Shown piece by piece: positions 1 through 64,000 of a stretch of DNA of 64,000 nucleotides (the first letter of the stretch is position 1; each line of letters opens with the position of its first letter). The notes below the pieces were generated by a model, which saw only the letters and a program-made list of their open reading frames with translations, was not told where the DNA came from and searched no databases. The position numbers were made by a program, and so were the translations under genes. Where the stretch lies: the NCBI GenBank assembly GCA_028684065.1, contig JAQUGO010000004.1:229528-293527 (forward strand), written 5' to 3'. This DNA is from Sulfurospirillaceae bacterium. GTDB taxonomy: Bacteria > Campylobacterota > Campylobacteria > Campylobacterales > Sulfurospirillaceae.

Positions 1-1
1 T

Positions 2-1036
2 AATCTCAACTCGACTCAACAATTAGGCGCTGTACTGTTTGAACAGTTAGGCCTTCCTCCTTCTAAAAAAACAAAAACAGGTTACAGTACGGATGAATTT
101 GTCTTAAATGAGTTGAAAGAGCAACACCCCAGCATCGCCAAAATTTTAGAATACCGTGAGCTTTACAAACTTAAATCGACTTATATTGAGCCTTTACTCA
201 AACTCTCCAAAGAAAACCCTGACCAAAGAGTGCATACCTCCTTTATCCAAACAGGAACGGCGACTGGAAGACTAAGTTCCAAAGACCCAAATTTACAAAA
301 TATCCCCGTTAAAACCGAACTTGGTCGCGAAGTTCGCGGTGGTTTTGTCGCCAAAGAGGGTTATACATTAGTGGGTATTGATTACTCCCAAATTGAGCTT
401 CGATTACTCGCACATTTTAGTGGTGATGCGGCCATGGTAGAAGCTTTTAGGAGCAATAAAGATATTCACAAAGAAACCGCGTTGAAACTCTTTGGTGAGG
501 CTGAGGCCGATGCTAAACGTGGTGTAGCTAAGAGCATTAACTTTGGTTTACTCTATGGTATGGGGCCTAAAAAACTCTCTGATACCTTAGGTATTACTAG
601 CAAAGAGGCGAAAAGCTATATCGAAAGTTATTTTGAAACATTTCCAACGATTAAAACCTTTTTGACATCTATTGCGGATGGTGCTAAAGAGGTTGGATAT
701 GTGACAACGCTCTTAGGACGAAAGCGCTATTTTGATTTTGAACATGCCAATGGTATGCAATACGCAGGTTATCTCAGAGAAGCAGTTAATACTGTTTTTC
801 AAGGCAGTGCGGCAGATTTAATTAAGATGTCGATGAATGAAATTATGAAAAGTCTCGTGGATGACGAGTCAAAACTACTCTTACAAATTCACGATGAGCT
901 TATTTTTGAGGTCAAAGAAGAGAATGCTGAAGCGTTTGCCAAAAGTGCTAAAGTCGTCATGGAGGGTATTTACAGTTTACATGTACCCCTCAAAGTTTCT
1001 GTGGCTATTGGTAAAAATTGGGGAGAGTTAAAGTAA
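2..1036 (+). CDS. polA: DNA polymerase I, C-terminal part (5' end outside window)
   Basis: Frame is open from base 2 ([35 protein letters not shown]...); Pol A motifs [49 protein letters not shown]. The ORF-track start at 113 is internal. Confidence 0.96.
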
Positions 1037-1575
1037 TGTTAGATGTTATCATTTTAGCGTTTGCTTTGAGTATGGATGCCTTTGCTGTTTCGATTGGTTT
1101 GGGAGCTAAAAAACATCAAACGATAGTGCCTATTGCTTTGCGTGCAGGATTGTTTTTTGGCTGCTTTCAAGCCTTGATGCCATTGTTTGGTTATCTTGGC
1201 GGTAAAGGGCTTTTAGGCTGGGTGGATTCCTATACATCATGGATTGCTTTTGGATTGCTTGTTCTCATTGGCGGAAAAATGGTCTATGAGGGGCTAAGTG
1301 AAGGCATCGAAGAGGTTATCCAAAATGTGAGCAATAAAGTCTTGTTACTTTTGGCGATTGCTACGAGCATTGATGCGATGGCGGCTGGTTTTAGTTTGAT
1401 ACTGCTCCCTTTTAATCCGCTTTTGGCGTGTGTGATAATCGGTGTTGTGACGTTTGCGATGAGTTTTGTTGGCGTTTACATTGGTAAATATAGTGGAACA
1501 TGGCTAGAAGGGAAAGCGGAAGTCTTAGGCGGTATCGTCTTGGTTTTAATCGGTTTTAGAATGCTCTTTTTATAA
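1036..1575 (+). CDS. mntP: MntP-family manganese efflux pump (DUF204)
   Basis: [23 protein letters not shown]...[15 protein letters not shown] overlaps the polA stop (TAATG). Confidence 0.88.
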
Positions 1576-1583
1576 GGAATACG

Positions 1584-2279
1584 ATGAAACACTCAGCAAC
1601 ACTGGATTTACTCAGCGACAAAGTTGTTTTATATGCTGAGGATGAAGCAGGAATCCGTGATGTTGTTGTTGAAATTTTAGAGTTATTTTTTCACAAAGTT
1701 ATCGCTGTAAAAGATGGTGATGAAGCGCTGGAGCAGTTTGAGATAACACCTCCTGATATTTTGATTTTTGATATTTGTTTGCCAAAAACAGATGGACTTG
1801 ACGTGATACAAAAAATTCGTAAAAAGCACAAAAATATCCCTGTGATTATTTTAAGTGCTCACGCAGGGCATGAATATTTATGGCGAGCAGTGGAGCTAAA
1901 AATCACAAAATATCTCGTCAAACCCTTTAAAAAAGAGGATCTTGAAGAAGCTTTGAGACTCTGTTGTGAGGAGTTATCTGGCAATCAAAGTAGCATCATG
2001 CTCACTGAAACAATATTTTATGATGCGTCTAAAAAAATTGTCATAGTTGATGGTAGAGAGTCTAAACTACCTAAAAGTGAAAGCAGATTGCTTGAATATC
2101 TGCTTGAAAATAAAAATAAAGTGATTTCTTGTGAAGTGATAGAAGAATACTTGTGGGGATATGATGGTGGCTCACACTCCAAAGAAGCGGTGAAAGCTTT
2201 GATAAAAGAGTTGCGCAAAAAAATGGGCAAAGATGTTATAAAAAATATTTATGGCTTGGGGTATACCCTTGAAATTTGA
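1584..2279 (+). CDS. OmpR-type response regulator (REC + winged helix)
   Basis: REC motifs YAEDE, IFDICLPKTDG, VKPF; C-terminal winged helix ending KNIYGLGYTLEI. Confidence 0.9.
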   Translation: MKHSATLDLLSDKVVLYAEDEAGIRDVVVEILELFFHKVIAVKDGDEALEQFEITPPDILIFDICLPKTDGLDVIQKIRKKHKNIPVIILSAHAGHEYLWRAVELKITKYLVKPFKKEDLEEALRLCCEELSGNQSSIMLTETIFYDASKKIVIVDGRESKLPKSESRLLEYLLENKNKVISCEVIEEYLWGYDGGSHSKEAVKALIKELRKKMGKDVIKNIYGLGYTLEI

Positions 2280-4023
2280 TTTTAAAAAAATTGATAGTCT
2301 CTTTTCCACAAAATCAAAAACCATTATTCTTGTTTCTTTCATTATGCTACTGCTCTCTTTATTTTTTATCTACCTTCGTTATGCCGATGAAAAAAGATTC
2401 TTACAAGAAAAGCAAAATTTCTATATTGGAAAAGTGCAGAATATTTACATCGAAAGTAAAAAAAGTACCGATAATTTTTTTATCAATCGTGCTTATGCGA
2501 ACTTAGATTCTTATGGTATTAAATTAGCCCTTTCTCATCAAGATGCCCATGATTTAGAAAAACTTTCTCAACCTAGATGGCGCATTTTAAAAAAAGAACA
2601 TCCTTCCTTACAATCAATGGCTTTTTATGACACTAATTTTAGGTTACTCAGCGTCCTAGGTAATGCACAATCTAGCACTATGGATGGTAAACGAAGTGAT
2701 AAAAAAGAGGCGCGCAGTGGCTTTTGTTATTCAGGTGATTTTCTGGTTTATAAAATCATTGTTCCAGCTTTAAATGAAAAATCCGAAACAATAGGCTATC
2801 TTGTCCTGAGTATAGAGCCTGCTTTTTTTCTCAATGAAATTAAAAAACTGATAGGTTTTAGCGGATATATTATCTATCAAAATAAAATTCTCGATAATCA
2901 ATTAGTCAAACATGAACATTACGATGCGGCACTTCTTACAGAGTTTTTAGCACGAAATGATGAAATGCTAGATAGGATAACGCAAGAAGGGCGATATTTT
3001 AAAATTCACAAAATAAAAGAGCACGATTTTTCAAGCAATAAAATTTTTAATATCATTTTCTTTCAAGATATTACACAAGAACAAGTGCAACTTAAAGAAG
3101 CGATTGTAGAGAGTTTTTTTATTGCCTCCTTCCTTTGGATAGTCATTTTAGTCATTTTAAATTACAGTTTTAATATTCTCATTAAGCGCCTAGAAGAGTC
3201 ACACCAAGAGTTGGTGTATAAAGAAGAAAAATTAGCACAACTTAACTTAAATTTAGAATCAAGAGTGGCAGAAGAGATTGAAGAGAGAATGAAAAAAGAG
3301 TATGAAGTGCATGAAAAAGAGCGCATGCTCATTCATCAAAGCAAGCTGGCCAATATGGGAGAAATGATAGGTAATATTGCCCATCAATGGCGACAACCCT
3401 TAACGGAGCTCAGTGCCATTTTAATTGCAATAGAGCTCTTTTTTGAACGAGGAAAACTCAGCGCTCAAAAGCTTTCCGAAAAAATTGAAGCGGCACAAAA
3501 GCAGATAAGTTTTATGTCTCATACCATTGAGGATTTTAGAAATTTTTTTGCCTCTGGTAAACAGAAAAAAATTTATAACCTCGAAGAACCTGTCAAAGAA
3601 GCTCTCAATCTGATTTATTCCTCTTTGCACAACAATCATATTGAGGTTGCTTTACATGTCGATGCTCCAATAATGATAGAGGGCTACGCCAATGAAATAG
3701 CCCAAGCTATTTTAAATATCTTGAGTAATGCTAAAGATATTCTCATTGAGCGTGCAACGTCTCATCCCAAAATCATGATTACGATTCAAGAACATCATGC
3801 TAAAGGAAGCATTACCATAGAAGACAACGCAGGGGGCATTCATATTGAGCCAATTGAAAAAATATTTGAACCTTATTTCAGTACCAAGCATGCTAAAAGT
3901 GGTACCGGTATTGGGCTTTACATGTGTAAAAGCATTATTGAAAAAAATAATCGTGGAGAATTAAATGTTACCAATACGGAAGAGGGAGCAGTGTTTACTA
4001 TTATTTTGGATAAATCACTTTAA
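2251..4023 (+). CDS. Membrane sensor histidine kinase with periplasmic Cache-like sensor
   Basis: Two TM segments flanking about 240 aa, H-box IAHQWRQPL, N/G boxes and GTGIGLYMCKSIIE; overlaps the preceding RR. Confidence 0.9.
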   Translation: MAWGIPLKFDFKKIDSLFSTKSKTIILVSFIMLLLSLFFIYLRYADEKRFLQEKQNFYIGKVQNIYIESKKSTDNFFINRAYANLDSYGIKLALSHQDAHDLEKLSQPRWRILKKEHPSLQSMAFYDTNFRLLSVLGNAQSSTMDGKRSDKKEARSGFCYSGDFLVYKIIVPALNEKSETIGYLVLSIEPAFFLNEIKKLIGFSGYIIYQNKILDNQLVKHEHYDAALLTEFLARNDEMLDRITQEGRYFKIHKIKEHDFSSNKIFNIIFFQDITQEQVQLKEAIVESFFIASFLWIVILVILNYSFNILIKRLEESHQELVYKEEKLAQLNLNLESRVAEEIEERMKKEYEVHEKERMLIHQSKLANMGEMIGNIAHQWRQPLTELSAILIAIELFFERGKLSAQKLSEKIEAAQKQISFMSHTIEDFRNFFASGKQKKIYNLEEPVKEALNLIYSSLHNNHIEVALHVDAPIMIEGYANEIAQAILNILSNAKDILIERATSHPKIMITIQEHHAKGSITIEDNAGGIHIEPIEKIFEPYFSTKHAKSGTGIGLYMCKSIIEKNNRGELNVTNTEEGAVFTIILDKSL

Positions 4024-4026
4024 AAT

Positions 4027-4058
4027 CTCCCTTTTTTCACCCTATTTCAAATTATACT
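4027..4058 (+). promoter_or_regulatory. Promoter element copy 1 (upstream of tsdA)
   Basis: CTCCCTTTTTTCACCCTATTTCAAATTATACT; 27/32 identical to copy at 5147. Confidence 0.6.
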
Positions 4059-4084
4059 TTATCTAAAATACTAAGGAGGCTATT

Positions 4085-5083
4085 ATGCAAGTAATGTCAA
4101 AAATGGTTTTGGTTTTTGGGGTACTTTCTCTTGTGTCATTAGGGGCATTTGATGTGGGAGAATTGGCAAAACGTGGAGATAAAGGGTTTAAGCCAGTCGT
4201 GGTTAAAGACTGGAGCGCACCTGATGAAAAGACAATTCCTAACACTATGTTTGGCGATTATGTGCGCTATGGCAAAGCATTGATTCAAGAGACTTATAAA
4301 TATATTGGACCTGAAGTTGCTGATAAAAAGATGCGTTATGCAGGGAATAACCTCGCATGTAATAACTGTCACTCAGAGGCAGGTACTAAAAAATACTCGG
4401 CTGGTTTTATGGGAACATTTGCAAATTTTCCACAATACCGTAACCGCGAAGATACTATTGGCACAATCGAAAACCGAATTAATGGATGTATGCAACGCAG
4501 TATGAATGGAAAGCCATTGCCTGAAAGTGGTAAAGAAATGAAAGCGATGGTGGCTTACATGTACTGGTTGGGACAAGGTGTGCCTATTGGTGCCAAAGTT
4601 GAAGGTTCATCATTACCCAAAGTCAATCGTAAAATGATTATGAGTCGTGCGGCAGATCCAATAGCGGGTGAAAAAGTATATAAAGAAAATTGTGCTTCAT
4701 GCCACGGCGATAATGGCCAAGGTGTGAAACGTGAAGGTAAAGCGAACGGGTATGAGTTCCCACCACTTTGGGGACAAGATACCTACAATACAGGAGCTGG
4801 TATGTTTAGGGTCATTAAAGCAGCTGATTGGATTATCGCTAATATGCCTTTAGGTGCAAGCAATGATGCGCGTATTTTAACCGACGCACAAGCTTATGAT
4901 GTGGCTGCTTATATCAATAACTATGATAAACCACATCCTATCAAGGCTAATAAAGATAAAGATTTTCCTGATACCGTTGTAAAAGCAGCTGATAGCGATA
5001 TTGGACCATACAGTGATGATAAAAATCGTCATCAACATAAATTTGGGCCTTATCAAGGTATTATTATCCCTGCTAAAAAATAA
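4085..5083 (+). CDS. tsdA: TsdA-type dihaem cytochrome c (thiosulfate dehydrogenase / tetrathionate reductase family)
   Basis: Signal peptide; CNNCH and CASCH haem sites; RINGCMQRSMNG segment matching the TsdA Cys-ligand region; TsdA-like C-terminus GPYSDDKNRHQHKFGPYQ. Confidence 0.83.
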   Translation: MQVMSKMVLVFGVLSLVSLGAFDVGELAKRGDKGFKPVVVKDWSAPDEKTIPNTMFGDYVRYGKALIQETYKYIGPEVADKKMRYAGNNLACNNCHSEAGTKKYSAGFMGTFANFPQYRNREDTIGTIENRINGCMQRSMNGKPLPESGKEMKAMVAYMYWLGQGVPIGAKVEGSSLPKVNRKMIMSRAADPIAGEKVYKENCASCHGDNGQGVKREGKANGYEFPPLWGQDTYNTGAGMFRVIKAADWIIANMPLGASNDARILTDAQAYDVAAYINNYDKPHPIKANKDKDFPDTVVKAADSDIGPYSDDKNRHQHKFGPYQGIIIPAKK

Positions 5084-5090
5084 TTCTCCG

Positions 5091-5119
5091 AAGGCAAGCA
5101 TCATGCTTGCCTTTACTCT
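5091..5119 (+). terminator. Intrinsic terminator-like hairpin after tsdA
   Basis: AAGGCAAGCA-TCA-TGCTTGCCTT perfect 10-bp inverted repeat followed by T-rich sequence. Confidence 0.75.
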
Positions 5120-5146
5120 TTTCATTACTTAATATCTTTAAGATTT

Positions 5147-5178
5147 CTCCTTTTTTTCACCCTTTTTAACTTTATACT
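5147..5178 (+). promoter_or_regulatory. Promoter element copy 2 (upstream of ttrB)
   Basis: CTCCTTTTTTTCACCCTTTTTAACTTTATACT; same spacing (16 nt) from TCACCCT to TATACT. Confidence 0.6.
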
Positions 5179-5209
5179 GCTATTCAGTAAATATTTTAAA
5201 GGAGTAATC

Positions 5210-6007
5210 GTGAGTGAAAAAAATTCTCGAAGAAGCTTTTTAAGGCAAGGTTTTGGTATCGCCGCCCTGAGTGGTTTAGCCGCGACTTCTGCATCAGCGC
5301 TCTCGTTGCAAAATCCAGGACGTGATGCAGGAGAGATGCGTTATGTTGGCGATAAAAACAAGCATTTGGTGATGGTGATGGATTTGCGAAAGTGCATCGG
5401 ATGTCAGGCCTGTACGGCGGCGTGTAAAGTTGAGAACAAAGTACCTACGTCTCAGTATCGAACCTTTGTCTTAGAAACTGAAATAGGCGAGTTTCCTGAT
5501 GTCCGTAAAGGGTTTTTACCACAACTCTGTAACCATTGCGATAACCCTTCGTGTGTCAGTGTTTGTCCAACAGGAGCTACCTTTAAACGCAAAGATGGCG
5601 TTGTTGTTGTTGATAATACTATTTGTTGGGGATGTGGCTATTGTTTGAGTGCATGTCCTTACGATAAACGCTACTTTAATACCAAAACAAAAACAGCCGA
5701 TAAATGCAACTTTTGCGTGCAACGAGTTGATCAAGGATTACTTCCTGCGTGTGTAGAGACATGTGTCGGAGGGGCCAGAGTTTTTGGAGATATGAACGAT
5801 AAAACATCTGAGGTTTATCATCTTTTGCACACTTTTTCAACTACCGTTTTAAAACCAGAACAGGGTAACAAACCGCAAGTATTCTATATAGGGCTTGATA
5901 ATAAAATCAACGAACTTTTAAACTCAACACAAAGCTTAGATGACATGGTTAAAAAACATGATGGCATACATGCTGAGTGGTCTAAAACATTGATAAAGGA
6001 AATGTAA
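5210..6007 (+). CDS. ttrB: Tetrathionate reductase-type 4Fe-4S electron-transfer subunit (TtrB-like), Tat signal
   Basis: RRSFLRQG Tat motif; several CxxCxxC clusters (CIGCQACTAAC, CNHCDNPSC, CWGCGYCLSAC, CNFCVQRV). Confidence 0.78.
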   Translation: MSEKNSRRSFLRQGFGIAALSGLAATSASALSLQNPGRDAGEMRYVGDKNKHLVMVMDLRKCIGCQACTAACKVENKVPTSQYRTFVLETEIGEFPDVRKGFLPQLCNHCDNPSCVSVCPTGATFKRKDGVVVVDNTICWGCGYCLSACPYDKRYFNTKTKTADKCNFCVQRVDQGLLPACVETCVGGARVFGDMNDKTSEVYHLLHTFSTTVLKPEQGNKPQVFYIGLDNKINELLNSTQSLDDMVKKHDGIHAEWSKTLIKEM

Positions 6008-6008
6008 T

Positions 6009-7178
6009 ATGAATACCTTAATCTCTTCTATAACCCCCAATATTCCATGGGGTATTGATGTACCAAATTATTTTTGGTTTACAGGCAGTTCTGCGGCAGC
6101 TTTTATCATTTCAAGCTTTGCCCATGTTTTTGGGATGGAGCGCTACAAACCAATCGCTGGATTTTCGCTTTTAATGGCATTTGTGCTCCTCGTAGCCGCG
6201 CCACTTAATCTGATTGATGATTTAAAACAACCAGGTAGAGTGCTTAATTTTTTTATGTATGGGTGGGAAAATTTTGGAACGTCTCCTATGAAATGGGGCG
6301 TTATTTTGTTGATGGCCTATCCGGTTTTAATCTTTTTTGAGGCTATCTATATTTACAGACCCTATTTTGTCAAAAAAATGGCAACACTGAGTGGTGTTTC
6401 GCATACATTTTATGGCCTATTAACACTAGGTCGAATGGGGATGAGCCAAGAAGATTTTGACAAAGACCATCGTGTAGGTAAACTACTGGGTATCATTGGT
6501 ATTCCTTTAGCTTTATGTGTTCATGGCTACACCGGTTATATCTTAGGGGTTGTTCATGCTAATGCCCTTTGGCATACCCCACTAATGCCGATTTTATTTT
6601 TAGCTTCAGCGATGGTATCTGGAACAGGTTTTCTTATCGTTATCATTCCTATCTTTCAGAAGTTTTTTACCTCTATGGGCAGTGTCAATCACGACACAAT
6701 GGTGGATTTGGCTAAATTATTAGCACTTTTTATTGTTATTGATTTAGTGATTCGCTTTTTATGGTTAACTTTTGCTATGCCTTTTAATGGTGAAGAGAAA
6801 TACCTTGTATATGCCTTTTTTGAACTTAATTTTCATGAAGTTCTTTATGTGGAATATCTATTGTGTTTGATTATTCCTATGATTGTTGGCTTTAGCGCTT
6901 TACGTAACAATTTTATAGTGCTTTATTGTGCTGGTATTTTATCAGTGGTTGGTGTTTGGCTTTTTAGATGGAATACGGTCATTGGTGGTCAGAGTATCCC
7001 TAAAAGTGCTCCAGGCTTTTTGCATTATAGCCCAGATATATTTTCACAAAGTAGTATCGTTTCAATTTTTTCCAATTGGGGTATTTTAATTGCGCTTGTC
7101 TGTTTTATCTTAGTCATTTTTCCTTGGGATGAGGAGATGGTAGAAAGTTATAGTAAAAGGGTAAATCATGGAAAATAG
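6009..7178 (+). CDS. ttrC: NrfD/TtrC-like membrane quinol-interacting subunit
   Basis: Polytopic NrfD-family protein between the FeS and Mo subunits. Confidence 0.75.
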   Translation: MNTLISSITPNIPWGIDVPNYFWFTGSSAAAFIISSFAHVFGMERYKPIAGFSLLMAFVLLVAAPLNLIDDLKQPGRVLNFFMYGWENFGTSPMKWGVILLMAYPVLIFFEAIYIYRPYFVKKMATLSGVSHTFYGLLTLGRMGMSQEDFDKDHRVGKLLGIIGIPLALCVHGYTGYILGVVHANALWHTPLMPILFLASAMVSGTGFLIVIIPIFQKFFTSMGSVNHDTMVDLAKLLALFIVIDLVIRFLWLTFAMPFNGEEKYLVYAFFELNFHEVLYVEYLLCLIIPMIVGFSALRNNFIVLYCAGILSVVGVWLFRWNTVIGGQSIPKSAPGFLHYSPDIFSQSSIVSIFSNWGILIALVCFILVIFPWDEEMVESYSKRVNHGK

Positions 7179-10100
7179 TAGAAGAAATTTTTTAATTGGC
7201 ACAGGCATTGTTGCCGCTTCGGCTTCGATTGTTGGGTATAAAGATACTCTTGGTGCGGTAGCTTTGCTTAAAGACAAGGGAGAACGTGCCAAAGATAGTA
7301 TTTATTTTAATGCTTCTGCTGCTGAATTTAGCGTGAAAAACAACACCTTTAGTCCTAATGAGCATTATACGATGGCAAACAGTACATGTAATGGATGTAC
7401 AACGCATTGTGGTGTTCGCGTCAAGATCGAAAAAGAGAGCGGTAAGGTTGTTCGCGTATTTGGAAATCCTTTTCATCCGCTTTCCTCTGATCCGTGGTTA
7501 CCCTATGCGACATCCATTGAGCAGAGTTTTACATTTTTAACGCAAACCCAACACGAACCAAATGCTTATCGCTCCAGTATGTGTGCACGTGGAAATGTGG
7601 CATTTGATAAACTCAATGATGCTTTTCGTGTTCTCAAACCACTCAAAAGAGTTGGCAAACGAGGTGAAAATAAGTGGGTGGAAATTGACATTGAACAACT
7701 ATTGGACGAGGTTGTTAAGGGTGGAAATTTATTTGGTGAAGGTGATGTAGAAGGTTTAGCGGCGACACGTGATCTTGAAACGCTTATTAACCCAGATGAA
7801 CCAAGTTTTGGTTCACGTGCCAATGGTTTATGTATTATTGGTACGGCTGATGAAGGAAGACAAAATTTCATTGTTCCTCGTTTTGTCCAATCGTATGGAA
7901 CCGTGAATTTTATGGGGCATACATCTATTTGCGGACTTTCTATGCGTGCTGGAGAAGCGGCCTATTTGGGGGATTTTAAAAAGTCACCACATTTAAAGCC
8001 AGATTTTGAACATTGTGAATACCTCTTAAGTATTGGCACAGCACCTGGGCAAGCAGGGAATCCTTTCAAAAGACAAGGAAAATTACTGAGTGAAGCGCGC
8101 ACGAATGGAAGACTAAAATATGCAACTGTTCTTCCGATGCAATCTAATGCTGACACCATTGCGATGGGTGATAAAAGCAGTTGGATACCCGTTTTGCCAG
8201 GGGGAGATTTAGCTTTTGTGATGGGTTTATTGCAAATTATTATTGAAAAGGATATGTACAATCTTTCGTATCTTAGTATTCCAAGTGAGAAAGCAAAGAT
8301 AACGCTTAAAGAAGCTTCATGGACTAATGCAACACATCTTGTGATTCAAGATGAAGAGGGCTTTGGGACAATTCTTAAAGAGGGTGAGATGATACTAGTG
8401 CTTGATAGCGCCGATAATCAACTCAAAAATGCCGATGATGTCACGCAAGGCGTGCTTGAATACTCTGGCGAGGTGATATTGAAAGGTAAAATATATACGG
8501 TTAAAACAGCCTTTACACTGTTGCGAGAATCTGCCAATGACTATACGCTTGACATGTATGCCAAAGAGAGTGGTGTGAGTGTTGCGAAGATGCAAGAAGT
8601 GGCACATGAATTTTGCTCTCATGGACGCAAAGTTGCGATTGATTGTCACGGGGGTACGATGCATACAACAGGTTTTTACACAACGTACGCCATTATGATG
8701 CTAGGCGCTATGGTTGGTAACCTGAACTATAAAGGTGGTATGAGTGCTGGGGGTGGAAAATTTAAAGATTTTGCAGGCAAACAGTATAACTTGCTAGCGT
8801 ATAAAGGCAAACCTCAAGTGAAAGGTGCGCGCATCGACAAAGCTAGAATGCCGTATGAAAAAACCAATGAATTTAAAGCTAAAAAAGAAGCGGGCATCAA
8901 CCCTTATCCTGCAAAAGATGCATGGTATCCCCTTGCGGCTGCTTTGGAATCTGATGTCATTAGTAACAGTGCCCATCAATACCCTTATGCGCTTAAAACA
9001 TTGATTTCGTGGAATGCCAATTTTATATATGGGCAAAGTGGTTCGGAACATATCAAAGCACTTTTGCAAGATCCTAAAAAAGCAATTCCTCTTTTTATTG
9101 CGATTGATCCTTTTATCAATGAAACATCGAAATATGCTGATTACATAGTTCCAGATTCTGTGTTGTTTGAAACATGGGGAGCACTTGGTGTTTGGGCAGG
9201 ATGTCAAACGAAGGTAAGCACTATTCGTTTTCCTATTATCAAACCAGCTCAAGCAACCTTTAAAAATGGAGAGCCTATTTGTATGGATAGTTTTTTAATA
9301 GAACTTGGCAAAAAGCTTGGACTTCCAGGCTTTGGTAAGGGAGCAATAAAAGGTGAAAATGGCGAAAATTTTGCATTTGATAGACCACATGATTTTTACA
9401 TCAGAGCGTTTGAAAATATTGCAATGGATGGGACTCCTGTGCCAGATTGTAGCGACGAAGAGATAGAGCTTAGTGGCATCAGTGCTTTTAAACCACTATT
9501 GCAAGAGATATGTAAAGATAATTGGAAAAAAACTGCGTATGTCATGGCACGAGGGGGCCGTTATGAAGATAAAACCAAAAGTTACAATGGTGAATGGCTT
9601 TCACATCCTTATAAAGGAAATATTCATATTTATAATGAAGAATTAGGGACGAAGAAAAATGCGCTTAATGGAAAACGATACAGTGGTGTTCCAAAGTATT
9701 ACATGCAACGAACAGCTATGGGACAAGACTTTGCATCGTTATATCCCAAAGCTAAATTCCCACTGAGTGCTTTTAGCTATAAATCCAATGTACTCTCCCA
9801 AGCGATGGCTTCTAGTAGCTTGCTCAAAGAGATTCATTACACAACCTATGTGGATGTTAATCCCAAAACAGCACAAGATTTTGGTTTGAAACATGGTGAT
9901 TTGGTGAAGGTTTCGTCTGCCAATGGTGAAGTGAGTGGTTATCTTAGACTTAGAAATGGGCTTTATCCTAGTACCATAGGTATTGAACACGGTGCTGGTC
10001 GAGAAGGTGAAGGTGCTGTGGATGTAGAAATTAATGGAAAAGTTTTGAAAGGTCTCGCTATGAGACGTTCAGGTGTTAATATTAATAAACTAGGTCTTTT

Positions 10101-10191
10101 AGATCATAGTAGAGCGGCAACAATAAGTGATTTTGTTGTTGGTTCAAATGCAAGGCAAGCCATTCCTGTTGCTATTAGCAAGATTGGATAG
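7168..10191 (+). CDS. ttrA: Tetrathionate reductase-type molybdopterin catalytic subunit (TtrA-like), Tat signal
   Basis: SRRNFLIG Tat motif; N-terminal CxxCxxxC...C FeS site (STCNGCTTHCG...SSMCARGN); candidate Mo-ligand Cys in HTSICGLSMRAGEAA; DMSO-reductase superfamily architecture; about 1000 aa. Confidence 0.78.
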   Translation: MENSRRNFLIGTGIVAASASIVGYKDTLGAVALLKDKGERAKDSIYFNASAAEFSVKNNTFSPNEHYTMANSTCNGCTTHCGVRVKIEKESGKVVRVFGNPFHPLSSDPWLPYATSIEQSFTFLTQTQHEPNAYRSSMCARGNVAFDKLNDAFRVLKPLKRVGKRGENKWVEIDIEQLLDEVVKGGNLFGEGDVEGLAATRDLETLINPDEPSFGSRANGLCIIGTADEGRQNFIVPRFVQSYGTVNFMGHTSICGLSMRAGEAAYLGDFKKSPHLKPDFEHCEYLLSIGTAPGQAGNPFKRQGKLLSEARTNGRLKYATVLPMQSNADTIAMGDKSSWIPVLPGGDLAFVMGLLQIIIEKDMYNLSYLSIPSEKAKITLKEASWTNATHLVIQDEEGFGTILKEGEMILVLDSADNQLKNADDVTQGVLEYSGEVILKGKIYTVKTAFTLLRESANDYTLDMYAKESGVSVAKMQEVAHEFCSHGRKVAIDCHGGTMHTTGFYTTYAIMMLGAMVGNLNYKGGMSAGGGKFKDFAGKQYNLLAYKGKPQVKGARIDKARMPYEKTNEFKAKKEAGINPYPAKDAWYPLAAALESDVISNSAHQYPYALKTLISWNANFIYGQSGSEHIKALLQDPKKAIPLFIAIDPFINETSKYADYIVPDSVLFETWGALGVWAGCQTKVSTIRFPIIKPAQATFKNGEPICMDSFLIELGKKLGLPGFGKGAIKGENGENFAFDRPHDFYIRAFENIAMDGTPVPDCSDEEIELSGISAFKPLLQEICKDNWKKTAYVMARGGRYEDKTKSYNGEWLSHPYKGNIHIYNEELGTKKNALNGKRYSGVPKYYMQRTAMGQDFASLYPKAKFPLSAFSYKSNVLSQAMASSSLLKEIHYTTYVDVNPKTAQDFGLKHGDLVKVSSANGEVSGYLRLRNGLYPSTIGIEHGAGREGEGAVDVEINGKVLKGLAMRRSGVNINKLGLLDHSRAATISDFVVGSNARQAIPVAISKIG

Positions 10192-10195
10192 AACT

Positions 10196-10807
10196 TTAAA
10201 GTGAGGGAAGGAACTCTTTGATTCTTCTCTCACATATTTTATACTCTGGCATATACTCAGCAACACAATCCCAAAATGCTTTTTTATGGTGTTTATGTTT
10301 GATATGTGAAAGTTCATGAATGACAATATACGTGATACATTCAAGCGGAAGTTGCGCAAGGGTAATATTGAAGCTAAGTTCATTTTTGTAGGAACAACTT
10401 CCCCATCGTTTTTTAGCTTTTCGGTAACTGATAGAAAGAGGGGTAACACCCATAAGAAAGCTTTGCTCTTCGACGATTTGAGGAATAAGTCGTTTCGTAT
10501 GTTCTTTGTAAAATGCTTCAGCTTTTTGCGTAGCATGTAAAGGTATGACGTCGCCTAAGTAGAGTATTTTACCTTCTTCCAAAAGCTTAGGGATGCTGTA
10601 GCGTTTTTGAGCCTGTTGAATTTTTTGAAATATCCATCCTGCTTTTTGACGGACAATGGTTTCAACTTTAGAAATGGCATAGTTGGGGTTTTTTACAATG
10701 ACCCCTTTGTGGGGGTCAACACTGATATAAAGATTTTTGAGTTTTTTATTGGTGATAATTGTGTAAGGGAGCATCTGTCCTTGATACTCCACATACGCTG
10801 TTGTCAT
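10196..10807 (-). CDS. YgjP-like metallopeptidase (DUF45/M48-like)
   Basis: HELSHIKHKHHKKAFW metal motif; WGSCSYKNELSFN. Confidence 0.88.
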   Translation of the reverse strand: MTTAYVEYQGQMLPYTIITNKKLKNLYISVDPHKGVIVKNPNYAISKVETIVRQKAGWIFQKIQQAQKRYSIPKLLEEGKILYLGDVIPLHATQKAEAFYKEHTKRLIPQIVEEQSFLMGVTPLSISYRKAKKRWGSCSYKNELSFNITLAQLPLECITYIVIHELSHIKHKHHKKAFWDCVAEYMPEYKICERRIKEFLPSL

Positions 10808-10810
10808 AGC

Positions 10811-11944
10811 TTAGTTAAACCAGCTTTTGATTTTATCAAAAACACCTTCAAATTTTTCGTCTTTATGCTTCGTTTCAATACCAAAATTTTCTTGCAGTTT
10901 CGTCAGTAATTCTCTTTGTTCTTTAGTGATCTTTTTAGGGTAACGAATAGAGATTTGTGCAATCATACTGCCTAATTGATGGGTGTGAACATTTTTAACA
11001 CCCTCTTTTTTAAAGACAAATTGCTGTTTATCTTTAGCACCCAAAGGAAGTTCTAATTCAGTTTCGCCACGAATCGTTGGGATTTTAATGGTTTCACCAA
11101 GGGCAATTTGCGTAAAAAACACAGGTACTTCAATGTATATATCATCATTATGTCGTACAAAGTGCTCATCTTCTTTTGAATGGACGAGGATATATAAATC
11201 ACCACGATGACCGTGTTCATCAATATTCCCTTTACCGGCTACACGTATACGATTATTATTGTCAATGCCCTCAGGAATATCAATAGTTACTTTATCATTA
11301 AGGGTTGCAAAGCTTTTACCATTACATGCAGAACAAGGATTAGTAATGACTGTACCTTTACCATTACATGAAGAGCATGTTTGTGAAAAGGTCATAAAGC
11401 CTTGGCGGTAAAAGACTTGGCCTTTACCTTTACACTCTTTACATGTAGCACTTGCTTTATCTTTACTTCCTGTTCCATCACAGCTTTCACATGGTTTTTT
11501 GTAAGCGAAGCTAACCTCTTTTTTACAGCCAAAAATTGCTTCATGAAAAGCTAATGTAACTTCTGCTTCCAAATCGAGGTTATATTTTTTTTGATTTCGG
11601 CTATTGCCACCAGAACTAAAACCACCGCTAAAACCGCCGCCAAAGACTGATTCGAAGATGGAACCGAGGTCACCCATAATATCTTCATAATTCATATCTG
11701 AAAAATGACTAAAGCCTTGTCTATCAAGTCCTGATTTGCCATATCGGTCATAGGTTGCTCGTTTTTGCTCATCACTTAAAACTTGGTAAGCTTCGTTAAT
11801 AGCTTTAAACTTTTCCTCAGCCTCTTTATCACCTTGATTTCTATCAGGGTGAAACTGTAATGCTAACTTACGATATGCTTTTTTTATTTCTGCTGAATCA
11901 GCACTTTTGCTGATTTCTAGTATTTCATAATATTCGATGTCCAC
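10811..11944 (-). CDS. dnaJ: Chaperone DnaJ
   Basis: J domain with HPD; four CxxCxGxG-type zinc repeats. Confidence 0.97.
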
Positions 11945-12102
11945 TATTTTTCTCTTTTTAGGTAGTTTTTTGAAGTGGACTATTGTAGCAAAAGAATGTT
12001 TAGGCTCATTTTAACTTGTTAAGGTACATTAACATTTCATTAAAAGCTTGTTAAAACCGTTCCCCTATACTTTCATTATCAAATATTTTCAAGGAGAACA
12101 AA

Positions 12103-12609
12103 ATGAAAAAGACAATTTATTTACTAAGTGTTGCAGCACTACTAGCTACAGGAATTTATGCGTATGATAATGCTAATCAACAAGGGATGATGCAACCAGG
12201 AATGCAAATGGGTATGCAATCAGGCATGATGCAGTCAGGAATGCAACCATGTGGCATGATGCAAAAGGGAATGCGTGGTGGTCAAAATGGTATGCAAATG
12301 ATTACAAGACTTAATTTAAGTGATGACCAACGACATCAATTAGCCATTTTACGTGCTGAGATGAAGTTAGAGATGACAAAACTACGTGACCCAAAAATGA
12401 TGAATGCGATGCAAAATTTAATGAGCGCTGATACTTTTGATAAACAAGGTTTTATTAAAATGCAAAATGATATGCATACGAAAATGCTAGCCGTAAGAGC
12501 CAATCATATGGAAAAAGTATTTAACCTTTTAACCAAAGAACAACGTACTGAGCTCAAAGCATTGATGAATAATCGACCGATGAGACCAATGGCACCAAAA
12601 CAATCATAA
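12103..12609 (+). CDS. Methionine-rich Spy/CpxP-like periplasmic protein
   Basis: Signal peptide; LTxxQ-like motifs (LNLSDDQ, LTKEQ); 27 Met in 168 aa by manual count. Confidence 0.75.
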   Translation: MKKTIYLLSVAALLATGIYAYDNANQQGMMQPGMQMGMQSGMMQSGMQPCGMMQKGMRGGQNGMQMITRLNLSDDQRHQLAILRAEMKLEMTKLRDPKMMNAMQNLMSADTFDKQGFIKMQNDMHTKMLAVRANHMEKVFNLLTKEQRTELKALMNNRPMRPMAPKQS

Positions 12610-12642
12610 CTTTAAAGCCTCTGCTATTAGAAATTTAGTATA

Positions 12643-12685
12643 ATAAAGTTCTCTCTTGCAAAGTCAATACTAGAGAGAACTTTAT
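12643..12685 (+). terminator. Hairpin between the Spy-like gene and racR
   Basis: ATAAAGTTCTCTC(12643-12655)/GAGAGAACTTTAT(12673-12685): perfect 13-bp stem, 17-nt loop. Confidence 0.6.
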
Positions 12686-12701
12686 CTAAGAGGTGCCAAG
12701 A

Positions 12702-13373
12702 ATGATTAATGTTTTGATGATTGAGGATGATACAGAGTTTGCTGAAATACTCAGTGAATACTTAGCGAAGTACAATATCAAAATTACCAATTATGAAGAT
12801 CCTTATTTGGGACTGAGTGCTGGCATTAAAAAATATGATTTACTCATTTTAGATTTAACCCTTCCTGGTATAGATGGTTTAGAAGTTTGCAAAGAAATTG
12901 TTGCAAAATACGATATCCCCATTATCATTTCTTCCGCTCGTAGCGATATCAGTGACAAAGTGATAGGGCTTCAAATTGGTGCAGATGATTATTTGCCAAA
13001 GCCTTACGACCCTAAAGAGATGTATGCACGTATTCAAAGTCTAATTCGCCGTTACAAAAAAACAGCTGCTGTTGAAGAAATACAATCTCACAGTCATTTT
13101 GTCGTAGATGAAAAACGACATGAGATTAGTTTCAAAGGCGAAGCGCTCAATCTAACGCCTGCTGAATATGAAATTCTTTCTTATTTAATACGCCAAAATG
13201 GCTTTTCTATTTCACGTGAACAGTTGGTGTATAATTGTAAATCGCTTAAAGATAAAGGCTCTAAAAGTTTAGATGTTATTATCGGACGACTGCGCACCAA
13301 AATAGGTGATGACTCAAAAAGCCCTGAGTATATTCACTCTGTACGTGGCATAGGATATAAGTTAATTGGATGA
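12702..13373 (+). CDS. racR: OmpR-family response regulator, RacR-like
   Basis: MINVLMIEDDTEFAEIL..., REC + winged helix; synteny with Campylobacter jejuni dnaJ-racR-racS-recR. Confidence 0.8.
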   Translation: MINVLMIEDDTEFAEILSEYLAKYNIKITNYEDPYLGLSAGIKKYDLLILDLTLPGIDGLEVCKEIVAKYDIPIIISSARSDISDKVIGLQIGADDYLPKPYDPKEMYARIQSLIRRYKKTAAVEEIQSHSHFVVDEKRHEISFKGEALNLTPAEYEILSYLIRQNGFSISREQLVYNCKSLKDKGSKSLDVIIGRLRTKIGDDSKSPEYIHSVRGIGYKLIG

Positions 13374-14617
13374 TTAAAAACTCAATTATCAACAAAATTA
13401 GTGCTATCTTTATTTTATCGCTTCTCTTGCTGGTGATGTTTTTTGCGCTTTTATTAGAGCAACAAAGTGAAAAAAATCTTGAAAATATGAAACAACGCCA
13501 GTTTCAATCCATTAACTATCTTTTAGTTATGTACCGTAATAATATGCAACCCAATGATATAGAAGAGTATTTTAATAACTTTGGACTCAAACGCGTTACT
13601 AATAAAAATCTTAAAAATTCTGTATTGGACAAGGGTGTCATCATCTTTCAAAAACTCTCTCCTATCAGTCGATTTTCTTCCATTATTTATAATGATCGCT
13701 ACTACCTTTATATTGATAATTTTGAATCAAATGCTCTTCTTGAAAGTCAGGATTATAAAAATTTTAATGAAAATTTGTGGATAGTTTTTGTACTAGCACT
13801 GCTCATTTTTATTTACATGTACGCTTCTATTTACAAAAGTATCTCTCCTTTGAAAAGCTTAAGTGCACAGATTCGAAAGTTTGCGGGCGGTGATTTGAAT
13901 ATTGAATGTAAAAGTGAACAAAATGATGAAATAGCAGAAGTCGCCAATGAGTTCGATAGGGCGGCTAAAAAGATACGAGATTTGATTCATTCCCGTCAAC
14001 TTTTTTTGCGTACAATTATGCATGAGCTGAAAACACCTATTGGCAAAGGCCGTATTGTTTCAGAAATGCTTGATGACGAAGTAGCGAAAAAACGACTTGT
14101 AGGTGTTTTTGCTAGGTTAGAATTATTAATTGCTGAATTTTCCAAAACTGAACAATTGGCTTCTCAAAGTTACAATCTTAAAATAGAAGAGTATACCTTT
14201 TTGCATGTTCTTGACCAAGCTATTGATTTATTGATGTTGGATGAACAAAAAAAAGAAGAACAATTGAGTATAGATGGTGATAGTAGTTTCTGTGTCAAGG
14301 TAGATTTTGAGTTGATGGCTTTAGCGCTTAAAAACATCATTGATAATGCTATTAAAAACAGTAGTGAGCATAAAGCGTATATCTGTATTGAAGAGCAAAA
14401 AATAACGATAAAAAATAAAGCAGAACCTCTTAAAATGCCTATTCAAGAGTACATGCAGCCTTTTGTTTCAGGGTCCAAAACATCAGGTAGTGGGCTTGGA
14501 TTAGGCCTTTATATTGTTCAAAATATAGTACAACTGCACAACCTTGAGTTAGTCTATGATTATAATCATGGAATGCACCAATTTAGTATTGATTTTCAAA
14601 AGGTACAAAGCGTATGA
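13370..14617 (+). CDS. racS: Sensor histidine kinase, RacS-like
   Basis: Two TM segments, HAMP, IMHELKTPIGKGR H-box, GSGLGLGLYIVQ G-box; ATGA overlap with racR. Confidence 0.8.
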   Translation: MIKNSIINKISAIFILSLLLLVMFFALLLEQQSEKNLENMKQRQFQSINYLLVMYRNNMQPNDIEEYFNNFGLKRVTNKNLKNSVLDKGVIIFQKLSPISRFSSIIYNDRYYLYIDNFESNALLESQDYKNFNENLWIVFVLALLIFIYMYASIYKSISPLKSLSAQIRKFAGGDLNIECKSEQNDEIAEVANEFDRAAKKIRDLIHSRQLFLRTIMHELKTPIGKGRIVSEMLDDEVAKKRLVGVFARLELLIAEFSKTEQLASQSYNLKIEEYTFLHVLDQAIDLLMLDEQKKEEQLSIDGDSSFCVKVDFELMALALKNIIDNAIKNSSEHKAYICIEEQKITIKNKAEPLKMPIQEYMQPFVSGSKTSGSGLGLGLYIVQNIVQLHNLELVYDYNHGMHQFSIDFQKVQSV

Positions 14618-15183
14618 TGCGAGGATTAGAAAAGTTTAATAATTTAGTGGAAGCCTTTGAGTCTCTCCCCACAGTGGGCAAAAAATCGGCATTACGATTT
14701 GCCTATCATATGGTGCTCAATGATACGTTTAGTGCTATGAAGCTTTCTAATGCTATTGAGAGTGCCATTAAATCTATTCGTAAATGTGAACAATGTGGTG
14801 CTTTGAGTGAGCATGAGATATGTGATATTTGTTTAGATGAGATGCGAGATATCCGAAAATTATGTATCGTTGAGAGTGCTAAGGATATCTTTGTCCTTGA
14901 AGAACATAGGCTTTATGATGGAAAGTATTTTGTTTTAGATAATTTAGATCAAGAGAGTTTAGAACGCTTAGAATTTATCATTAAAGTTGAGGTGAAAGAG
15001 ATTATTTTTGCACTTACCCCTTCTTTAGCCAATGATGCCTTGATTTTATTTATTGAAGACAAGCTTAAGGCTTACCCACTCATATTTACTAAAATTGCAC
15101 AAGGCGTGCCAACTGGAGTGCATCTTGAAAATGTTGATATGCTCTCTTTATCTAAAGCTTTAGAGTCACGAACAAAAATATAA
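14614..15183 (+). CDS. recR: Recombination protein RecR
   Basis: CEQCGALSEHEICDIC zinc finger; Toprim segment; LPTVGKKSALRFAYH. Confidence 0.93.
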   Translation: MMRGLEKFNNLVEAFESLPTVGKKSALRFAYHMVLNDTFSAMKLSNAIESAIKSIRKCEQCGALSEHEICDICLDEMRDIRKLCIVESAKDIFVLEEHRLYDGKYFVLDNLDQESLERLEFIIKVEVKEIIFALTPSLANDALILFIEDKLKAYPLIFTKIAQGVPTGVHLENVDMLSLSKALESRTKI

Positions 15184-15250
15184 TATCCATACGTATTTTT
15201 AAGTTTTCCTATGTTAGCATAAATGAAAATGCGTCACATAGGGAGACAAT

Positions 15251-16420
15251 GTGTCTTTGCAATACGTTGAAACAGCCCTTAGAAAGTGTGTTGCCCCTGA
15301 GTTTGTCTTTGGTATAGGTGCCCGTAAAATGGCAGGAAAATATGCTAAAAACTTAGGTACTCGAAAACTTTTAATCGTCACAGATCCAGGTGTAATTCTT
15401 ACAGGATGGCTTAAGGACGTTACTAATTCTCTCAATGCAGAAAATCTTGCGTATGTTATTTTCGATAACGTTGTACCAAACCCTCGTGATTTTAATGTCA
15501 GTGCTGGTGTTCAAATGTATCGTGAGCATAAATGTGATGGCATTGTCAGTGTTGGAGGTGGTAGCCCTATGGACTGCGCTAAAGGAATAGGGATAGTTGT
15601 TTCCAATATGCAAAATATTTTAGACTTTGAAGGTGTTGATAAGATACGTTATCCTTTACCACCTCTAATTTTTATACCAACAACGGCTGGAACCTCTGCG
15701 GATGTATCACAATTTGCCATTATTAACGATTCAACAAGGCATGTCAAAGTAGCAATTATTAGTAAATCTATTGTTCCCGATGTCTCCTTAATAGACCCAG
15801 AAACAACGCTCAGCATGGATGTAGCACTCAGTATTTATACAGGGCTCGATGCGTTAACCCATGCTTTTGAAGCATATGTTTCTAATGCCAATTCTGCTAT
15901 AACAGATATTTATGCTATTGAAGCGATAGATTTATTGTATCGATTTTTGCCAAAAGTGGTTGCTAATCAAGAAGATATGGAAGCAAGGGCTTCAATTATG
16001 ATGGCCAGTCTTTTAGCTGGGCTTGCCTTTTCAAATGCTAGTTTAGGTATTGTTCATGCCATGGCCCACTCTTTGGGGGGATGGTTAGATTTACCTCATG
16101 GCTTATGCAATGCTATTTTATTAGATAAGGCGGTTAAATATAACTTTCCTTATGCCTCACACCGGTATATTTCTATTGCTTCGCACATGGGAATATCATG
16201 CAAAACACTTACCTCCAAAGAATGGGCGAATGCTTTTTTAGAAGAATTAATTCATTTTAAGGACACGTTAGGCTTAACACAGTCACTAAGTGTACTAGGT
16301 GTTCATGTCAAAGATATTGAACATCTCTCTTTGATGGCACTAAAAGATGCATGCATCGTTACCAACCCTCATATGCCTACACAACACGATATAGAGGAGA
16401 TATTTAACGATGCCTTATGA
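15251..16420 (+). CDS. Iron-containing (type III) alcohol dehydrogenase
   Basis: GTG start; GGGSPMDCAKGI, PTTAGTSADVSQF, GLDALTHAFEAYVS, HAMAHSLGG. Confidence 0.93.
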   Translation: MSLQYVETALRKCVAPEFVFGIGARKMAGKYAKNLGTRKLLIVTDPGVILTGWLKDVTNSLNAENLAYVIFDNVVPNPRDFNVSAGVQMYREHKCDGIVSVGGGSPMDCAKGIGIVVSNMQNILDFEGVDKIRYPLPPLIFIPTTAGTSADVSQFAIINDSTRHVKVAIISKSIVPDVSLIDPETTLSMDVALSIYTGLDALTHAFEAYVSNANSAITDIYAIEAIDLLYRFLPKVVANQEDMEARASIMMASLLAGLAFSNASLGIVHAMAHSLGGWLDLPHGLCNAILLDKAVKYNFPYASHRYISIASHMGISCKTLTSKEWANAFLEELIHFKDTLGLTQSLSVLGVHVKDIEHLSLMALKDACIVTNPHMPTQHDIEEIFNDAL

Positions 16421-18182
16421 TAATACAGAAGAGCTTCGCACTAAAATTATTGGCTTAGGCGAGACTTCTGTACGTAAAAGTTATTATCCCCAATTGCAAG
16501 ATCGTATCTTAGAGTTAGAACGCTTTCATACACTGTTAGACCGTTCTCGAGAGATGATTATTTTAGTGGAAGCGGAAGATGGTAATTGCATTGTTGATTG
16601 TAACGCTATTGTTCCAACTATATTAGGTGTTCCCCGAGAAGCAATTCTAAATACAGAAGTAGTACGATGGTTACCCTTTGAAGTGGTTGAAATAATGACT
16701 ATTTTAAAGACACAAGGAGAAGTTAAAGAGTGTTGTTTGGTTGAAACAATAATGCCAAGTCCAATGGGGACTTTTCCTGTAGAATTTATTCTTCAGTGTG
16801 CCAGTTGTTCCGATAAGAACTATTTTATTGTTATGGGCTCGAATATTAGTGAGCGTAAAAATGCAGAATCAAAAATTTATACGCTTGCTTTTTACGATTC
16901 TCTGACACAACTTCCAAATCGTCAATTACTCAATGATCGAATTATTCAAGCTTTGGCAAAAAGCCAAAGACACCGTAAATATGGGGCAATCTTATTTGTT
17001 GATTTAGATAATTTTAAAACGCTCAATGACACAAAAGGTCACCATATTGGAGATATGCTTTTAGTGGAAGTGGCTCAAAGGGTAGAGGAAATTTTGCGTG
17101 ATGGCGATACTTTAGGCCGTCTAGGCGGTGATGAATTTATTGTTTTGCTCGAAGGGCTTAGTTATACTATGGAAGTAGCAGCAGTTGAAGCCAAGAACTT
17201 TGCACAGCGCATTAAAGAGACGATTAATCGACCTTATAATCTTTCTGGATATGCGCATACCTGTTCTTCGAGTATTGGAGTAACACTTTTTTTAGGTACT
17301 GAGCAAACTAAAGATTCTTTACTGAAATATGCAGATATTGCGATGTATCAAGCCAAACAATCAGGACGTAATACTATATGTTTTTATGACCCAGCTATGC
17401 AAGAGGCTATTCAATTAAAAATGACTATGGAAAATGAGTTGCGATCAGCTATTTTATATAATCAACTGATACTTTTTTATCAGCCGCAAGTTGATTTAAG
17501 CGGTATTATTGTGGGGCTAGAAGCTTTGGTCCGTTGGAATCATCCTATCAAAGGACTGATAGCACCCAATGATTTTATTCCGTTAGCAGAAGAAACAGGA
17601 TTGATTATTTCTCTGGGGCAGTGGGTGTTAGAAGAAGCATGTAGACAGATTAAAATATGGGAAGATCGCTTTAGTTCTCATATTAAAGTATCTGTAAATG
17701 TCAGTGTAAAGCAGTTTCAAGAAGGGTCTTTTTATACAATGATTGCGGATGCTTTATATCATAGTGGTGTGTCTGGAAATCTTTTGAAGATAGAATTGAC
17801 GGAGAGCATTATCGTTGATAATATTCTGGAAAATATTGAAAAAATAAAGGCTATTCGATCATTTGGTATTGGATTTTCTTTGGATGATTTTGGAACTGGT
17901 TACTCGTCACTTTCTTATTTAAAGCGACTACCTTTAGATGAGCTTAAGATTGATCAATCTTTTATTCGTGATATTACAATGAATAGCAATGATGCAATGC
18001 TCGTACAAACCATTATTGATGTAGCCCATAATTTTGATTTGCAAGTTATTGCAGAAGGTGTTGAGAATGAAGAGCAATTGTCTTTTTTGAAAGCATTTGG
18101 ATGCAAGATATTTCAAGGTTATTTATTTGGCAAACCAATACCAGTAGAAGAGATAGAGCGTCTATTGATACACACGCTCTAA
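16410..18182 (+). CDS. PAS-GGDEF-EAL protein (c-di-GMP turnover)
   Basis: GRLGGDEFIVLL and EALVRWNHP motifs. Confidence 0.95.
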   Translation: MPYDNTEELRTKIIGLGETSVRKSYYPQLQDRILELERFHTLLDRSREMIILVEAEDGNCIVDCNAIVPTILGVPREAILNTEVVRWLPFEVVEIMTILKTQGEVKECCLVETIMPSPMGTFPVEFILQCASCSDKNYFIVMGSNISERKNAESKIYTLAFYDSLTQLPNRQLLNDRIIQALAKSQRHRKYGAILFVDLDNFKTLNDTKGHHIGDMLLVEVAQRVEEILRDGDTLGRLGGDEFIVLLEGLSYTMEVAAVEAKNFAQRIKETINRPYNLSGYAHTCSSSIGVTLFLGTEQTKDSLLKYADIAMYQAKQSGRNTICFYDPAMQEAIQLKMTMENELRSAILYNQLILFYQPQVDLSGIIVGLEALVRWNHPIKGLIAPNDFIPLAEETGLIISLGQWVLEEACRQIKIWEDRFSSHIKVSVNVSVKQFQEGSFYTMIADALYHSGVSGNLLKIELTESIIVDNILENIEKIKAIRSFGIGFSLDDFGTGYSSLSYLKRLPLDELKIDQSFIRDITMNSNDAMLVQTIIDVAHNFDLQVIAEGVENEEQLSFLKAFGCKIFQGYLFGKPIPVEEIERLLIHTL

Positions 18183-18191
18183 GTTAAAAGG

Positions 18192-19835
18192 TTATGAGCC
18201 ATATTGAGCGCGCAACTCTTTTTTATTTATTTTTCCAACACTTGTTTTAGCAATACTATCAACAAAAAGTATTTTCATAAGCATACTTTCTCGTGCCATA
18301 ATGCCCTTTTTGATAAACTCTTTTGTATGCATTAAGAGCTCTTTCTCTGTGACACACTCTCGTGTTGTATCTGCTACGATAAGAGCTAAAGGGCGTTCTC
18401 CCCATTTTTCATCGTTAACGCCTATGACAGCAACTTCTTTAACATAAGGGTGTTGATTGAGAATATCTTCTAGTTCTAGTGAAGAGACCCATTCGCCACC
18501 GACCTTGATAATATCTTTACTTCTATCGGTGATTTTAATATAGCCATTAGCATCATAATAAGCCATATCTCCAGTATGAAGGTATCCACCATGCCAAAGA
18601 TGTTCAGAATTTTTAGTGTCTCTAAAGTAGCCTTCTGTAAGCCATGGGGAACGTACCACAATTTCACCAGTCGATTCACCGTCATTGGGCACAGGGTTCA
18701 TCGCTTCATCAACAAGCTTAATTTCAACCAATCCCATAGGTCGACCCGTTTTGATACGAATTTCACTTTGCTCTTTATCCGTTCCTTCAAGAAGTTCAGG
18801 AGTGAGTTGCGCAACTGTAAGAATAGGGCATGTTTCACTCATCCCATAACCTGTAAACATATCGATACCTCTTTTGAGACCTTCTTCACACATTGTTTTT
18901 GGTAGTGAAGCACCTCCAATCATGACTTTCCAATGGGAGAGATCAATAGAGTCTATTTTGGGTGAGTTGAAGAGCATATGCATGATAGTAGGAACACAAT
19001 GCGAGAAAGTGACTTTTTCTTTATCAATAAGATCGAGGAGCAAATCAGGAATATATTTACCAGGATAGACTTGTTTAACCCCTAAGAAAGTAGCAACATA
19101 AGGAAGCCCCCAGGCGTGAACATGAAACATTGGGGTAATAGGCATATAAACATCACCTTGATTGAAATTTCCTTGGTTTGGTGCGCTTGCAAGGGTTGAC
19201 AGTGACCCAAGTGTATGCAAGACAAGTTGGCGATGGGTAAAATAAACTCCTTTAGGAAGTCCCGTCGTACCTGTGGTATAAAAGGTTGTTGCTCGAGTGT
19301 TCTCATCAAAATCAGGGAAATCAAAGTCGTCATGGTTTTCAGATAAAAGCGTTTCATATTCACCATGTAGAGGTATAGTTGTTTTTGGAAGGATATTATC
19401 TTCTGATAAGGCAATGAAGACTCCAATATCCAAGCGTCCTTTAATCTGTTCAAGAATAGGTAAAAAATCATGATGAACTAAAATAACGCTATCTCCTGCA
19501 TGGTCGATTGTATAGAGGATTTGTTCACTCGATAGCCTTACGTTAATCGTATGTAAAATAGCACCAATCATCGGAATGGCAAAATAGCATTCTAAATACC
19601 GATGCGAATCATAATCCATTACAGCAACTGTATCGCCAGCTTTTACTCCTAATTCCGTTAGTAAATTAGCAAGTTGACGGACACGCTTTTTAAATTGGGT
19701 ATAGCTAAAACGTATTTCACCACGATATACAATCTCTTGATTTGGGTTATTAACAATGGGGGAATTAAAAATATGTTTAATAAGCAACTGGTAATTATAG
19801 GCATAAGGGTTATTGGTAAGTGTTTCTAGAGGCAT
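18192..19835 (-). CDS. AMP-dependent acyl-CoA synthetase / fatty-acid-CoA ligase
   Basis: TTFYTTGTTGLPKGV, GYGMSETCP, YLHTGDMAYYDANGYIKITDRSKDIIK. Confidence 0.92.
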   Translation of the reverse strand: MPLETLTNNPYAYNYQLLIKHIFNSPIVNNPNQEIVYRGEIRFSYTQFKKRVRQLANLLTELGVKAGDTVAVMDYDSHRYLECYFAIPMIGAILHTINVRLSSEQILYTIDHAGDSVILVHHDFLPILEQIKGRLDIGVFIALSEDNILPKTTIPLHGEYETLLSENHDDFDFPDFDENTRATTFYTTGTTGLPKGVYFTHRQLVLHTLGSLSTLASAPNQGNFNQGDVYMPITPMFHVHAWGLPYVATFLGVKQVYPGKYIPDLLLDLIDKEKVTFSHCVPTIMHMLFNSPKIDSIDLSHWKVMIGGASLPKTMCEEGLKRGIDMFTGYGMSETCPILTVAQLTPELLEGTDKEQSEIRIKTGRPMGLVEIKLVDEAMNPVPNDGESTGEIVVRSPWLTEGYFRDTKNSEHLWHGGYLHTGDMAYYDANGYIKITDRSKDIIKVGGEWVSSLELEDILNQHPYVKEVAVIGVNDEKWGERPLALIVADTTRECVTEKELLMHTKEFIKKGIMARESMLMKILFVDSIAKTSVGKINKKELRAQYGS

Positions 19836-19850
19836 GGAATTTCCTTAGAT

Positions 19851-20642
19851 TTAATATTCAAAAGCTTTTCTCATTGAGGCTTCTATTGTATTGAGAGTAA
19901 ATCGTTGGTGAAAAAAAAGATCAAATGCAAGTACGGCTTGGTAGAGTAACATCTCTTTACCATCTTTACATGTAAGGCCTAAATGATGAGCCTTTGTTAG
20001 AAAAGGAGTTGATTGGTTATAGATGACATCAAAGGCATACTTTGCTTGTGAAAACAGTGTTTCCAAGAGTAACTCAGGACAAGGCAAAGAGATGTCTTTA
20101 AGCCCTGCTGAGGTAGTATTAATAATTAGGTCATAAGGTTTGATTTCAAAATTTTCCCACGTAGTGCATGCGAAGCCTTGTTCTTTAAAAAAATCGAGTC
20201 GTGACGTTGAACGGTTTAGAATATGTGTTTTTATACCATATTGACGCAATATGATAGCAATGGCTTTAGCTGTTCCTCCTGCTCCTAAAATAAGAGCATT
20301 TTGCATTTCTCCAAAAGAGGCAATAGCTTTGTAAAAGCCTTCGGCATCAGTGTTATACCCTATCACTTTATTCTTTTCCTTCACAAGCGTATTAACAGCT
20401 CCAATGTTTTGTGCAATGCCTCTGACTTCATCACATTGTGCAAAGGCTACTTCTTTATGAGGCACAGTGACATTGGCCCCATCAAGTTGCATGGCATGAA
20501 ATGTGGGGATAAGCATTGAAGGTTCGGTAATGGCTTGACGCACATAACAACCATTGATTTTTAGATCACACATGGCGTTATTGTGGAGTCGTGGAGAGAT
20601 AGAGTGAGTAACGGGCTCACCAAAGATGCTAAAGAGTAGCAC
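19851..20642 (-). CDS. aroE: Shikimate dehydrogenase
   Basis: FGEPVTHSISPRLHN, GANVTVPHKE, LGAGGTAKAI, INTTSAGL. Confidence 0.95.
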   Translation of the reverse strand: MLLFSIFGEPVTHSISPRLHNNAMCDLKINGCYVRQAITEPSMLIPTFHAMQLDGANVTVPHKEVAFAQCDEVRGIAQNIGAVNTLVKEKNKVIGYNTDAEGFYKAIASFGEMQNALILGAGGTAKAIAIILRQYGIKTHILNRSTSRLDFFKEQGFACTTWENFEIKPYDLIINTTSAGLKDISLPCPELLLETLFSQAKYAFDVIYNQSTPFLTKAHHLGLTCKDGKEMLLYQAVLAFDLFFHQRFTLNTIEASMRKAFEY

Positions 20643-20644
20643 GC

Positions 20645-22057
20645 TTACTCTTTTAAATCATCAAGTGAGCTTGTCATGGCTCCTAATTTATTGGTTACTT
20701 CAAGATATTCAAGTTCGGGTTGACTATCGGCGACGATGCCTGCTCCGGCTTGAAAAATAATCTTTTCATTATCTAAATAGGCGGTACGTATCATAATGCC
20801 ACTGTCCATATTGCCATCAAAGCCAAAATAACCTACGGCTCCACTGTAAAAGCTGCGCTTAATACCCTCAAAATCGCTGATAAGCTCCATCGCACGAATC
20901 TTAGGTGTACCTGTCATTGTTCCAGCTGTAAACGTTGCTGCGAATAAGTCAAACATATCGTATTTTGAATCCAGCTTTGCTTCAATATCAGTGACCAAAT
21001 GCATGACATGAGAATAGCGTTCAACACGCATCATATCTTTGACTTTAACACTCCCAACATCAGCCACGCGTCCTAAATCATTACGCCCAAGATCAATGAG
21101 CATTAAATGCTCAGCTCTCTCTTTTTCATCGGCTAAAAGTTCTTTCTCATAAGCTATATCTTTATCGTAGGTATTACCGCGTTTCCTTGTTCCAGCAATG
21201 GGGCGTAAGATGATATTGCCATCTTTAAGCCCAATCATCACCTCAGGGGAGCTTCCAATAATTGCAAAGTCATCGTAAGAGAGTAAAAACATATACGGAG
21301 AGGGATTTTTATTACGTAAAATTCGGTAAAAACTGAGTCGATCGATATGCGCGTGTTGTGTAAAGCGATTGGACATTAAGATTTGGAAAACATCTCCACT
21401 ACGAATCATTTCTTTAGAGGCTTCAACCATCTCAAAAAATTTGGCTTTAGTAAAGGCAAAACTTCCTTTTGCTTTATCGACATGAGTCGTTTGAATAGGC
21501 ATGTAAAAATGTGGTTCTTTTAAATGCTGTTCTATAGCATCTAATTGTACGGCAATTTCAGGTACAAATGTTGTTAAAGTAAGAGAATTAGATTTGTGCG
21601 AAAAGGTACATACTAGTTTAGGGCGCATTAAATCTAAATCAGGAATAGCGATATCATCGTGAAGTGCATCCATATGCGAAGCAAGTCTAGGTTCGAAAAT
21701 CTTAACAGCATCATAGCCGATATAGCCAATAAAACCATCCACAAACCCAACCCCTAAGGTTTGAGCATATTCTTGGTATATTTTATAATCAATAGTGGCG
21801 TAGTATTTTTTTAAAAAAGTAAAGGGATTGTACTCTACAATCTCAGATATATTACTTTCATTAGTATAGGTACTTGTACCATTTTGGTGGACTAGGCGCT
21901 CACGTGCTCCAATGAAAAGAAAGCTAGAGTTTCCCTCAGCATTATTAATAGCACTTTCAAATAAAAAGGAGAGCTCACCCTTGAAAAAATCTTGCAATTT
22001 TGCAAAGATTGTGATGGGAGTGAGCTGGTCAAAAAGCAGTTTTCGATGTGTTAACAC
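20645..22057 (-). CDS. trpE: Anthranilate synthase component I (chorismate-utilising family)
   Basis: FQILMSNRF, LRPIAGTRKRG, LIDLGRNDLGRV, GTMTGTPKIRAMELI, YSGAVGYFGFDG. Confidence 0.8.
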   Translation of the reverse strand: MLTHRKLLFDQLTPITIFAKLQDFFKGELSFLFESAINNAEGNSSFLFIGARERLVHQNGTSTYTNESNISEIVEYNPFTFLKKYYATIDYKIYQEYAQTLGVGFVDGFIGYIGYDAVKIFEPRLASHMDALHDDIAIPDLDLMRPKLVCTFSHKSNSLTLTTFVPEIAVQLDAIEQHLKEPHFYMPIQTTHVDKAKGSFAFTKAKFFEMVEASKEMIRSGDVFQILMSNRFTQHAHIDRLSFYRILRNKNPSPYMFLLSYDDFAIIGSSPEVMIGLKDGNIILRPIAGTRKRGNTYDKDIAYEKELLADEKERAEHLMLIDLGRNDLGRVADVGSVKVKDMMRVERYSHVMHLVTDIEAKLDSKYDMFDLFAATFTAGTMTGTPKIRAMELISDFEGIKRSFYSGAVGYFGFDGNMDSGIMIRTAYLDNEKIIFQAGAGIVADSQPELEYLEVTNKLGAMTSSLDDLKE

Positions 22058-22762
22058 TTACTTTATCCTATATAAAAAGGCATTTTTGTTAATAGTGGTA
22101 CGAATATTATTCATAGCAACTTCTGCATCAGATGATTTGGCATAAGGACCAATTAAAATTTTTGTAATATTTTTACCATTGATGACAGTATCGTAAAGTT
22201 TATATTCATAGCCTTTTGATTTAATATCTTCTAAGACATGTTTACTAGGTGCCGTAGTTACTGCTCCCACTTGAATATACAAACCCGCATTGGCAGAAGT
22301 ACTTGCTGTCGATACTTCCTTAGTCTTAGGAGCCTCTTTTTTGGCAGGAGTATCAACTTTAGCTTTTAGCTCCACTACTTTTGGTGTTTCCATTTTTGTA
22401 GGCGCTGGAGGTAATGGCGTATCCTGTGCTTGATTCTCTTCTTGTTTTTGGGCTTCTTTTTCTTTAAGTGTTTTAATCATATCTTCAAAACTCTCTTTTT
22501 TAGGGTTTTCTTCAATGATTGGTACTTGTTTGAAAAGTTGCTCATCTTTAGGTACTGGTGCTTCTTGGGTACTTGGTTCTGGTGGCAAAACCAATTTAGA
22601 AGTATCTTTATTTTGATCTTTATTAAGGATTTTCATGCTTGCAAGTGCAACCAAAAAGACAAGAATTAAAAAAGCAACTAATATCAAAATACGTTTAACT
22701 TTAACCGTTTTACTATCGCCTTTTTCTAAAACGATATCGCTCAATTCATTTCTATTTTCCAT
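22058..22762 (-). CDS. SPOR-domain membrane protein
   Basis: Single N-terminal TM, Pro/Lys-rich linker, C-terminal GLYIQVGAV...KILIGPYAKSSDAE SPOR repeat. Confidence 0.88.
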   Translation of the reverse strand: MENRNELSDIVLEKGDSKTVKVKRILILVAFLILVFLVALASMKILNKDQNKDTSKLVLPPEPSTQEAPVPKDEQLFKQVPIIEENPKKESFEDMIKTLKEKEAQKQEENQAQDTPLPPAPTKMETPKVVELKAKVDTPAKKEAPKTKEVSTASTSANAGLYIQVGAVTTAPSKHVLEDIKSKGYEYKLYDTVINGKNITKILIGPYAKSSDAEVAMNNIRTTINKNAFLYRIK

Positions 22763-22798
22763 GAGTTCTCCTTAGAAATTACTAATGTATACTTTATA

Positions 22799-23341
22799 TT
22801 ACATATGCTTCGACCACGAAGCACCTCTCTCTTTTTGATACAAATCATATGGAAGTGCCAAAATATTAAATTCTTTTGGAAGATCCATCGTTGGAAACAT
22901 TTTCCACTCTCTAGGAAGCTTTTGTGAAAGTTTCATGGAGAGCATTTTCGCAATTTGGCATCCTTCTTGTAAGGTTGTATGCCCTTTATGTACATATAAA
23001 TGCAAATGACCATCCGTTTTACTCTTATACGCTGTAAAATTGATGAATCCCTCTTCTCTAAGCAAAAGTTGTGCCCTATGCCAAAATCGTTCGGTATTTC
23101 TACCATTGTAATCGAAAACAATGTTTTCAACCTTATCAAAACGATTGATAAGTGAGTGTGCTACACAAATTTTACCATCAAGATGATCTTTAATGATAGC
23201 ATTACTTAGGGTTTCGTTAATTCTCTCATATTTATCAAAGAATATTCTTCCATTAAAATCAATTTTTTGAACAACGTTATCACGTTTTATCCAATAATGA
23301 TCCGTAATCATTTTGATGAGAGAAACATCAATATTGTACAT
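22799..23341 (-). CDS. DUF1882-family protein of Campylobacterota
   Basis: Position between glyA and the SPOR gene as in Campylobacter; [14 protein letters not shown] core. Confidence 0.75.
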
Positions 23342-23349
23342 ATAAATTC

Positions 23350-24597
23350 CTAATAGGTTGGTCTATCGTAAATAATAAATTGGCTTGCTAATTGCTTCAT
23401 TTCATCTTTAATCTTTCCATGTAGCGTTTCGTCAGTGATATTATCTAAAACATCTGCAATTTTATTAGCGATAATGTCAAACTCTTGTTCTTTCATCCCA
23501 CGAGCTGTGAGAGCAGGAGAGCCAATACGTACACCACTCGTGACAAAAGGACTTCTGGTTTCACCTGGAACAGTATTCTTATTAACCGTAATACCCGCTC
23601 GCCCTAATGCTAAATCAGCATCTTTGCCACTAAATTCTTTTGTTAAAAAAGAAACCAATACTAAGTGATTATCCGTTCCACCACTGACAATATCATAACC
23701 GCGTTTAATGAGTACATCAGCAAGCACCTTTGCATTGGCTTTAACTTGTTTAGCATAGGCTGTCCACTCAGGTTTTAAGTTTTCGGCAAAACCAACGGCT
23801 TTTGCTGCTATAACATGGACCAATGGGCCACCTTGAATTCCTGGAAAAATAGCGCTATTGACTTTTTTAGCAATATCTTCATCATTGGTTAAAATAATAC
23901 CACCACGTGGACCTCGTAGTGTTTTATGTGTTGTTGAAGCAACGATATGACAATGTGGGAATGGGCTAGGGTGTTCACCTGCAACGACAAGGCCTGCTAT
24001 GTGAGCAATATCTGCAAATAAATAAGCACCGACTTCATCTGCAATTTCTCTAAATTTAGCAAAATCTAACTCTCTTGGGTATGCACTTGCCCCGCAAATA
24101 ATCATTTTTGGTTTAACAATATGTGCAATTTCTCTTACTTTGTCGTAATTGATGCGGCCATCTAGTTCAACACCATAGAAAAAGCTTGAATAGGTTTTTC
24201 CAGAGCTACTGACTTTTGCTCCATGTGTTAAATGCCCACCATGGCTTAGATCCATTCCGAGAATCTTATCAAAAGGATTAAGCAATGCTTGGTATACGCC
24301 TTGGTTGGCTTGGCTACCAGAATTTGGTTGGACATTGGCATAGTTACAACCAAAAAGTTTACAGACTCTATCTATAGCGAGTTGTTCGACTTGGTCAGCA
24401 AATTCGCAGCCACCATAATAACGTTTGGCAGGATAGCCTTCAGCATATTTATTGGTAAAAACACTTCCCATAGCTTCCATAACAGCAGGATAGGTGAAAT
24501 TTTCACTCGCAATCATTTCTAAATGATCACATTGTCTATGGAGTTCTTTTTCAATTAAATCATAAACTGCTGGATCAACATTTTTCAAAATACTCAT
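23350..24597 (-). CDS. glyA: Serine hydroxymethyltransferase
   Basis: [28 protein letters not shown]-Lys motif. Confidence 0.98.
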
Positions 24598-24600
24598 GGT

Positions 24601-26121
24601 CTATTCCTCATCTTTTTGTAATAGTTCGTCATTCTCAGTCAGTGGTTTCATCGCTGGGAATAAAATAACATCTTTAATGGACTCTTCATTTGTTAAAAGC
24701 ATCGTTAATCTATCAATGCCTAAGCCTTGCCCTGCCGTTGGAGGTAAACCATACCCAAGAGCTTGAACATAGTCTTCATCCATTTCATGCGCTTCATCAT
24801 CACCAGCGTTTTTAGCTTGTAATTGTTTAGCAAATCGCTCATATTGATCAATCGGGTCATTAAGCTCATTAAAGCCATTGGCAATTTCACGTCCTGCAAT
24901 GAAAAGCTCAAATCGTTCAGCGATTGAAGGATTTTCTTCGCTACGACGAGCAAGTGGACTAATTTCAATAGGATAATCCATAATAAAAGTTGGATTAATT
25001 AATTTCTCCTCTACAAAGAGATCAAATAACTCTTCGTATAGTTTTCCTAGATTTAATTTAGCATCAACTTCAAAACCTTTAGTTTTAATATAAGCAACGA
25101 TTTGTGCGCAATCGTCTAGTATTTCATTAGGAACTTCGCCAATATTGCAGAGCGCTTCTCTAAAGCCAATTTTACGAAATGGTTTTGAAAAGTCAATTTC
25201 CATGTCACCATAAGGTAACTTTTTAGGAAGTTTAAGTTTTTTTAAGAGAACATCAAACATCTCTTCAGTTAAATGCATTAAGTCATTATAATTATGATAC
25301 GCCCAGTAAAACTCAATCATTGTAAATTCTGGGTTATGTGTTTGATCCATTCCTTCATTTCTAAAGTTTCGATTGATTTCAAAGACTGCCTCAAAGCCAC
25401 CCACGACGAGACGTTTGAGATAAAGTTCCGGTGCAATACGCAAATATCGGTCAACATCTAATGCATTATGATGGGTGACAAAAGGTTTTGCATTAGCACC
25501 TCCTGCGATAGGGTGCATCATCGGGGTTTCTACTTCTAAAAAATTGCGCTCTTCAAAAAAATGTCTAATTTCACTTACAATTTTACTTCTAATTTTAAAT
25601 GTTCTACGAACATCTGCATTCATAATCATATCAAGATAGCGCTTGCGGTAACGAAGCTCTTTATCTTGGAGGCCATGAAATTTTTCAGGGAGTGGAATAA
25701 TAGATTTGGTAGCGATTTCTAAAACCTTTGCATGCAAGGATAGTTCACCTGTTTTTGTGACAAAGGGAAAGCCAGTAACGCTAATGATATCGCCTACTTC
25801 AACCAATTTTTTAGCTTCAGCAAACCATTCTTCACCAATAGATTCTCTGCTAAAATATATTTGTAAAATACCATGTTCATCTTCGATTTTTGCAAAAGCA
25901 GCCTTACCCATATGGCGTAAAAATTTAATACGTCCTACGACAGTATTATTCTTATGTTCATCACGCTTTTCTTCACTTTGGATCACATAATCATAGCATT
26001 CTAAAAATTCTTTAGTACTGGTATCTTTGGTAATATTATGTCTGTAAGGATTTCTTCCTAGCGCTTTAAGGGCGTGCCCTTTTTCAATGCGTTGTTGTTG
26101 GTACTGATCGTCAAATATCAC
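24601..26121 (-). CDS. lysS: Lysyl-tRNA synthetase (class II)
   Basis: Class II motifs, [35 protein letters not shown]. Confidence 0.98.
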
Positions 26122-26123
26122 TT

Positions 26124-26612
26124 TTATCCTTCTTTATGTTGTTGATGATTTTTATGGCAGTTTTGACAAAGCCCACGCAATTGCATTAAATGGCTTGTAA
26201 TTGTAAAATGGTGTTGCTGAGCAATGTCAAGTTGTAGTTGTTCAATTTTATCATTTTGAAATTCAATAATATGACCACATTGTTTACAAATCATATGATC
26301 ATGATGCGGTTTATTTGCAAGTTCAAATTTCTTACCAGCCACCCCAAAAGAGATAGAAGTAGCCATATGTGATTCTTCCAAAAGATTGAGTGTTCGATAA
26401 ACTGTTGCAATGCCAATATTGAGCTCTTTATAGTTTTTTTTAAGTAAAAGATGAAGATCTTCAGGCGTAAAATGCTCATTTGTCTCATACAATGTGTTTA
26501 AAACTACTTCCCTTTGTTTGGTAAATTTCAAGTTATTGCTTTTTAATAAATCTTTAAAAGCCATAAGTAATGAATGGTACTCAAGGTTTTCGAAACTACT
26601 ATGCATAACCAC
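26124..26612 (-). CDS. fur: Ferric uptake regulator
   Basis: [51 protein letters not shown]. Confidence 0.95.
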
Positions 26613-26620
26613 CCTTTTCT

Positions 26621-27157
26621 TTATTGGTTAGGCTCTTTAACTGAGCTATTGATACCCTCAAGCATATTTTTAGTATCAAGTTTAACGATATAGTTACCTG
26701 CCTGTTCAAATATAGGAAACATAATACTTTTTGCAGCATAAGGTTCAATACGAGATTTGATAAACTCTATATTGGTTAAGGTAACCGTAAGGACAGAAAA
26801 TACAAGAAAAATTTTCATACTACCAACAATAAATCCTGCAAGTCTATCTAATCCACCAAGACCACTTAAGCTGAGTGCATGGGCTATAATATAACCTAAA
26901 AAGATACAAATAACCCAAAATATAATTAAAACTGCAATGAAACCAAAAAGGTATAATGAGGCCTGATTGGTAAATTTATAAAGATGGTTACTAATGAACA
27001 TTCCCGCTTCACTAGCGAAACGAGAAGCGAGATAAATACCACCAATAATGCCTAGAAGACCAAAAAACTCTTTTACAAAGCCATTAATGATGCCTTTTAT
27101 ACCTAGGATAAGGATTAAAGAGAGGGAGATAATGTCAAAAAGTGAAAAATTTTCCAT
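26621..27157 (-). CDS. CvpA-family membrane protein
   Basis: N-terminal [33 protein letters not shown]; located upstream of fur as in Campylobacter. Confidence 0.85.
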
Positions 27158-28104
27158 TAATTTGCAGTCCTATAACAATTTTTACCACTATGTTTTGCTT
27201 CATAGAGGGCTTTGTCTGCTTTATCCAATAGCTCTTCAGCGCATATACCTGCTTTATGTGAGCAAAGACCAGCACTCAGTGTGAGGTGAATATCATGACC
27301 TTTGTAGAGTAGTTTGCTTTCACACGTTTCTTTGATGATACGGTCAACAATTTTAAGGGCTTCTTCATAAGATGTGCGATTAAGAAGTATCACAAATTCT
27401 TCTCCACCATAACGATAGATACGTGTTCCACGTCGTAAAGAATTTTGAATGAGTTTGGAGAGGAAAATAAGTGTTTTATCGCCTGCAATATGGCCAAAAG
27501 AGTCATTGATTTTTTTAAAATCATCGGCATCAAACATGACTAAATGCATATCAATAGCTTTTTCTTTACCAATGCTAAGAACTTCTTCTAAATCTTTAAC
27601 AAGGACTCTTCGATTGTGTGCTTTGGTGAGAGGGTCAATGTTAGATTCTCTTTCTAGTCTTTCAACTTCCAATTTTAATTTAGCAATTGTCTCATCGGCA
27701 TTTTGTAATTCTTGGAAAATTTGACTTTGAAAATTATCGAAAGCTTGAATCACTTGATGTGTATCAACGCTCGTATAATCTTTCTTGATAAAATCGATAT
27801 TAATAGCAGTCTCATCTGAAATAGTTTTTAACGTGTCATTTGTTTTAACAAATTCTTCTAATCCTTTTTTAACAAGACCAAAGCATGTTTCACTGACCAT
27901 TTCTTCGTGTTGTGTATTTGAAAAGAGATAACCATGTTTTTTTGATAAGTCTATAAGATCAGGATCAGACCCTGCCTGTAATTGTTCCATAAACGTATCA
28001 TGATAATATTTAGGATAAGGAGGGATATTTAACTGACGGAGTTTTGTAAATGTCTCTTCTGCAAGCTCAAAAATTGCTTCTGAAATATGATGGTTGTTAT
28101 TCAT
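27157..28104 (-). CDS. Diguanylate cyclase (GGEEF)
   Basis: DPLTKAHNRR...IYRYGGEEFVILL. Confidence 0.93.
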   Translation of the reverse strand: MNNNHHISEAIFELAEETFTKLRQLNIPPYPKYYHDTFMEQLQAGSDPDLIDLSKKHGYLFSNTQHEEMVSETCFGLVKKGLEEFVKTNDTLKTISDETAINIDFIKKDYTSVDTHQVIQAFDNFQSQIFQELQNADETIAKLKLEVERLERESNIDPLTKAHNRRVLVKDLEEVLSIGKEKAIDMHLVMFDADDFKKINDSFGHIAGDKTLIFLSKLIQNSLRRGTRIYRYGGEEFVILLNRTSYEEALKIVDRIIKETCESKLLYKGHDIHLTLSAGLCSHKAGICAEELLDKADKALYEAKHSGKNCYRTAN

Positions 28105-28278
28105 GCGTATTAATGCCTTTTAACCGTATATTTTTTTGTTAATAGTATAGCCTCACTTAGCTGTAATATTAGTAAAATGTATTTTTTAACTCAACATTCT
28201 CGCAGAACTCTTTTAACGTAAAGTGCTAAAAGAATAACACTAAATGTTAAGTTATGCCAGTAATAGCCTATTTTATGG

Positions 28279-29346
28279 CTATATACCCATATTATTTAAT
28301 AATTCTTGGGGCTGTGTTGAGTACCGTATAGCATCTTCTTTCGTAATTAAATTGGATTTTAAATTTCGCATCATAGCCTGTGTTTGAGTGACCATACCCG
28401 TTTTTTGTTGATTGAGCTGCATCTGTGAATAAAGTTGATGAATTTTATTTTCTCGAATAAGGTTTGCAATAGCAGCATTGTTAATCAAAATTTCATGAAT
28501 AGCAACCCTTCCTCCTCCCACTCGCGGCAAAAGACTTTGTGACACAACCGCGTACAACGACGTGGCAAGCATATTACGCACTTGCACTTGCTCAGCTCCT
28601 TCGAAGCTATCTACAATTCTATTAATTGTTTGTACTGCTGAGTTTGTATGGAGTGTTCCAAAAACCAAGTGCCCTGTTTCAGCTGCTGTGATAGCTGTAC
28701 TAATGGTTTCTTGGTCACGCATCTCCCCAACTAAAATGATATCTGGATCTTCACGAAGTGAAAATTTCAAAGCTCGTGCGAAGCTTTTAGTATCTTCTCC
28801 CACATTACGGTGTGAGAAAAGAGCCTTTTTATTGGTATGTACAAATTCCACAGGGTCTTCAATGGTGATAACGTGACGATGTTCAAAAAGGTTCACTTCA
28901 TTCAACAGGGCCGCTAGAGTTGTTGATTTACCACTTCCCGTTGGGCCGGTAACTAAGATAAGCCCTTTTTCACGTTTAATAATTTCTTTAAAAACGATAG
29001 GTGCGTTTAAATCATCTAAGGATGGAATGTCAATAGGGATAATTCTAAAGGCAGCTGCAAGCTCCCCATTCATTGTATAATAATAGTTTGCACGAAATCG
29101 ACCAATATCGGGAAACATAATCGCAAAATCAAGTTCTTTTTCTTCTTCAAGTTTCTTTTTCTGCTTATCCGTAATCAGGGTATAACATATTTCTTCAATA
29201 ACAGTACCATTAAGGTGTTCCATATCCAAGGGAACTAATTTCCCATCAATCCTAATTTGAGGTTCACTTCGACTCACTAAGTGTAAATCCGAAGCTTTAT
29301 AGGCAACCACATTTTTCAGTAACGCTTTGATATTAAGTGAACTCAT
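28279..29346 (-). CDS. pilT: PilT-type twitching ATPase
   Basis: Walker A GPTGSGKSTTLAALL, IEDPVEFVH, REDPDIILVGEMRD, TGHLVFGTLHTNSA. Confidence 0.93.
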   Translation of the reverse strand: MSSLNIKALLKNVVAYKASDLHLVSRSEPQIRIDGKLVPLDMEHLNGTVIEEICYTLITDKQKKKLEEEKELDFAIMFPDIGRFRANYYYTMNGELAAAFRIIPIDIPSLDDLNAPIVFKEIIKREKGLILVTGPTGSGKSTTLAALLNEVNLFEHRHVITIEDPVEFVHTNKKALFSHRNVGEDTKSFARALKFSLREDPDIILVGEMRDQETISTAITAAETGHLVFGTLHTNSAVQTINRIVDSFEGAEQVQVRNMLATSLYAVVSQSLLPRVGGGRVAIHEILINNAAIANLIRENKIHQLYSQMQLNQQKTGMVTQTQAMMRNLKSNLITKEDAIRYSTQPQELLNNMGI

Positions 29347-29366
29347 CGTAGGAATCTCCTTTAGGG

Positions 29367-29657
29367 CTATTCGATAATTTTAGGAACAACAAAAAAACCA
29401 TTTTCACTTTGTGGGGCGTTGCGCAAAATTGTTTCAATAATTTCTGGTTTATTGTGAGGAATATCTTCTCTAAAAGGCGTTCCTCCGCTAACGGTTGTAA
29501 ATGTAGCTTCTTCATGATCAAGATTGAGCTCATTAAGATTTTCAACAAATTCAACAATTTCACTTAATTGATTGATCACACCTTCACGTTTTTCATCACT
29601 AATTTTCAATGAAGAGAGTTTTTCTAATTTTTGCAGTAAGGTATTATCAATTTTCAT
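29367..29657 (-). CDS. gatC: Asp-tRNA(Asn)/Glu-tRNA(Gln) amidotransferase subunit C
   Basis: LLQKLEKLSSLKISDEKREG...PFREDIPHNKPEI. Confidence 0.93.
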   Translation of the reverse strand: MKIDNTLLQKLEKLSSLKISDEKREGVINQLSEIVEFVENLNELNLDHEEATFTTVSGGTPFREDIPHNKPEIIETILRNAPQSENGFFVVPKIIE

Positions 29658-29830
29658 ATCTCTTTTCCTTGTTACTTTTGATACTTCTAAATGTTAGATG
29701 TTATTATAGCAGATACTCTTTTTGAGCATACTGAAAAAGGTAAAAAGTTACAAAAAACACTATTAGTCCCTTTTTATATTTCTTGTGCTAAACTTTTAGA
29801 AATTTATACGACGTTATAAAAGGATAGAGC

Positions 29831-30412
29831 TTGGGATTGAAAGAAAATATTGAAGCAGTCAAAGAAGAGATTAGTACAGAAGAACAATTTCTTGAAGGTA
29901 TGATAAAAGGAGAGCGTTTTTTTAAGCGTAATAAGAAATATATCCTAAGTTTCTTTGTTATACTTATTCTTGGCGGTAGTGGTTACGCTATTAATGACAT
30001 GATTCACCAAAACAATCTTACTGTTTCTAATGTTGCTTACCAATCATTACTTAAAGATGCGAATGATACAAAAGCATTAGAGATTCTTAAGCAAAAAAAC
30101 GCAAACTTGTATGCTCTTTATGTGTTTCACCAAGCAGTGCAAAAGAGTGATGTTGAAGCATTAAAAAAGTTGTCAGCGTCAAAAGAAAATCTAATTATTG
30201 CAGACTTGGCAGGGTATCAAGCATCACAATTGGAGAAAACTACGTTAGCACAAAGTGAACTTTTAAGTGGACTTGTTTTATTAGAAGAGGGATATGGTTT
30301 ATTAAAAGAAGGGAAAATAGATGAGGCTAGGTTGAAGTTTGCTCAGATTGAAGTAAATTCTCCGCTAAAACAGATTGCAAAAAATCTAGAACACTATCAA
30401 GGTTTAAAATAA
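29831..30412 (+). CDS. Single-TM protein of unknown function with TPR-like C-terminus
   Basis: TM YILSFFVILILGGSGYAI then helical region; TTG start (or TTG two codons later). Confidence 0.7.
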   Translation: MGLKENIEAVKEEISTEEQFLEGMIKGERFFKRNKKYILSFFVILILGGSGYAINDMIHQNNLTVSNVAYQSLLKDANDTKALEILKQKNANLYALYVFHQAVQKSDVEALKKLSASKENLIIADLAGYQASQLEKTTLAQSELLSGLVLLEEGYGLLKEGKIDEARLKFAQIEVNSPLKQIAKNLEHYQGLK

Positions 30413-31422
30413 TGGTACGATACAAAATTATTCTTTCACTGTTTGTTTTGATGTTTATTTTTAGTGGTTGTGGTACGAAAAGACAATACTATACGCCAGA
30501 TAGTCTCTCAGGACATGTAAGCTATGATGGTACTCTTCCCGCTGATATTATGGATTCTGTACGAGATGGTGCGACGCTTGAAAATGGGCAGTTGATTACG
30601 AATAAAGGGCTTTCAAACGTTATATTGCCAGAAGGATTTGTTTATCTTGGTGAAAATGAAGGCAGATATATTGCTACATCAAAATGTGGTGAAGTTAATA
30701 TTGTTGATGCATCAAAAAATATTATTTATGCTCAAAAATTTGACATCTCCGTTGCTTCCGCAAGACTTAAAGGCAATCTTTTAGCATTAGTCCTTGGGTC
30801 TAATGAAATAGTGCTCGTTGATATTAAAGCTCAAAAAGAACTTTTAAAGTTCAAACAAGATGATGTATTTGTTTTAGATTCACGTATAGCAGCACCATAT
30901 TTTTTAGGTGATTTAATTGTTTTCCCTACATTAGATGGAAAGCTTGTTATTGTCGATGAAAGAACACTTAAACCTATTCGTGATGTTGTTGTTAGTAATA
31001 ATAAATTCTTTGGAAACATTATCTACTTGCAAGTTTTAGGAGATCGTTTAGTGGCAGCAACAAAGAGCAAAGTTGTTTCCATTAATCCAAAATCAATGGC
31101 ATTTTTAGATGCAGATGTACGTGATGTCATTGTTTTAGAAAATAGAATTTTTGTTTTTACAAAAGATGGTAAAGTAATACTAACGGATGCTGATCTTAAA
31201 GTGCTTAAAGAACGTAAGTTTACGTTTGCAACTTTTTCTGGAACCATTTCTGGAGATTTTATTTATATGATTGAAAAAAGTGGTTATATTATTGCAACGG
31301 ATTTGGATTTGGTTTCTATCAATGTTTATAAATTACCGGATGAAATCGAAACACATATTTTTACTACAGGTGATGCACTTTATTATAAAAATCACTTTTT
31401 TAAACTTAGTAAAAAACAATAA
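30412..31422 (+). CDS. Outer-membrane beta-propeller-like lipoprotein
   Basis: Lipobox LMFIFSGCG, repeated beta-strand-rich segments; abuts preceding gene. Confidence 0.75.
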   Translation: MVRYKIILSLFVLMFIFSGCGTKRQYYTPDSLSGHVSYDGTLPADIMDSVRDGATLENGQLITNKGLSNVILPEGFVYLGENEGRYIATSKCGEVNIVDASKNIIYAQKFDISVASARLKGNLLALVLGSNEIVLVDIKAQKELLKFKQDDVFVLDSRIAAPYFLGDLIVFPTLDGKLVIVDERTLKPIRDVVVSNNKFFGNIIYLQVLGDRLVAATKSKVVSINPKSMAFLDADVRDVIVLENRIFVFTKDGKVILTDADLKVLKERKFTFATFSGTISGDFIYMIEKSGYIIATDLDLVSINVYKLPDEIETHIFTTGDALYYKNHFFKLSKKQ

Positions 31423-31438
31423 AGCTCAGTTTTCTTGT

Positions 31439-31759
31439 ATGAAAGAGATGTTAGAAAAAATTTGTAAAAGTTGTATTTTAACATCTCTGGAGACAATTGA
31501 TCCTAAGACTCTAAATACCCGAAAAAAAGTGATAATTTACAGTGGTGTCGATTTACAGCATTATTATCATATTATTTTTCATTCAGAGCAAAAGAGTCGT
31601 TTTATACTTAAGCATGCTCAAGAGATTATCACTCTTGAATCCTTGCTTGAGTTACATGTAAAGCATATTTATAAATACAAACACCTTTTAGTTTCAGGGT
31701 CTATTTGTTCAAAAGCGATAGCCTTTTTAAAAGATAATGGTTGGAAGGTTACTCAATGA
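31439..31759 (+). CDS. Hypothetical protein upstream of coaX
   Basis: ATG 31439 lies after the lipoprotein stop; ATGA overlap with coaX; the ORF-track start at 31271 would overlap the lipoprotein. Confidence 0.7.
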   Translation: MKEMLEKICKSCILTSLETIDPKTLNTRKKVIIYSGVDLQHYYHIIFHSEQKSRFILKHAQEIITLESLLELHVKHIYKYKHLLVSGSICSKAIAFLKDNGWKVTQ

Positions 31760-32382
31760 TATTGTTTGATATCGGAAATTCTACAGTCGATTGTTATCAA
31801 GAGGGGAAAGTATGGAGCTTAACACACGCACAATTTAAAGATTTCTCGACTAAAGAAAAAAGCTATTATATTTGTGTCAATGAAGCAATGAGCCAATACC
31901 TAAAGTCCAAAAGTCATTATATTGATTTAGAGCCCTATTTTGAATTTGACACTATCTATCAAGGAATGGGCATAGATAGAATAGCTGCGTGTTGTACAAT
32001 TGGCGATGGTATGATTGTTGACGCTGGAAGCGCTATAACGATTGATATAATGTCTGGTGGGGTTCATTTAGGTGGATTTATTTTACCAGGTATTATGGCA
32101 TATGAGCGATGTTATAAATCCATTTCTCCACGGCTTGATGTACCTATAAATCCAAGTATTGCATTGGATGCCTTGCCTCAGCGTACTAGCGATGCCATTT
32201 CCTATGGTGTTATTAAGCCTATTATTATGATTTTAGAAGCTACATGTAAAGATAAAAAAATATTTTTTACGGGTGGTGATGGAAAGTTTTTTTCAAAATA
32301 CTTTAAAAATGCAGTATTTGATAGAACATTGATTTTTAGAGGGATGTTACAGACCCTTAAACATAGTAAATTAGAAGAATAA
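31756..32382 (+). CDS. coaX: Type III pantothenate kinase
   Basis: MILFDIGNSTVD, GDGMIVDAGSAITID, GGFILPGI. Confidence 0.9.
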   Translation: MILFDIGNSTVDCYQEGKVWSLTHAQFKDFSTKEKSYYICVNEAMSQYLKSKSHYIDLEPYFEFDTIYQGMGIDRIAACCTIGDGMIVDAGSAITIDIMSGGVHLGGFILPGIMAYERCYKSISPRLDVPINPSIALDALPQRTSDAISYGVIKPIIMILEATCKDKKIFFTGGDGKFFSKYFKNAVFDRTLIFRGMLQTLKHSKLEE

Positions 32383-32395
32383 AGGAATTATAAAG

Positions 32396-33004
32396 ATGTT
32401 AACTGTTGCATTACCAAAAGGGCGAATTGCAGAAGAAACGCTTGCTATCTTTGAAAAAATTTTTAAGACATCATTTCAATTTGATGATAGAAAATTGATT
32501 TTAGAAGCAGACAATTTTCGTTTCTTACTTGTGCGCAATCAAGATGTACCTGCTTATGTATTGCATCAATCTGCTGATATTGGAGTCGTTGGGCTTGATG
32601 TTTTGGAGGAAAAAGATGAAGATTTATTACGCCTTTTGGATTTAGGTATTGGTAAATGTAAAGTATGTGTAGGTATTCAAGATAACAAAGAGATTGACTA
32701 TACAATACCAGAGTTAAAAGTAGCGACAAAAATGGTTAATATTGCACAAAAATATTTTTCAAAAAAAGCTATGGCTGTAGAAATTATTAAACTATATGGT
32801 TCTATTGAGTTAGCACCTCTTGTAGGTCTTTCAGATGTTATAGTAGATATCGTAGAAACGGGAAGCACCATGAAGCAAAATGGTTTAAAAGTCGTCGAAA
32901 CGATTATGGAATCATCTGCTTATTTAATTGCTAACAAAAATAGCTTTATTGAAAAAAAAGAAGAGATTATTGCTTTATATACACAAATTAGTAAAATTAT
33001 TTAA
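32396..33004 (+). CDS. hisG: ATP phosphoribosyltransferase, short (HisZ-dependent type) form
   Basis: LTVALPKGRIAEET, ADIGVVGLDVL, VDIVETGSTMKQNGL; about 200 aa with no C-terminal regulatory domain. Confidence 0.93.
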   Translation: MLTVALPKGRIAEETLAIFEKIFKTSFQFDDRKLILEADNFRFLLVRNQDVPAYVLHQSADIGVVGLDVLEEKDEDLLRLLDLGIGKCKVCVGIQDNKEIDYTIPELKVATKMVNIAQKYFSKKAMAVEIIKLYGSIELAPLVGLSDVIVDIVETGSTMKQNGLKVVETIMESSAYLIANKNSFIEKKEEIIALYTQISKII

Positions 33005-33037
33005 AGTGGTTGAACTCTAAAAGAGTTCAACCACTTT
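33003..33037. terminator. Shared bidirectional terminator hairpin of convergent hisG and cheY-like genes
   Basis: AAAGTGGTTGAACTCT-AAA-AGAGTTCAACCACTTT, perfect 16-bp stem. Confidence 0.75.
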
Positions 33038-33397
33038 AGCAATTTTTAGGTTAAGATCATGCTCGCGAATAGGTTTGACTAGAAAGTCAAATGCCCCAGA
33101 ATCAAAAGCTTCACTTTTTCGTGTTTCATCTGTTGTAAGAACAATAACAGGAGTTTTATTTAAATCATGCATTGATTGTAAGTTTGTTAAAAATTCAATG
33201 CCGTCCATCACAGGCATTTTGATATCTAATAAAATAAGATTGATATCACCTTCACTTTTTAACGTGCTTAGAGCATCTAAGCCATTTGTTGCTTCAACAA
33301 TAGAAGCAACATTAGGGTGTCTTTTTAACATGGAGCTAATCAGTTTAAGATTAATAAAATCATCATCAACGGCTAAAATTTTTAACTTTTTTTCCAT
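33017..33397 (-). CDS. CheY-like single-domain response regulator
   Basis: LAVDDDFINLKL, LILLDIKMPVMDG, LVKPI. Confidence 0.92.
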   Translation of the reverse strand: MEKKLKILAVDDDFINLKLISSMLKRHPNVASIVEATNGLDALSTLKSEGDINLILLDIKMPVMDGIEFLTNLQSMHDLNKTPVIVLTTDETRKSEAFDSGAFDFLVKPIREHDLNLKIAKVVELF

Positions 33398-33408
33398 TTT
33401 ATTGCCCT

Positions 33409-36400
33409 TTATGAAATATATTTAGCGATAAGCTGCTCTAAATCTTTTTTACTAATTTGATTTGGTAAAATAGTATCAAAAGGCATGTCTTCATTTGTGG
33501 TCGTGTCATTAGGATCTTTAAACATTATCGTATGAATAATTCCAACATTGTGTGCTTTGGCAATTTCTTGTAACCATTGTGAAAAATCTAAAAAATCCTC
33601 AGTCAAAATTTCTTTATCGAAGAGGATAACGCGATAATGCTTTTCTTTGATTTTTTCTTTAAATTCATGATATGTGCTTGCTGCTTCTACACTTTTTGAA
33701 AGTTTAGAAAGAACACTTGTAAAAATTTTTGTTTCAATGGTACTTTTTTTAAAGACTAAAATTTCTGATATTTCAATAGAGGGGAGAGGCTCTACAGTAG
33801 ATTGAGAATCATTTTTCTGCGGAGTGTTTACTTCTTCTTCAAGTGTTGGTAATACTTCCACGCTCTTAACAGGCTCAAGTATGACAGGAGTATTGATTTC
33901 TCCTTCAGCTTCTTGGTCACTGAAGTCTATTTTTTCTGGTATAAATATATTTAAAATACTAATAATATTGTCTTTTTTAATAGGTTTGGTGATATATTCA
34001 TCAAGACCTTCTTTCATAAACCGTTCTCTATCTCCCTTAAGGGCATTGGCTGTAATGGCAACAATTGGGATATGTGGTAGTCTATTCTTATCTTCATATT
34101 CTAAAATACGGTGTGTTGCTTCAATACCATCCATAACAGGCATTGCAATATCCATAAAGATCATATCAAAATTACCGGCTCTGCGCTTTTCAACAGCTTG
34201 CAGTCCATTAGGGACAATGGTAATGTTAAGGCCCAAATCTTCAAGCGTGCGTTTAATGAGTTTTTGGTTAATTTCATTATCTTCGGCCACCAAAACATCT
34301 GCCTTAAATTTCTTACCATAGGTCCCTTTAGGTAATGGTTTCAGTTCAGGAGTTGATTCTTTAGACGGGAGAAGCTCGCGCTTGCTTTCTAAGACTTTTA
34401 CAAGTTTTGAAACATTAATAGGTTCATAAATTGGTGTGATATATTTAGTAGAGAATTCATTAAATTTTGATTGTTGGGATGATTTTAAAATTAAAATAAT
34501 AGGTATTTTGATCTTTTTATATTCTTCTAATTCATCTTTCGTTAAATTATTGTAATCAGCAATAATAATATTACTACCTGATTTAAAAATCAGATTTTTA
34601 AGTCCTGCAAAATCATTATAGTATTTCACAAAAGAACCAAAATAGGTAAAGTAGTCATACATAAATTCTGTATGAGCTTTGGTATTGTGTTGTGGTGAGC
34701 ATAAAGCACAGTTAAATTCACTGAATCGGTCTTTATAATCAATGCTATTTGATTGGGACTCTATTAAGTCTAAGATAAAGAAGAACTTACTACCTTTCCC
34801 CTCTTCACTTGTAACTTCAAGTTTCCCACCCATAAGCATAATATATTTAGAAGAAATCGTAAGTCCTAATCCTGTTCCACCAAATTTTCGGGTAATAGTT
34901 GAGTCGGCTTGATTGAAAGCATCAAAGATTCCCTCAATTTTTTCTTGATTAATGCCAATTCCAGAATCTTCAACACTAAAGAGAATACGAGATTTGCCTT
35001 CAGGTGCATTATCAACATGTTTGATTTGAACCGTTATATGCCCATTATTAGGTGTAAATTTAACCGCATTACTCATGAGATTAATAAGAACTTCTTTAAT
35101 TTTGACGGCATCACCTTTAACATAATGGTGCAAATTAGGGTCAATATATAAAGAGAGTTGAATATTTTTTTCTGCAGCTTTGGGACCATAGACTTCAATA
35201 GCATTTTCAAATTCATCAATCGGTGAGAAAAGGATTTCATCAATTTCAATTTTATTGCTTTCTACCTTGGAAAGATCAAGAATGTTATTAATAATGGCTA
35301 ATAGATTTTCAGAACTTTTTTCAATTACATCTACAAATTCTCTTTTTTCTTCATCTAAATCGGAGTTTTTCAAAAGTTCCGTAAAACCAATAATACCATT
35401 AAGTGGGGTTCTTATTTCATGAGACATATTAGCCAAAAAGATACTTTTAGCAGCACTTGCTTCTTCTGCGTTTTTCTTTTCTTTAGCAATATTTTCAATG
35501 GCTTTATCAATAATAGAGTACGCGACATTCATTCCTTGTGTGGTATTGAAATCCACTTTTTCTTTTGTTTCGGCAAGTTCTTCAACTCTTTCAAAGATAT
35601 TCTCAAGACCCTTAACATTTTTCTTAAATTGACTGGAAAGTGAAAAACCAAGGAACATTAAGACAAGAGAGATAATCCACGTAGCTCCAGCTCCAATAAG
35701 TTGTCCAATATTTTGGTTATCATAGATTTTTTCTTCAGCTTGTAAAGAGTTTTTAATAATTTGTGATGCTCGACTAAGCATATCAATCTTGTGTGTCAAA
35801 AGTCCAAACCAAAGCGTTGGATCAATTAAATATTCACCACTTTGTGCCGCCATAATGAGTTCGCTTTTAGCTTTAGCAATATCTTCCTCAAGTTTAATAT
35901 TCGCAGGTACTTTGTATAAGTTTTCAATTTGAGATTTTGTAGTAAAATCATTAATCGTTGTATAATCGAAGGCATTGGATGCACCAAAAATATTGATCCA
36001 AATAGAGAGATCTTTTTCACTAAAAGGAATGTATTGGCTTAGAATTTTTGAGATAAAACCTCTTTCTTGTCCAACATATTCAATATTTTTATAGACAGAG
36101 ACTAAAGAATACGTCATATTGGCAATGTTCGAGTTGGTATTAATAGTCCCTATGGTTTCTAATTCTTTGAGGATTTGGTTATTAATGTGACTGTAATATT
36201 CAAAAAACATTTTATTAAAGTCAATTGAAAAATTATCGACAGATTTTCGGACATCAACAATTTTGGTTAAATAAGTCATAACCATTTTGACATAAGGAGT
36301 TATTTCATGTGTTTGAAAAAAGTCGTGAAATTCTTTAATGGATTTATTAACACTTAATCGTTGCTCTTGCAAGGCTTCTTTTGCAATACTTCCTTGACTG

Positions 36401-36609
36401 GAGTGATACGATGCACTGAGGCCCCTCTCTTTAGCAAGTTCAATGGATAAGGTACTAAGAACTTTGGTGCTCTCCATTTTATTTTTTAAGCTCAGTGTTG
36501 AGTTAAATTGAGTATAAGATAAAAAAAGAAAATAACTGGAAAAGATAAAAAGAATCAAAAGAGGGTATTGACTGATGAGCCGTAGTGTATGTTGAGTTGT
36601 AAACTTCAT
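33409..36609 (-). CDS. NIT-domain hybrid sensor histidine kinase with multiple REC-like modules
   Basis: NIT-like sensor (STLSIELAKERGLSASYHSSQGS), H-box FLANMSHEIRTPLNGIIGF, HATPase, canonical REC MIFMDIAMPVMDGIEA. Confidence 0.9.
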   Translation of the reverse strand: MKFTTQHTLRLISQYPLLILFIFSSYFLFLSYTQFNSTLSLKNKMESTKVLSTLSIELAKERGLSASYHSSQGSIAKEALQEQRLSVNKSIKEFHDFFQTHEITPYVKMVMTYLTKIVDVRKSVDNFSIDFNKMFFEYYSHINNQILKELETIGTINTNSNIANMTYSLVSVYKNIEYVGQERGFISKILSQYIPFSEKDLSIWINIFGASNAFDYTTINDFTTKSQIENLYKVPANIKLEEDIAKAKSELIMAAQSGEYLIDPTLWFGLLTHKIDMLSRASQIIKNSLQAEEKIYDNQNIGQLIGAGATWIISLVLMFLGFSLSSQFKKNVKGLENIFERVEELAETKEKVDFNTTQGMNVAYSIIDKAIENIAKEKKNAEEASAAKSIFLANMSHEIRTPLNGIIGFTELLKNSDLDEEKREFVDVIEKSSENLLAIINNILDLSKVESNKIEIDEILFSPIDEFENAIEVYGPKAAEKNIQLSLYIDPNLHHYVKGDAVKIKEVLINLMSNAVKFTPNNGHITVQIKHVDNAPEGKSRILFSVEDSGIGINQEKIEGIFDAFNQADSTITRKFGGTGLGLTISSKYIMLMGGKLEVTSEEGKGSKFFFILDLIESQSNSIDYKDRFSEFNCALCSPQHNTKAHTEFMYDYFTYFGSFVKYYNDFAGLKNLIFKSGSNIIIADYNNLTKDELEEYKKIKIPIILILKSSQQSKFNEFSTKYITPIYEPINVSKLVKVLESKRELLPSKESTPELKPLPKGTYGKKFKADVLVAEDNEINQKLIKRTLEDLGLNITIVPNGLQAVEKRRAGNFDMIFMDIAMPVMDGIEATHRILEYEDKNRLPHIPIVAITANALKGDRERFMKEGLDEYITKPIKKDNIISILNIFIPEKIDFSDQEAEGEINTPVILEPVKSVEVLPTLEEEVNTPQKNDSQSTVEPLPSIEISEILVFKKSTIETKIFTSVLSKLSKSVEAASTYHEFKEKIKEKHYRVILFDKEILTEDFLDFSQWLQEIAKAHNVGIIHTIMFKDPNDTTTNEDMPFDTILPNQISKKDLEQLIAKYIS

Positions 36610-36624
36610 AGTTGCATTCCTTAA

Positions 36625-37023
36625 TTAACCATTAATAGGTATATTGTAGTTAATAGCAATTTCTCTACATGTCGGGGTTTCTTTAACCCCTTCATTAAGA
36701 AGAGTTGTTGCCTCATCATGTTTGGTATCATTTTTGATATAAGCTTCAGCAAGATAACATTTTGCCTTAATGTTACCTCTCATAACCGCTTGTTCAAGAT
36801 AAGGGATCGCACGTGAAGGGTCTTCTTCTACTCCTTCACCGTAAAGATACATTTTTCCTAAAAAAAAGTATCCTTGAAAACAGTTTTCTTTTTTAATAGA
36901 GAGTTCAAAAAGCTCTTTAGCTGAAGTATAGTTACCATGTTTATATGCTAATGTAGCATCACGAAAATAGTCTGCACTAAGTAGTGTAACACACAAGAAA
37001 AACCCAAAACAAAAACGCATCAT
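36625..37023 (-). CDS. Sel1-like repeat periplasmic protein
   Basis: Signal peptide; GYFFLGKMYLYGEGVEEDPSRAIPYLEQAVMRGNIKAKCYLAEAY. Confidence 0.82.
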   Translation of the reverse strand: MMRFCFGFFLCVTLLSADYFRDATLAYKHGNYTSAKELFELSIKKENCFQGYFFLGKMYLYGEGVEEDPSRAIPYLEQAVMRGNIKAKCYLAEAYIKNDTKHDEATTLLNEGVKETPTCREIAINYNIPING

Positions 37024-38174
37024 TGAATGAGATCCTTAAAATCTATAACAGCATTTTTTAAAGTCATAAATGCTTTATAATTTTCTTCTGAAGTACCCGC
37101 TTCTAGTGCTTTTTGAAACATGGTAAAGGCGTCAAATAAAGAGAGAATATTTAGATTGAGGGCAATACTTTTGAGCTTGACAATTTCTTGGTTAGCTTCT
37201 TGGAATTGGTGAGCAAGAAGATACTGCTCAATCGTTTCCATTTTTATTGTCAATTCATCACTGTATTCACCAATAATGAGTGCTATCGTGCTAATATCTA
37301 ATCCAAGTTTTTCAGCACTTTCCGATAAATCGAAAATTTCAGGTTCTTTTATCGGCATCGTTTGGGTTTGTACATGTTCGCTCTCTTCGACAAAAAGGTT
37401 GGTATCGTTAAGCAGATCTTCTTGATCATCTTCGTGATAATTTTCTTGTGAAGTTACAAAACTCAAGTCTCCAAGAGTAATGTCATCAATAGATTGATAG
37501 TCTAAAGTTGCTTGTTCTGGTTCCGTGCCGTTTTGTAGAATTTCATGATCTATTTTAAGTTTAAAGTCAAGTGAATTTTCTTCCTTCGGAGCGCTAAGCA
37601 TAGATGGTATCTCTTCTTCTATCTCACTAGAATGACTTGTATTCAAGAAACTTGTGTCGGAGGAAAAGAGGATTGGAGTATCAATAGTGCTATCTTGGTT
37701 GTCTGTAATAGAATACCTATCTGGTGCGTCTTCTATAAGGAAGTCGTCATGAGGTGTTTCCATTGTTGTAGAAAGAGGTTCAGAAGTGATTTCTTCCGGA
37801 GCCAATGTTGTGCTTTTCGTCAATAGCGATAAATCTGCCGCCTTAATAGATGTATTATTTAATTCAATGCAATAACACATTGTTGCCCCATTAAGAGGGT
37901 GGTCAAGAAAGATTTCATGGATAATGAGTGCTGTTTCAACTTCTTTTCCATTCTTCGTTTTAACAATCACTTTTTTATTAGGTGTTCCACTGTGCAAAGT
38001 GTAATCAATCCACGAAAAGTTTTTGAATTTAAAAATATATCCTGGTTTGTTAATAAACAGTTCTGCAAAGTCGTTATGGTAGTTTTTGAATTCGTCCATA
38101 TCCTCGTACCCTAAGAAGTACAATTCTTGGTTGCCCATTCCTAAAAAAAGACCACTTTTATCGTAAAGTATCAA
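37020..38174 (-). CDS. PAS-like N-terminal / Hpt-like C-terminal protein of unknown function
   Basis: Folded N- and C-terminal segments separated by an acidic low-complexity linker; C-terminus resembles an Hpt four-helix bundle. Confidence 0.6.
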   Translation of the reverse strand: MILYDKSGLFLGMGNQELYFLGYEDMDEFKNYHNDFAELFINKPGYIFKFKNFSWIDYTLHSGTPNKKVIVKTKNGKEVETALIIHEIFLDHPLNGATMCYCIELNNTSIKAADLSLLTKSTTLAPEEITSEPLSTTMETPHDDFLIEDAPDRYSITDNQDSTIDTPILFSSDTSFLNTSHSSEIEEEIPSMLSAPKEENSLDFKLKIDHEILQNGTEPEQATLDYQSIDDITLGDLSFVTSQENYHEDDQEDLLNDTNLFVEESEHVQTQTMPIKEPEIFDLSESAEKLGLDISTIALIIGEYSDELTIKMETIEQYLLAHQFQEANQEIVKLKSIALNLNILSLFDAFTMFQKALEAGTSEENYKAFMTLKNAVIDFKDLIQ

Positions 38175-38235
38175 GTTTGATCCTTATGGTTTGCGTTGAA
38201 AGGTTAATTTTAACTAACTTATACTTAAAATTAAC

Positions 38236-40035
38236 CTATTTTTTTAAGCTATGAAATAGATTTTCACCTATTTTTTTACCAACAGCCGTTTCCAATTCTT
38301 CGTACGAAGCACTGTAAATTGTTTCAAAAGTTCCAAAATATGAAAGGAGCTTTTTAATGACTGCTGGGCCTATACCTTCGATTTTTAGAAGTTCTGGGCT
38401 CATGTCTTTATCTCTTTTTTTATTTTGATGATAAGTGATGGCAAAACGGTGAGCTTCATCTCTGAGTCTTTGGACAAAGTGTAATCGTTTATCGGATGTG
38501 GGCAAAGAGAAAGATTGATTTTCATTGTAGATGAGATCTTTCGCTTTCCCTTTAGCACGGTGGGCTTTGGCATCAATTTTTTCTTTAGCAATTGCCAGAA
38601 GGTCTACATGTAAGGAGGATTGATTTAAAAGTGATTTGGCAAGTTGCAAAAGCGTATTGCCACCATCTAAAATCCATAAATCTGGTGGGCTTTCTTTGGA
38701 AAAGTCTGCAATTCTACGCTCTAACATTTCTTTCATTTGAGCATATTCATCTTTTTGGTGCAGGGCATAACGTCTGTAACTTGCTTTATCAAACGTTTCA
38801 TCCCATACAATCATGGCTCCTACTGGAGAGTCTCCTCCAAAATGGGAATTGTCAAAGACTTCAATACGTCTAGGAGGGGTCTTTAAATCAAAAAGTATTT
38901 GCAAACTTTCGTAGAGACTATTTTTAGAGTGTGGTAATTGTTGTGTCAGGATTTCTTTTGCATTTTTATGTGCAATATCTGTTAAGTAACGTTTTTCACC
39001 TCGCAAAGGGGTTGTGATAGAGATTTTCTGCAAAAATTTCTCAGATAAAAACGTTGCAATAGTAGATTGTTCCTTGAAGGTGTCGGCTACAAGAATATGG
39101 GTAGCAAATGTTTGCTCCATAGGATTGTAAAATTCAAATAATGTCCGTGCGTATAATTCATCTTTATCATTGCCATGATTGTGGTGGACAAGCGAATGTG
39201 AGGTCGAAACAATTTTTCCATTTCGAATAAAAAGGCGCATAATGACAGAAAGTGTTGCCGTTGATTCGATGGCAAATACATCATAATTTTCAAGTTTAAG
39301 TAACTCAACATGGGTGACATGTAAAGCATTCTTAATAGCGCTTAGTGTATCTCGAATTTTAGCAGCTTCTTCAAAATTGAGTTTTTCTGAGGCTATTTGC
39401 ATTTTTGCTTCTAATATAGAAAGTAAAATTCTTTGATCTTGTAGGGCACAAAGTGCTTCTTGTACAATTATAGCATAGGAGGCAGAGTCAATTTTACCCT
39501 CACAAGGGGCCAAACAGCGTTTGATCTGATAAAAAAGGCATGCTTTTTTGCCTTTGTCACATCCTTTTTTTTGAACCAATGGAAATGCAAGATAGAGGGC
39601 ATTGAGAAGCTCTTTAGCAGAACTCGATAAAGGGCCAAAATATTTAATTGATTTGGAAGTAATGATTTTTCGGGTTACTACAAAACGAGGAAAAGAATGG
39701 GATAAATCTATACAAATATAGGGATATGTTTTGTCATCACGCAAAAGAATATTATATTTAGGTTTAAGTTGTTTAATCAGAGAATTCTCTAACATTAAAG
39801 CATCATGTTCACTTTGTACGACAATATATTCTATGGAGCTTACTTCATGCAGCATTTTATAGATGCGTGCTGAAGTATTGGGGGAAGGCACAAGAGAAGG
39901 AATAAAACGAAAATAACTTTTGACACGATTTTTGAGCACCTTGGCTTTACCAACATATAAAAGCAATCCTTTATCATCAAAAAACTGATAAATCCCTGCA
40001 CTATTGGGGGCATTTTTAAGCTGTTCTATAAGCAT
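38236..40035 (-). CDS. uvrC: Excinuclease ABC subunit C
   Basis: GIYQFFDDKGLLLYVGKAKVLKNRVKSYF GIY-YIG, UVR motif, C-terminal HhH (LLKIEGIGPAVIKKLL). Confidence 0.97.
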   Translation of the reverse strand: MLIEQLKNAPNSAGIYQFFDDKGLLLYVGKAKVLKNRVKSYFRFIPSLVPSPNTSARIYKMLHEVSSIEYIVVQSEHDALMLENSLIKQLKPKYNILLRDDKTYPYICIDLSHSFPRFVVTRKIITSKSIKYFGPLSSSAKELLNALYLAFPLVQKKGCDKGKKACLFYQIKRCLAPCEGKIDSASYAIIVQEALCALQDQRILLSILEAKMQIASEKLNFEEAAKIRDTLSAIKNALHVTHVELLKLENYDVFAIESTATLSVIMRLFIRNGKIVSTSHSLVHHNHGNDKDELYARTLFEFYNPMEQTFATHILVADTFKEQSTIATFLSEKFLQKISITTPLRGEKRYLTDIAHKNAKEILTQQLPHSKNSLYESLQILFDLKTPPRRIEVFDNSHFGGDSPVGAMIVWDETFDKASYRRYALHQKDEYAQMKEMLERRIADFSKESPPDLWILDGGNTLLQLAKSLLNQSSLHVDLLAIAKEKIDAKAHRAKGKAKDLIYNENQSFSLPTSDKRLHFVQRLRDEAHRFAITYHQNKKRDKDMSPELLKIEGIGPAVIKKLLSYFGTFETIYSASYEELETAVGKKIGENLFHSLKK

Positions 40036-40475
40036 GTTTTGGAATGTATATGGCTTCTAATTTCTTCAAAAAGTCGATGGAGACTCTCTTCTTCACAGTG
40101 GTTTTCAAAACTACCTTGTGCTTGTTCATTGTATGTAATAGAGCTTTCTCGTGGAGTAAAACTTTCTAGGACGGGAAGATTTGTGACAAAACATTGGATG
40201 TCTTTAACCTCAAGAAAACTACATTCAGGACAATGAATTTTGAGTTGACTTAATAGACTCTTTATCAAATTACGTTTATAATTAAATTCCATTTTGGCAC
40301 CAGGATGATTGAGTACAAAAAAAAGTGTTTCATTTTTAGCGTACAAGAATCGAATCATACATGTGAAACTTTTGGGTAGTAACCCGAGCAAGCGCTCATA
40401 GCAGTGTGCTTGTTCGTATTTTTTCATAAAAGGTTGTTGTACTAAATGAGAAATTATAGTTTTAGAATCTTTCAT
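40026..40475 (-). CDS. DciA-like (DUF721) protein
   Basis: FFVLNHPGAKMEFNYKRNLIKSLLSQLK pattern; overlaps the start of uvrC. Confidence 0.6.
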   Translation of the reverse strand: MKDSKTIISHLVQQPFMKKYEQAHCYERLLGLLPKSFTCMIRFLYAKNETLFFVLNHPGAKMEFNYKRNLIKSLLSQLKIHCPECSFLEVKDIQCFVTNLPVLESFTPRESSITYNEQAQGSFENHCEEESLHRLFEEIRSHIHSKTCL

Positions 40476-40589
40476 CTGCTTATTATAGCATGTTTAGGCT
40501 TTGCTCTTTTTGGGTGCGGATATAAAGGTCCACCTGTTTACGATGACCACAATTCAACAAAAGTGAAAAAAGTGAAAGCCACTTATTAA
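40446..40589 (+). CDS. 47-aa LptM/YifL-like lipoprotein (not in supplied ORF track)
   Basis: Manual translation MRNYSFRIFHLLIIACLGFALFGCGYKGPPVYDDHNSTKVKKVKATY; lipobox LFGC then GxKGP; stop overlaps nadB ATG (TAATG). Confidence 0.75.
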   Translation: MRNYSFRIFHLLIIACLGFALFGCGYKGPPVYDDHNSTKVKKVKATY

Positions 40590-42052
40590 TGAAAACACCT
40601 TACTATGATGTTTTGATTATAGGTACAGGTATCGCTGGACTTCATACTGCTTTAAGTCTCCCCACATCTTTGCGGGTATTGATTGTTTCCAAAGATTACG
40701 CATGGGAATGCAATACTTTTTATGCGCAAGGGGGTATCGCTGTTGCCACTCATCATGATGACATTGCTTTACATGTCAAGGATACTCTTGAAGCCGGAGC
40801 TGGGCATTGTAACAAAGAGGCCGTAACTGTTTTATGTACGGAAGGGCCTGTCGTTATTCAAGAGCTGATAGAGAGAGGATTTGCTTTTGATTGTGATGAA
40901 TATGGTCGTATCCTTTATACAAAAGAGGCAGCTCACAGTACCAATCGCATTGTTCACGCAGGAGGAGATGCCACTGGTCGGGTTGTACACCTCTTTATGA
41001 TGGAGCAACTTTTTTTCCCTATTCTTTACAATACGCAAGTGACAGACCTCTTAATTGAAGAAGGTAGGTGTTACGGAGTGCGTGTTTTTCATGCTGATAA
41101 AATATTTAATATTTATGCTCAAAAGGTTGTTATTGCTAGTGGTGGCGTTGGTTCACTTTATGAATACCACACCAATGCACGAACGGTTAGTGCTGATATG
41201 CAAGGCATTTGTTTAAGTCATGGTATTGCACTCGCTGATATGGAAATGATGCAGTTTCACCCAACAGCCTTTGTATTAGGTAATGCGGTTCGTAAACAAT
41301 TACTCAGTGAATCATTGCGAGGAGAGGGTGCACAAATCGTCGATGAAGATGGAAAACGTTTTATATTTAATTACGATGAAAGAGGGGAGTTAGCTCCTAG
41401 AGATATTGTAAGCCGTGCAATATTTGATTACAAACACAAAACACACAAAGAAGTTTATTTAGATTTAAGTGCATTCAGCGAGGAACATTTTAAACAACGA
41501 TTTCCTAGTATATATTTTAATATGAAAAATATTGGTTATAATCTTCCTTATCAGCAGATTCCTATCTCGCCAGCATTCCATTATTCAATGGGTGGTATTC
41601 ATACTGATTTATCTGGCCAAGTTCCTCACATTAAAAATCTTTATGCGGTTGGAGAAGTTGCTCATACGGGAGTGCATGGTGCAAACCGTTTAGCAAGTAA
41701 TTCATTATTAGAGGGCTTGGTTTTTTCCAAACGTGTTGCATCTGATATTACAAATACCATTAAGATAGATAAAGAAATTATATATTTCTCAGAATCAGAA
41801 GATATACTTATTCAAGAGAAAGATAAAGAGCTTAAGAATGAGTTGCGTAATCTGATGTGGTGCCATGCTGGAATACTACGTGAAGAAAAAAATCTTGAAA
41901 AAGCTTTGAATCGGGTGAAAGAAATGTTAGAATTGCCAATTGGTAAGCTTTTGAAATTGCGTCTTTTAGTTTCAAGAGAGATTATACAAAGCGCGTTAAC
42001 GCGAAAAAAATCATTGGGAGCACATTACATGAAAGAGGAAGTAAGTCTATGA
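40589..42052 (+). CDS. nadB: L-aspartate oxidase
   Basis: IIGTGIAGLHTALSL, AQGGIAVA, HAGGDATGRV, FHPTAF, SMGGIHTD, GVHGANRLASNSLLEGLVF. Confidence 0.96.
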   Translation: MKTPYYDVLIIGTGIAGLHTALSLPTSLRVLIVSKDYAWECNTFYAQGGIAVATHHDDIALHVKDTLEAGAGHCNKEAVTVLCTEGPVVIQELIERGFAFDCDEYGRILYTKEAAHSTNRIVHAGGDATGRVVHLFMMEQLFFPILYNTQVTDLLIEEGRCYGVRVFHADKIFNIYAQKVVIASGGVGSLYEYHTNARTVSADMQGICLSHGIALADMEMMQFHPTAFVLGNAVRKQLLSESLRGEGAQIVDEDGKRFIFNYDERGELAPRDIVSRAIFDYKHKTHKEVYLDLSAFSEEHFKQRFPSIYFNMKNIGYNLPYQQIPISPAFHYSMGGIHTDLSGQVPHIKNLYAVGEVAHTGVHGANRLASNSLLEGLVFSKRVASDITNTIKIDKEIIYFSESEDILIQEKDKELKNELRNLMWCHAGILREEKNLEKALNRVKEMLELPIGKLLKLRLLVSREIIQSALTRKKSLGAHYMKEEVSL

Positions 42053-43404
42053 AATTTATCTGGGCATTATTGGCGACAACAGGAAGTATCTGGGCCTCAG
42101 GTGGTGAAAATCTAACAAATACATGGGTGGGCATTGTTTCGCTTATTATTTTTATTTTAGGGTATTATGTTATTGCTGCGGAAGAAAAATTTCATATTAA
42201 CAAAGCAATTCCAGCATTGTTTATTGGTACATTTATTTTTATTCTTATAGGCTTTTATAATCTTATTAATGGTATTCAAAGTGAGCATTTAAGTCATGCT
42301 GTTGAAGGATTGATTTTAGAAATTGCGGAGATATTCTTTTTCTTAATGGTCGCAATGACCTATATAGAAGTATTGATTGAACGACGTGTATTTGATGCAC
42401 TCAAATACAATCTAGTTTCTAAAGGGTACTCTTATCAAAAGTTATTTTGGATGACTGGAACGTTGGCATTTTTTATTAGTCCTGTAGCAGATAATTTAAC
42501 AACAGCTTTGATTCTCTCAACGGTACTCATAACTATTGAAAAAGAGAAAAGAAATTTTTTAGTTCCGGGAGCCATTAATATCGTAGTCGCTGCAAATGCA
42601 GGAGGTGCGTGGAGCCCCTTTGGAGATATTACTACATTAATGTCTTGGATGGCGGAGAAAGCAGATTTCCTTGAGTTCTTCGGTCTCTTTCCTGCCTCTT
42701 TTCTAGGTTGGATTGCTACAGGGTGGTTATTGTCACTATCCGTTCCAAAAGATAAACCCCATTTTGATGCGAGTGTTGAAGAAAAAGTTAAAATTTTACA
42801 AGGCGGTAAAACAGTTATTGTATTAGGTGTGTTGACTATTTCTTCAGCGGTATTATGCCAGCAACTGTTTCATATTCCGCCAATGTGGGGAATGATATTT
42901 GGTCTTTCTTTGCTTAAACTTTTTAGTTATAAACTTAAACGTGCTAATAATAAAAAAGAAGTTATTAGTATTTTTGCTTCAATTAGTAAAATAGAGCACG
43001 ATACATTGCTATTTTTCTTTGGTATTTTAGCCGCTGTTGGAGGGCTTCATTATTTGGGATTTTTAGATTTAGCTGTAAAATTGTATGATACGGCTGGTGC
43101 TACAACCATGAACATCGGTGTTGGATTTTTATCAGCAATTGTAGATAATGTCCCAGTCATGAGTGCTGTTTTAAAAGCAAATCCTCAAATGGTTGACGAC
43201 CAATGGTTATTGGTAACAATGACAGCAGGGATTGGTGGTAGTATGATTAGTTTTGGTTCAGCTGCAGGTGTTGGTGTTATGGGTAAACTAAGAGGTATTT
43301 ATACCTTTGGCGCACATATGAAATATGCATGGACAGTATTGGTGGGATATATTATCTCTTTAATTATTTGGTATGTACAGTTTGAAATACTCGGAATTTG
43401 GTAG
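42049..43404 (+). CDS. nhaD: NhaD-type Na+/H+ antiporter
   Basis: SPVADNLTTALI, NAGGAWSPFGDITTLM, DNVPVMSAV, GIGGSMISFGSAAGVGVMG. Confidence 0.92.
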   Translation: MKFIWALLATTGSIWASGGENLTNTWVGIVSLIIFILGYYVIAAEEKFHINKAIPALFIGTFIFILIGFYNLINGIQSEHLSHAVEGLILEIAEIFFFLMVAMTYIEVLIERRVFDALKYNLVSKGYSYQKLFWMTGTLAFFISPVADNLTTALILSTVLITIEKEKRNFLVPGAINIVVAANAGGAWSPFGDITTLMSWMAEKADFLEFFGLFPASFLGWIATGWLLSLSVPKDKPHFDASVEEKVKILQGGKTVIVLGVLTISSAVLCQQLFHIPPMWGMIFGLSLLKLFSYKLKRANNKKEVISIFASISKIEHDTLLFFFGILAAVGGLHYLGFLDLAVKLYDTAGATTMNIGVGFLSAIVDNVPVMSAVLKANPQMVDDQWLLVTMTAGIGGSMISFGSAAGVGVMGKLRGIYTFGAHMKYAWTVLVGYIISLIIWYVQFEILGIW

Positions 43405-43420
43405 GAAAAAAAGGAAATAA

Positions 43421-44956
43421 ATGAAAGAAGTCCCCATTTTAGTATTGGATTTTGGATCTCAATACACGCAGCTTATTGCGCGGAAGTTACGCGAAAGCGG
43501 TGTATATTGTGAAATTGTCCCTTACAATGAAAAGATAGAAGATATTCAAGCAAGAAATCCTAAAGGAATTATTTTAAGTGGTGGCCCAGCTTCGGTGTAT
43601 GCTAAAGATTCTTATCATCCTGATGAGAAAGTATATACTCTAGGACTACCAATATTGGGCGTTTGTTATGGGATGCAACTTTTAACACAATATTTTGGGG
43701 GTAGTGTTATCCCTGCAATGCATCAAGAATATGGCAAAGCAAAACTCCAATTTGACAGTGATCATAAAATATTCAAAGATACTTTATGCGGACAAATTGT
43801 ATGGATGAGTCATGGAGATAAAGTGGATACTCTGCCTAGTGGATTTGTAAAAATTGCTTTTAGTGAAAATTCACCTTATGCTGCTATTGCAGATGAAAAA
43901 CGTAATATTTACGCTTTTCAATTTCATCCTGAAGTGTATCACAGTGAGCAGGGAACCAAACTTCTTAAAAACTTTGCAAAGTATATTTGTGGATGTGAGA
44001 GTACATGGAATATGGGATCGTTTGCCAAAGAGCAAATAGCAAAAATTCGTAATCAAGTTGGTGATAAAAAAGTATTATGTGGTGTGAGTGGCGGCGTGGA
44101 TAGCTCCGTTGTCGCAACACTTTTAGCTGAGGCTATTGGTGCACAATTGGTTTCTGTTTTTGTCGATAATGGGTTGCTACGTTCCAACGAACGAGAACAA
44201 GTAGAAACGATGTTTAAACAAAGAGGTGTTCCTCTTATTACTATTGATGCAAGCGAAAAATTTTTAAGCCGTTTAATTGGCGTGAGTGATCCAGAACAAA
44301 AGCGAAAAATTATTGGCGAAACATTCATTGAAGTTTTTGATGAAGAAGCTAAAAAGCATGATGGCATAGAGTTTTTAGCACAAGGGACACTTTATACGGA
44401 TGTTATTGAATCTGTATCAGTTAAAGGGCCTTCTAAAACGATTAAGTCGCATCATAATGTTGGTGGTTTACCGGCATGGATGACATTTGAATTGATCGAA
44501 CCATTACGTGAAATATTTAAAGATGAAGTTCGTATTTTAGGTGCAGAGCTTGGCCTTCCACGTGAAATGTTAGGACGTCATCCTTTCCCAGGACCTGGCC
44601 TTGCCATTCGTATTATGGGAGAAGTGACATCCGAAGATTTAAAGCTTCTTCGTGCGGCAGACGTCATTATGCTCCAAGAGTTGCGTGCAACAGGGTATTA
44701 TGATAAAACATGGCAAGCCTTCACAGTTCTTTTAAATGTCAAAAGTGTTGGTGTTATGGGAGATAATCGTACCTATGACAATACTATTTGTGTACGTATT
44801 GTTGATGCAACCGATGGTATGACGGCAACATTTGCACATATTCCGCATGTTATTTTAGAAAATATAAGTAGACGTATTATTAATGAAGTAAATGGTATTA
44901 ATCGCGTTGTCTATGATATTTCTTCAAAGCCTCCTGCAACGATTGAATGGGAATAA
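43421..44956 (+). CDS. guaA: GMP synthase (glutamine-hydrolysing)
   Basis: [45 protein letters not shown]. Confidence 0.98.
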
Positions 44957-44959
44957 ACA

Positions 44960-45586
44960 ATGATTTACCTCTTTAGCGATAAAAGCTATGAGGGAGTTGT
45001 TCATCTGCCATTAATAGAGATAGTTTTTTATGAAAAAAAATTATCTCTTGATGGCTTTGATGCCATTGTTTTTACATCAAAAAATAGTGTAGAAGCTTTA
45101 GATAAGCTAAATTACCAATGGAAAGAGATAGATGCTTTTGCAATAGGTGAAGCAACGGCTTCGTACATTGTACGCAAAGGTGGAAAACTAATCTATGCTT
45201 CGCAGAGTGCATATGGTGATGATTTTGCACACAATCTTATTCCTTTACTTCAGCATAAAAAAGTATACTTTCCTCGAGCCAAGGAGATTGTTTCTTCTCT
45301 GCCTCAGATATTGCAAGAACACTGTATTGAGCTTGTACAAGAGGTAGTATATGAGACTCATTGTCGTAATTATTCAAAACATGATGCTCCCAAACCTCAT
45401 TCAATCTTAGTCTTTACCTCTCCTTCTACGGTTGAGTGTTTCTTTAAAAATTTTGATTGGCTTGAGAATTATAGAGCAATTGCAATTGGACATAAAACAG
45501 CTTCAGCTTTTCCGTTACATATAAACTGTCAGATTGCAAAGAATCAAACAATTGAAGCATGCCTTGCTTTGGCAAAAGGTATTTAG
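44960..45586 (+). CDS. hemD: Uroporphyrinogen-III synthase
   Basis: IVFTSKNSVEAL, YPRAKEI-like and VFTSPSTVECF segments. Confidence 0.82.
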   Translation: MIYLFSDKSYEGVVHLPLIEIVFYEKKLSLDGFDAIVFTSKNSVEALDKLNYQWKEIDAFAIGEATASYIVRKGGKLIYASQSAYGDDFAHNLIPLLQHKKVYFPRAKEIVSSLPQILQEHCIELVQEVVYETHCRNYSKHDAPKPHSILVFTSPSTVECFFKNFDWLENYRAIAIGHKTASAFPLHINCQIAKNQTIEACLALAKGI

Positions 45587-45600
45587 AAGCTAAGATAATC

Positions 45601-45606
45601 TATAAT
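45601..45606 (+). promoter_or_regulatory. -10 element of the 6S RNA candidate
   Basis: TATAAT immediately upstream of the structured intergenic RNA. Confidence 0.6.
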
Positions 45607-45612
45607 TTAAAA

Positions 45613-45818
45613 AGATTAGAAAATTGCCTGGGTGAAGCGCCAACCGTTTTCATGAGGGTCCAACGATTAGTAGAAGTGGAATTTGTACATTTTTGGTGTG
45701 TCTGTGGTTTTGTTTGAACTTTGAAAGAAGTAAGAAATTGCAGCCTAAAGAGAAGGTCAATTCCCAGAAGTTGGCTTATTAGGGCCGCTTCAATCACGGA
45801 ACGCCCACTTGGGTTTTT
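45613..45818 (+). ncRNA. ssrS: 6S RNA candidate
   Basis: About 205-nt region upstream of purD with nested long-range pairs: TGGGTG 45629-45634/CGCCCA 45802-45807; GAAGCG 45634-45639/CGCTTC 45786-45791 (sharing one base at 45634, so the exact junction is uncertain); CCAAC 45660-45664/GTTGG 45770-45774; GGAATT 45678-45683/AATTCC 45759-45764. Confidence 0.75.
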
Positions 45819-45866
45819 ATATGTATAATATTAGATTAAGTTGATTTTATTGCGGAGTGTATTTGA

Positions 45867-47141
45867 ATGAATGTGATGGTTATAGGCAGTGGAGGAAGAG
45901 AGTATTCTATTGGATTAGCATTAAAAAAAGATACAAATATTGAAAAACTTTTTTTTGCTCCAGGTAATGGTGCCACCACACAATTAGGTGAAAATGTTCT
46001 TATTAAAGATTATGAAAAATTAGCAGATTTTGCAACATTGCAAGGGATTGACTTAACCATTGTTGGTCCAGAAAATGCTCTCGTTGATGGAGTCGTTGAT
46101 ATCTTTAAGGCAAAGGGACTTGTTATATTTGGAGCATCTAAAGCTGCAGCACGTCTTGAAGGCTCTAAAATATTTATGAAAAATTTTCTTTCTCGTTATA
46201 ATATTCCTACTGCAAAATTTATTGAAACTACAGATGCTCACAAAGCATTCCATTTTATTGAAACACTGACGTTACCTATCGTTGTAAAGGCGGATGGTTT
46301 ATGTGCTGGTAAAGGAGTTATTATCGCACAAAGTCACCAAGAGGCCAAAGATGCCGTGAGTGATATGCTTAGTGGTAAAAGCTTTGGTGATGCAGGACGT
46401 GGTGTTGTTGTTGAAGAATTTTTAGATGGTTATGAGTTATCCTTATTTGTAATCTGTGATGGAGAAAACTATAAGATTTTACCTGCAGCACAAGACCACA
46501 AACGTTTATTGGATGGTGATATTGGTCCCAATACCGGCGGAATGGGAGCCTATGCACCTACGCCACTGATTGATGATGTATTGTATAAAAAAGTCGAAGA
46601 ACGTGTGATTAAGCCAACGCTTGAAGGCATGAAAAAAGAAAATTCTCCTTTTGAGGGTGTTTTATTTATTGGCTTAATGATTGTTAAAAATGAACCAATA
46701 GTTTTAGAATACAATGTACGCTTTGGCGATCCAGAGTGTGAAATCATAATGCCTCTTTTAAAAAGTCCGGCAAGTGAGCTTTTTTATAAAGCAGCCACTA
46801 AAGATTTAAAAAACTTGAACATAGAATTTTATGACAAATATGCCATCGCTGTTGTTATGGCAAGTGAAAATTATCCGTATGATACTTCCAAGCCTGCTGA
46901 AATTATTGTGGATAAAGCAGTTCATGAAAGACAGCTTGAAGATACGCATATCTCGTATGCTGGGGTCAGTAGCGAAGATGGTAAATTATACGCAACAGGT
47001 GGACGTGTCTTATTGTGTGTAGGGGTAGGAAATAGTATCAAAGAAGCCAGAGACAAAGCGTATATGTTATGTGGTCAGGTTCATTTTGCAGGAAAACAAT
47101 TTAGAAAAGATATAGCATATCAGGCACTTAAGCATGACTAA
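45867..47141 (+). CDS. purD: Phosphoribosylamine-glycine ligase
   Basis: [54 protein letters not shown]. Confidence 0.97.
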
Positions 47142-47586
47142 TGAAGATTTGATTGAAAAGTTTGAAAGTGAGAATATAACTTTAGCGCCCCTTCAAAAAA
47201 GAGCGTTAGCCTATTTTATTGATGAAATTTTAATTTCAGTTCTGTTTGCATTGATTTATTTGGACCAAATTCCAGATAACTTAAGTAAAGAAGAGACAAT
47301 TAATATGATTAATAGCCTTTTCTTGTATGTTGTTTTATTGAAAATTATTTATCAGACATTCTTTGTTTGGATGTATGGCGCTACATTGGGGAAAATATTT
47401 CTAAAAATTAAAGTTATCTCATTAGCGGATTTGGAAAATCCAAGTCTCTTTTTTGCTTTTAATCGAGCCTCTTTTCGTATCATTAGTGAATCACTTTTTT
47501 ACTTAGGTTTTTTATGGGCAGTTATCAATCCAAAACGTGAAACTTGGCATGATAAAGCCGCTAGAACATTGGTTGTCAATGCGTAA
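47134..47586 (+). CDS. RDD-family membrane protein
   Basis: [28 protein letters not shown]. Confidence 0.88.
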
Positions 47587-49672
47587 CAAATTGATAATTT
47601 TACTCATGTTTCTAGCATGTAGTGTTTTTGCCCAAGATCCTCAAGATGTAGAAATATTGGCGAAAAATGTGGTTAAAGATGGCAATATTGTTCATGCAGA
47701 AGGAAATGTTGTCTTATACAGTCAGAAATACCTCATAACAGCAGATAAGGCAGATTATAATTATGAATCAGGAGATTTAGATCTTCTTGGCAATATAACT
47801 ATTCTTGAAGGTGTTGACTATGCCTCACGTAGTGGACAAACAAAACTAAATTTAAAAACAGATAAAGGTGAATCAGCACCACTCTTTTTCTTTGATGATA
47901 AGACTAAAATATGGCTTAAATGTGATAATGCTATTTTAGATCCAGAATATTATTTGACCCAAAAATCCATTGTTTCGAGTTGTAATACGCAAGATCCTGA
48001 TTGGAGAATAGCTTTTACCTCGGGTGAATTGAATAGAGAAAGTAAGTGGATGCATTTGTATAATCCCGTTTTTTATGCCGATGATATTCCTGTACTTTAT
48101 CTTCCTTATTTTTCTTTTTCAACTGATACAACACGTAGAACGGGGCTTTTACGTCCAGATATTGGGTTTGGTAGCTCTGAAGGCTTTTATTACTTACAGC
48201 CTATTTATTTTGCACCCGCTGTGAATTGGGATGCTGAAGTTTCTCCTCAAATTAGAACCAACAGAGGTAAAGGTATCCACTCTATGGTTCGATTTGTTGA
48301 TTCTCAGTATTCACATGGTGAGTTTAGCGCAGGTTATTTTAAAGAGAATGCAACATATGCAGAAGAAAAAAATCTAAAAAATGATTACCATTATGGCTAC
48401 AAGTTGATGTATGACCGTAGTGCCTTATTGAGTACAAAGTATGATAATTTGGAAGATGGATTATGGATTGACTTTAATTCTTTAAATGACATTGACTATT
48501 ACAATACGATAGATAATGAATCACGTGCTTATAATAAATTAGTTACATCAAAGTTAAATTATTATGCTAAACGTGATTTAGACTATTTTGGTTTTTATGC
48601 TAAATATTATATCGATACATCAAAAGTTTCAAATGCGAATACTTTACAAGAATTGCCAACAATGCAGTACCATCGTTTTGCCAATAGCTTATTGTTGGAC
48701 AATTTGCTTTATTCTATCGATTATAATGTTAAAAATTATGACCGACGAGAAGGTACGACGGCATTACAAAATGAACTTAGTACACCAGTAACACTTTATT
48801 TTTCACTCTTGGATGATTATTTACATGCCAGCGTGTCTGAAAATATTTATATGACACATGTAAGTTATGGTAATGAAGATGCCGGCAACTATGGTGAACA
48901 GTTTAAAAATTTTCACAAGTTTTCACTTTTCACGGAGTTAGCAAAGCCGTATGATAACTTTTTCCATACGATGTATATTGGTGTTGAACATATTGCTCCT
49001 AGTTATACGAAGACTCAAGGTACGTGGGATTATAAATATGGTAGTAATGAACTCATTCCTTTAGAAATTGAGGAGAAAAGTACAGCTTTAAAATTTAAAC
49101 AGTTTTTTTATAACTTAGATGGCGAGAAGCGAGTGAGCCATAGTGTTAAGCAGGTCTATTATTATAGCGATGATAGATACAAATACGGTGATTTAGAAAA
49201 TGATATTAAAATTTATCTTTCTGAACAATTGAGTTTTGGTAATGCTATTAACTATTCACACGAATACAATAAATTATCTAAAACACAATCTTGGCTTACA
49301 TATAAAGATGATTTATATGCTACAACTTTGCGTTATACTTACCAAGACACGGTAAGTAATACTACGAGTTCAAGTAAAAGCTATAACTATTTAACCATGA
49401 TTGCAAGTACAAATTATTATGATGGTTATAACCTTTTTACATCAATTAATTATGACCTTAAAGATGATTTGTTTAAGTCGTGGAGTGTTGGTTTCAAAAA
49501 ATCCAAAAAATGTTGGGATTATTCAGTTATCTACAGAGATTTAACATTGCCAAAGTTGACAAGCTCAAGTGTTGATTCGGTGAATAGACAAGGCCTTATG
49601 CTAATGTTTAATTTGTATCCATTGGGTACAGTGAATTATGAGTTTAAACGAGATACTGAACAACAATTATAA
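47579..49672 (+). CDS. lptD: LPS-assembly protein LptD
   Basis: Signal peptide [19 protein letters not shown]; OstA-like domain; beta-barrel LPYFSFSTDTTRRTGLLRPDIGFGSSEGFYYLQP. Confidence 0.92.
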   Translation: MRNKLIILLMFLACSVFAQDPQDVEILAKNVVKDGNIVHAEGNVVLYSQKYLITADKADYNYESGDLDLLGNITILEGVDYASRSGQTKLNLKTDKGESAPLFFFDDKTKIWLKCDNAILDPEYYLTQKSIVSSCNTQDPDWRIAFTSGELNRESKWMHLYNPVFYADDIPVLYLPYFSFSTDTTRRTGLLRPDIGFGSSEGFYYLQPIYFAPAVNWDAEVSPQIRTNRGKGIHSMVRFVDSQYSHGEFSAGYFKENATYAEEKNLKNDYHYGYKLMYDRSALLSTKYDNLEDGLWIDFNSLNDIDYYNTIDNESRAYNKLVTSKLNYYAKRDLDYFGFYAKYYIDTSKVSNANTLQELPTMQYHRFANSLLLDNLLYSIDYNVKNYDRREGTTALQNELSTPVTLYFSLLDDYLHASVSENIYMTHVSYGNEDAGNYGEQFKNFHKFSLFTELAKPYDNFFHTMYIGVEHIAPSYTKTQGTWDYKYGSNELIPLEIEEKSTALKFKQFFYNLDGEKRVSHSVKQVYYYSDDRYKYGDLENDIKIYLSEQLSFGNAINYSHEYNKLSKTQSWLTYKDDLYATTLRYTYQDTVSNTTSSSKSYNYLTMIASTNYYDGYNLFTSINYDLKDDLFKSWSVGFKKSKKCWDYSVIYRDLTLPKLTSSSVDSVNRQGLMLMFNLYPLGTVNYEFKRDTEQQL

Positions 49673-49674
49673 AA

Positions 49675-49941
49675 ATGAAAAGAAGTGAACAAATTCTTAG
49701 ATCTTTAGAAGTTTTAAATTTTCCTGTTTTAATGACTCTGGGTGAATTAAAATCTAGGTATCACTTTTTAGCAATGCAATACCATCCAGATTGTGGAGGA
49801 GATGAGCAAAAAATGGCAGAACTGAATGCGGCATATGCCGTGCTCAAAGGGTATATGGAAAATTTTAAATTTACATTTAGTGAAGAGGAAATGAATAAGC
49901 AGTTTCCCGAAGATGTATATGCGGATACGTTTAGATTTTAA
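49675..49941 (+). CDS. Small J-domain protein
   Basis: AMQYHPDCGGDEQKMAELNAAYAVLK with intact HPD. Confidence 0.85.
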   Translation: MKRSEQILRSLEVLNFPVLMTLGELKSRYHFLAMQYHPDCGGDEQKMAELNAAYAVLKGYMENFKFTFSEEEMNKQFPEDVYADTFRF

Positions 49942-49963
49942 CACTTAAGAAGGAGAAAACAGA

Positions 49964-52222
49964 GTGGAATATAAGATTAATGTGAATAACCAAGAAGAAA
50001 TTTATGATATCGGTAAAGTAGCAAAACAAGCAGCAGGTGCTGTGCTTTTAAAAATCAAAAATACTGTTATTTTAGCAACGGTTGCAAGAGATGATAATCA
50101 AGTAGCTGAGAATTTTGTTCCGTTGACTGTTCAGTATATCGAAAAAAGTTATGCTATTGGAAAAATTCCCGGTGGCTATATCAAACGAGAGACAAAACCT
50201 GGTGATTTTGAAACCTTAACATCACGTGTTATTGATAGAAGTTTACGACCACTTTTTCCTAAAGGTTATGCATATCCTACGCAAATTGTTGTTTTTGTTT
50301 TGAGTTGCGACCCAGAGGTTGATTTGCAAGTTGCCGCATTGAATGCAGCGAGCGCTGCATTATATCTTTCTGATATTCCTGTGAATAAAGCGGTTGCTGG
50401 TGTACGAATAGGCTTTAAAGATGGAGAATATATTGTTAACCCCACGAATAAAGAGCTTAAAAATAGCCAGTTAGATCTATACGTTGCAGGAACGAAAGAA
50501 GAGCTTTTGATGATTGAGATGCGAGCCATTCCTTCAATTGAAACGATTAATATGCCTTCACTAGCTATTGACCCGATGCTTGATCCTACGCTTAGCGAAA
50601 CATTTGTAGCCAAACAAGCCATTAATGAATTTGATGAAGAAGCTATTTTAAAAGCAATAGATACGGCTCAAAAAGCCATTACTGAAGCAACAACCGCCTA
50701 TGAAGGTGTCTTTAAAAATTTAAAAAAAGAAGATGCTGTTCTAGATTATAAAGAGGACTTAGAAAGCGATTCTATTTTTGCTTATGTGGATGAATTTTAT
50801 AAAGAAGAAGTTTTAAATGCCATTAATCAAATGGCAAAAAGTGAGCGTGCTAGTGAACTTAGTCGTATTGTGGATAAAATTTTAAAAGACAATGTTGCCT
50901 CTCTTGAAGCATGGGATAAAGCATTGGTTGATAGTGTCGTTCAACGTTATAAGAAAAAAATAGTCCGTGAAATGATTATTGAAAAACACGTTAGAGCTGA
51001 TGGACGTGCGCTTAATGAAGTAAGACCTATTAGTATTGAAACTAATATATTACCAATGGCACATGGCTCTTGTCTGTTTACCAGAGGTCAAACACAAGCC
51101 TTGGTTATTGCAACCCTAGGAAATGATAAAGATGCTCAGATGTATGATTTATTAACTGAAAAAGGTGGCTTGTCAGATAACTTTATGGTGAATTATAACT
51201 TCCCAGGTTTTTCCGTAGGAGAAGCATCACCGCTTAGACCTCCAGGACGTAGAGAATTAGGACATGGCAATTTAGCGCGTCGTGCGTTGGAGCCTGTGAT
51301 TGATATCAATCGTTTGCAAACCATTCGCTTGGTTTCAGAAATCTTAGAATCCAATGGCTCTTCATCAATGGCTACAATTTGTGGGGGTGCTTTAGCGCTT
51401 CGCTCAGCAGGTATTACTACTGAGAAATTAGTAGCAGGTATTGCAATGGGACTAGTTTTTGAAGGCGATAAACACGCTGTTTTGAGTGATATTATGGGAT
51501 TAGAAGATCATGATGGCGATATGGATTTTAAAGTTGCTGGTACACATGAAGGTATCACTGCACTTCAAATGGATATCAAACTGGGCGGTATTTCAAGAGA
51601 TGTCTTAAAAGAGGCCCTTTATCAAGCAAAAGAGGGACGAGAGCATATTTTAGCTATTATGGAAGAAGCTGATAAAAATATTGTGGTTAACAATGCTATT
51701 TTACCTAAGCTAGAACTTTTTAGTGTTGACCCATCCAAAATTGTTGATATTATCGGACAAGCTGGAAAAACAATTCGTGAAATCATTGAAAAATTTGAGG
51801 TATCGATTGATTTGGACCGCGAAAAAGGTGAGGTTAAAATTGCAGGTGAGAATAAAACACAAGTTGAAGCAGCCAAAGAACATATTATTCAAATCACAAA
51901 TAAACCTTCCTTTGGTGGACGTGGTGGACATGGCGGTGGAGGAGGACGAGACCGAGATAATAATCGAGGCGGTGGATACAAAGATGCTAAACCGGTTCCA
52001 ACCTTTGTGCAAGATGAAATTGTTGATGGTGTCGTAAAGCGAATAGTTGATTTTGGGGCTTTTGTTGAATTACCTGGTGGTATTGATGGATTGTTACATG
52101 TTTCAAAAATTGCTGATCATAGAGTTGATAAAGTAAGTGATTATTTAGAATTAGAGCAAAAAGTGCGTGTTAAAATTTTGAAACAAACAGGTAATAAAAT
52201 TGAGTTGAGTTTAGAAAAATAG
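49964..52222 (+). CDS. pnp: Polyribonucleotide nucleotidyltransferase
   Basis: Two RNase PH domains, KH, Gly/Arg-rich linker, S1. Confidence 0.98.
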
Positions 52223-52251
52223 GTTTAATAGGTTTTTAACATTTGGATTGC

Positions 52252-52257
52252 TATAAT
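52252..52257 (+). promoter_or_regulatory. -10 element upstream of atpE
   Basis: TATAAT about 70 nt before the atpE ATG. Confidence 0.55.
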
Positions 52258-52324
52258 CCCAACTCACAAAGTGGTAAGTAGGGACACTATCCGAACAGAC
52301 TTTGAAAAAAATATGGAGAATTCT

Positions 52325-52624
52325 ATGAAGAAGATTCTTTTTTTAATTGCTGCATTTGCTACATTTGCATTTGCTGGCGAAGGTGAAACAATTAAAGCTT
52401 ATTCAGTACTTGCTGCTGGTGTAGGTTTGGGGCTTGCTGCACTTGGTGGTGCGGTAGGTATGGGAAATACAGCAGCTGCAACAATCGCAGGAACTGCTAG
52501 AAATCCAGGTCTTGGCGGAAAACTTATGACTACAATGTTTATCGCTCTTGCAATGATCGAAGCACAAGTTATTTATGCACTTGTTATCTCTTTGATTGCT
52601 CTTTACGCAAATCCATTTTTATAA
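52325..52624 (+). CDS. atpE: F0F1 ATP synthase subunit c
   Basis: AAGVGLGLAALGGAVGMGNTAAATIAGTARNPGLGGKLMTTMFIALAMIEAQVIYAL; start taken at MKKILFLIAAF. Confidence 0.93.
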   Translation: MKKILFLIAAFATFAFAGEGETIKAYSVLAAGVGLGLAALGGAVGMGNTAAATIAGTARNPGLGGKLMTTMFIALAMIEAQVIYALVISLIALYANPFL

Positions 52625-52629
52625 TAAAC

Positions 52630-52660
52630 TGAGGCCTTAGAAAGGCCTCATCTTCTTTTA
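52630..52660 (+). terminator. Intrinsic terminator-like hairpin after atpE
   Basis: TGAGGCCTT-AGA-AAGGCCTCA followed by TCTTCTTTTA. Confidence 0.75.
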
Positions 52661-52661
52661 T

Positions 52662-52746
52662 GCGGTCGTGGTGGAACGGTAGACACGCTACCTTGAGGTG
52701 GTAGTGCCCTACGGGTGTGGGGGTTCAAATCCCCCCGACCGCACCA
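52662..52746 (+). tRNA. tRNA-Leu (anticodon GAG)
   Basis: Acceptor GCGGTCG/CGACCGC, D-arm TGGAACGGTAGACACG, anticodon arm CTACCTTGAGGTGGTAG, T-loop GGTTCAAATCC, encoded CCA. Confidence 0.95.
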
Positions 52747-53180
52747 TTTTTCTTCCATTTCATCTTAATACCATCTATGCCATTTAAGTAATAATTATGT
52801 AAATATTTTACTTTTACAAATCCCATTTTTTGATATAGATTGATAGCGATTTCATTGTCCTCTCTCACCTCTAATGTTATATAACTTTTATTAAGAGTGT
52901 CTGCAAGCTTTTTTACATGTAACAGTAAGTGTTGAGCGATTTGTTTGCCCCTCAAGCTTTTTTGCGTGGCTAGTGAATAAACTCTCAAGCCTTGTTTATA
53001 GGTAAAAAATAAAAGATAACCAGCAATTATATGATTCATTTTTATAATGAGTACATGTTCTTTGTTGATATGATATAAAAAATTCTCAGCACTTAGTCTA
53101 AAATCATTCACTCCAAAGGATTCATTTTCAAGCTGACAAAGATATACCACATCTTCTTTTGAGGCTAGTTCTATAGTCAT
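52725..53180 (-). CDS. GNAT-family acetyltransferase (RimI-like)
   Basis: LRVYSLATQKSLRGKQIAQHLLLHVKKLA...LEVREDNEIAINLYQKMGFVKV. Confidence 0.88.
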   Translation of the reverse strand: MTIELASKEDVVYLCQLENESFGVNDFRLSAENFLYHINKEHVLIIKMNHIIAGYLLFFTYKQGLRVYSLATQKSLRGKQIAQHLLLHVKKLADTLNKSYITLEVREDNEIAINLYQKMGFVKVKYLHNYYLNGIDGIKMKWKKNGAVGGI

Positions 53181-54229
53181 TTTTGATAAATCGTATATTT
53201 TAAGATAAGTTTTTTGGGGCGATAACTCATTTTTACTTTTTTAAGATTTTCAAAACCCATATCATCTCCCACATTAATATACGTAGAATTGTATGTTGCC
53301 TTTAAAACTTTTGTAAATTCTCTAAAGATAAATTGCGCGCACCCAAAGGTTTCAAAATCTGTTTTTTCAATAAGAACACTGGCTGTGTCATCTGTAATTT
53401 TCTCCCCCATTGTAAAGCCTTTAATTTCATCATCAATAAATAATACTAAACCGATAAGTTCCAATTTATCATAATCTTTAATCAAACGTTTAATGGCAAA
53501 ACGTTCAAAATAGATACCATCAAGAAATGCTTCAACTTCAGCTTTAGGCATATATTTAGTACGCTCTTGAACCCAGTTATTAAAAAGAGTTAAGATACCA
53601 TCCCCATGTTTTTCTTTTTCAAAAATTTCAGTTCTTACATTGGTATAGGATTTCTTAAATTTATTGATTTCATTACGCTTACTATGATAGGAATTTCCTT
53701 TGAGTTCGATAAGGTCATCCGCCATATAAATATAATCAACTAATTTTTTTTCGATCAAATAATCGGCTAAAGAATCAAATATTTCAGCTCCATGTTCCAG
53801 TGAATTGACAAAAGCTTCCAAGAAGGCTTCATGAACGTATTCAATTTTAGAGTAATAGGGACTGCTATTTTGGGCGTTCATAATTTCAAAACAAATGGGT
53901 GTAGCACTTAGTGTATCTTCTAGTTTACCCAGTGGTGGAAGAAGCATTGAAAGCTCACCAGAACTTAGGATAAATAAACAAAAAGTATTGTTAATAATGG
54001 TATAAAAACCACTCGCATTAGAGAGCCAGATATAATTAGCAGCAAATGTATAATCACTAAGTTCAATAGGTGTTATCTCTAAATAGTGTTGCATTAACGG
54101 TTTCGTTTTGAGGTTAAAGGGAATAAGTTCATGCGTGTTGATAGTAAGTGTTGACAAAGAGAGGTCCTTATAGAAATGATTTCGAATTATACATCGTAAA
54201 TCATTTTTTTTAGAAAAAATAATGTTCAA
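53177..54229 (-). CDS. DUF2156-like (LPG synthase C-terminal / GNAT-fold) protein
   Basis: GFTMGEKI...IEKTDFETFGCAQFIFREF...YINVGDDMGFENLKKVKMSYRPKKLILKYTIYQK. Confidence 0.78.
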   Translation of the reverse strand: MNIIFSKKNDLRCIIRNHFYKDLSLSTLTINTHELIPFNLKTKPLMQHYLEITPIELSDYTFAANYIWLSNASGFYTIINNTFCLFILSSGELSMLLPPLGKLEDTLSATPICFEIMNAQNSSPYYSKIEYVHEAFLEAFVNSLEHGAEIFDSLADYLIEKKLVDYIYMADDLIELKGNSYHSKRNEINKFKKSYTNVRTEIFEKEKHGDGILTLFNNWVQERTKYMPKAEVEAFLDGIYFERFAIKRLIKDYDKLELIGLVLFIDDEIKGFTMGEKITDDTASVLIEKTDFETFGCAQFIFREFTKVLKATYNSTYINVGDDMGFENLKKVKMSYRPKKLILKYTIYQK

Positions 54230-54278
54230 ATATGCTAATATCTAGTATCTTTAGTGAATCTTACAAAGGGCGGCATTA

Positions 54279-54539
54279 ATGCGAGAACTCGAGTTGAAAA
54301 ATATCATTAAAATTGGCGAACGTGAATTTCTTATTTCAACGATTAGCATGCATGTACGGCATTCTTTTTTTGAAGGAGACATGAACAAAATAGTCTATGA
54401 AACCATGGTCTTTGAACTTATCGATAATGATGTTGCTTTCCATAAACCTCTTTTTAATGAACGCTATAATATGGCCGATGAAGCCATCGCTGAGCATGGT
54501 GCAATTGTTAAAAACCCAAAAAACTTTTTTATTATTTAG
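54279..54539 (+). CDS. Small hypothetical protein
   Basis: 86-aa ORF in the gap between divergent genes. Confidence 0.55.
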   Translation: MRELELKNIIKIGEREFLISTISMHVRHSFFEGDMNKIVYETMVFELIDNDVAFHKPLFNERYNMADEAIAEHGAIVKNPKNFFII

Positions 54540-54554
54540 GTAAATTACTAAAAA

Positions 54555-56735
54555 ATGAAAAATTTCATTTTGATAGTATGTCTTCTCGGACTTTCTTTGT
54601 ATGCCAAAGAGACCAAAGATATACTTGTCATTCACTCATATCATAAAGGTTATAAGTGGAGTGATGATATTTCTTATGTAATAGAAAAAAGTTTTTCTTC
54701 TGATGATAATATTTTTGTATCGACTATTTATATGGATACAAAGCGTATTGAAACGCCTGAGTATCTTAATACTTTTTATGATTTTTATAAAGCACGGTTT
54801 GTCAATTATAAATTTGATATTGTCATTGTGGTCGATAATAGCGCCTTAGCATTTGTAAAAGAACATTATGAGGAATTTTTTGCTCATACGCAAATTGTTT
54901 TTTTAGGTATTAATGATTTTAATAAAGCAATGATTTCAGGGATGAACAATATCACAGGGGTTGTCGAAGATGTGGATATTGAACGTAATATTGATTTAAT
55001 TTTAAAACTGCATCCACGCTTAGAAAAGATTTTAATTATAAATGAGAAATCAATGACAGGAAATGCTGTCCGTCATGATATTGATCGAGTATCACCAAAG
55101 TATACAAATAAAGTAACCTTCGAACATATTGATAGCATGGATATGCATGAAATCGAAGAAAAAGTAAAAGTATTAAATAAAGACACAAGTGTTATCTTAT
55201 GGGTACTTCTCTTTAAAGATAAATCAGGCCGTTTTTTTACCTATAAAGAAAATTTAAAACAAATTCGCGCCATCAGCAAAGTCCCTATTTATGGATTATG
55301 GGATTTTTATCTTGATTATGGAATAGTTGGGGGTTTCCTAACAAGCGCTATATCCCAAGCAGAAGTAGCTGTTAAAATTGTCGAAAGAATTCTTAAAGGC
55401 GATAAGGCTAATGCTATTGAGATCGTTGAAAAAAGCCCTAATCAGTATATTTTTGATAATAACGAATTAGAGCGTTATCATATATCGCTTGCCAATAAAT
55501 TGAAATCGTATAAAATAATTAATAAACCGTTTTCGCTTTACGAGGAGTATAAAACTTTTTTCTGGCTTTTCCTAGCTATTTTGAGTGCTATTTTAATGAC
55601 CGTTATCTTTTTAATGCAAAACGTTCGAAAACGGAAACATAGTGAAATGGCACTCAAAAATCAATTAGAGTTTATTCGTGTATTACTTGATACCATTCCA
55701 AATCCTATTTATTATAGTAATGTTGAAGGTGAATACGTTGTTAGTAATAAAGCATTTGCGACGCTTTATGATGTGAGTAAAGAGGATATTATAGGCAAAA
55801 CTGTCTTTGATTTTTTCCCTTTAGAATGGGCACAGGAGAGAAGAGAACGAGATCTTCTTTTGTTGCAAAATAAAAGCTCTGAAACCTTTGAATTGATGTT
55901 ACATCTTCCCAAACAAAGACCGAGACTTTTTACCTTTAATAAGGCTGTTTATACCAATATTGATGGTACTATTGGAGGGATTGTATGTGTGATGGATGAT
56001 ACGACGGAGCGATTGCAACAACGACAGTTTCTTATTCAACAAGCTAAGCTGACAGAAATGGGTGAGATGATAGCGGGTGTTGCTCACCAGTGGAACGAGC
56101 CCTTGGTAGAACTATCCGCTATTATGCAAGATATGGAATTTTGTTTTAATACCGGAGAAATGGACAGCAAAAAGATGAAAGAATTTGTACATGATTCTAT
56201 TATCCAAATTCAATACATGTCACAAACCCTCAAAGATTTTAGGAATTTTTTAAAGCCTTCTACACGTAAAAGTCTTTTTTGTGCCAAAAAGGCTTTGAAT
56301 GAGGTGCTAGAAATTATTGGAAGGCAAATCTTTTATTCACATATTGATTTAAGTGTAAGTTATTCAAAACCAGAAGTAACTTTCCCTGTCTATGGATATG
56401 AAAACGAATTTAAACAAGTCCTACTTAATATCATTAATAATGCAAAAAACAAAATTATTAAAACGCGAAAGGGTGAAAATATTTTCATTAATATTGAATC
56501 TACTGAAGTGTATACCAAAATGATGATAACCGATACTGGTGGAAAAATCCCAGAAAAAATTATAGGACTTATTTTTGATCCTTACTTTACAACGAGTAAA
56601 AATGGAACAGGATTAGGCCTGTATATGGCAAAAATTATTATAGAAGATAAAATGAATGGTATGATAAGTGTTAAAAATCATGGTAATAATGTGGAATTTA
56701 CAATTTTAGTTCCAAATTCTGAAAAATCACTATAG
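54555..56735 (+). CDS. Sensor histidine kinase with periplasmic ABC-substrate-binding-like domain and PAS
   Basis: N-terminal KDILVIHSYHKGYKWSDDIS binding-protein-like domain, TM, PAS, H-box VAHQWNEPLVELSA, GTGLGLYMAK. Confidence 0.9.
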   Translation: MKNFILIVCLLGLSLYAKETKDILVIHSYHKGYKWSDDISYVIEKSFSSDDNIFVSTIYMDTKRIETPEYLNTFYDFYKARFVNYKFDIVIVVDNSALAFVKEHYEEFFAHTQIVFLGINDFNKAMISGMNNITGVVEDVDIERNIDLILKLHPRLEKILIINEKSMTGNAVRHDIDRVSPKYTNKVTFEHIDSMDMHEIEEKVKVLNKDTSVILWVLLFKDKSGRFFTYKENLKQIRAISKVPIYGLWDFYLDYGIVGGFLTSAISQAEVAVKIVERILKGDKANAIEIVEKSPNQYIFDNNELERYHISLANKLKSYKIINKPFSLYEEYKTFFWLFLAILSAILMTVIFLMQNVRKRKHSEMALKNQLEFIRVLLDTIPNPIYYSNVEGEYVVSNKAFATLYDVSKEDIIGKTVFDFFPLEWAQERRERDLLLLQNKSSETFELMLHLPKQRPRLFTFNKAVYTNIDGTIGGIVCVMDDTTERLQQRQFLIQQAKLTEMGEMIAGVAHQWNEPLVELSAIMQDMEFCFNTGEMDSKKMKEFVHDSIIQIQYMSQTLKDFRNFLKPSTRKSLFCAKKALNEVLEIIGRQIFYSHIDLSVSYSKPEVTFPVYGYENEFKQVLLNIINNAKNKIIKTRKGENIFINIESTEVYTKMMITDTGGKIPEKIIGLIFDPYFTTSKNGTGLGLYMAKIIIEDKMNGMISVKNHGNNVEFTILVPNSEKSL

Positions 56736-56743
56736 GGTAATTA

Positions 56744-57385
56744 ATGAAAATTTTATTATTAGAAGATAATAGCCGTTTAAATGCTACGATTGTTAAACGC
56801 CTTGAATCAAAAGGTTATCTTGTTGATTCTTTTATAGATGGCAAAAAAGCTTATGCATCAATTGATGAAGGTTATATGTGTTTTATTTTAGATATTAATG
56901 TTCCTAATATTGATGGTATTGAAATTTTAAAAAAAATACGGGATTTTCATTATGAAGTGCCCATTATTATTATTAGCTCAAGTGTAGAATTAGAAGTGAT
57001 TAAAGATGCTTATAGCTATGGATGCAATGACTTTCTCAAAAAACCTTTTTTTATTGACGAATTAGAAATTAAAATAGAAAAATTGTGCAATATCCGAAAT
57101 GATGTTGTCCACTTAGGGGCACAATGCGAATTTGATTTTCAAAGCAGTTTGCTACGAAGTAATGGACAGGAAGAACACTTGTCCCGCAAAGAGAGATTAT
57201 TGTTGAATATTTTAATTACTGAAAAAGGTAAAGTTGTTTCTTTTGATAAAATTCAAGCAATGGTATGGGAAGGAAATTTTGCAAGTTTAGATTCCATTCG
57301 CTCTTTAATGAGAAGATTGAGAAAAAAAATACCATTTGAATGTATTGAAACAGTTGTTGATGTTGGTTATATTTTAAAATTGTAA
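56744..57385 (+). CDS. OmpR-family response regulator
   Basis: ILLLEDNSRLN, FILDINVPNIDG, LKKPFF; winged helix SLRMRRLRKKIP-like. Confidence 0.92.
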   Translation: MKILLLEDNSRLNATIVKRLESKGYLVDSFIDGKKAYASIDEGYMCFILDINVPNIDGIEILKKIRDFHYEVPIIIISSSVELEVIKDAYSYGCNDFLKKPFFIDELEIKIEKLCNIRNDVVHLGAQCEFDFQSSLLRSNGQEEHLSRKERLLLNILITEKGKVVSFDKIQAMVWEGNFASLDSIRSLMRRLRKKIPFECIETVVDVGYILKL

Positions 57386-57390
57386 TTAAA

Positions 57391-57428
57391 TTGTTACAAA
57401 AAATCTCAAAATGTCACTAAAATGTTAG
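57391..57428 (+). promoter_or_regulatory. Candidate response-regulator direct repeats upstream of dctP
   Basis: TGTTAC (57392), TGTCAC (57412), TGTTAG (57423), on about one and two helical turns. Confidence 0.35.
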
Positions 57429-57523
57429 AAATAGCTTACGTACCTAATTATAAACAAAATATAACATATATCTTATGTGTAGTTTCGTATTATATTTTTG
57501 TTTAAAATTTATAAGGAGTAAAC

Positions 57524-58588
57524 ATGACGTTTTCAAGAAAAGTTTTTACGAGTTTAGCCTTAATGTTTTCATTACTGGTATCAGCCAATGCCGCAAGTGA
57601 TAAGGTTAATTGGAAACTAGCGATGTCTTGGGGTTCAAGCCTTCCTCCCTTTACAGATGCAGTGGAAAGTATGGCTAAAATGGTCAGTGACATGAGTGGT
57701 GGTGATTTTGTTATCAAAATTGATGCGGTCAATAAACATAAGGCAGCCTTTGGTGTTATGGATATGGTGAAGCTTGGTCAATATGATATGGGGCATACAG
57801 CATCTTATTACTATAAAGGCAAAGATCCCGTACTATTATTGTTTACAACGATGCCATTTGGTATGAATGCCTTTGAACAATATGCATGGTTTTACTATGG
57901 CGGTGGTATGGATTTGATGGAAAAATCGTATGAAAAGCATGGCATGTACTCTTTCCCTGGTGGAAATACTGGTATGCAAATGGGTGGTTGGTTTAGAAAA
58001 GAGATTAAATCTTTAGATGATCTCAAAGGTCTAAAAATGAGAATTCCAGGCTTCGCTGGAGAGATATTTGCAAAACTTGGATGTGCTGTTACAAACATTG
58101 CTCCAGGTGAATTATACACCTCTTTAGAACGTGGCACAATCGACGCATTGGAATGGGTTGGACCGGGTATGGATATTAGTATGGGCTTTCATAAAATTGC
58201 ACCTTATTACTATACAGGATGGCATGAACCAGCAACTGAGTTACAGTTTCTTGTAAATAAGGGAAAATTTGATAAACTTTCACCTAAAAATAAAGAAATT
58301 CTTCGTGTTGCTATGCGAACAGCAGCTTATGATATGATGATTCATAATTTTGATATGAGTGCTACGGCGTGGGATAAAATTAAAACAGAGTACCCAAATA
58401 TTAAGGTTATGACATTTCCAAAGCCTGTCATGGATGCTATGCGCAAAGCAAATGCAGACTTAGTTACAGAAGAATCAGCAAAAAGTACAGAGTTTAAAAG
58501 TGTTGTTGAATCACAGCAAGCGTATATGAAAAAAGCGCGGGCTTGGACAACTATTGGTGAGTTTTCCTATATTCGAGATAATCAATAA
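57524..58588 (+). CDS. dctP: TRAP transporter substrate-binding protein (DctP family, monocarboxylate-like)
   Basis: Signal peptide; FRKEIKSLDDLKGLKMRIPGFAGEIFAKLG, WVGPGMDISMGFHKIAPYYYTGWHEP. Confidence 0.9.
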   Translation: MTFSRKVFTSLALMFSLLVSANAASDKVNWKLAMSWGSSLPPFTDAVESMAKMVSDMSGGDFVIKIDAVNKHKAAFGVMDMVKLGQYDMGHTASYYYKGKDPVLLLFTTMPFGMNAFEQYAWFYYGGGMDLMEKSYEKHGMYSFPGGNTGMQMGGWFRKEIKSLDDLKGLKMRIPGFAGEIFAKLGCAVTNIAPGELYTSLERGTIDALEWVGPGMDISMGFHKIAPYYYTGWHEPATELQFLVNKGKFDKLSPKNKEILRVAMRTAAYDMMIHNFDMSATAWDKIKTEYPNIKVMTFPKPVMDAMRKANADLVTEESAKSTEFKSVVESQQAYMKKARAWTTIGEFSYIRDNQ

Positions 58589-58596
58589 TAGGCTTA

Positions 58597-58679
58597 TTTT
58601 CTTGCCTCTTTTAAGGAGGCAAGAAAAAATACAAAAAGACAAGTCAAGACATTGTGATTGGCTTGTCTTTTTGTATTTT
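58597..58679 (+). terminator. Tandem hairpins between dctP and dctQ
   Basis: 12-bp stem 58597-58608/58616-58627 then 22-bp stem 58626-58647/58658-58679 (one G-U); the two share only two bases. Confidence 0.7.
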
Positions 58680-58690
58680 CGTGGTGAAGG

Positions 58691-59227
58691 ATGCGGATGT
58701 TAATTCAGTTAGAAAAATTTTTCGATCGTATGAGCGATTATATTGGCTATTTTTGCTCATTTTTAATGCTGGCAATGATGCTTAATATATTTTACGATGT
58801 CTTTATGCGTTATGTGTTTAAAACGGGTTCAATTGCCTTTCAAGAGCTAGAATGGCATATTTTTTCAATTATTATTTTACTAGGAACATCGTATGCTTTA
58901 AAAGAAGATGCTCATGTTCGGGTGGATATTTTGTATACAAAATTTAGTGAGAAAAATAAAGCACTCGTAAATATTGCTGGAGCATTTTTATTTATAACTC
59001 CTATTGCTCTTTTAATTGCGTTAGGTTCTGTTGGTTTTGTAATGGAAGCTTATACCACCAATGAAATTAGTGGTGACCCAGGTGGTTTGACACATAGATG
59101 GTTACTCAAAGCATTGATTCCTCTTTCTTTTTGGCTTCTAATTTTTATTGCTACAGGATTTGTCATTAAAAATATTAATATATATCGAAGAGAAACAGGT
59201 CGACTTCCAGAAGTGGAGGATCACTAG
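58691..59227 (+). CDS. dctQ: TRAP transporter small permease (DctQ)
   Basis: Four TM; YDVFMRYVFKTGSIAFQELEWHIFSIIILLGTSYALKEDAHVRVDIL. Confidence 0.9.
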   Translation: MRMLIQLEKFFDRMSDYIGYFCSFLMLAMMLNIFYDVFMRYVFKTGSIAFQELEWHIFSIIILLGTSYALKEDAHVRVDILYTKFSEKNKALVNIAGAFLFITPIALLIALGSVGFVMEAYTTNEISGDPGGLTHRWLLKALIPLSFWLLIFIATGFVIKNINIYRRETGRLPEVEDH

Positions 59228-59228
59228 T

Positions 59229-60581
59229 ATGGTAGGTATCGTTATGTTTGTTGTGGGAATGATGATGTTACTTATTGGATTTCCTGTTGCCTTTACTTTT
59301 GGTGCTGTTTCGGTTGTTTTTGGACTTGCTTCAGGCATGATAGATATCATGATGGATGGTGGAACGTTGCTTGAAGGATTTGAGCAAGGTGTAAATATGT
59401 TTGCTTTTATGCCACATCGCATTTGGTCTATTATGAATAATACGATTTTAATGGCAGTGCCTATGTTTATTTTAATGGGTATTATTCTTCAAAAATCGCG
59501 CCTTGCTGAGCGATTATTAGAAGCGATGGGCTTTTTATTTGGCGAAGTACGTGGGGGTTTAGCGATTAGCACTGTTTTAGTGGGAGCATTACTTGCTGCT
59601 TCAACAGGCGTTGTTGGTGCGAGCGTGGTTGCTATGGGTGTTATCTCTCTTCCTGTAATGCTTAAATATAACTATTCAAAATCACTTGCATGTGGAACAA
59701 TTTGTGCCTCAGGAACATTGGGACAGATTATTCCCCCTTCGGTTGTTCTAATTATATTAGGAGATGTTTTTCAACAACCTGTTGGTGATCTCTTTGAGGG
59801 TGCTTTTTGGCCAGGTATAACATTGGTAGCGGTATATATTATTTATATTGTTATTGTTTCTTTATTGGATAAAAAAGTAGCCCCTGCAATTCCAAAAGAA
59901 GAAGTCTCTCACAGTAAAATAAAGCAAATTTTGAATGCATTTCAAGCGATTCTTCCCCCTTTAATCTTGATAATTTTAGTTCTTGGATCAATTTTTGAAG
60001 GTATCGCAACACCGACTGAATCTTCTGCCGTTGGTTGTATTGGCGCTATGATTTTAGCGTGGATGTATAGATCATTTTCATTTAAGATGATTCATGAGGC
60101 TTCTTTAGAAACGGTTAAAACAACAGCTATGGTTTTTGCAATATTAATTGGCGCCACTGCCTTTTCAATGGTCTTCACTTATACCGGTGGTGATATTATT
60201 ATTGAAGATGTGATGCGAGATTTACCTGGCGACAAATGGGGCTTTATTATTGTCTCGATGCTAGCAATTATGAGTTTAGGATTTTTTATTGATTTCGTTG
60301 AAATTTCTTATATTATTGTCCCTATTCTAGCACCTATTGCAGAGGGTATTGGTATTAATCCAGTGTGGTATGCACTATTGATTGCCCTTAATTTACAAAC
60401 ATCGTTTTTAACACCTCCTTTTGGCTTTAGTCTTTTTTATCTCAGAGGAGTAGCCCCGCCTAATGTCAAAACAACGGATATTTATAAAGGAGTTCTTCCT
60501 TTTATTTTATTGCAAATTCTTGTCATGGTTATTTTCACAATATTTCCAGAGGTATTTGGTATCTCCATGATGCATGAATAG
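59229..60581 (+). CDS. dctM: TRAP transporter large permease (DctM)
   Basis: ATG right after the dctQ stop; GIILQKSRLAERLLEAMGFLFGEVRGGLAISTVLVGALLAASTGVVGASV. Confidence 0.93.
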   Translation: MVGIVMFVVGMMMLLIGFPVAFTFGAVSVVFGLASGMIDIMMDGGTLLEGFEQGVNMFAFMPHRIWSIMNNTILMAVPMFILMGIILQKSRLAERLLEAMGFLFGEVRGGLAISTVLVGALLAASTGVVGASVVAMGVISLPVMLKYNYSKSLACGTICASGTLGQIIPPSVVLIILGDVFQQPVGDLFEGAFWPGITLVAVYIIYIVIVSLLDKKVAPAIPKEEVSHSKIKQILNAFQAILPPLILIILVLGSIFEGIATPTESSAVGCIGAMILAWMYRSFSFKMIHEASLETVKTTAMVFAILIGATAFSMVFTYTGGDIIIEDVMRDLPGDKWGFIIVSMLAIMSLGFFIDFVEISYIIVPILAPIAEGIGINPVWYALLIALNLQTSFLTPPFGFSLFYLRGVAPPNVKTTDIYKGVLPFILLQILVMVIFTIFPEVFGISMMHE

Positions 60582-60748
60582 ATGATGTAAAACGAAAAAG
60601 AAGGAGAAAATAAACTTTCTTCTTCTTTCGATGTAAACTCTTGTAACTCTTTTTCACATCTCTGTAAAAATAAAACTCTTTTTAATAATTATCATATGAT
60701 TTTTATATCCTATTGTTAGACTAAACTAAATTTTACAACACCATAAGG

Positions 60749-63598
60749 ATGCTTAATATGAAATTAGTAGGTTCTTATATCGATTTTCATTCTAAAATAC
60801 TCAGTTTTATCCCTGAAACAAGGATATTTACAGACCCTTTACACACGATAGCTTACGGTACAGATGCCTCTTTTTATAGGCTTGTCCCAAAAATTGTGAT
60901 TTGGGTAAATAGTGCTGATGAGGTCAGTAAAATTCTCAAAATATCCTCATCACTTTCTTTACCTGTGGTCTTTCGTGCAGCAGGGACAAGTCTTTCTGGC
61001 CAAGCCATTACGGATTCTATTTTATTGGTCACATCGCGAGATTGGAAAGGTATTACAGCTAATAGCGATAAGAGCTTGATTACGTTACAACCCTCTGTTA
61101 TAGGGGCTGATGCTAATGTCTATTTATTACCTTATGGTAAAAAAATTGGGCCAGACCCAGCCAGTATCGGTGCTGCAATGATTGGTGGAATTGCGGCTAA
61201 TAATGCAAGTGGTATGTGTTGTGGAACAACAGATAACTCGTATAAAACATTAGAAGCGATGAAAATCATTTTTCATGATGGTACAGAACTTGATACGGCA
61301 TCAAAAGAGAGTATTGCTGCCTTTAAAAAAAGCCATAAAGCCCTTTATGAAGAAATTGCAGAATTAGCAAAACAGACAAAAGCCAACCAATCTTTACATG
61401 ACAAGATTGCCCGTAAATTTAAAATCAAAAATACATGTGGCTATAGTTTAAATGCTATCATTGATTTTGAAGATCCTATTGATATCATATCTCACCTGAT
61501 GATAGGTAGTGAAGGGACTCTTGGCTTTATTAAAGATATTACGTTTAGAACGGTTCTTGAGCACAAACATAAAGCCAGTGCTTTAATGATTTTTAAAAAT
61601 ATTAAAGATGCGTGTGATGCGATTATTGTGCTTAAAACACAGTGTAAAACAGGTGGTGATGATTCTGAAGTTGCTGCTGCTGAGATGATGGATAGAGCAG
61701 GGCTGAGAAGTGTAGAAGATAAAGAAGGAATGCCTACATTCTTAAAAACGCTTTCACCTACTGCTACAGCAGTTTTAGTAGAATCACGCGCAGCAAGTGA
61801 TGAGCTGTTAGATAAAAATATTGCAACAATTTTAGACAAGTTAAAACACATTGAACCTGAAATGCCATTGCATTTTACGAAAGATGTTTATGAATATACC
61901 AAATATTGGAAAATTAGAAAGGGTCTTTTCCCTGCAGTTGGTGCAGTTAGAGAAAGCGGAACAACAGTTATTATTGAAGATGTTGCATATCCAATTGAAT
62001 CTCTTGCTGATGCAACATTAGAGCTTCAAGATCTTTTTGTGAAGTATGGGTATAACGAGGCAATTATTTTTGGACATGCTTTAGATGGTAATTTACACTT
62101 TGTCTTTACACAAGCTTTTGATGACCCAAAAGAAGTGACACGTTATGAAAACTTTATGGATGAAGTTGCTCAACAAGTTGCAACTAAATACCACGGTAGC
62201 CTTAAAGCTGAACACGGTACAGGTCGAAATATGGCTCCATTTGTTGAACTTGAATGGGGTAGCGATGCTTATGAATTGATGAAAGAGATTAAATCCATTT
62301 TTGATCCTAAAAATTTAATTAACCCAGGTGTTATTATTAATTCCGATCCAAAATCACATCTTAAAAATCTTAAATCAATGCCCGCAACGGATGAATATAT
62401 TGATAAATGCATCGAATGTGGGTTTTGTGAACCAACGTGCCCATCAAACTTTTTAACATTAACACCGCGTCAGAGAATTGTATCCAATCGGTATATGACA
62501 ACCTTGAAAAATAATAATGACATAGGTGGATTAGAAGAGTTTCAAGAGCTCTACCAATATGATGGTATAGAAACATGTGCAACGTGTTCTTTATGTTCGC
62601 TCACATGTCCAGTAGGAATTGATACAGGCGCCTTAACGAAGAAATTAAGAGCACACCAAATTAGCTCATTTGGACATAATATTGCTGGTTTTATGGCTAA
62701 TAATTATGGTGGAATTTTAAAGACAGGTAGTGTTGCTTTAAGCATTGTAAAAGGGGTAAATGCTGTTGTTCCTAATAGTGCAATGAGCGGCATAAGTTCA
62801 GGGCTTAGAAGCATCAGTGGTAATAAATTACCATTATGGTCAGCAAGCCTTCCATCAGGAAGACGTTTTAATCCTGTTGTAAAACATACCAACTCTACAG
62901 ATAAAGTAGTCTATTTTTCATCATGTATTAACCGTACGATGGCTAACCCTAAAGAAAAAAATGGTGAAAAACCACTGGATATGGTTATTATTGGAATTTT
63001 GGAAAAAGCAGGTTATGAAGTGATTATTCCTAAAAATATCAATTCATTATGCTGTGGTATGCCTTTCTCCAGTAAGGGGTATAAAAAAGAAGGTAAACAA
63101 AAATCTGATGAACTTGAAAATGCACTTCGTGAGGCAAGTGAGAACGGAAAATATCCTATTTTATGTGATATGAGTCCATGTAGCAAAACGATGAGCGAAA
63201 ATTTTTCAAAAGACGTTAAAGTTAATGATACTGTAGAATTTATTTTAGATTTTCTGGTTGATAAAGTTGAAATCAAACAAATTGATGAGCCAATCGTCAT
63301 ACATACGACATGTAGCACTCGAAAAACAGGCTTAGCTGATAAGTTTGAAAAAGTTGCAAGATTGTGTAGCTCCAAAGTGACGATCCCTTCTGATGTGACA
63401 TGTTGTGGTTTTGCGGGAGATCGTGGATTCACTTTCCCTGAACTAAATAAATCAGCTCTTCGACATTTAAAAGCTGCTATCCCTAGTGATACAAAATTGG
63501 CGTTTTCAACCAGTAAGACATGTGAAATTGGCTTGAGCGAAGAGAGTGGGCTGGATTATCGTTCGATTTTCTATCTTGTTGAGCGTTGTATTAACTAA
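60749..63598 (+). CDS. dld: D-lactate dehydrogenase-type FAD / 4Fe-4S oxidoreductase (GlcD-like fused to CCG-domain protein)
   Basis: FRAAGTSLSGQAITD, GPDPASIGAAMIGGIAANNASGMCCGT; two ferredoxin clusters CIECGFCEPTCPS and CATCSLCSLTCPV; CCG motifs. Confidence 0.85.
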   Translation: MLNMKLVGSYIDFHSKILSFIPETRIFTDPLHTIAYGTDASFYRLVPKIVIWVNSADEVSKILKISSSLSLPVVFRAAGTSLSGQAITDSILLVTSRDWKGITANSDKSLITLQPSVIGADANVYLLPYGKKIGPDPASIGAAMIGGIAANNASGMCCGTTDNSYKTLEAMKIIFHDGTELDTASKESIAAFKKSHKALYEEIAELAKQTKANQSLHDKIARKFKIKNTCGYSLNAIIDFEDPIDIISHLMIGSEGTLGFIKDITFRTVLEHKHKASALMIFKNIKDACDAIIVLKTQCKTGGDDSEVAAAEMMDRAGLRSVEDKEGMPTFLKTLSPTATAVLVESRAASDELLDKNIATILDKLKHIEPEMPLHFTKDVYEYTKYWKIRKGLFPAVGAVRESGTTVIIEDVAYPIESLADATLELQDLFVKYGYNEAIIFGHALDGNLHFVFTQAFDDPKEVTRYENFMDEVAQQVATKYHGSLKAEHGTGRNMAPFVELEWGSDAYELMKEIKSIFDPKNLINPGVIINSDPKSHLKNLKSMPATDEYIDKCIECGFCEPTCPSNFLTLTPRQRIVSNRYMTTLKNNNDIGGLEEFQELYQYDGIETCATCSLCSLTCPVGIDTGALTKKLRAHQISSFGHNIAGFMANNYGGILKTGSVALSIVKGVNAVVPNSAMSGISSGLRSISGNKLPLWSASLPSGRRFNPVVKHTNSTDKVVYFSSCINRTMANPKEKNGEKPLDMVIIGILEKAGYEVIIPKNINSLCCGMPFSSKGYKKEGKQKSDELENALREASENGKYPILCDMSPCSKTMSENFSKDVKVNDTVEFILDFLVDKVEIKQIDEPIVIHTTCSTRKTGLADKFEKVARLCSSKVTIPSDVTCCGFAGDRGFTFPELNKSALRHLKAAIPSDTKLAFSTSKTCEIGLSEESGLDYRSIFYLVERCIN

Positions 63599-63614
63599 TT
63601 TATTCTTACGAAAT

Positions 63615-63644
63615 TGGGCAAATTTACTTTTGTAAAGTTGCCCA
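63615..63644 (+). terminator. Hairpin after dld (no strong U-tract)
   Basis: TGGGCAAATTTAC-TTTT-GTAAAGTTGCCCA with one internal mismatch. Confidence 0.45.
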
Positions 63645-63756
63645 CCCTCATATCGAAAAACTACATTTTATAGGTTTGATTTAATAAAAAAAATGCTAAA
63701 ATAACCGGATTTTCACTAGTAATTTTAGATAAAATTAAACAAAAAAGGGTGTATGT

Positions 63757-63996
63757 ATGGAGATAAATCTCATCGCAGAGACTTTCAAGTTTTTAATCTT
63801 AGGGATGTCGACAGTTTTCATGTTTTTGATATTGTTAGTATATGTTTTACAAATACAATCTAAAATCATCATGAAATTTTTTCCACAGAAGAGCGTAGCG
63901 GAGAATGCAGGTGGGAAAGTGGCACGGGCTAAGTCAACGGATAATCTAGCGGTGGTAGCGGCGATAGCTGCAACACTCAAGACATATAAAAAATAA
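63757..63996 (+). CDS. oadG: OadG-like oxaloacetate/methylmalonyl-CoA decarboxylase gamma subunit
   Basis: Single N-terminal TM (FKFLILGMSTVFMFLILLVYVLQ), charged middle, DNLAVVAAIAATLKTYKK C-terminus. Confidence 0.78.
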   Translation: MEINLIAETFKFLILGMSTVFMFLILLVYVLQIQSKIIMKFFPQKSVAENAGGKVARAKSTDNLAVVAAIAATLKTYKK

Positions 63997-64000
63997 CATA

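Follow-up and report, generated by a model that had tools for sequence, protein, structure and literature searches.

A predicted operator common to tsdA and ttrBCA in a Sulfurospirillum lineage, and a candidate tetrathionate two-component system of Campylobacterota

Gene content of the locus

The window, i.e., the whole stretch of 64,000 nucleotides that was analysed, derives from a Sulfurospirillum genome (G000) and carries at positions 1584-10191 six collinear open reading frames (ORFs) on the plus strand, which encode a response regulator (RR), a histidine kinase (HK), TsdA, TtrB, TtrC and TtrA. The original prediction had placed all six genes correctly, and the enzyme identities that it had given, TsdA and TtrBCA, were upheld by family profiles, phmmer, residue comparison and tree placement. 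The genes, together with the predicted promoter elements and terminator, are as follows:

1584..2279, plus strand: response regulator of the OmpR/PhoB family, predicted cognate to ttrBCA (PF00072 and PF00486; D63 in the phospho-acceptor motif; conserved neighbourhood)
2251..4023, plus strand: histidine kinase with a periplasmic dCache_3 sensor, predicted cognate to ttrBCA (PF14827, PF02518; H-box)
4026..4046, plus strand: Ttr box before tsdA, 11-bp direct repeat TCTCCCTTTTTTCACCCTATT (top PWM site of the window, 22.1 bits)
4053..4058, plus strand: predicted tsdA promoter, -10 element TATACT, separated from the box by 6 bp
4085..5083, plus strand: tsdA, dihaem thiosulfate dehydrogenase / tetrathionate reductase (Pfam domains, phmmer, residues, tree placement)
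5090..5114, plus strand: intrinsic-terminator-like hairpin after tsdA (dG -16.0 kcal/mol; counterpart in G307 -15.8)
5146..5166, plus strand: Ttr box before ttrB (second PWM site of the window, 19.6 bits; conserved at Campylobacterota ttrB promoters)
5173..5178, plus strand: predicted ttrB promoter, -10 element TATACT (from sequence)
5210..6007, plus strand: ttrB, 4x[4Fe-4S] subunit with Tat signal (NF011569 as best match, 275 bits; 16 Cys)
6009..7178, plus strand: ttrC, NrfD-type membrane subunit (PF03916, E 4e-39; TtrC is the top NCBIfam match)
7168..10191, plus strand: ttrA, molybdopterin catalytic subunit with Tat signal (NF011567, 924 bits; TtrA clade)

The gene order polA-mntP-RR-HK-tsdA-ttrBCA-ygjP-dnaJ is fully collinear between the window genome and G307 (MAG STD2_16, L083/L162). 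No tsdB was found among the ORFs between HK and ttrB in the window. Adjoining dnaJ-ygjP, a Spy/CpxP-like protein is encoded, followed by an RR/HK pair (window 12103-14617), an arrangement that is conserved in the genus.

Tetrathionate reductase and TsdA

The ttrA product matches the NCBIfam TtrA profile over its full length, the runner-up being PhsA with 154 bits. Since its 924 bits stay below the equivalog cut-off of 1750 bits, the protein is taken to represent a divergent Campylobacterota branch of TtrA, named here by clade rather than as an equivalog. In a DMSO-reductase tree, the rows of which are BLAST-matched ORFs, it clusters with TtrA of other phyla, apart from PhsA, ArrA-like and other DMSO reductases; the placement of the Mo subunit, which had been proposed earlier as a check, thus falls on the TtrA side (SH-aLRT 99). 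The Cys residues of the FeS motif and the Mo-ligand Cys (C74, C77, C81, C139, C255) are invariant in the alignment, and the Tat signal motif reads SRRNFL. Elsewhere in the compared loci, ttrA of L164 (G299, 7001-10020) lies in two separate frames and is apparently broken, with RR-HK-ttrBC intact, and L071 (G061, 6378-9482) carries a second, distant TtrA-like enzyme, scoring 460 bits to TtrA, along with TtrB- and TtrC-like partners.

TsdA combines a PF21342 SoxA/TsdA domain with Cytochrom_C and is similar to A. vinosum TsdA (E 6e-45 in phmmer); in the tree it groups among the Sulfurospirillum tsdA genes. It contains two haem sites (CxxCH at 92 and 203), a Cys at the position of the haem-1 ligand (GCMQRS at 134) and, as residue comparison indicated, the haem-2 Met ligand within NMPLGA. 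Haem 2 is of the Asn-Met type, as in C. jejuni TsdA, A. vinosum TsdA being Lys-Met, and the equivalent of C. jejuni K252 is Ile. The C. jejuni enzyme, which is likewise dihaem with a Cys haem-1 ligand and Asn-Met at haem 2, shows a bias toward tetrathionate reduction (PMC5146829), but the window tsdA differs from it in sitting inside a ttr operon with a Ttr box. The Asn beside the haem-2 Met is insufficient alone to fix the direction of catalysis, and the window TsdA is most likely a co-induced second tetrathionate reductase, the direction being part of the prediction. The other role offered earlier for TsdA, that of an electron carrier, is considered less likely, as the protein keeps its catalytic Cys ligand along with the two haems. 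TsdA-like genes lie beside ttrA also in Polaromonas (L126, 13233-14252) and Glaciimonas (L156, 13466-14203), these being further ttr-tsd pairings. The enzymes of the locus are ordinary, and what is novel is their regulatory arrangement.

Sensor kinase and response regulator

The RR is built of Response_reg and Trans_reg_C domains and the HK carries the H-box AHQWRQPL at 377. An AlphaFold model of the HK sensor (pLDDT 84.9) found its best Foldseek matches among dCache-type sensors, including KinD, TlpA and DctB. The dCache_3 domain was detected in 31/31 Campylobacterota ttr kinases tested and PF12974 (Phosphonate-bd) in none of the 31, while two gammaproteobacterial kinases encoded beside ttrBCA, used as positive controls for PF12974, were both recovered with E 1e-32 or better. 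The earlier impression that the kinase does not resemble Salmonella TtrS is therefore borne out, the sensor being unrelated.

An RR/HK pair beside ttrBCA, with no tsdA in between, was found in the same genus (L062-L069) and in other Campylobacterota (L070, L073-L079 and many of L082-L123), located upstream, downstream or divergent relative to ttrBCA. As judged from these loci, RR-HK-ttrBCA without tsdA is the usual Campylobacterota layout. The pair had been described as dedicated to TsdA together with TtrBCA; it is better read as a regulator of ttrBCA generally, with no tie to tsdA by ancestry. An ancestral linkage of tsdA to this two-component system was rejected, because the system remains with ttrBCA whereas tsdA does not. 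Three Desulfobulbaceae MAGs (L086, L088, L089) contain a Campylobacterota-type ttrBCA (TtrA 62-64%) with neither RR/HK nor the box described below, which probably reflects transfer or a binning error.

The Ttr box

Spacer comparison and alignment of ttrB upstream regions revealed the Ttr box, an 11-bp direct repeat (about TCYCCCTANTTTCYCCCT) located 6 bp before the -10 element, the 6-bp spacing being found in 37/42 loci. The box precedes ttrB wherever RR/HK are present. At ttrB of the RR/HK-less loci L072, L086, L088 and L089 none was found (scores ≤2.4 bits), L111 and L090 being uninformative in this comparison owing to Ns or a short upstream. A PWM was trained on 31 loci. The sites used for training were chosen by consensus similarity, and the held-out set was limited to the window, G307, G308 and those loci that lack RR/HK. 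In a scan of the 64-kb window the two top sites were those at 4026 and 5146, to be compared with a simulated maximum of 14.4 +/- 1.6 bits (largest 18.3 among 30). Both boxes also score far above the next upstream (12.6) when the upstreams of the 69 window ORFs of at least 100 aa are considered, and 0/20000 spacer shuffles reached the score of the tsdA box. The two direct-repeat copies before tsdA and ttrB, which the original prediction had missed, are far beyond chance. A third site at 49947 on the minus strand (17.0 bits) was discarded, as it is within the null range and is not upstream of a minus-strand gene. No box for autoregulation was found before the RR gene with the PWM (best 9.1 bits).

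Among 24 Sulfurospirillum genomes searched, 11 contain the exact pattern CTCYCTANTTTCTCNC, each a single time and in every case 15-47 bp ahead of the ttrB ORF. The window-type box with zero mismatch is present twice in G000 and twice in G307, at tsdA and ttrB, and once in G308, at ttrB. From its own box, -10 element and terminator, tsdA is predicted to be a separate transcription unit. The view of TsdA and TtrBCA as one module therefore holds in the sense of one regulon, since a shared regulon is plausible, and not in that of one transcript or complex. The linkage of tsdA to ttr would be explained by this element, and the two units are probably switched on together.

Distribution and origin of the linkage

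TsdA is present in 24/24 Sulfurospirillum genomes and TtrA matches in 15/24; tsdA is located within the ttr operon in two of the 24, namely G000 and G307. In the remaining 22 it has a different location, as a rule next to phsABC and a two-component system of its own. At loci of the L042 type, tsdA has a radical-SAM gene and phsABC downstream of it and is divergent from genes that encode an HK, an OmpR-type RR and a dCache_3 sensor protein; at L042 itself (5102-6633), this ancestral tsdA locus shows the stand-alone dCache_3 sensor protein by RR and HK, and the promoter of tsdA bears a direct repeat of TTGACG. At the ancestral site of G000 and G307, the radical-SAM gene and its neighbour are kept, and tsdA and the old two-component system are gone. 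No PhsA orthologue was found in G000 and G307 (best about 34% identity), and G308 has one at >90%. G308, a MAG like G307, carries polA-mntP-RR-HK-ttrBCA at the same mntP site, with ttrB directly after HK and no tsdA; its tsdA occupies the ancestral position, divided between the ends of contigs C127 and C231. In L185, L186 and L188 mntP adjoins ygjP without a ttr operon.

The tsdA upstreams of G000 and G307 each contain a Ttr box of 22.1 bits and lack the old repeat. In the other 22 genomes the PWM score upstream of tsdA is ≤4.1, and TTGAC[GA]-N5-TTGAC[GA] is found at tsdA in 17 of them. Since the linked tsdA genes have the box and not the old repeat, tsdA appears to have lost its ancestral TTGACG repeat and gained the Ttr box, i.e., the promoter element changed along with the location.

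In the trees, HK and RR of G000, G307 and G308 form one clade each, and so do their TtrB proteins, with weaker support (93); the PolA tree places G000 and G307 as sisters. TtrC and TtrA of G307 group with those of G061 and G122, and one clade with the window proteins was rejected (p-AU 0.005 and 0.0005). Identity of TtrA to the window protein is 65% for G307 and 82-84% for G308. This grouping suggests that G307 probably acquired ttrC and ttrA from another Campylobacterota lineage in place of its own, RR, HK, tsdA and ttrB being kept.

Proposed mechanism and alternatives

The best explanation, to which we assign a probability of about 0.78, would be a Campylobacterota tetrathionate-respiration operon, RR-HK-ttrBCA, in which tsdA was captured between HK and ttrB and both came under one operator type. 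The kinase would sense a sulfur oxyanion, most likely tetrathionate, via its periplasmic dCache domain and phosphorylate the OmpR-type regulator, which is predicted to bind the 11-bp direct repeat; at ttrB, and in this lineage at tsdA as well, the repeat overlaps the -35 region. With the regulator at both boxes, tsdA and ttrB would be induced together. TtrBCA would then reduce tetrathionate with electrons of menaquinol, the presumed donor, passed through TtrC, and TsdA would do so with electrons putatively supplied by cytochrome c. As C. jejuni TsdA is thought to draw electrons from the Qcr/cytochrome c branch (PMC6195509) and TtrC is of the NrfD type, the two reductases may receive their electrons from different parts of the chain.

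The direction of TsdA could be the reverse, so that as a thiosulfate dehydrogenase it makes tetrathionate, feeds TtrBCA and keeps the sensor on. Such a circuit has a functional precedent in ttrRS-ttrBCA-tsdBA of V. parahaemolyticus, where TsdBA oxidizes thiosulfate (PMC11293645), and one report describes TsdA enzymes as bidirectional (PMC6879331). We regard this reading as possible, at clearly less than even odds, given that no tsdB lies beside the window tsdA, that haem 2 is Asn-Met as in the C. jejuni enzyme and that thiosulfate oxidation, at +198 mV, needs a high-potential acceptor. An acceptor of this kind is harder to come by for a genus that, like Sulfurospirillum, lives mainly under anaerobic conditions. 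It is about equally doubtful that the kinase responds to another cue, be it thiosulfate, polysulfide or a redox signal: a dCache fold does not in itself identify the ligand and the Foldseek neighbours bind diverse small molecules, but ttrBCA is the only exact predicted target in most ttr-bearing genomes of the genus, and dedicated single-target systems usually sense their substrate.

As to the linkage itself, its presence in so few genomes of the genus (2/24) and the terminator of tsdA would fit a chance landing, with tsdA expressed independently of RR/HK. This is very improbable, since the tsdA box is the top match in the window to a PWM derived from other species, has the fixed 6-bp spacing to the -10 element and is kept in both linked genomes, where it replaces the different repeat of other tsdA genes. 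Two independent captures of tsdA at the same spot are also unlikely. They are suggested by the best tree, in which the linked TsdA copies of G000 and G307 are not sisters; against them, the AU test leaves a single clade unrejected (p-AU 0.16), the spacer layout, box and terminator are common to both linked genomes, and PolA places these genomes as sisters.

Relation to known systems

The open-access literature yielded no report of the 11-bp direct-repeat operator and none of a Campylobacterota ttr operon that contains tsdA. The closest known counterpart is the V. parahaemolyticus ttrRS-ttrBCA-tsdBA system, where ttrBCA and tsdBA are both under the control of TtrRS and the signal is produced by TsdBA (PMC11293645). 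Both have a two-component system by ttrBCA and one operator type for ttrBCA and the tsd gene, the window carrying the same box before ttrB and tsdA as would be expected of such a joint regulon. However, the Vibrio TtrS has a Phosphonate-bd sensor in place of the dCache_3 kinase with its OmpR-type RR, its operator is an inverted repeat (GTGG-N4-CCAC) rather than an 11-bp direct repeat, a tsdB gene is present in another gene order, and TtrRS autoregulates, whereas the window RR has no box upstream. The ttrRS-ttrBCA systems of Salmonella and Shewanella share with the window the two-component system by TtrBCA, exported TtrA and TtrB and the NrfD-type TtrC, but their PF12974 sensor is unrelated to dCache_3. 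Their TtrR is a LuxR-type regulator. Salmonella has no tsdBA (PMC11293645). Within the same genus, the two-component system of PCE respiration also employs an OmpR-type RR, which binds a direct repeat overlapping -35, yet its operator is CTATW-N17-CTATW and it serves organohalide genes (PMC7755780).

We consider it likely that Campylobacterota own an independently evolved tetrathionate two-component system, analogous to TtrRS with a non-homologous sensor, that consists of a dCache_3 kinase, an OmpR-type RR and an 11-bp direct-repeat operator and normally has one target promoter. One Sulfurospirillum lineage would have added tsdA as a second target by swapping the tsdA promoter and regulator for the ttr operator, thus converging on the ttr-tsd circuit of Vibrio. 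For Campylobacterota, several species of Campylobacter and Helicobacter among them, this yields an operator defined at the sequence level and a candidate for a new class of tetrathionate sensor. It is also a clear before-and-after example of a regulator change in a respiratory gene. Since the same pairing is found in Vibrio under an unrelated sensor, a selectable benefit of co-expressing TsdA with TtrBCA is suggested.
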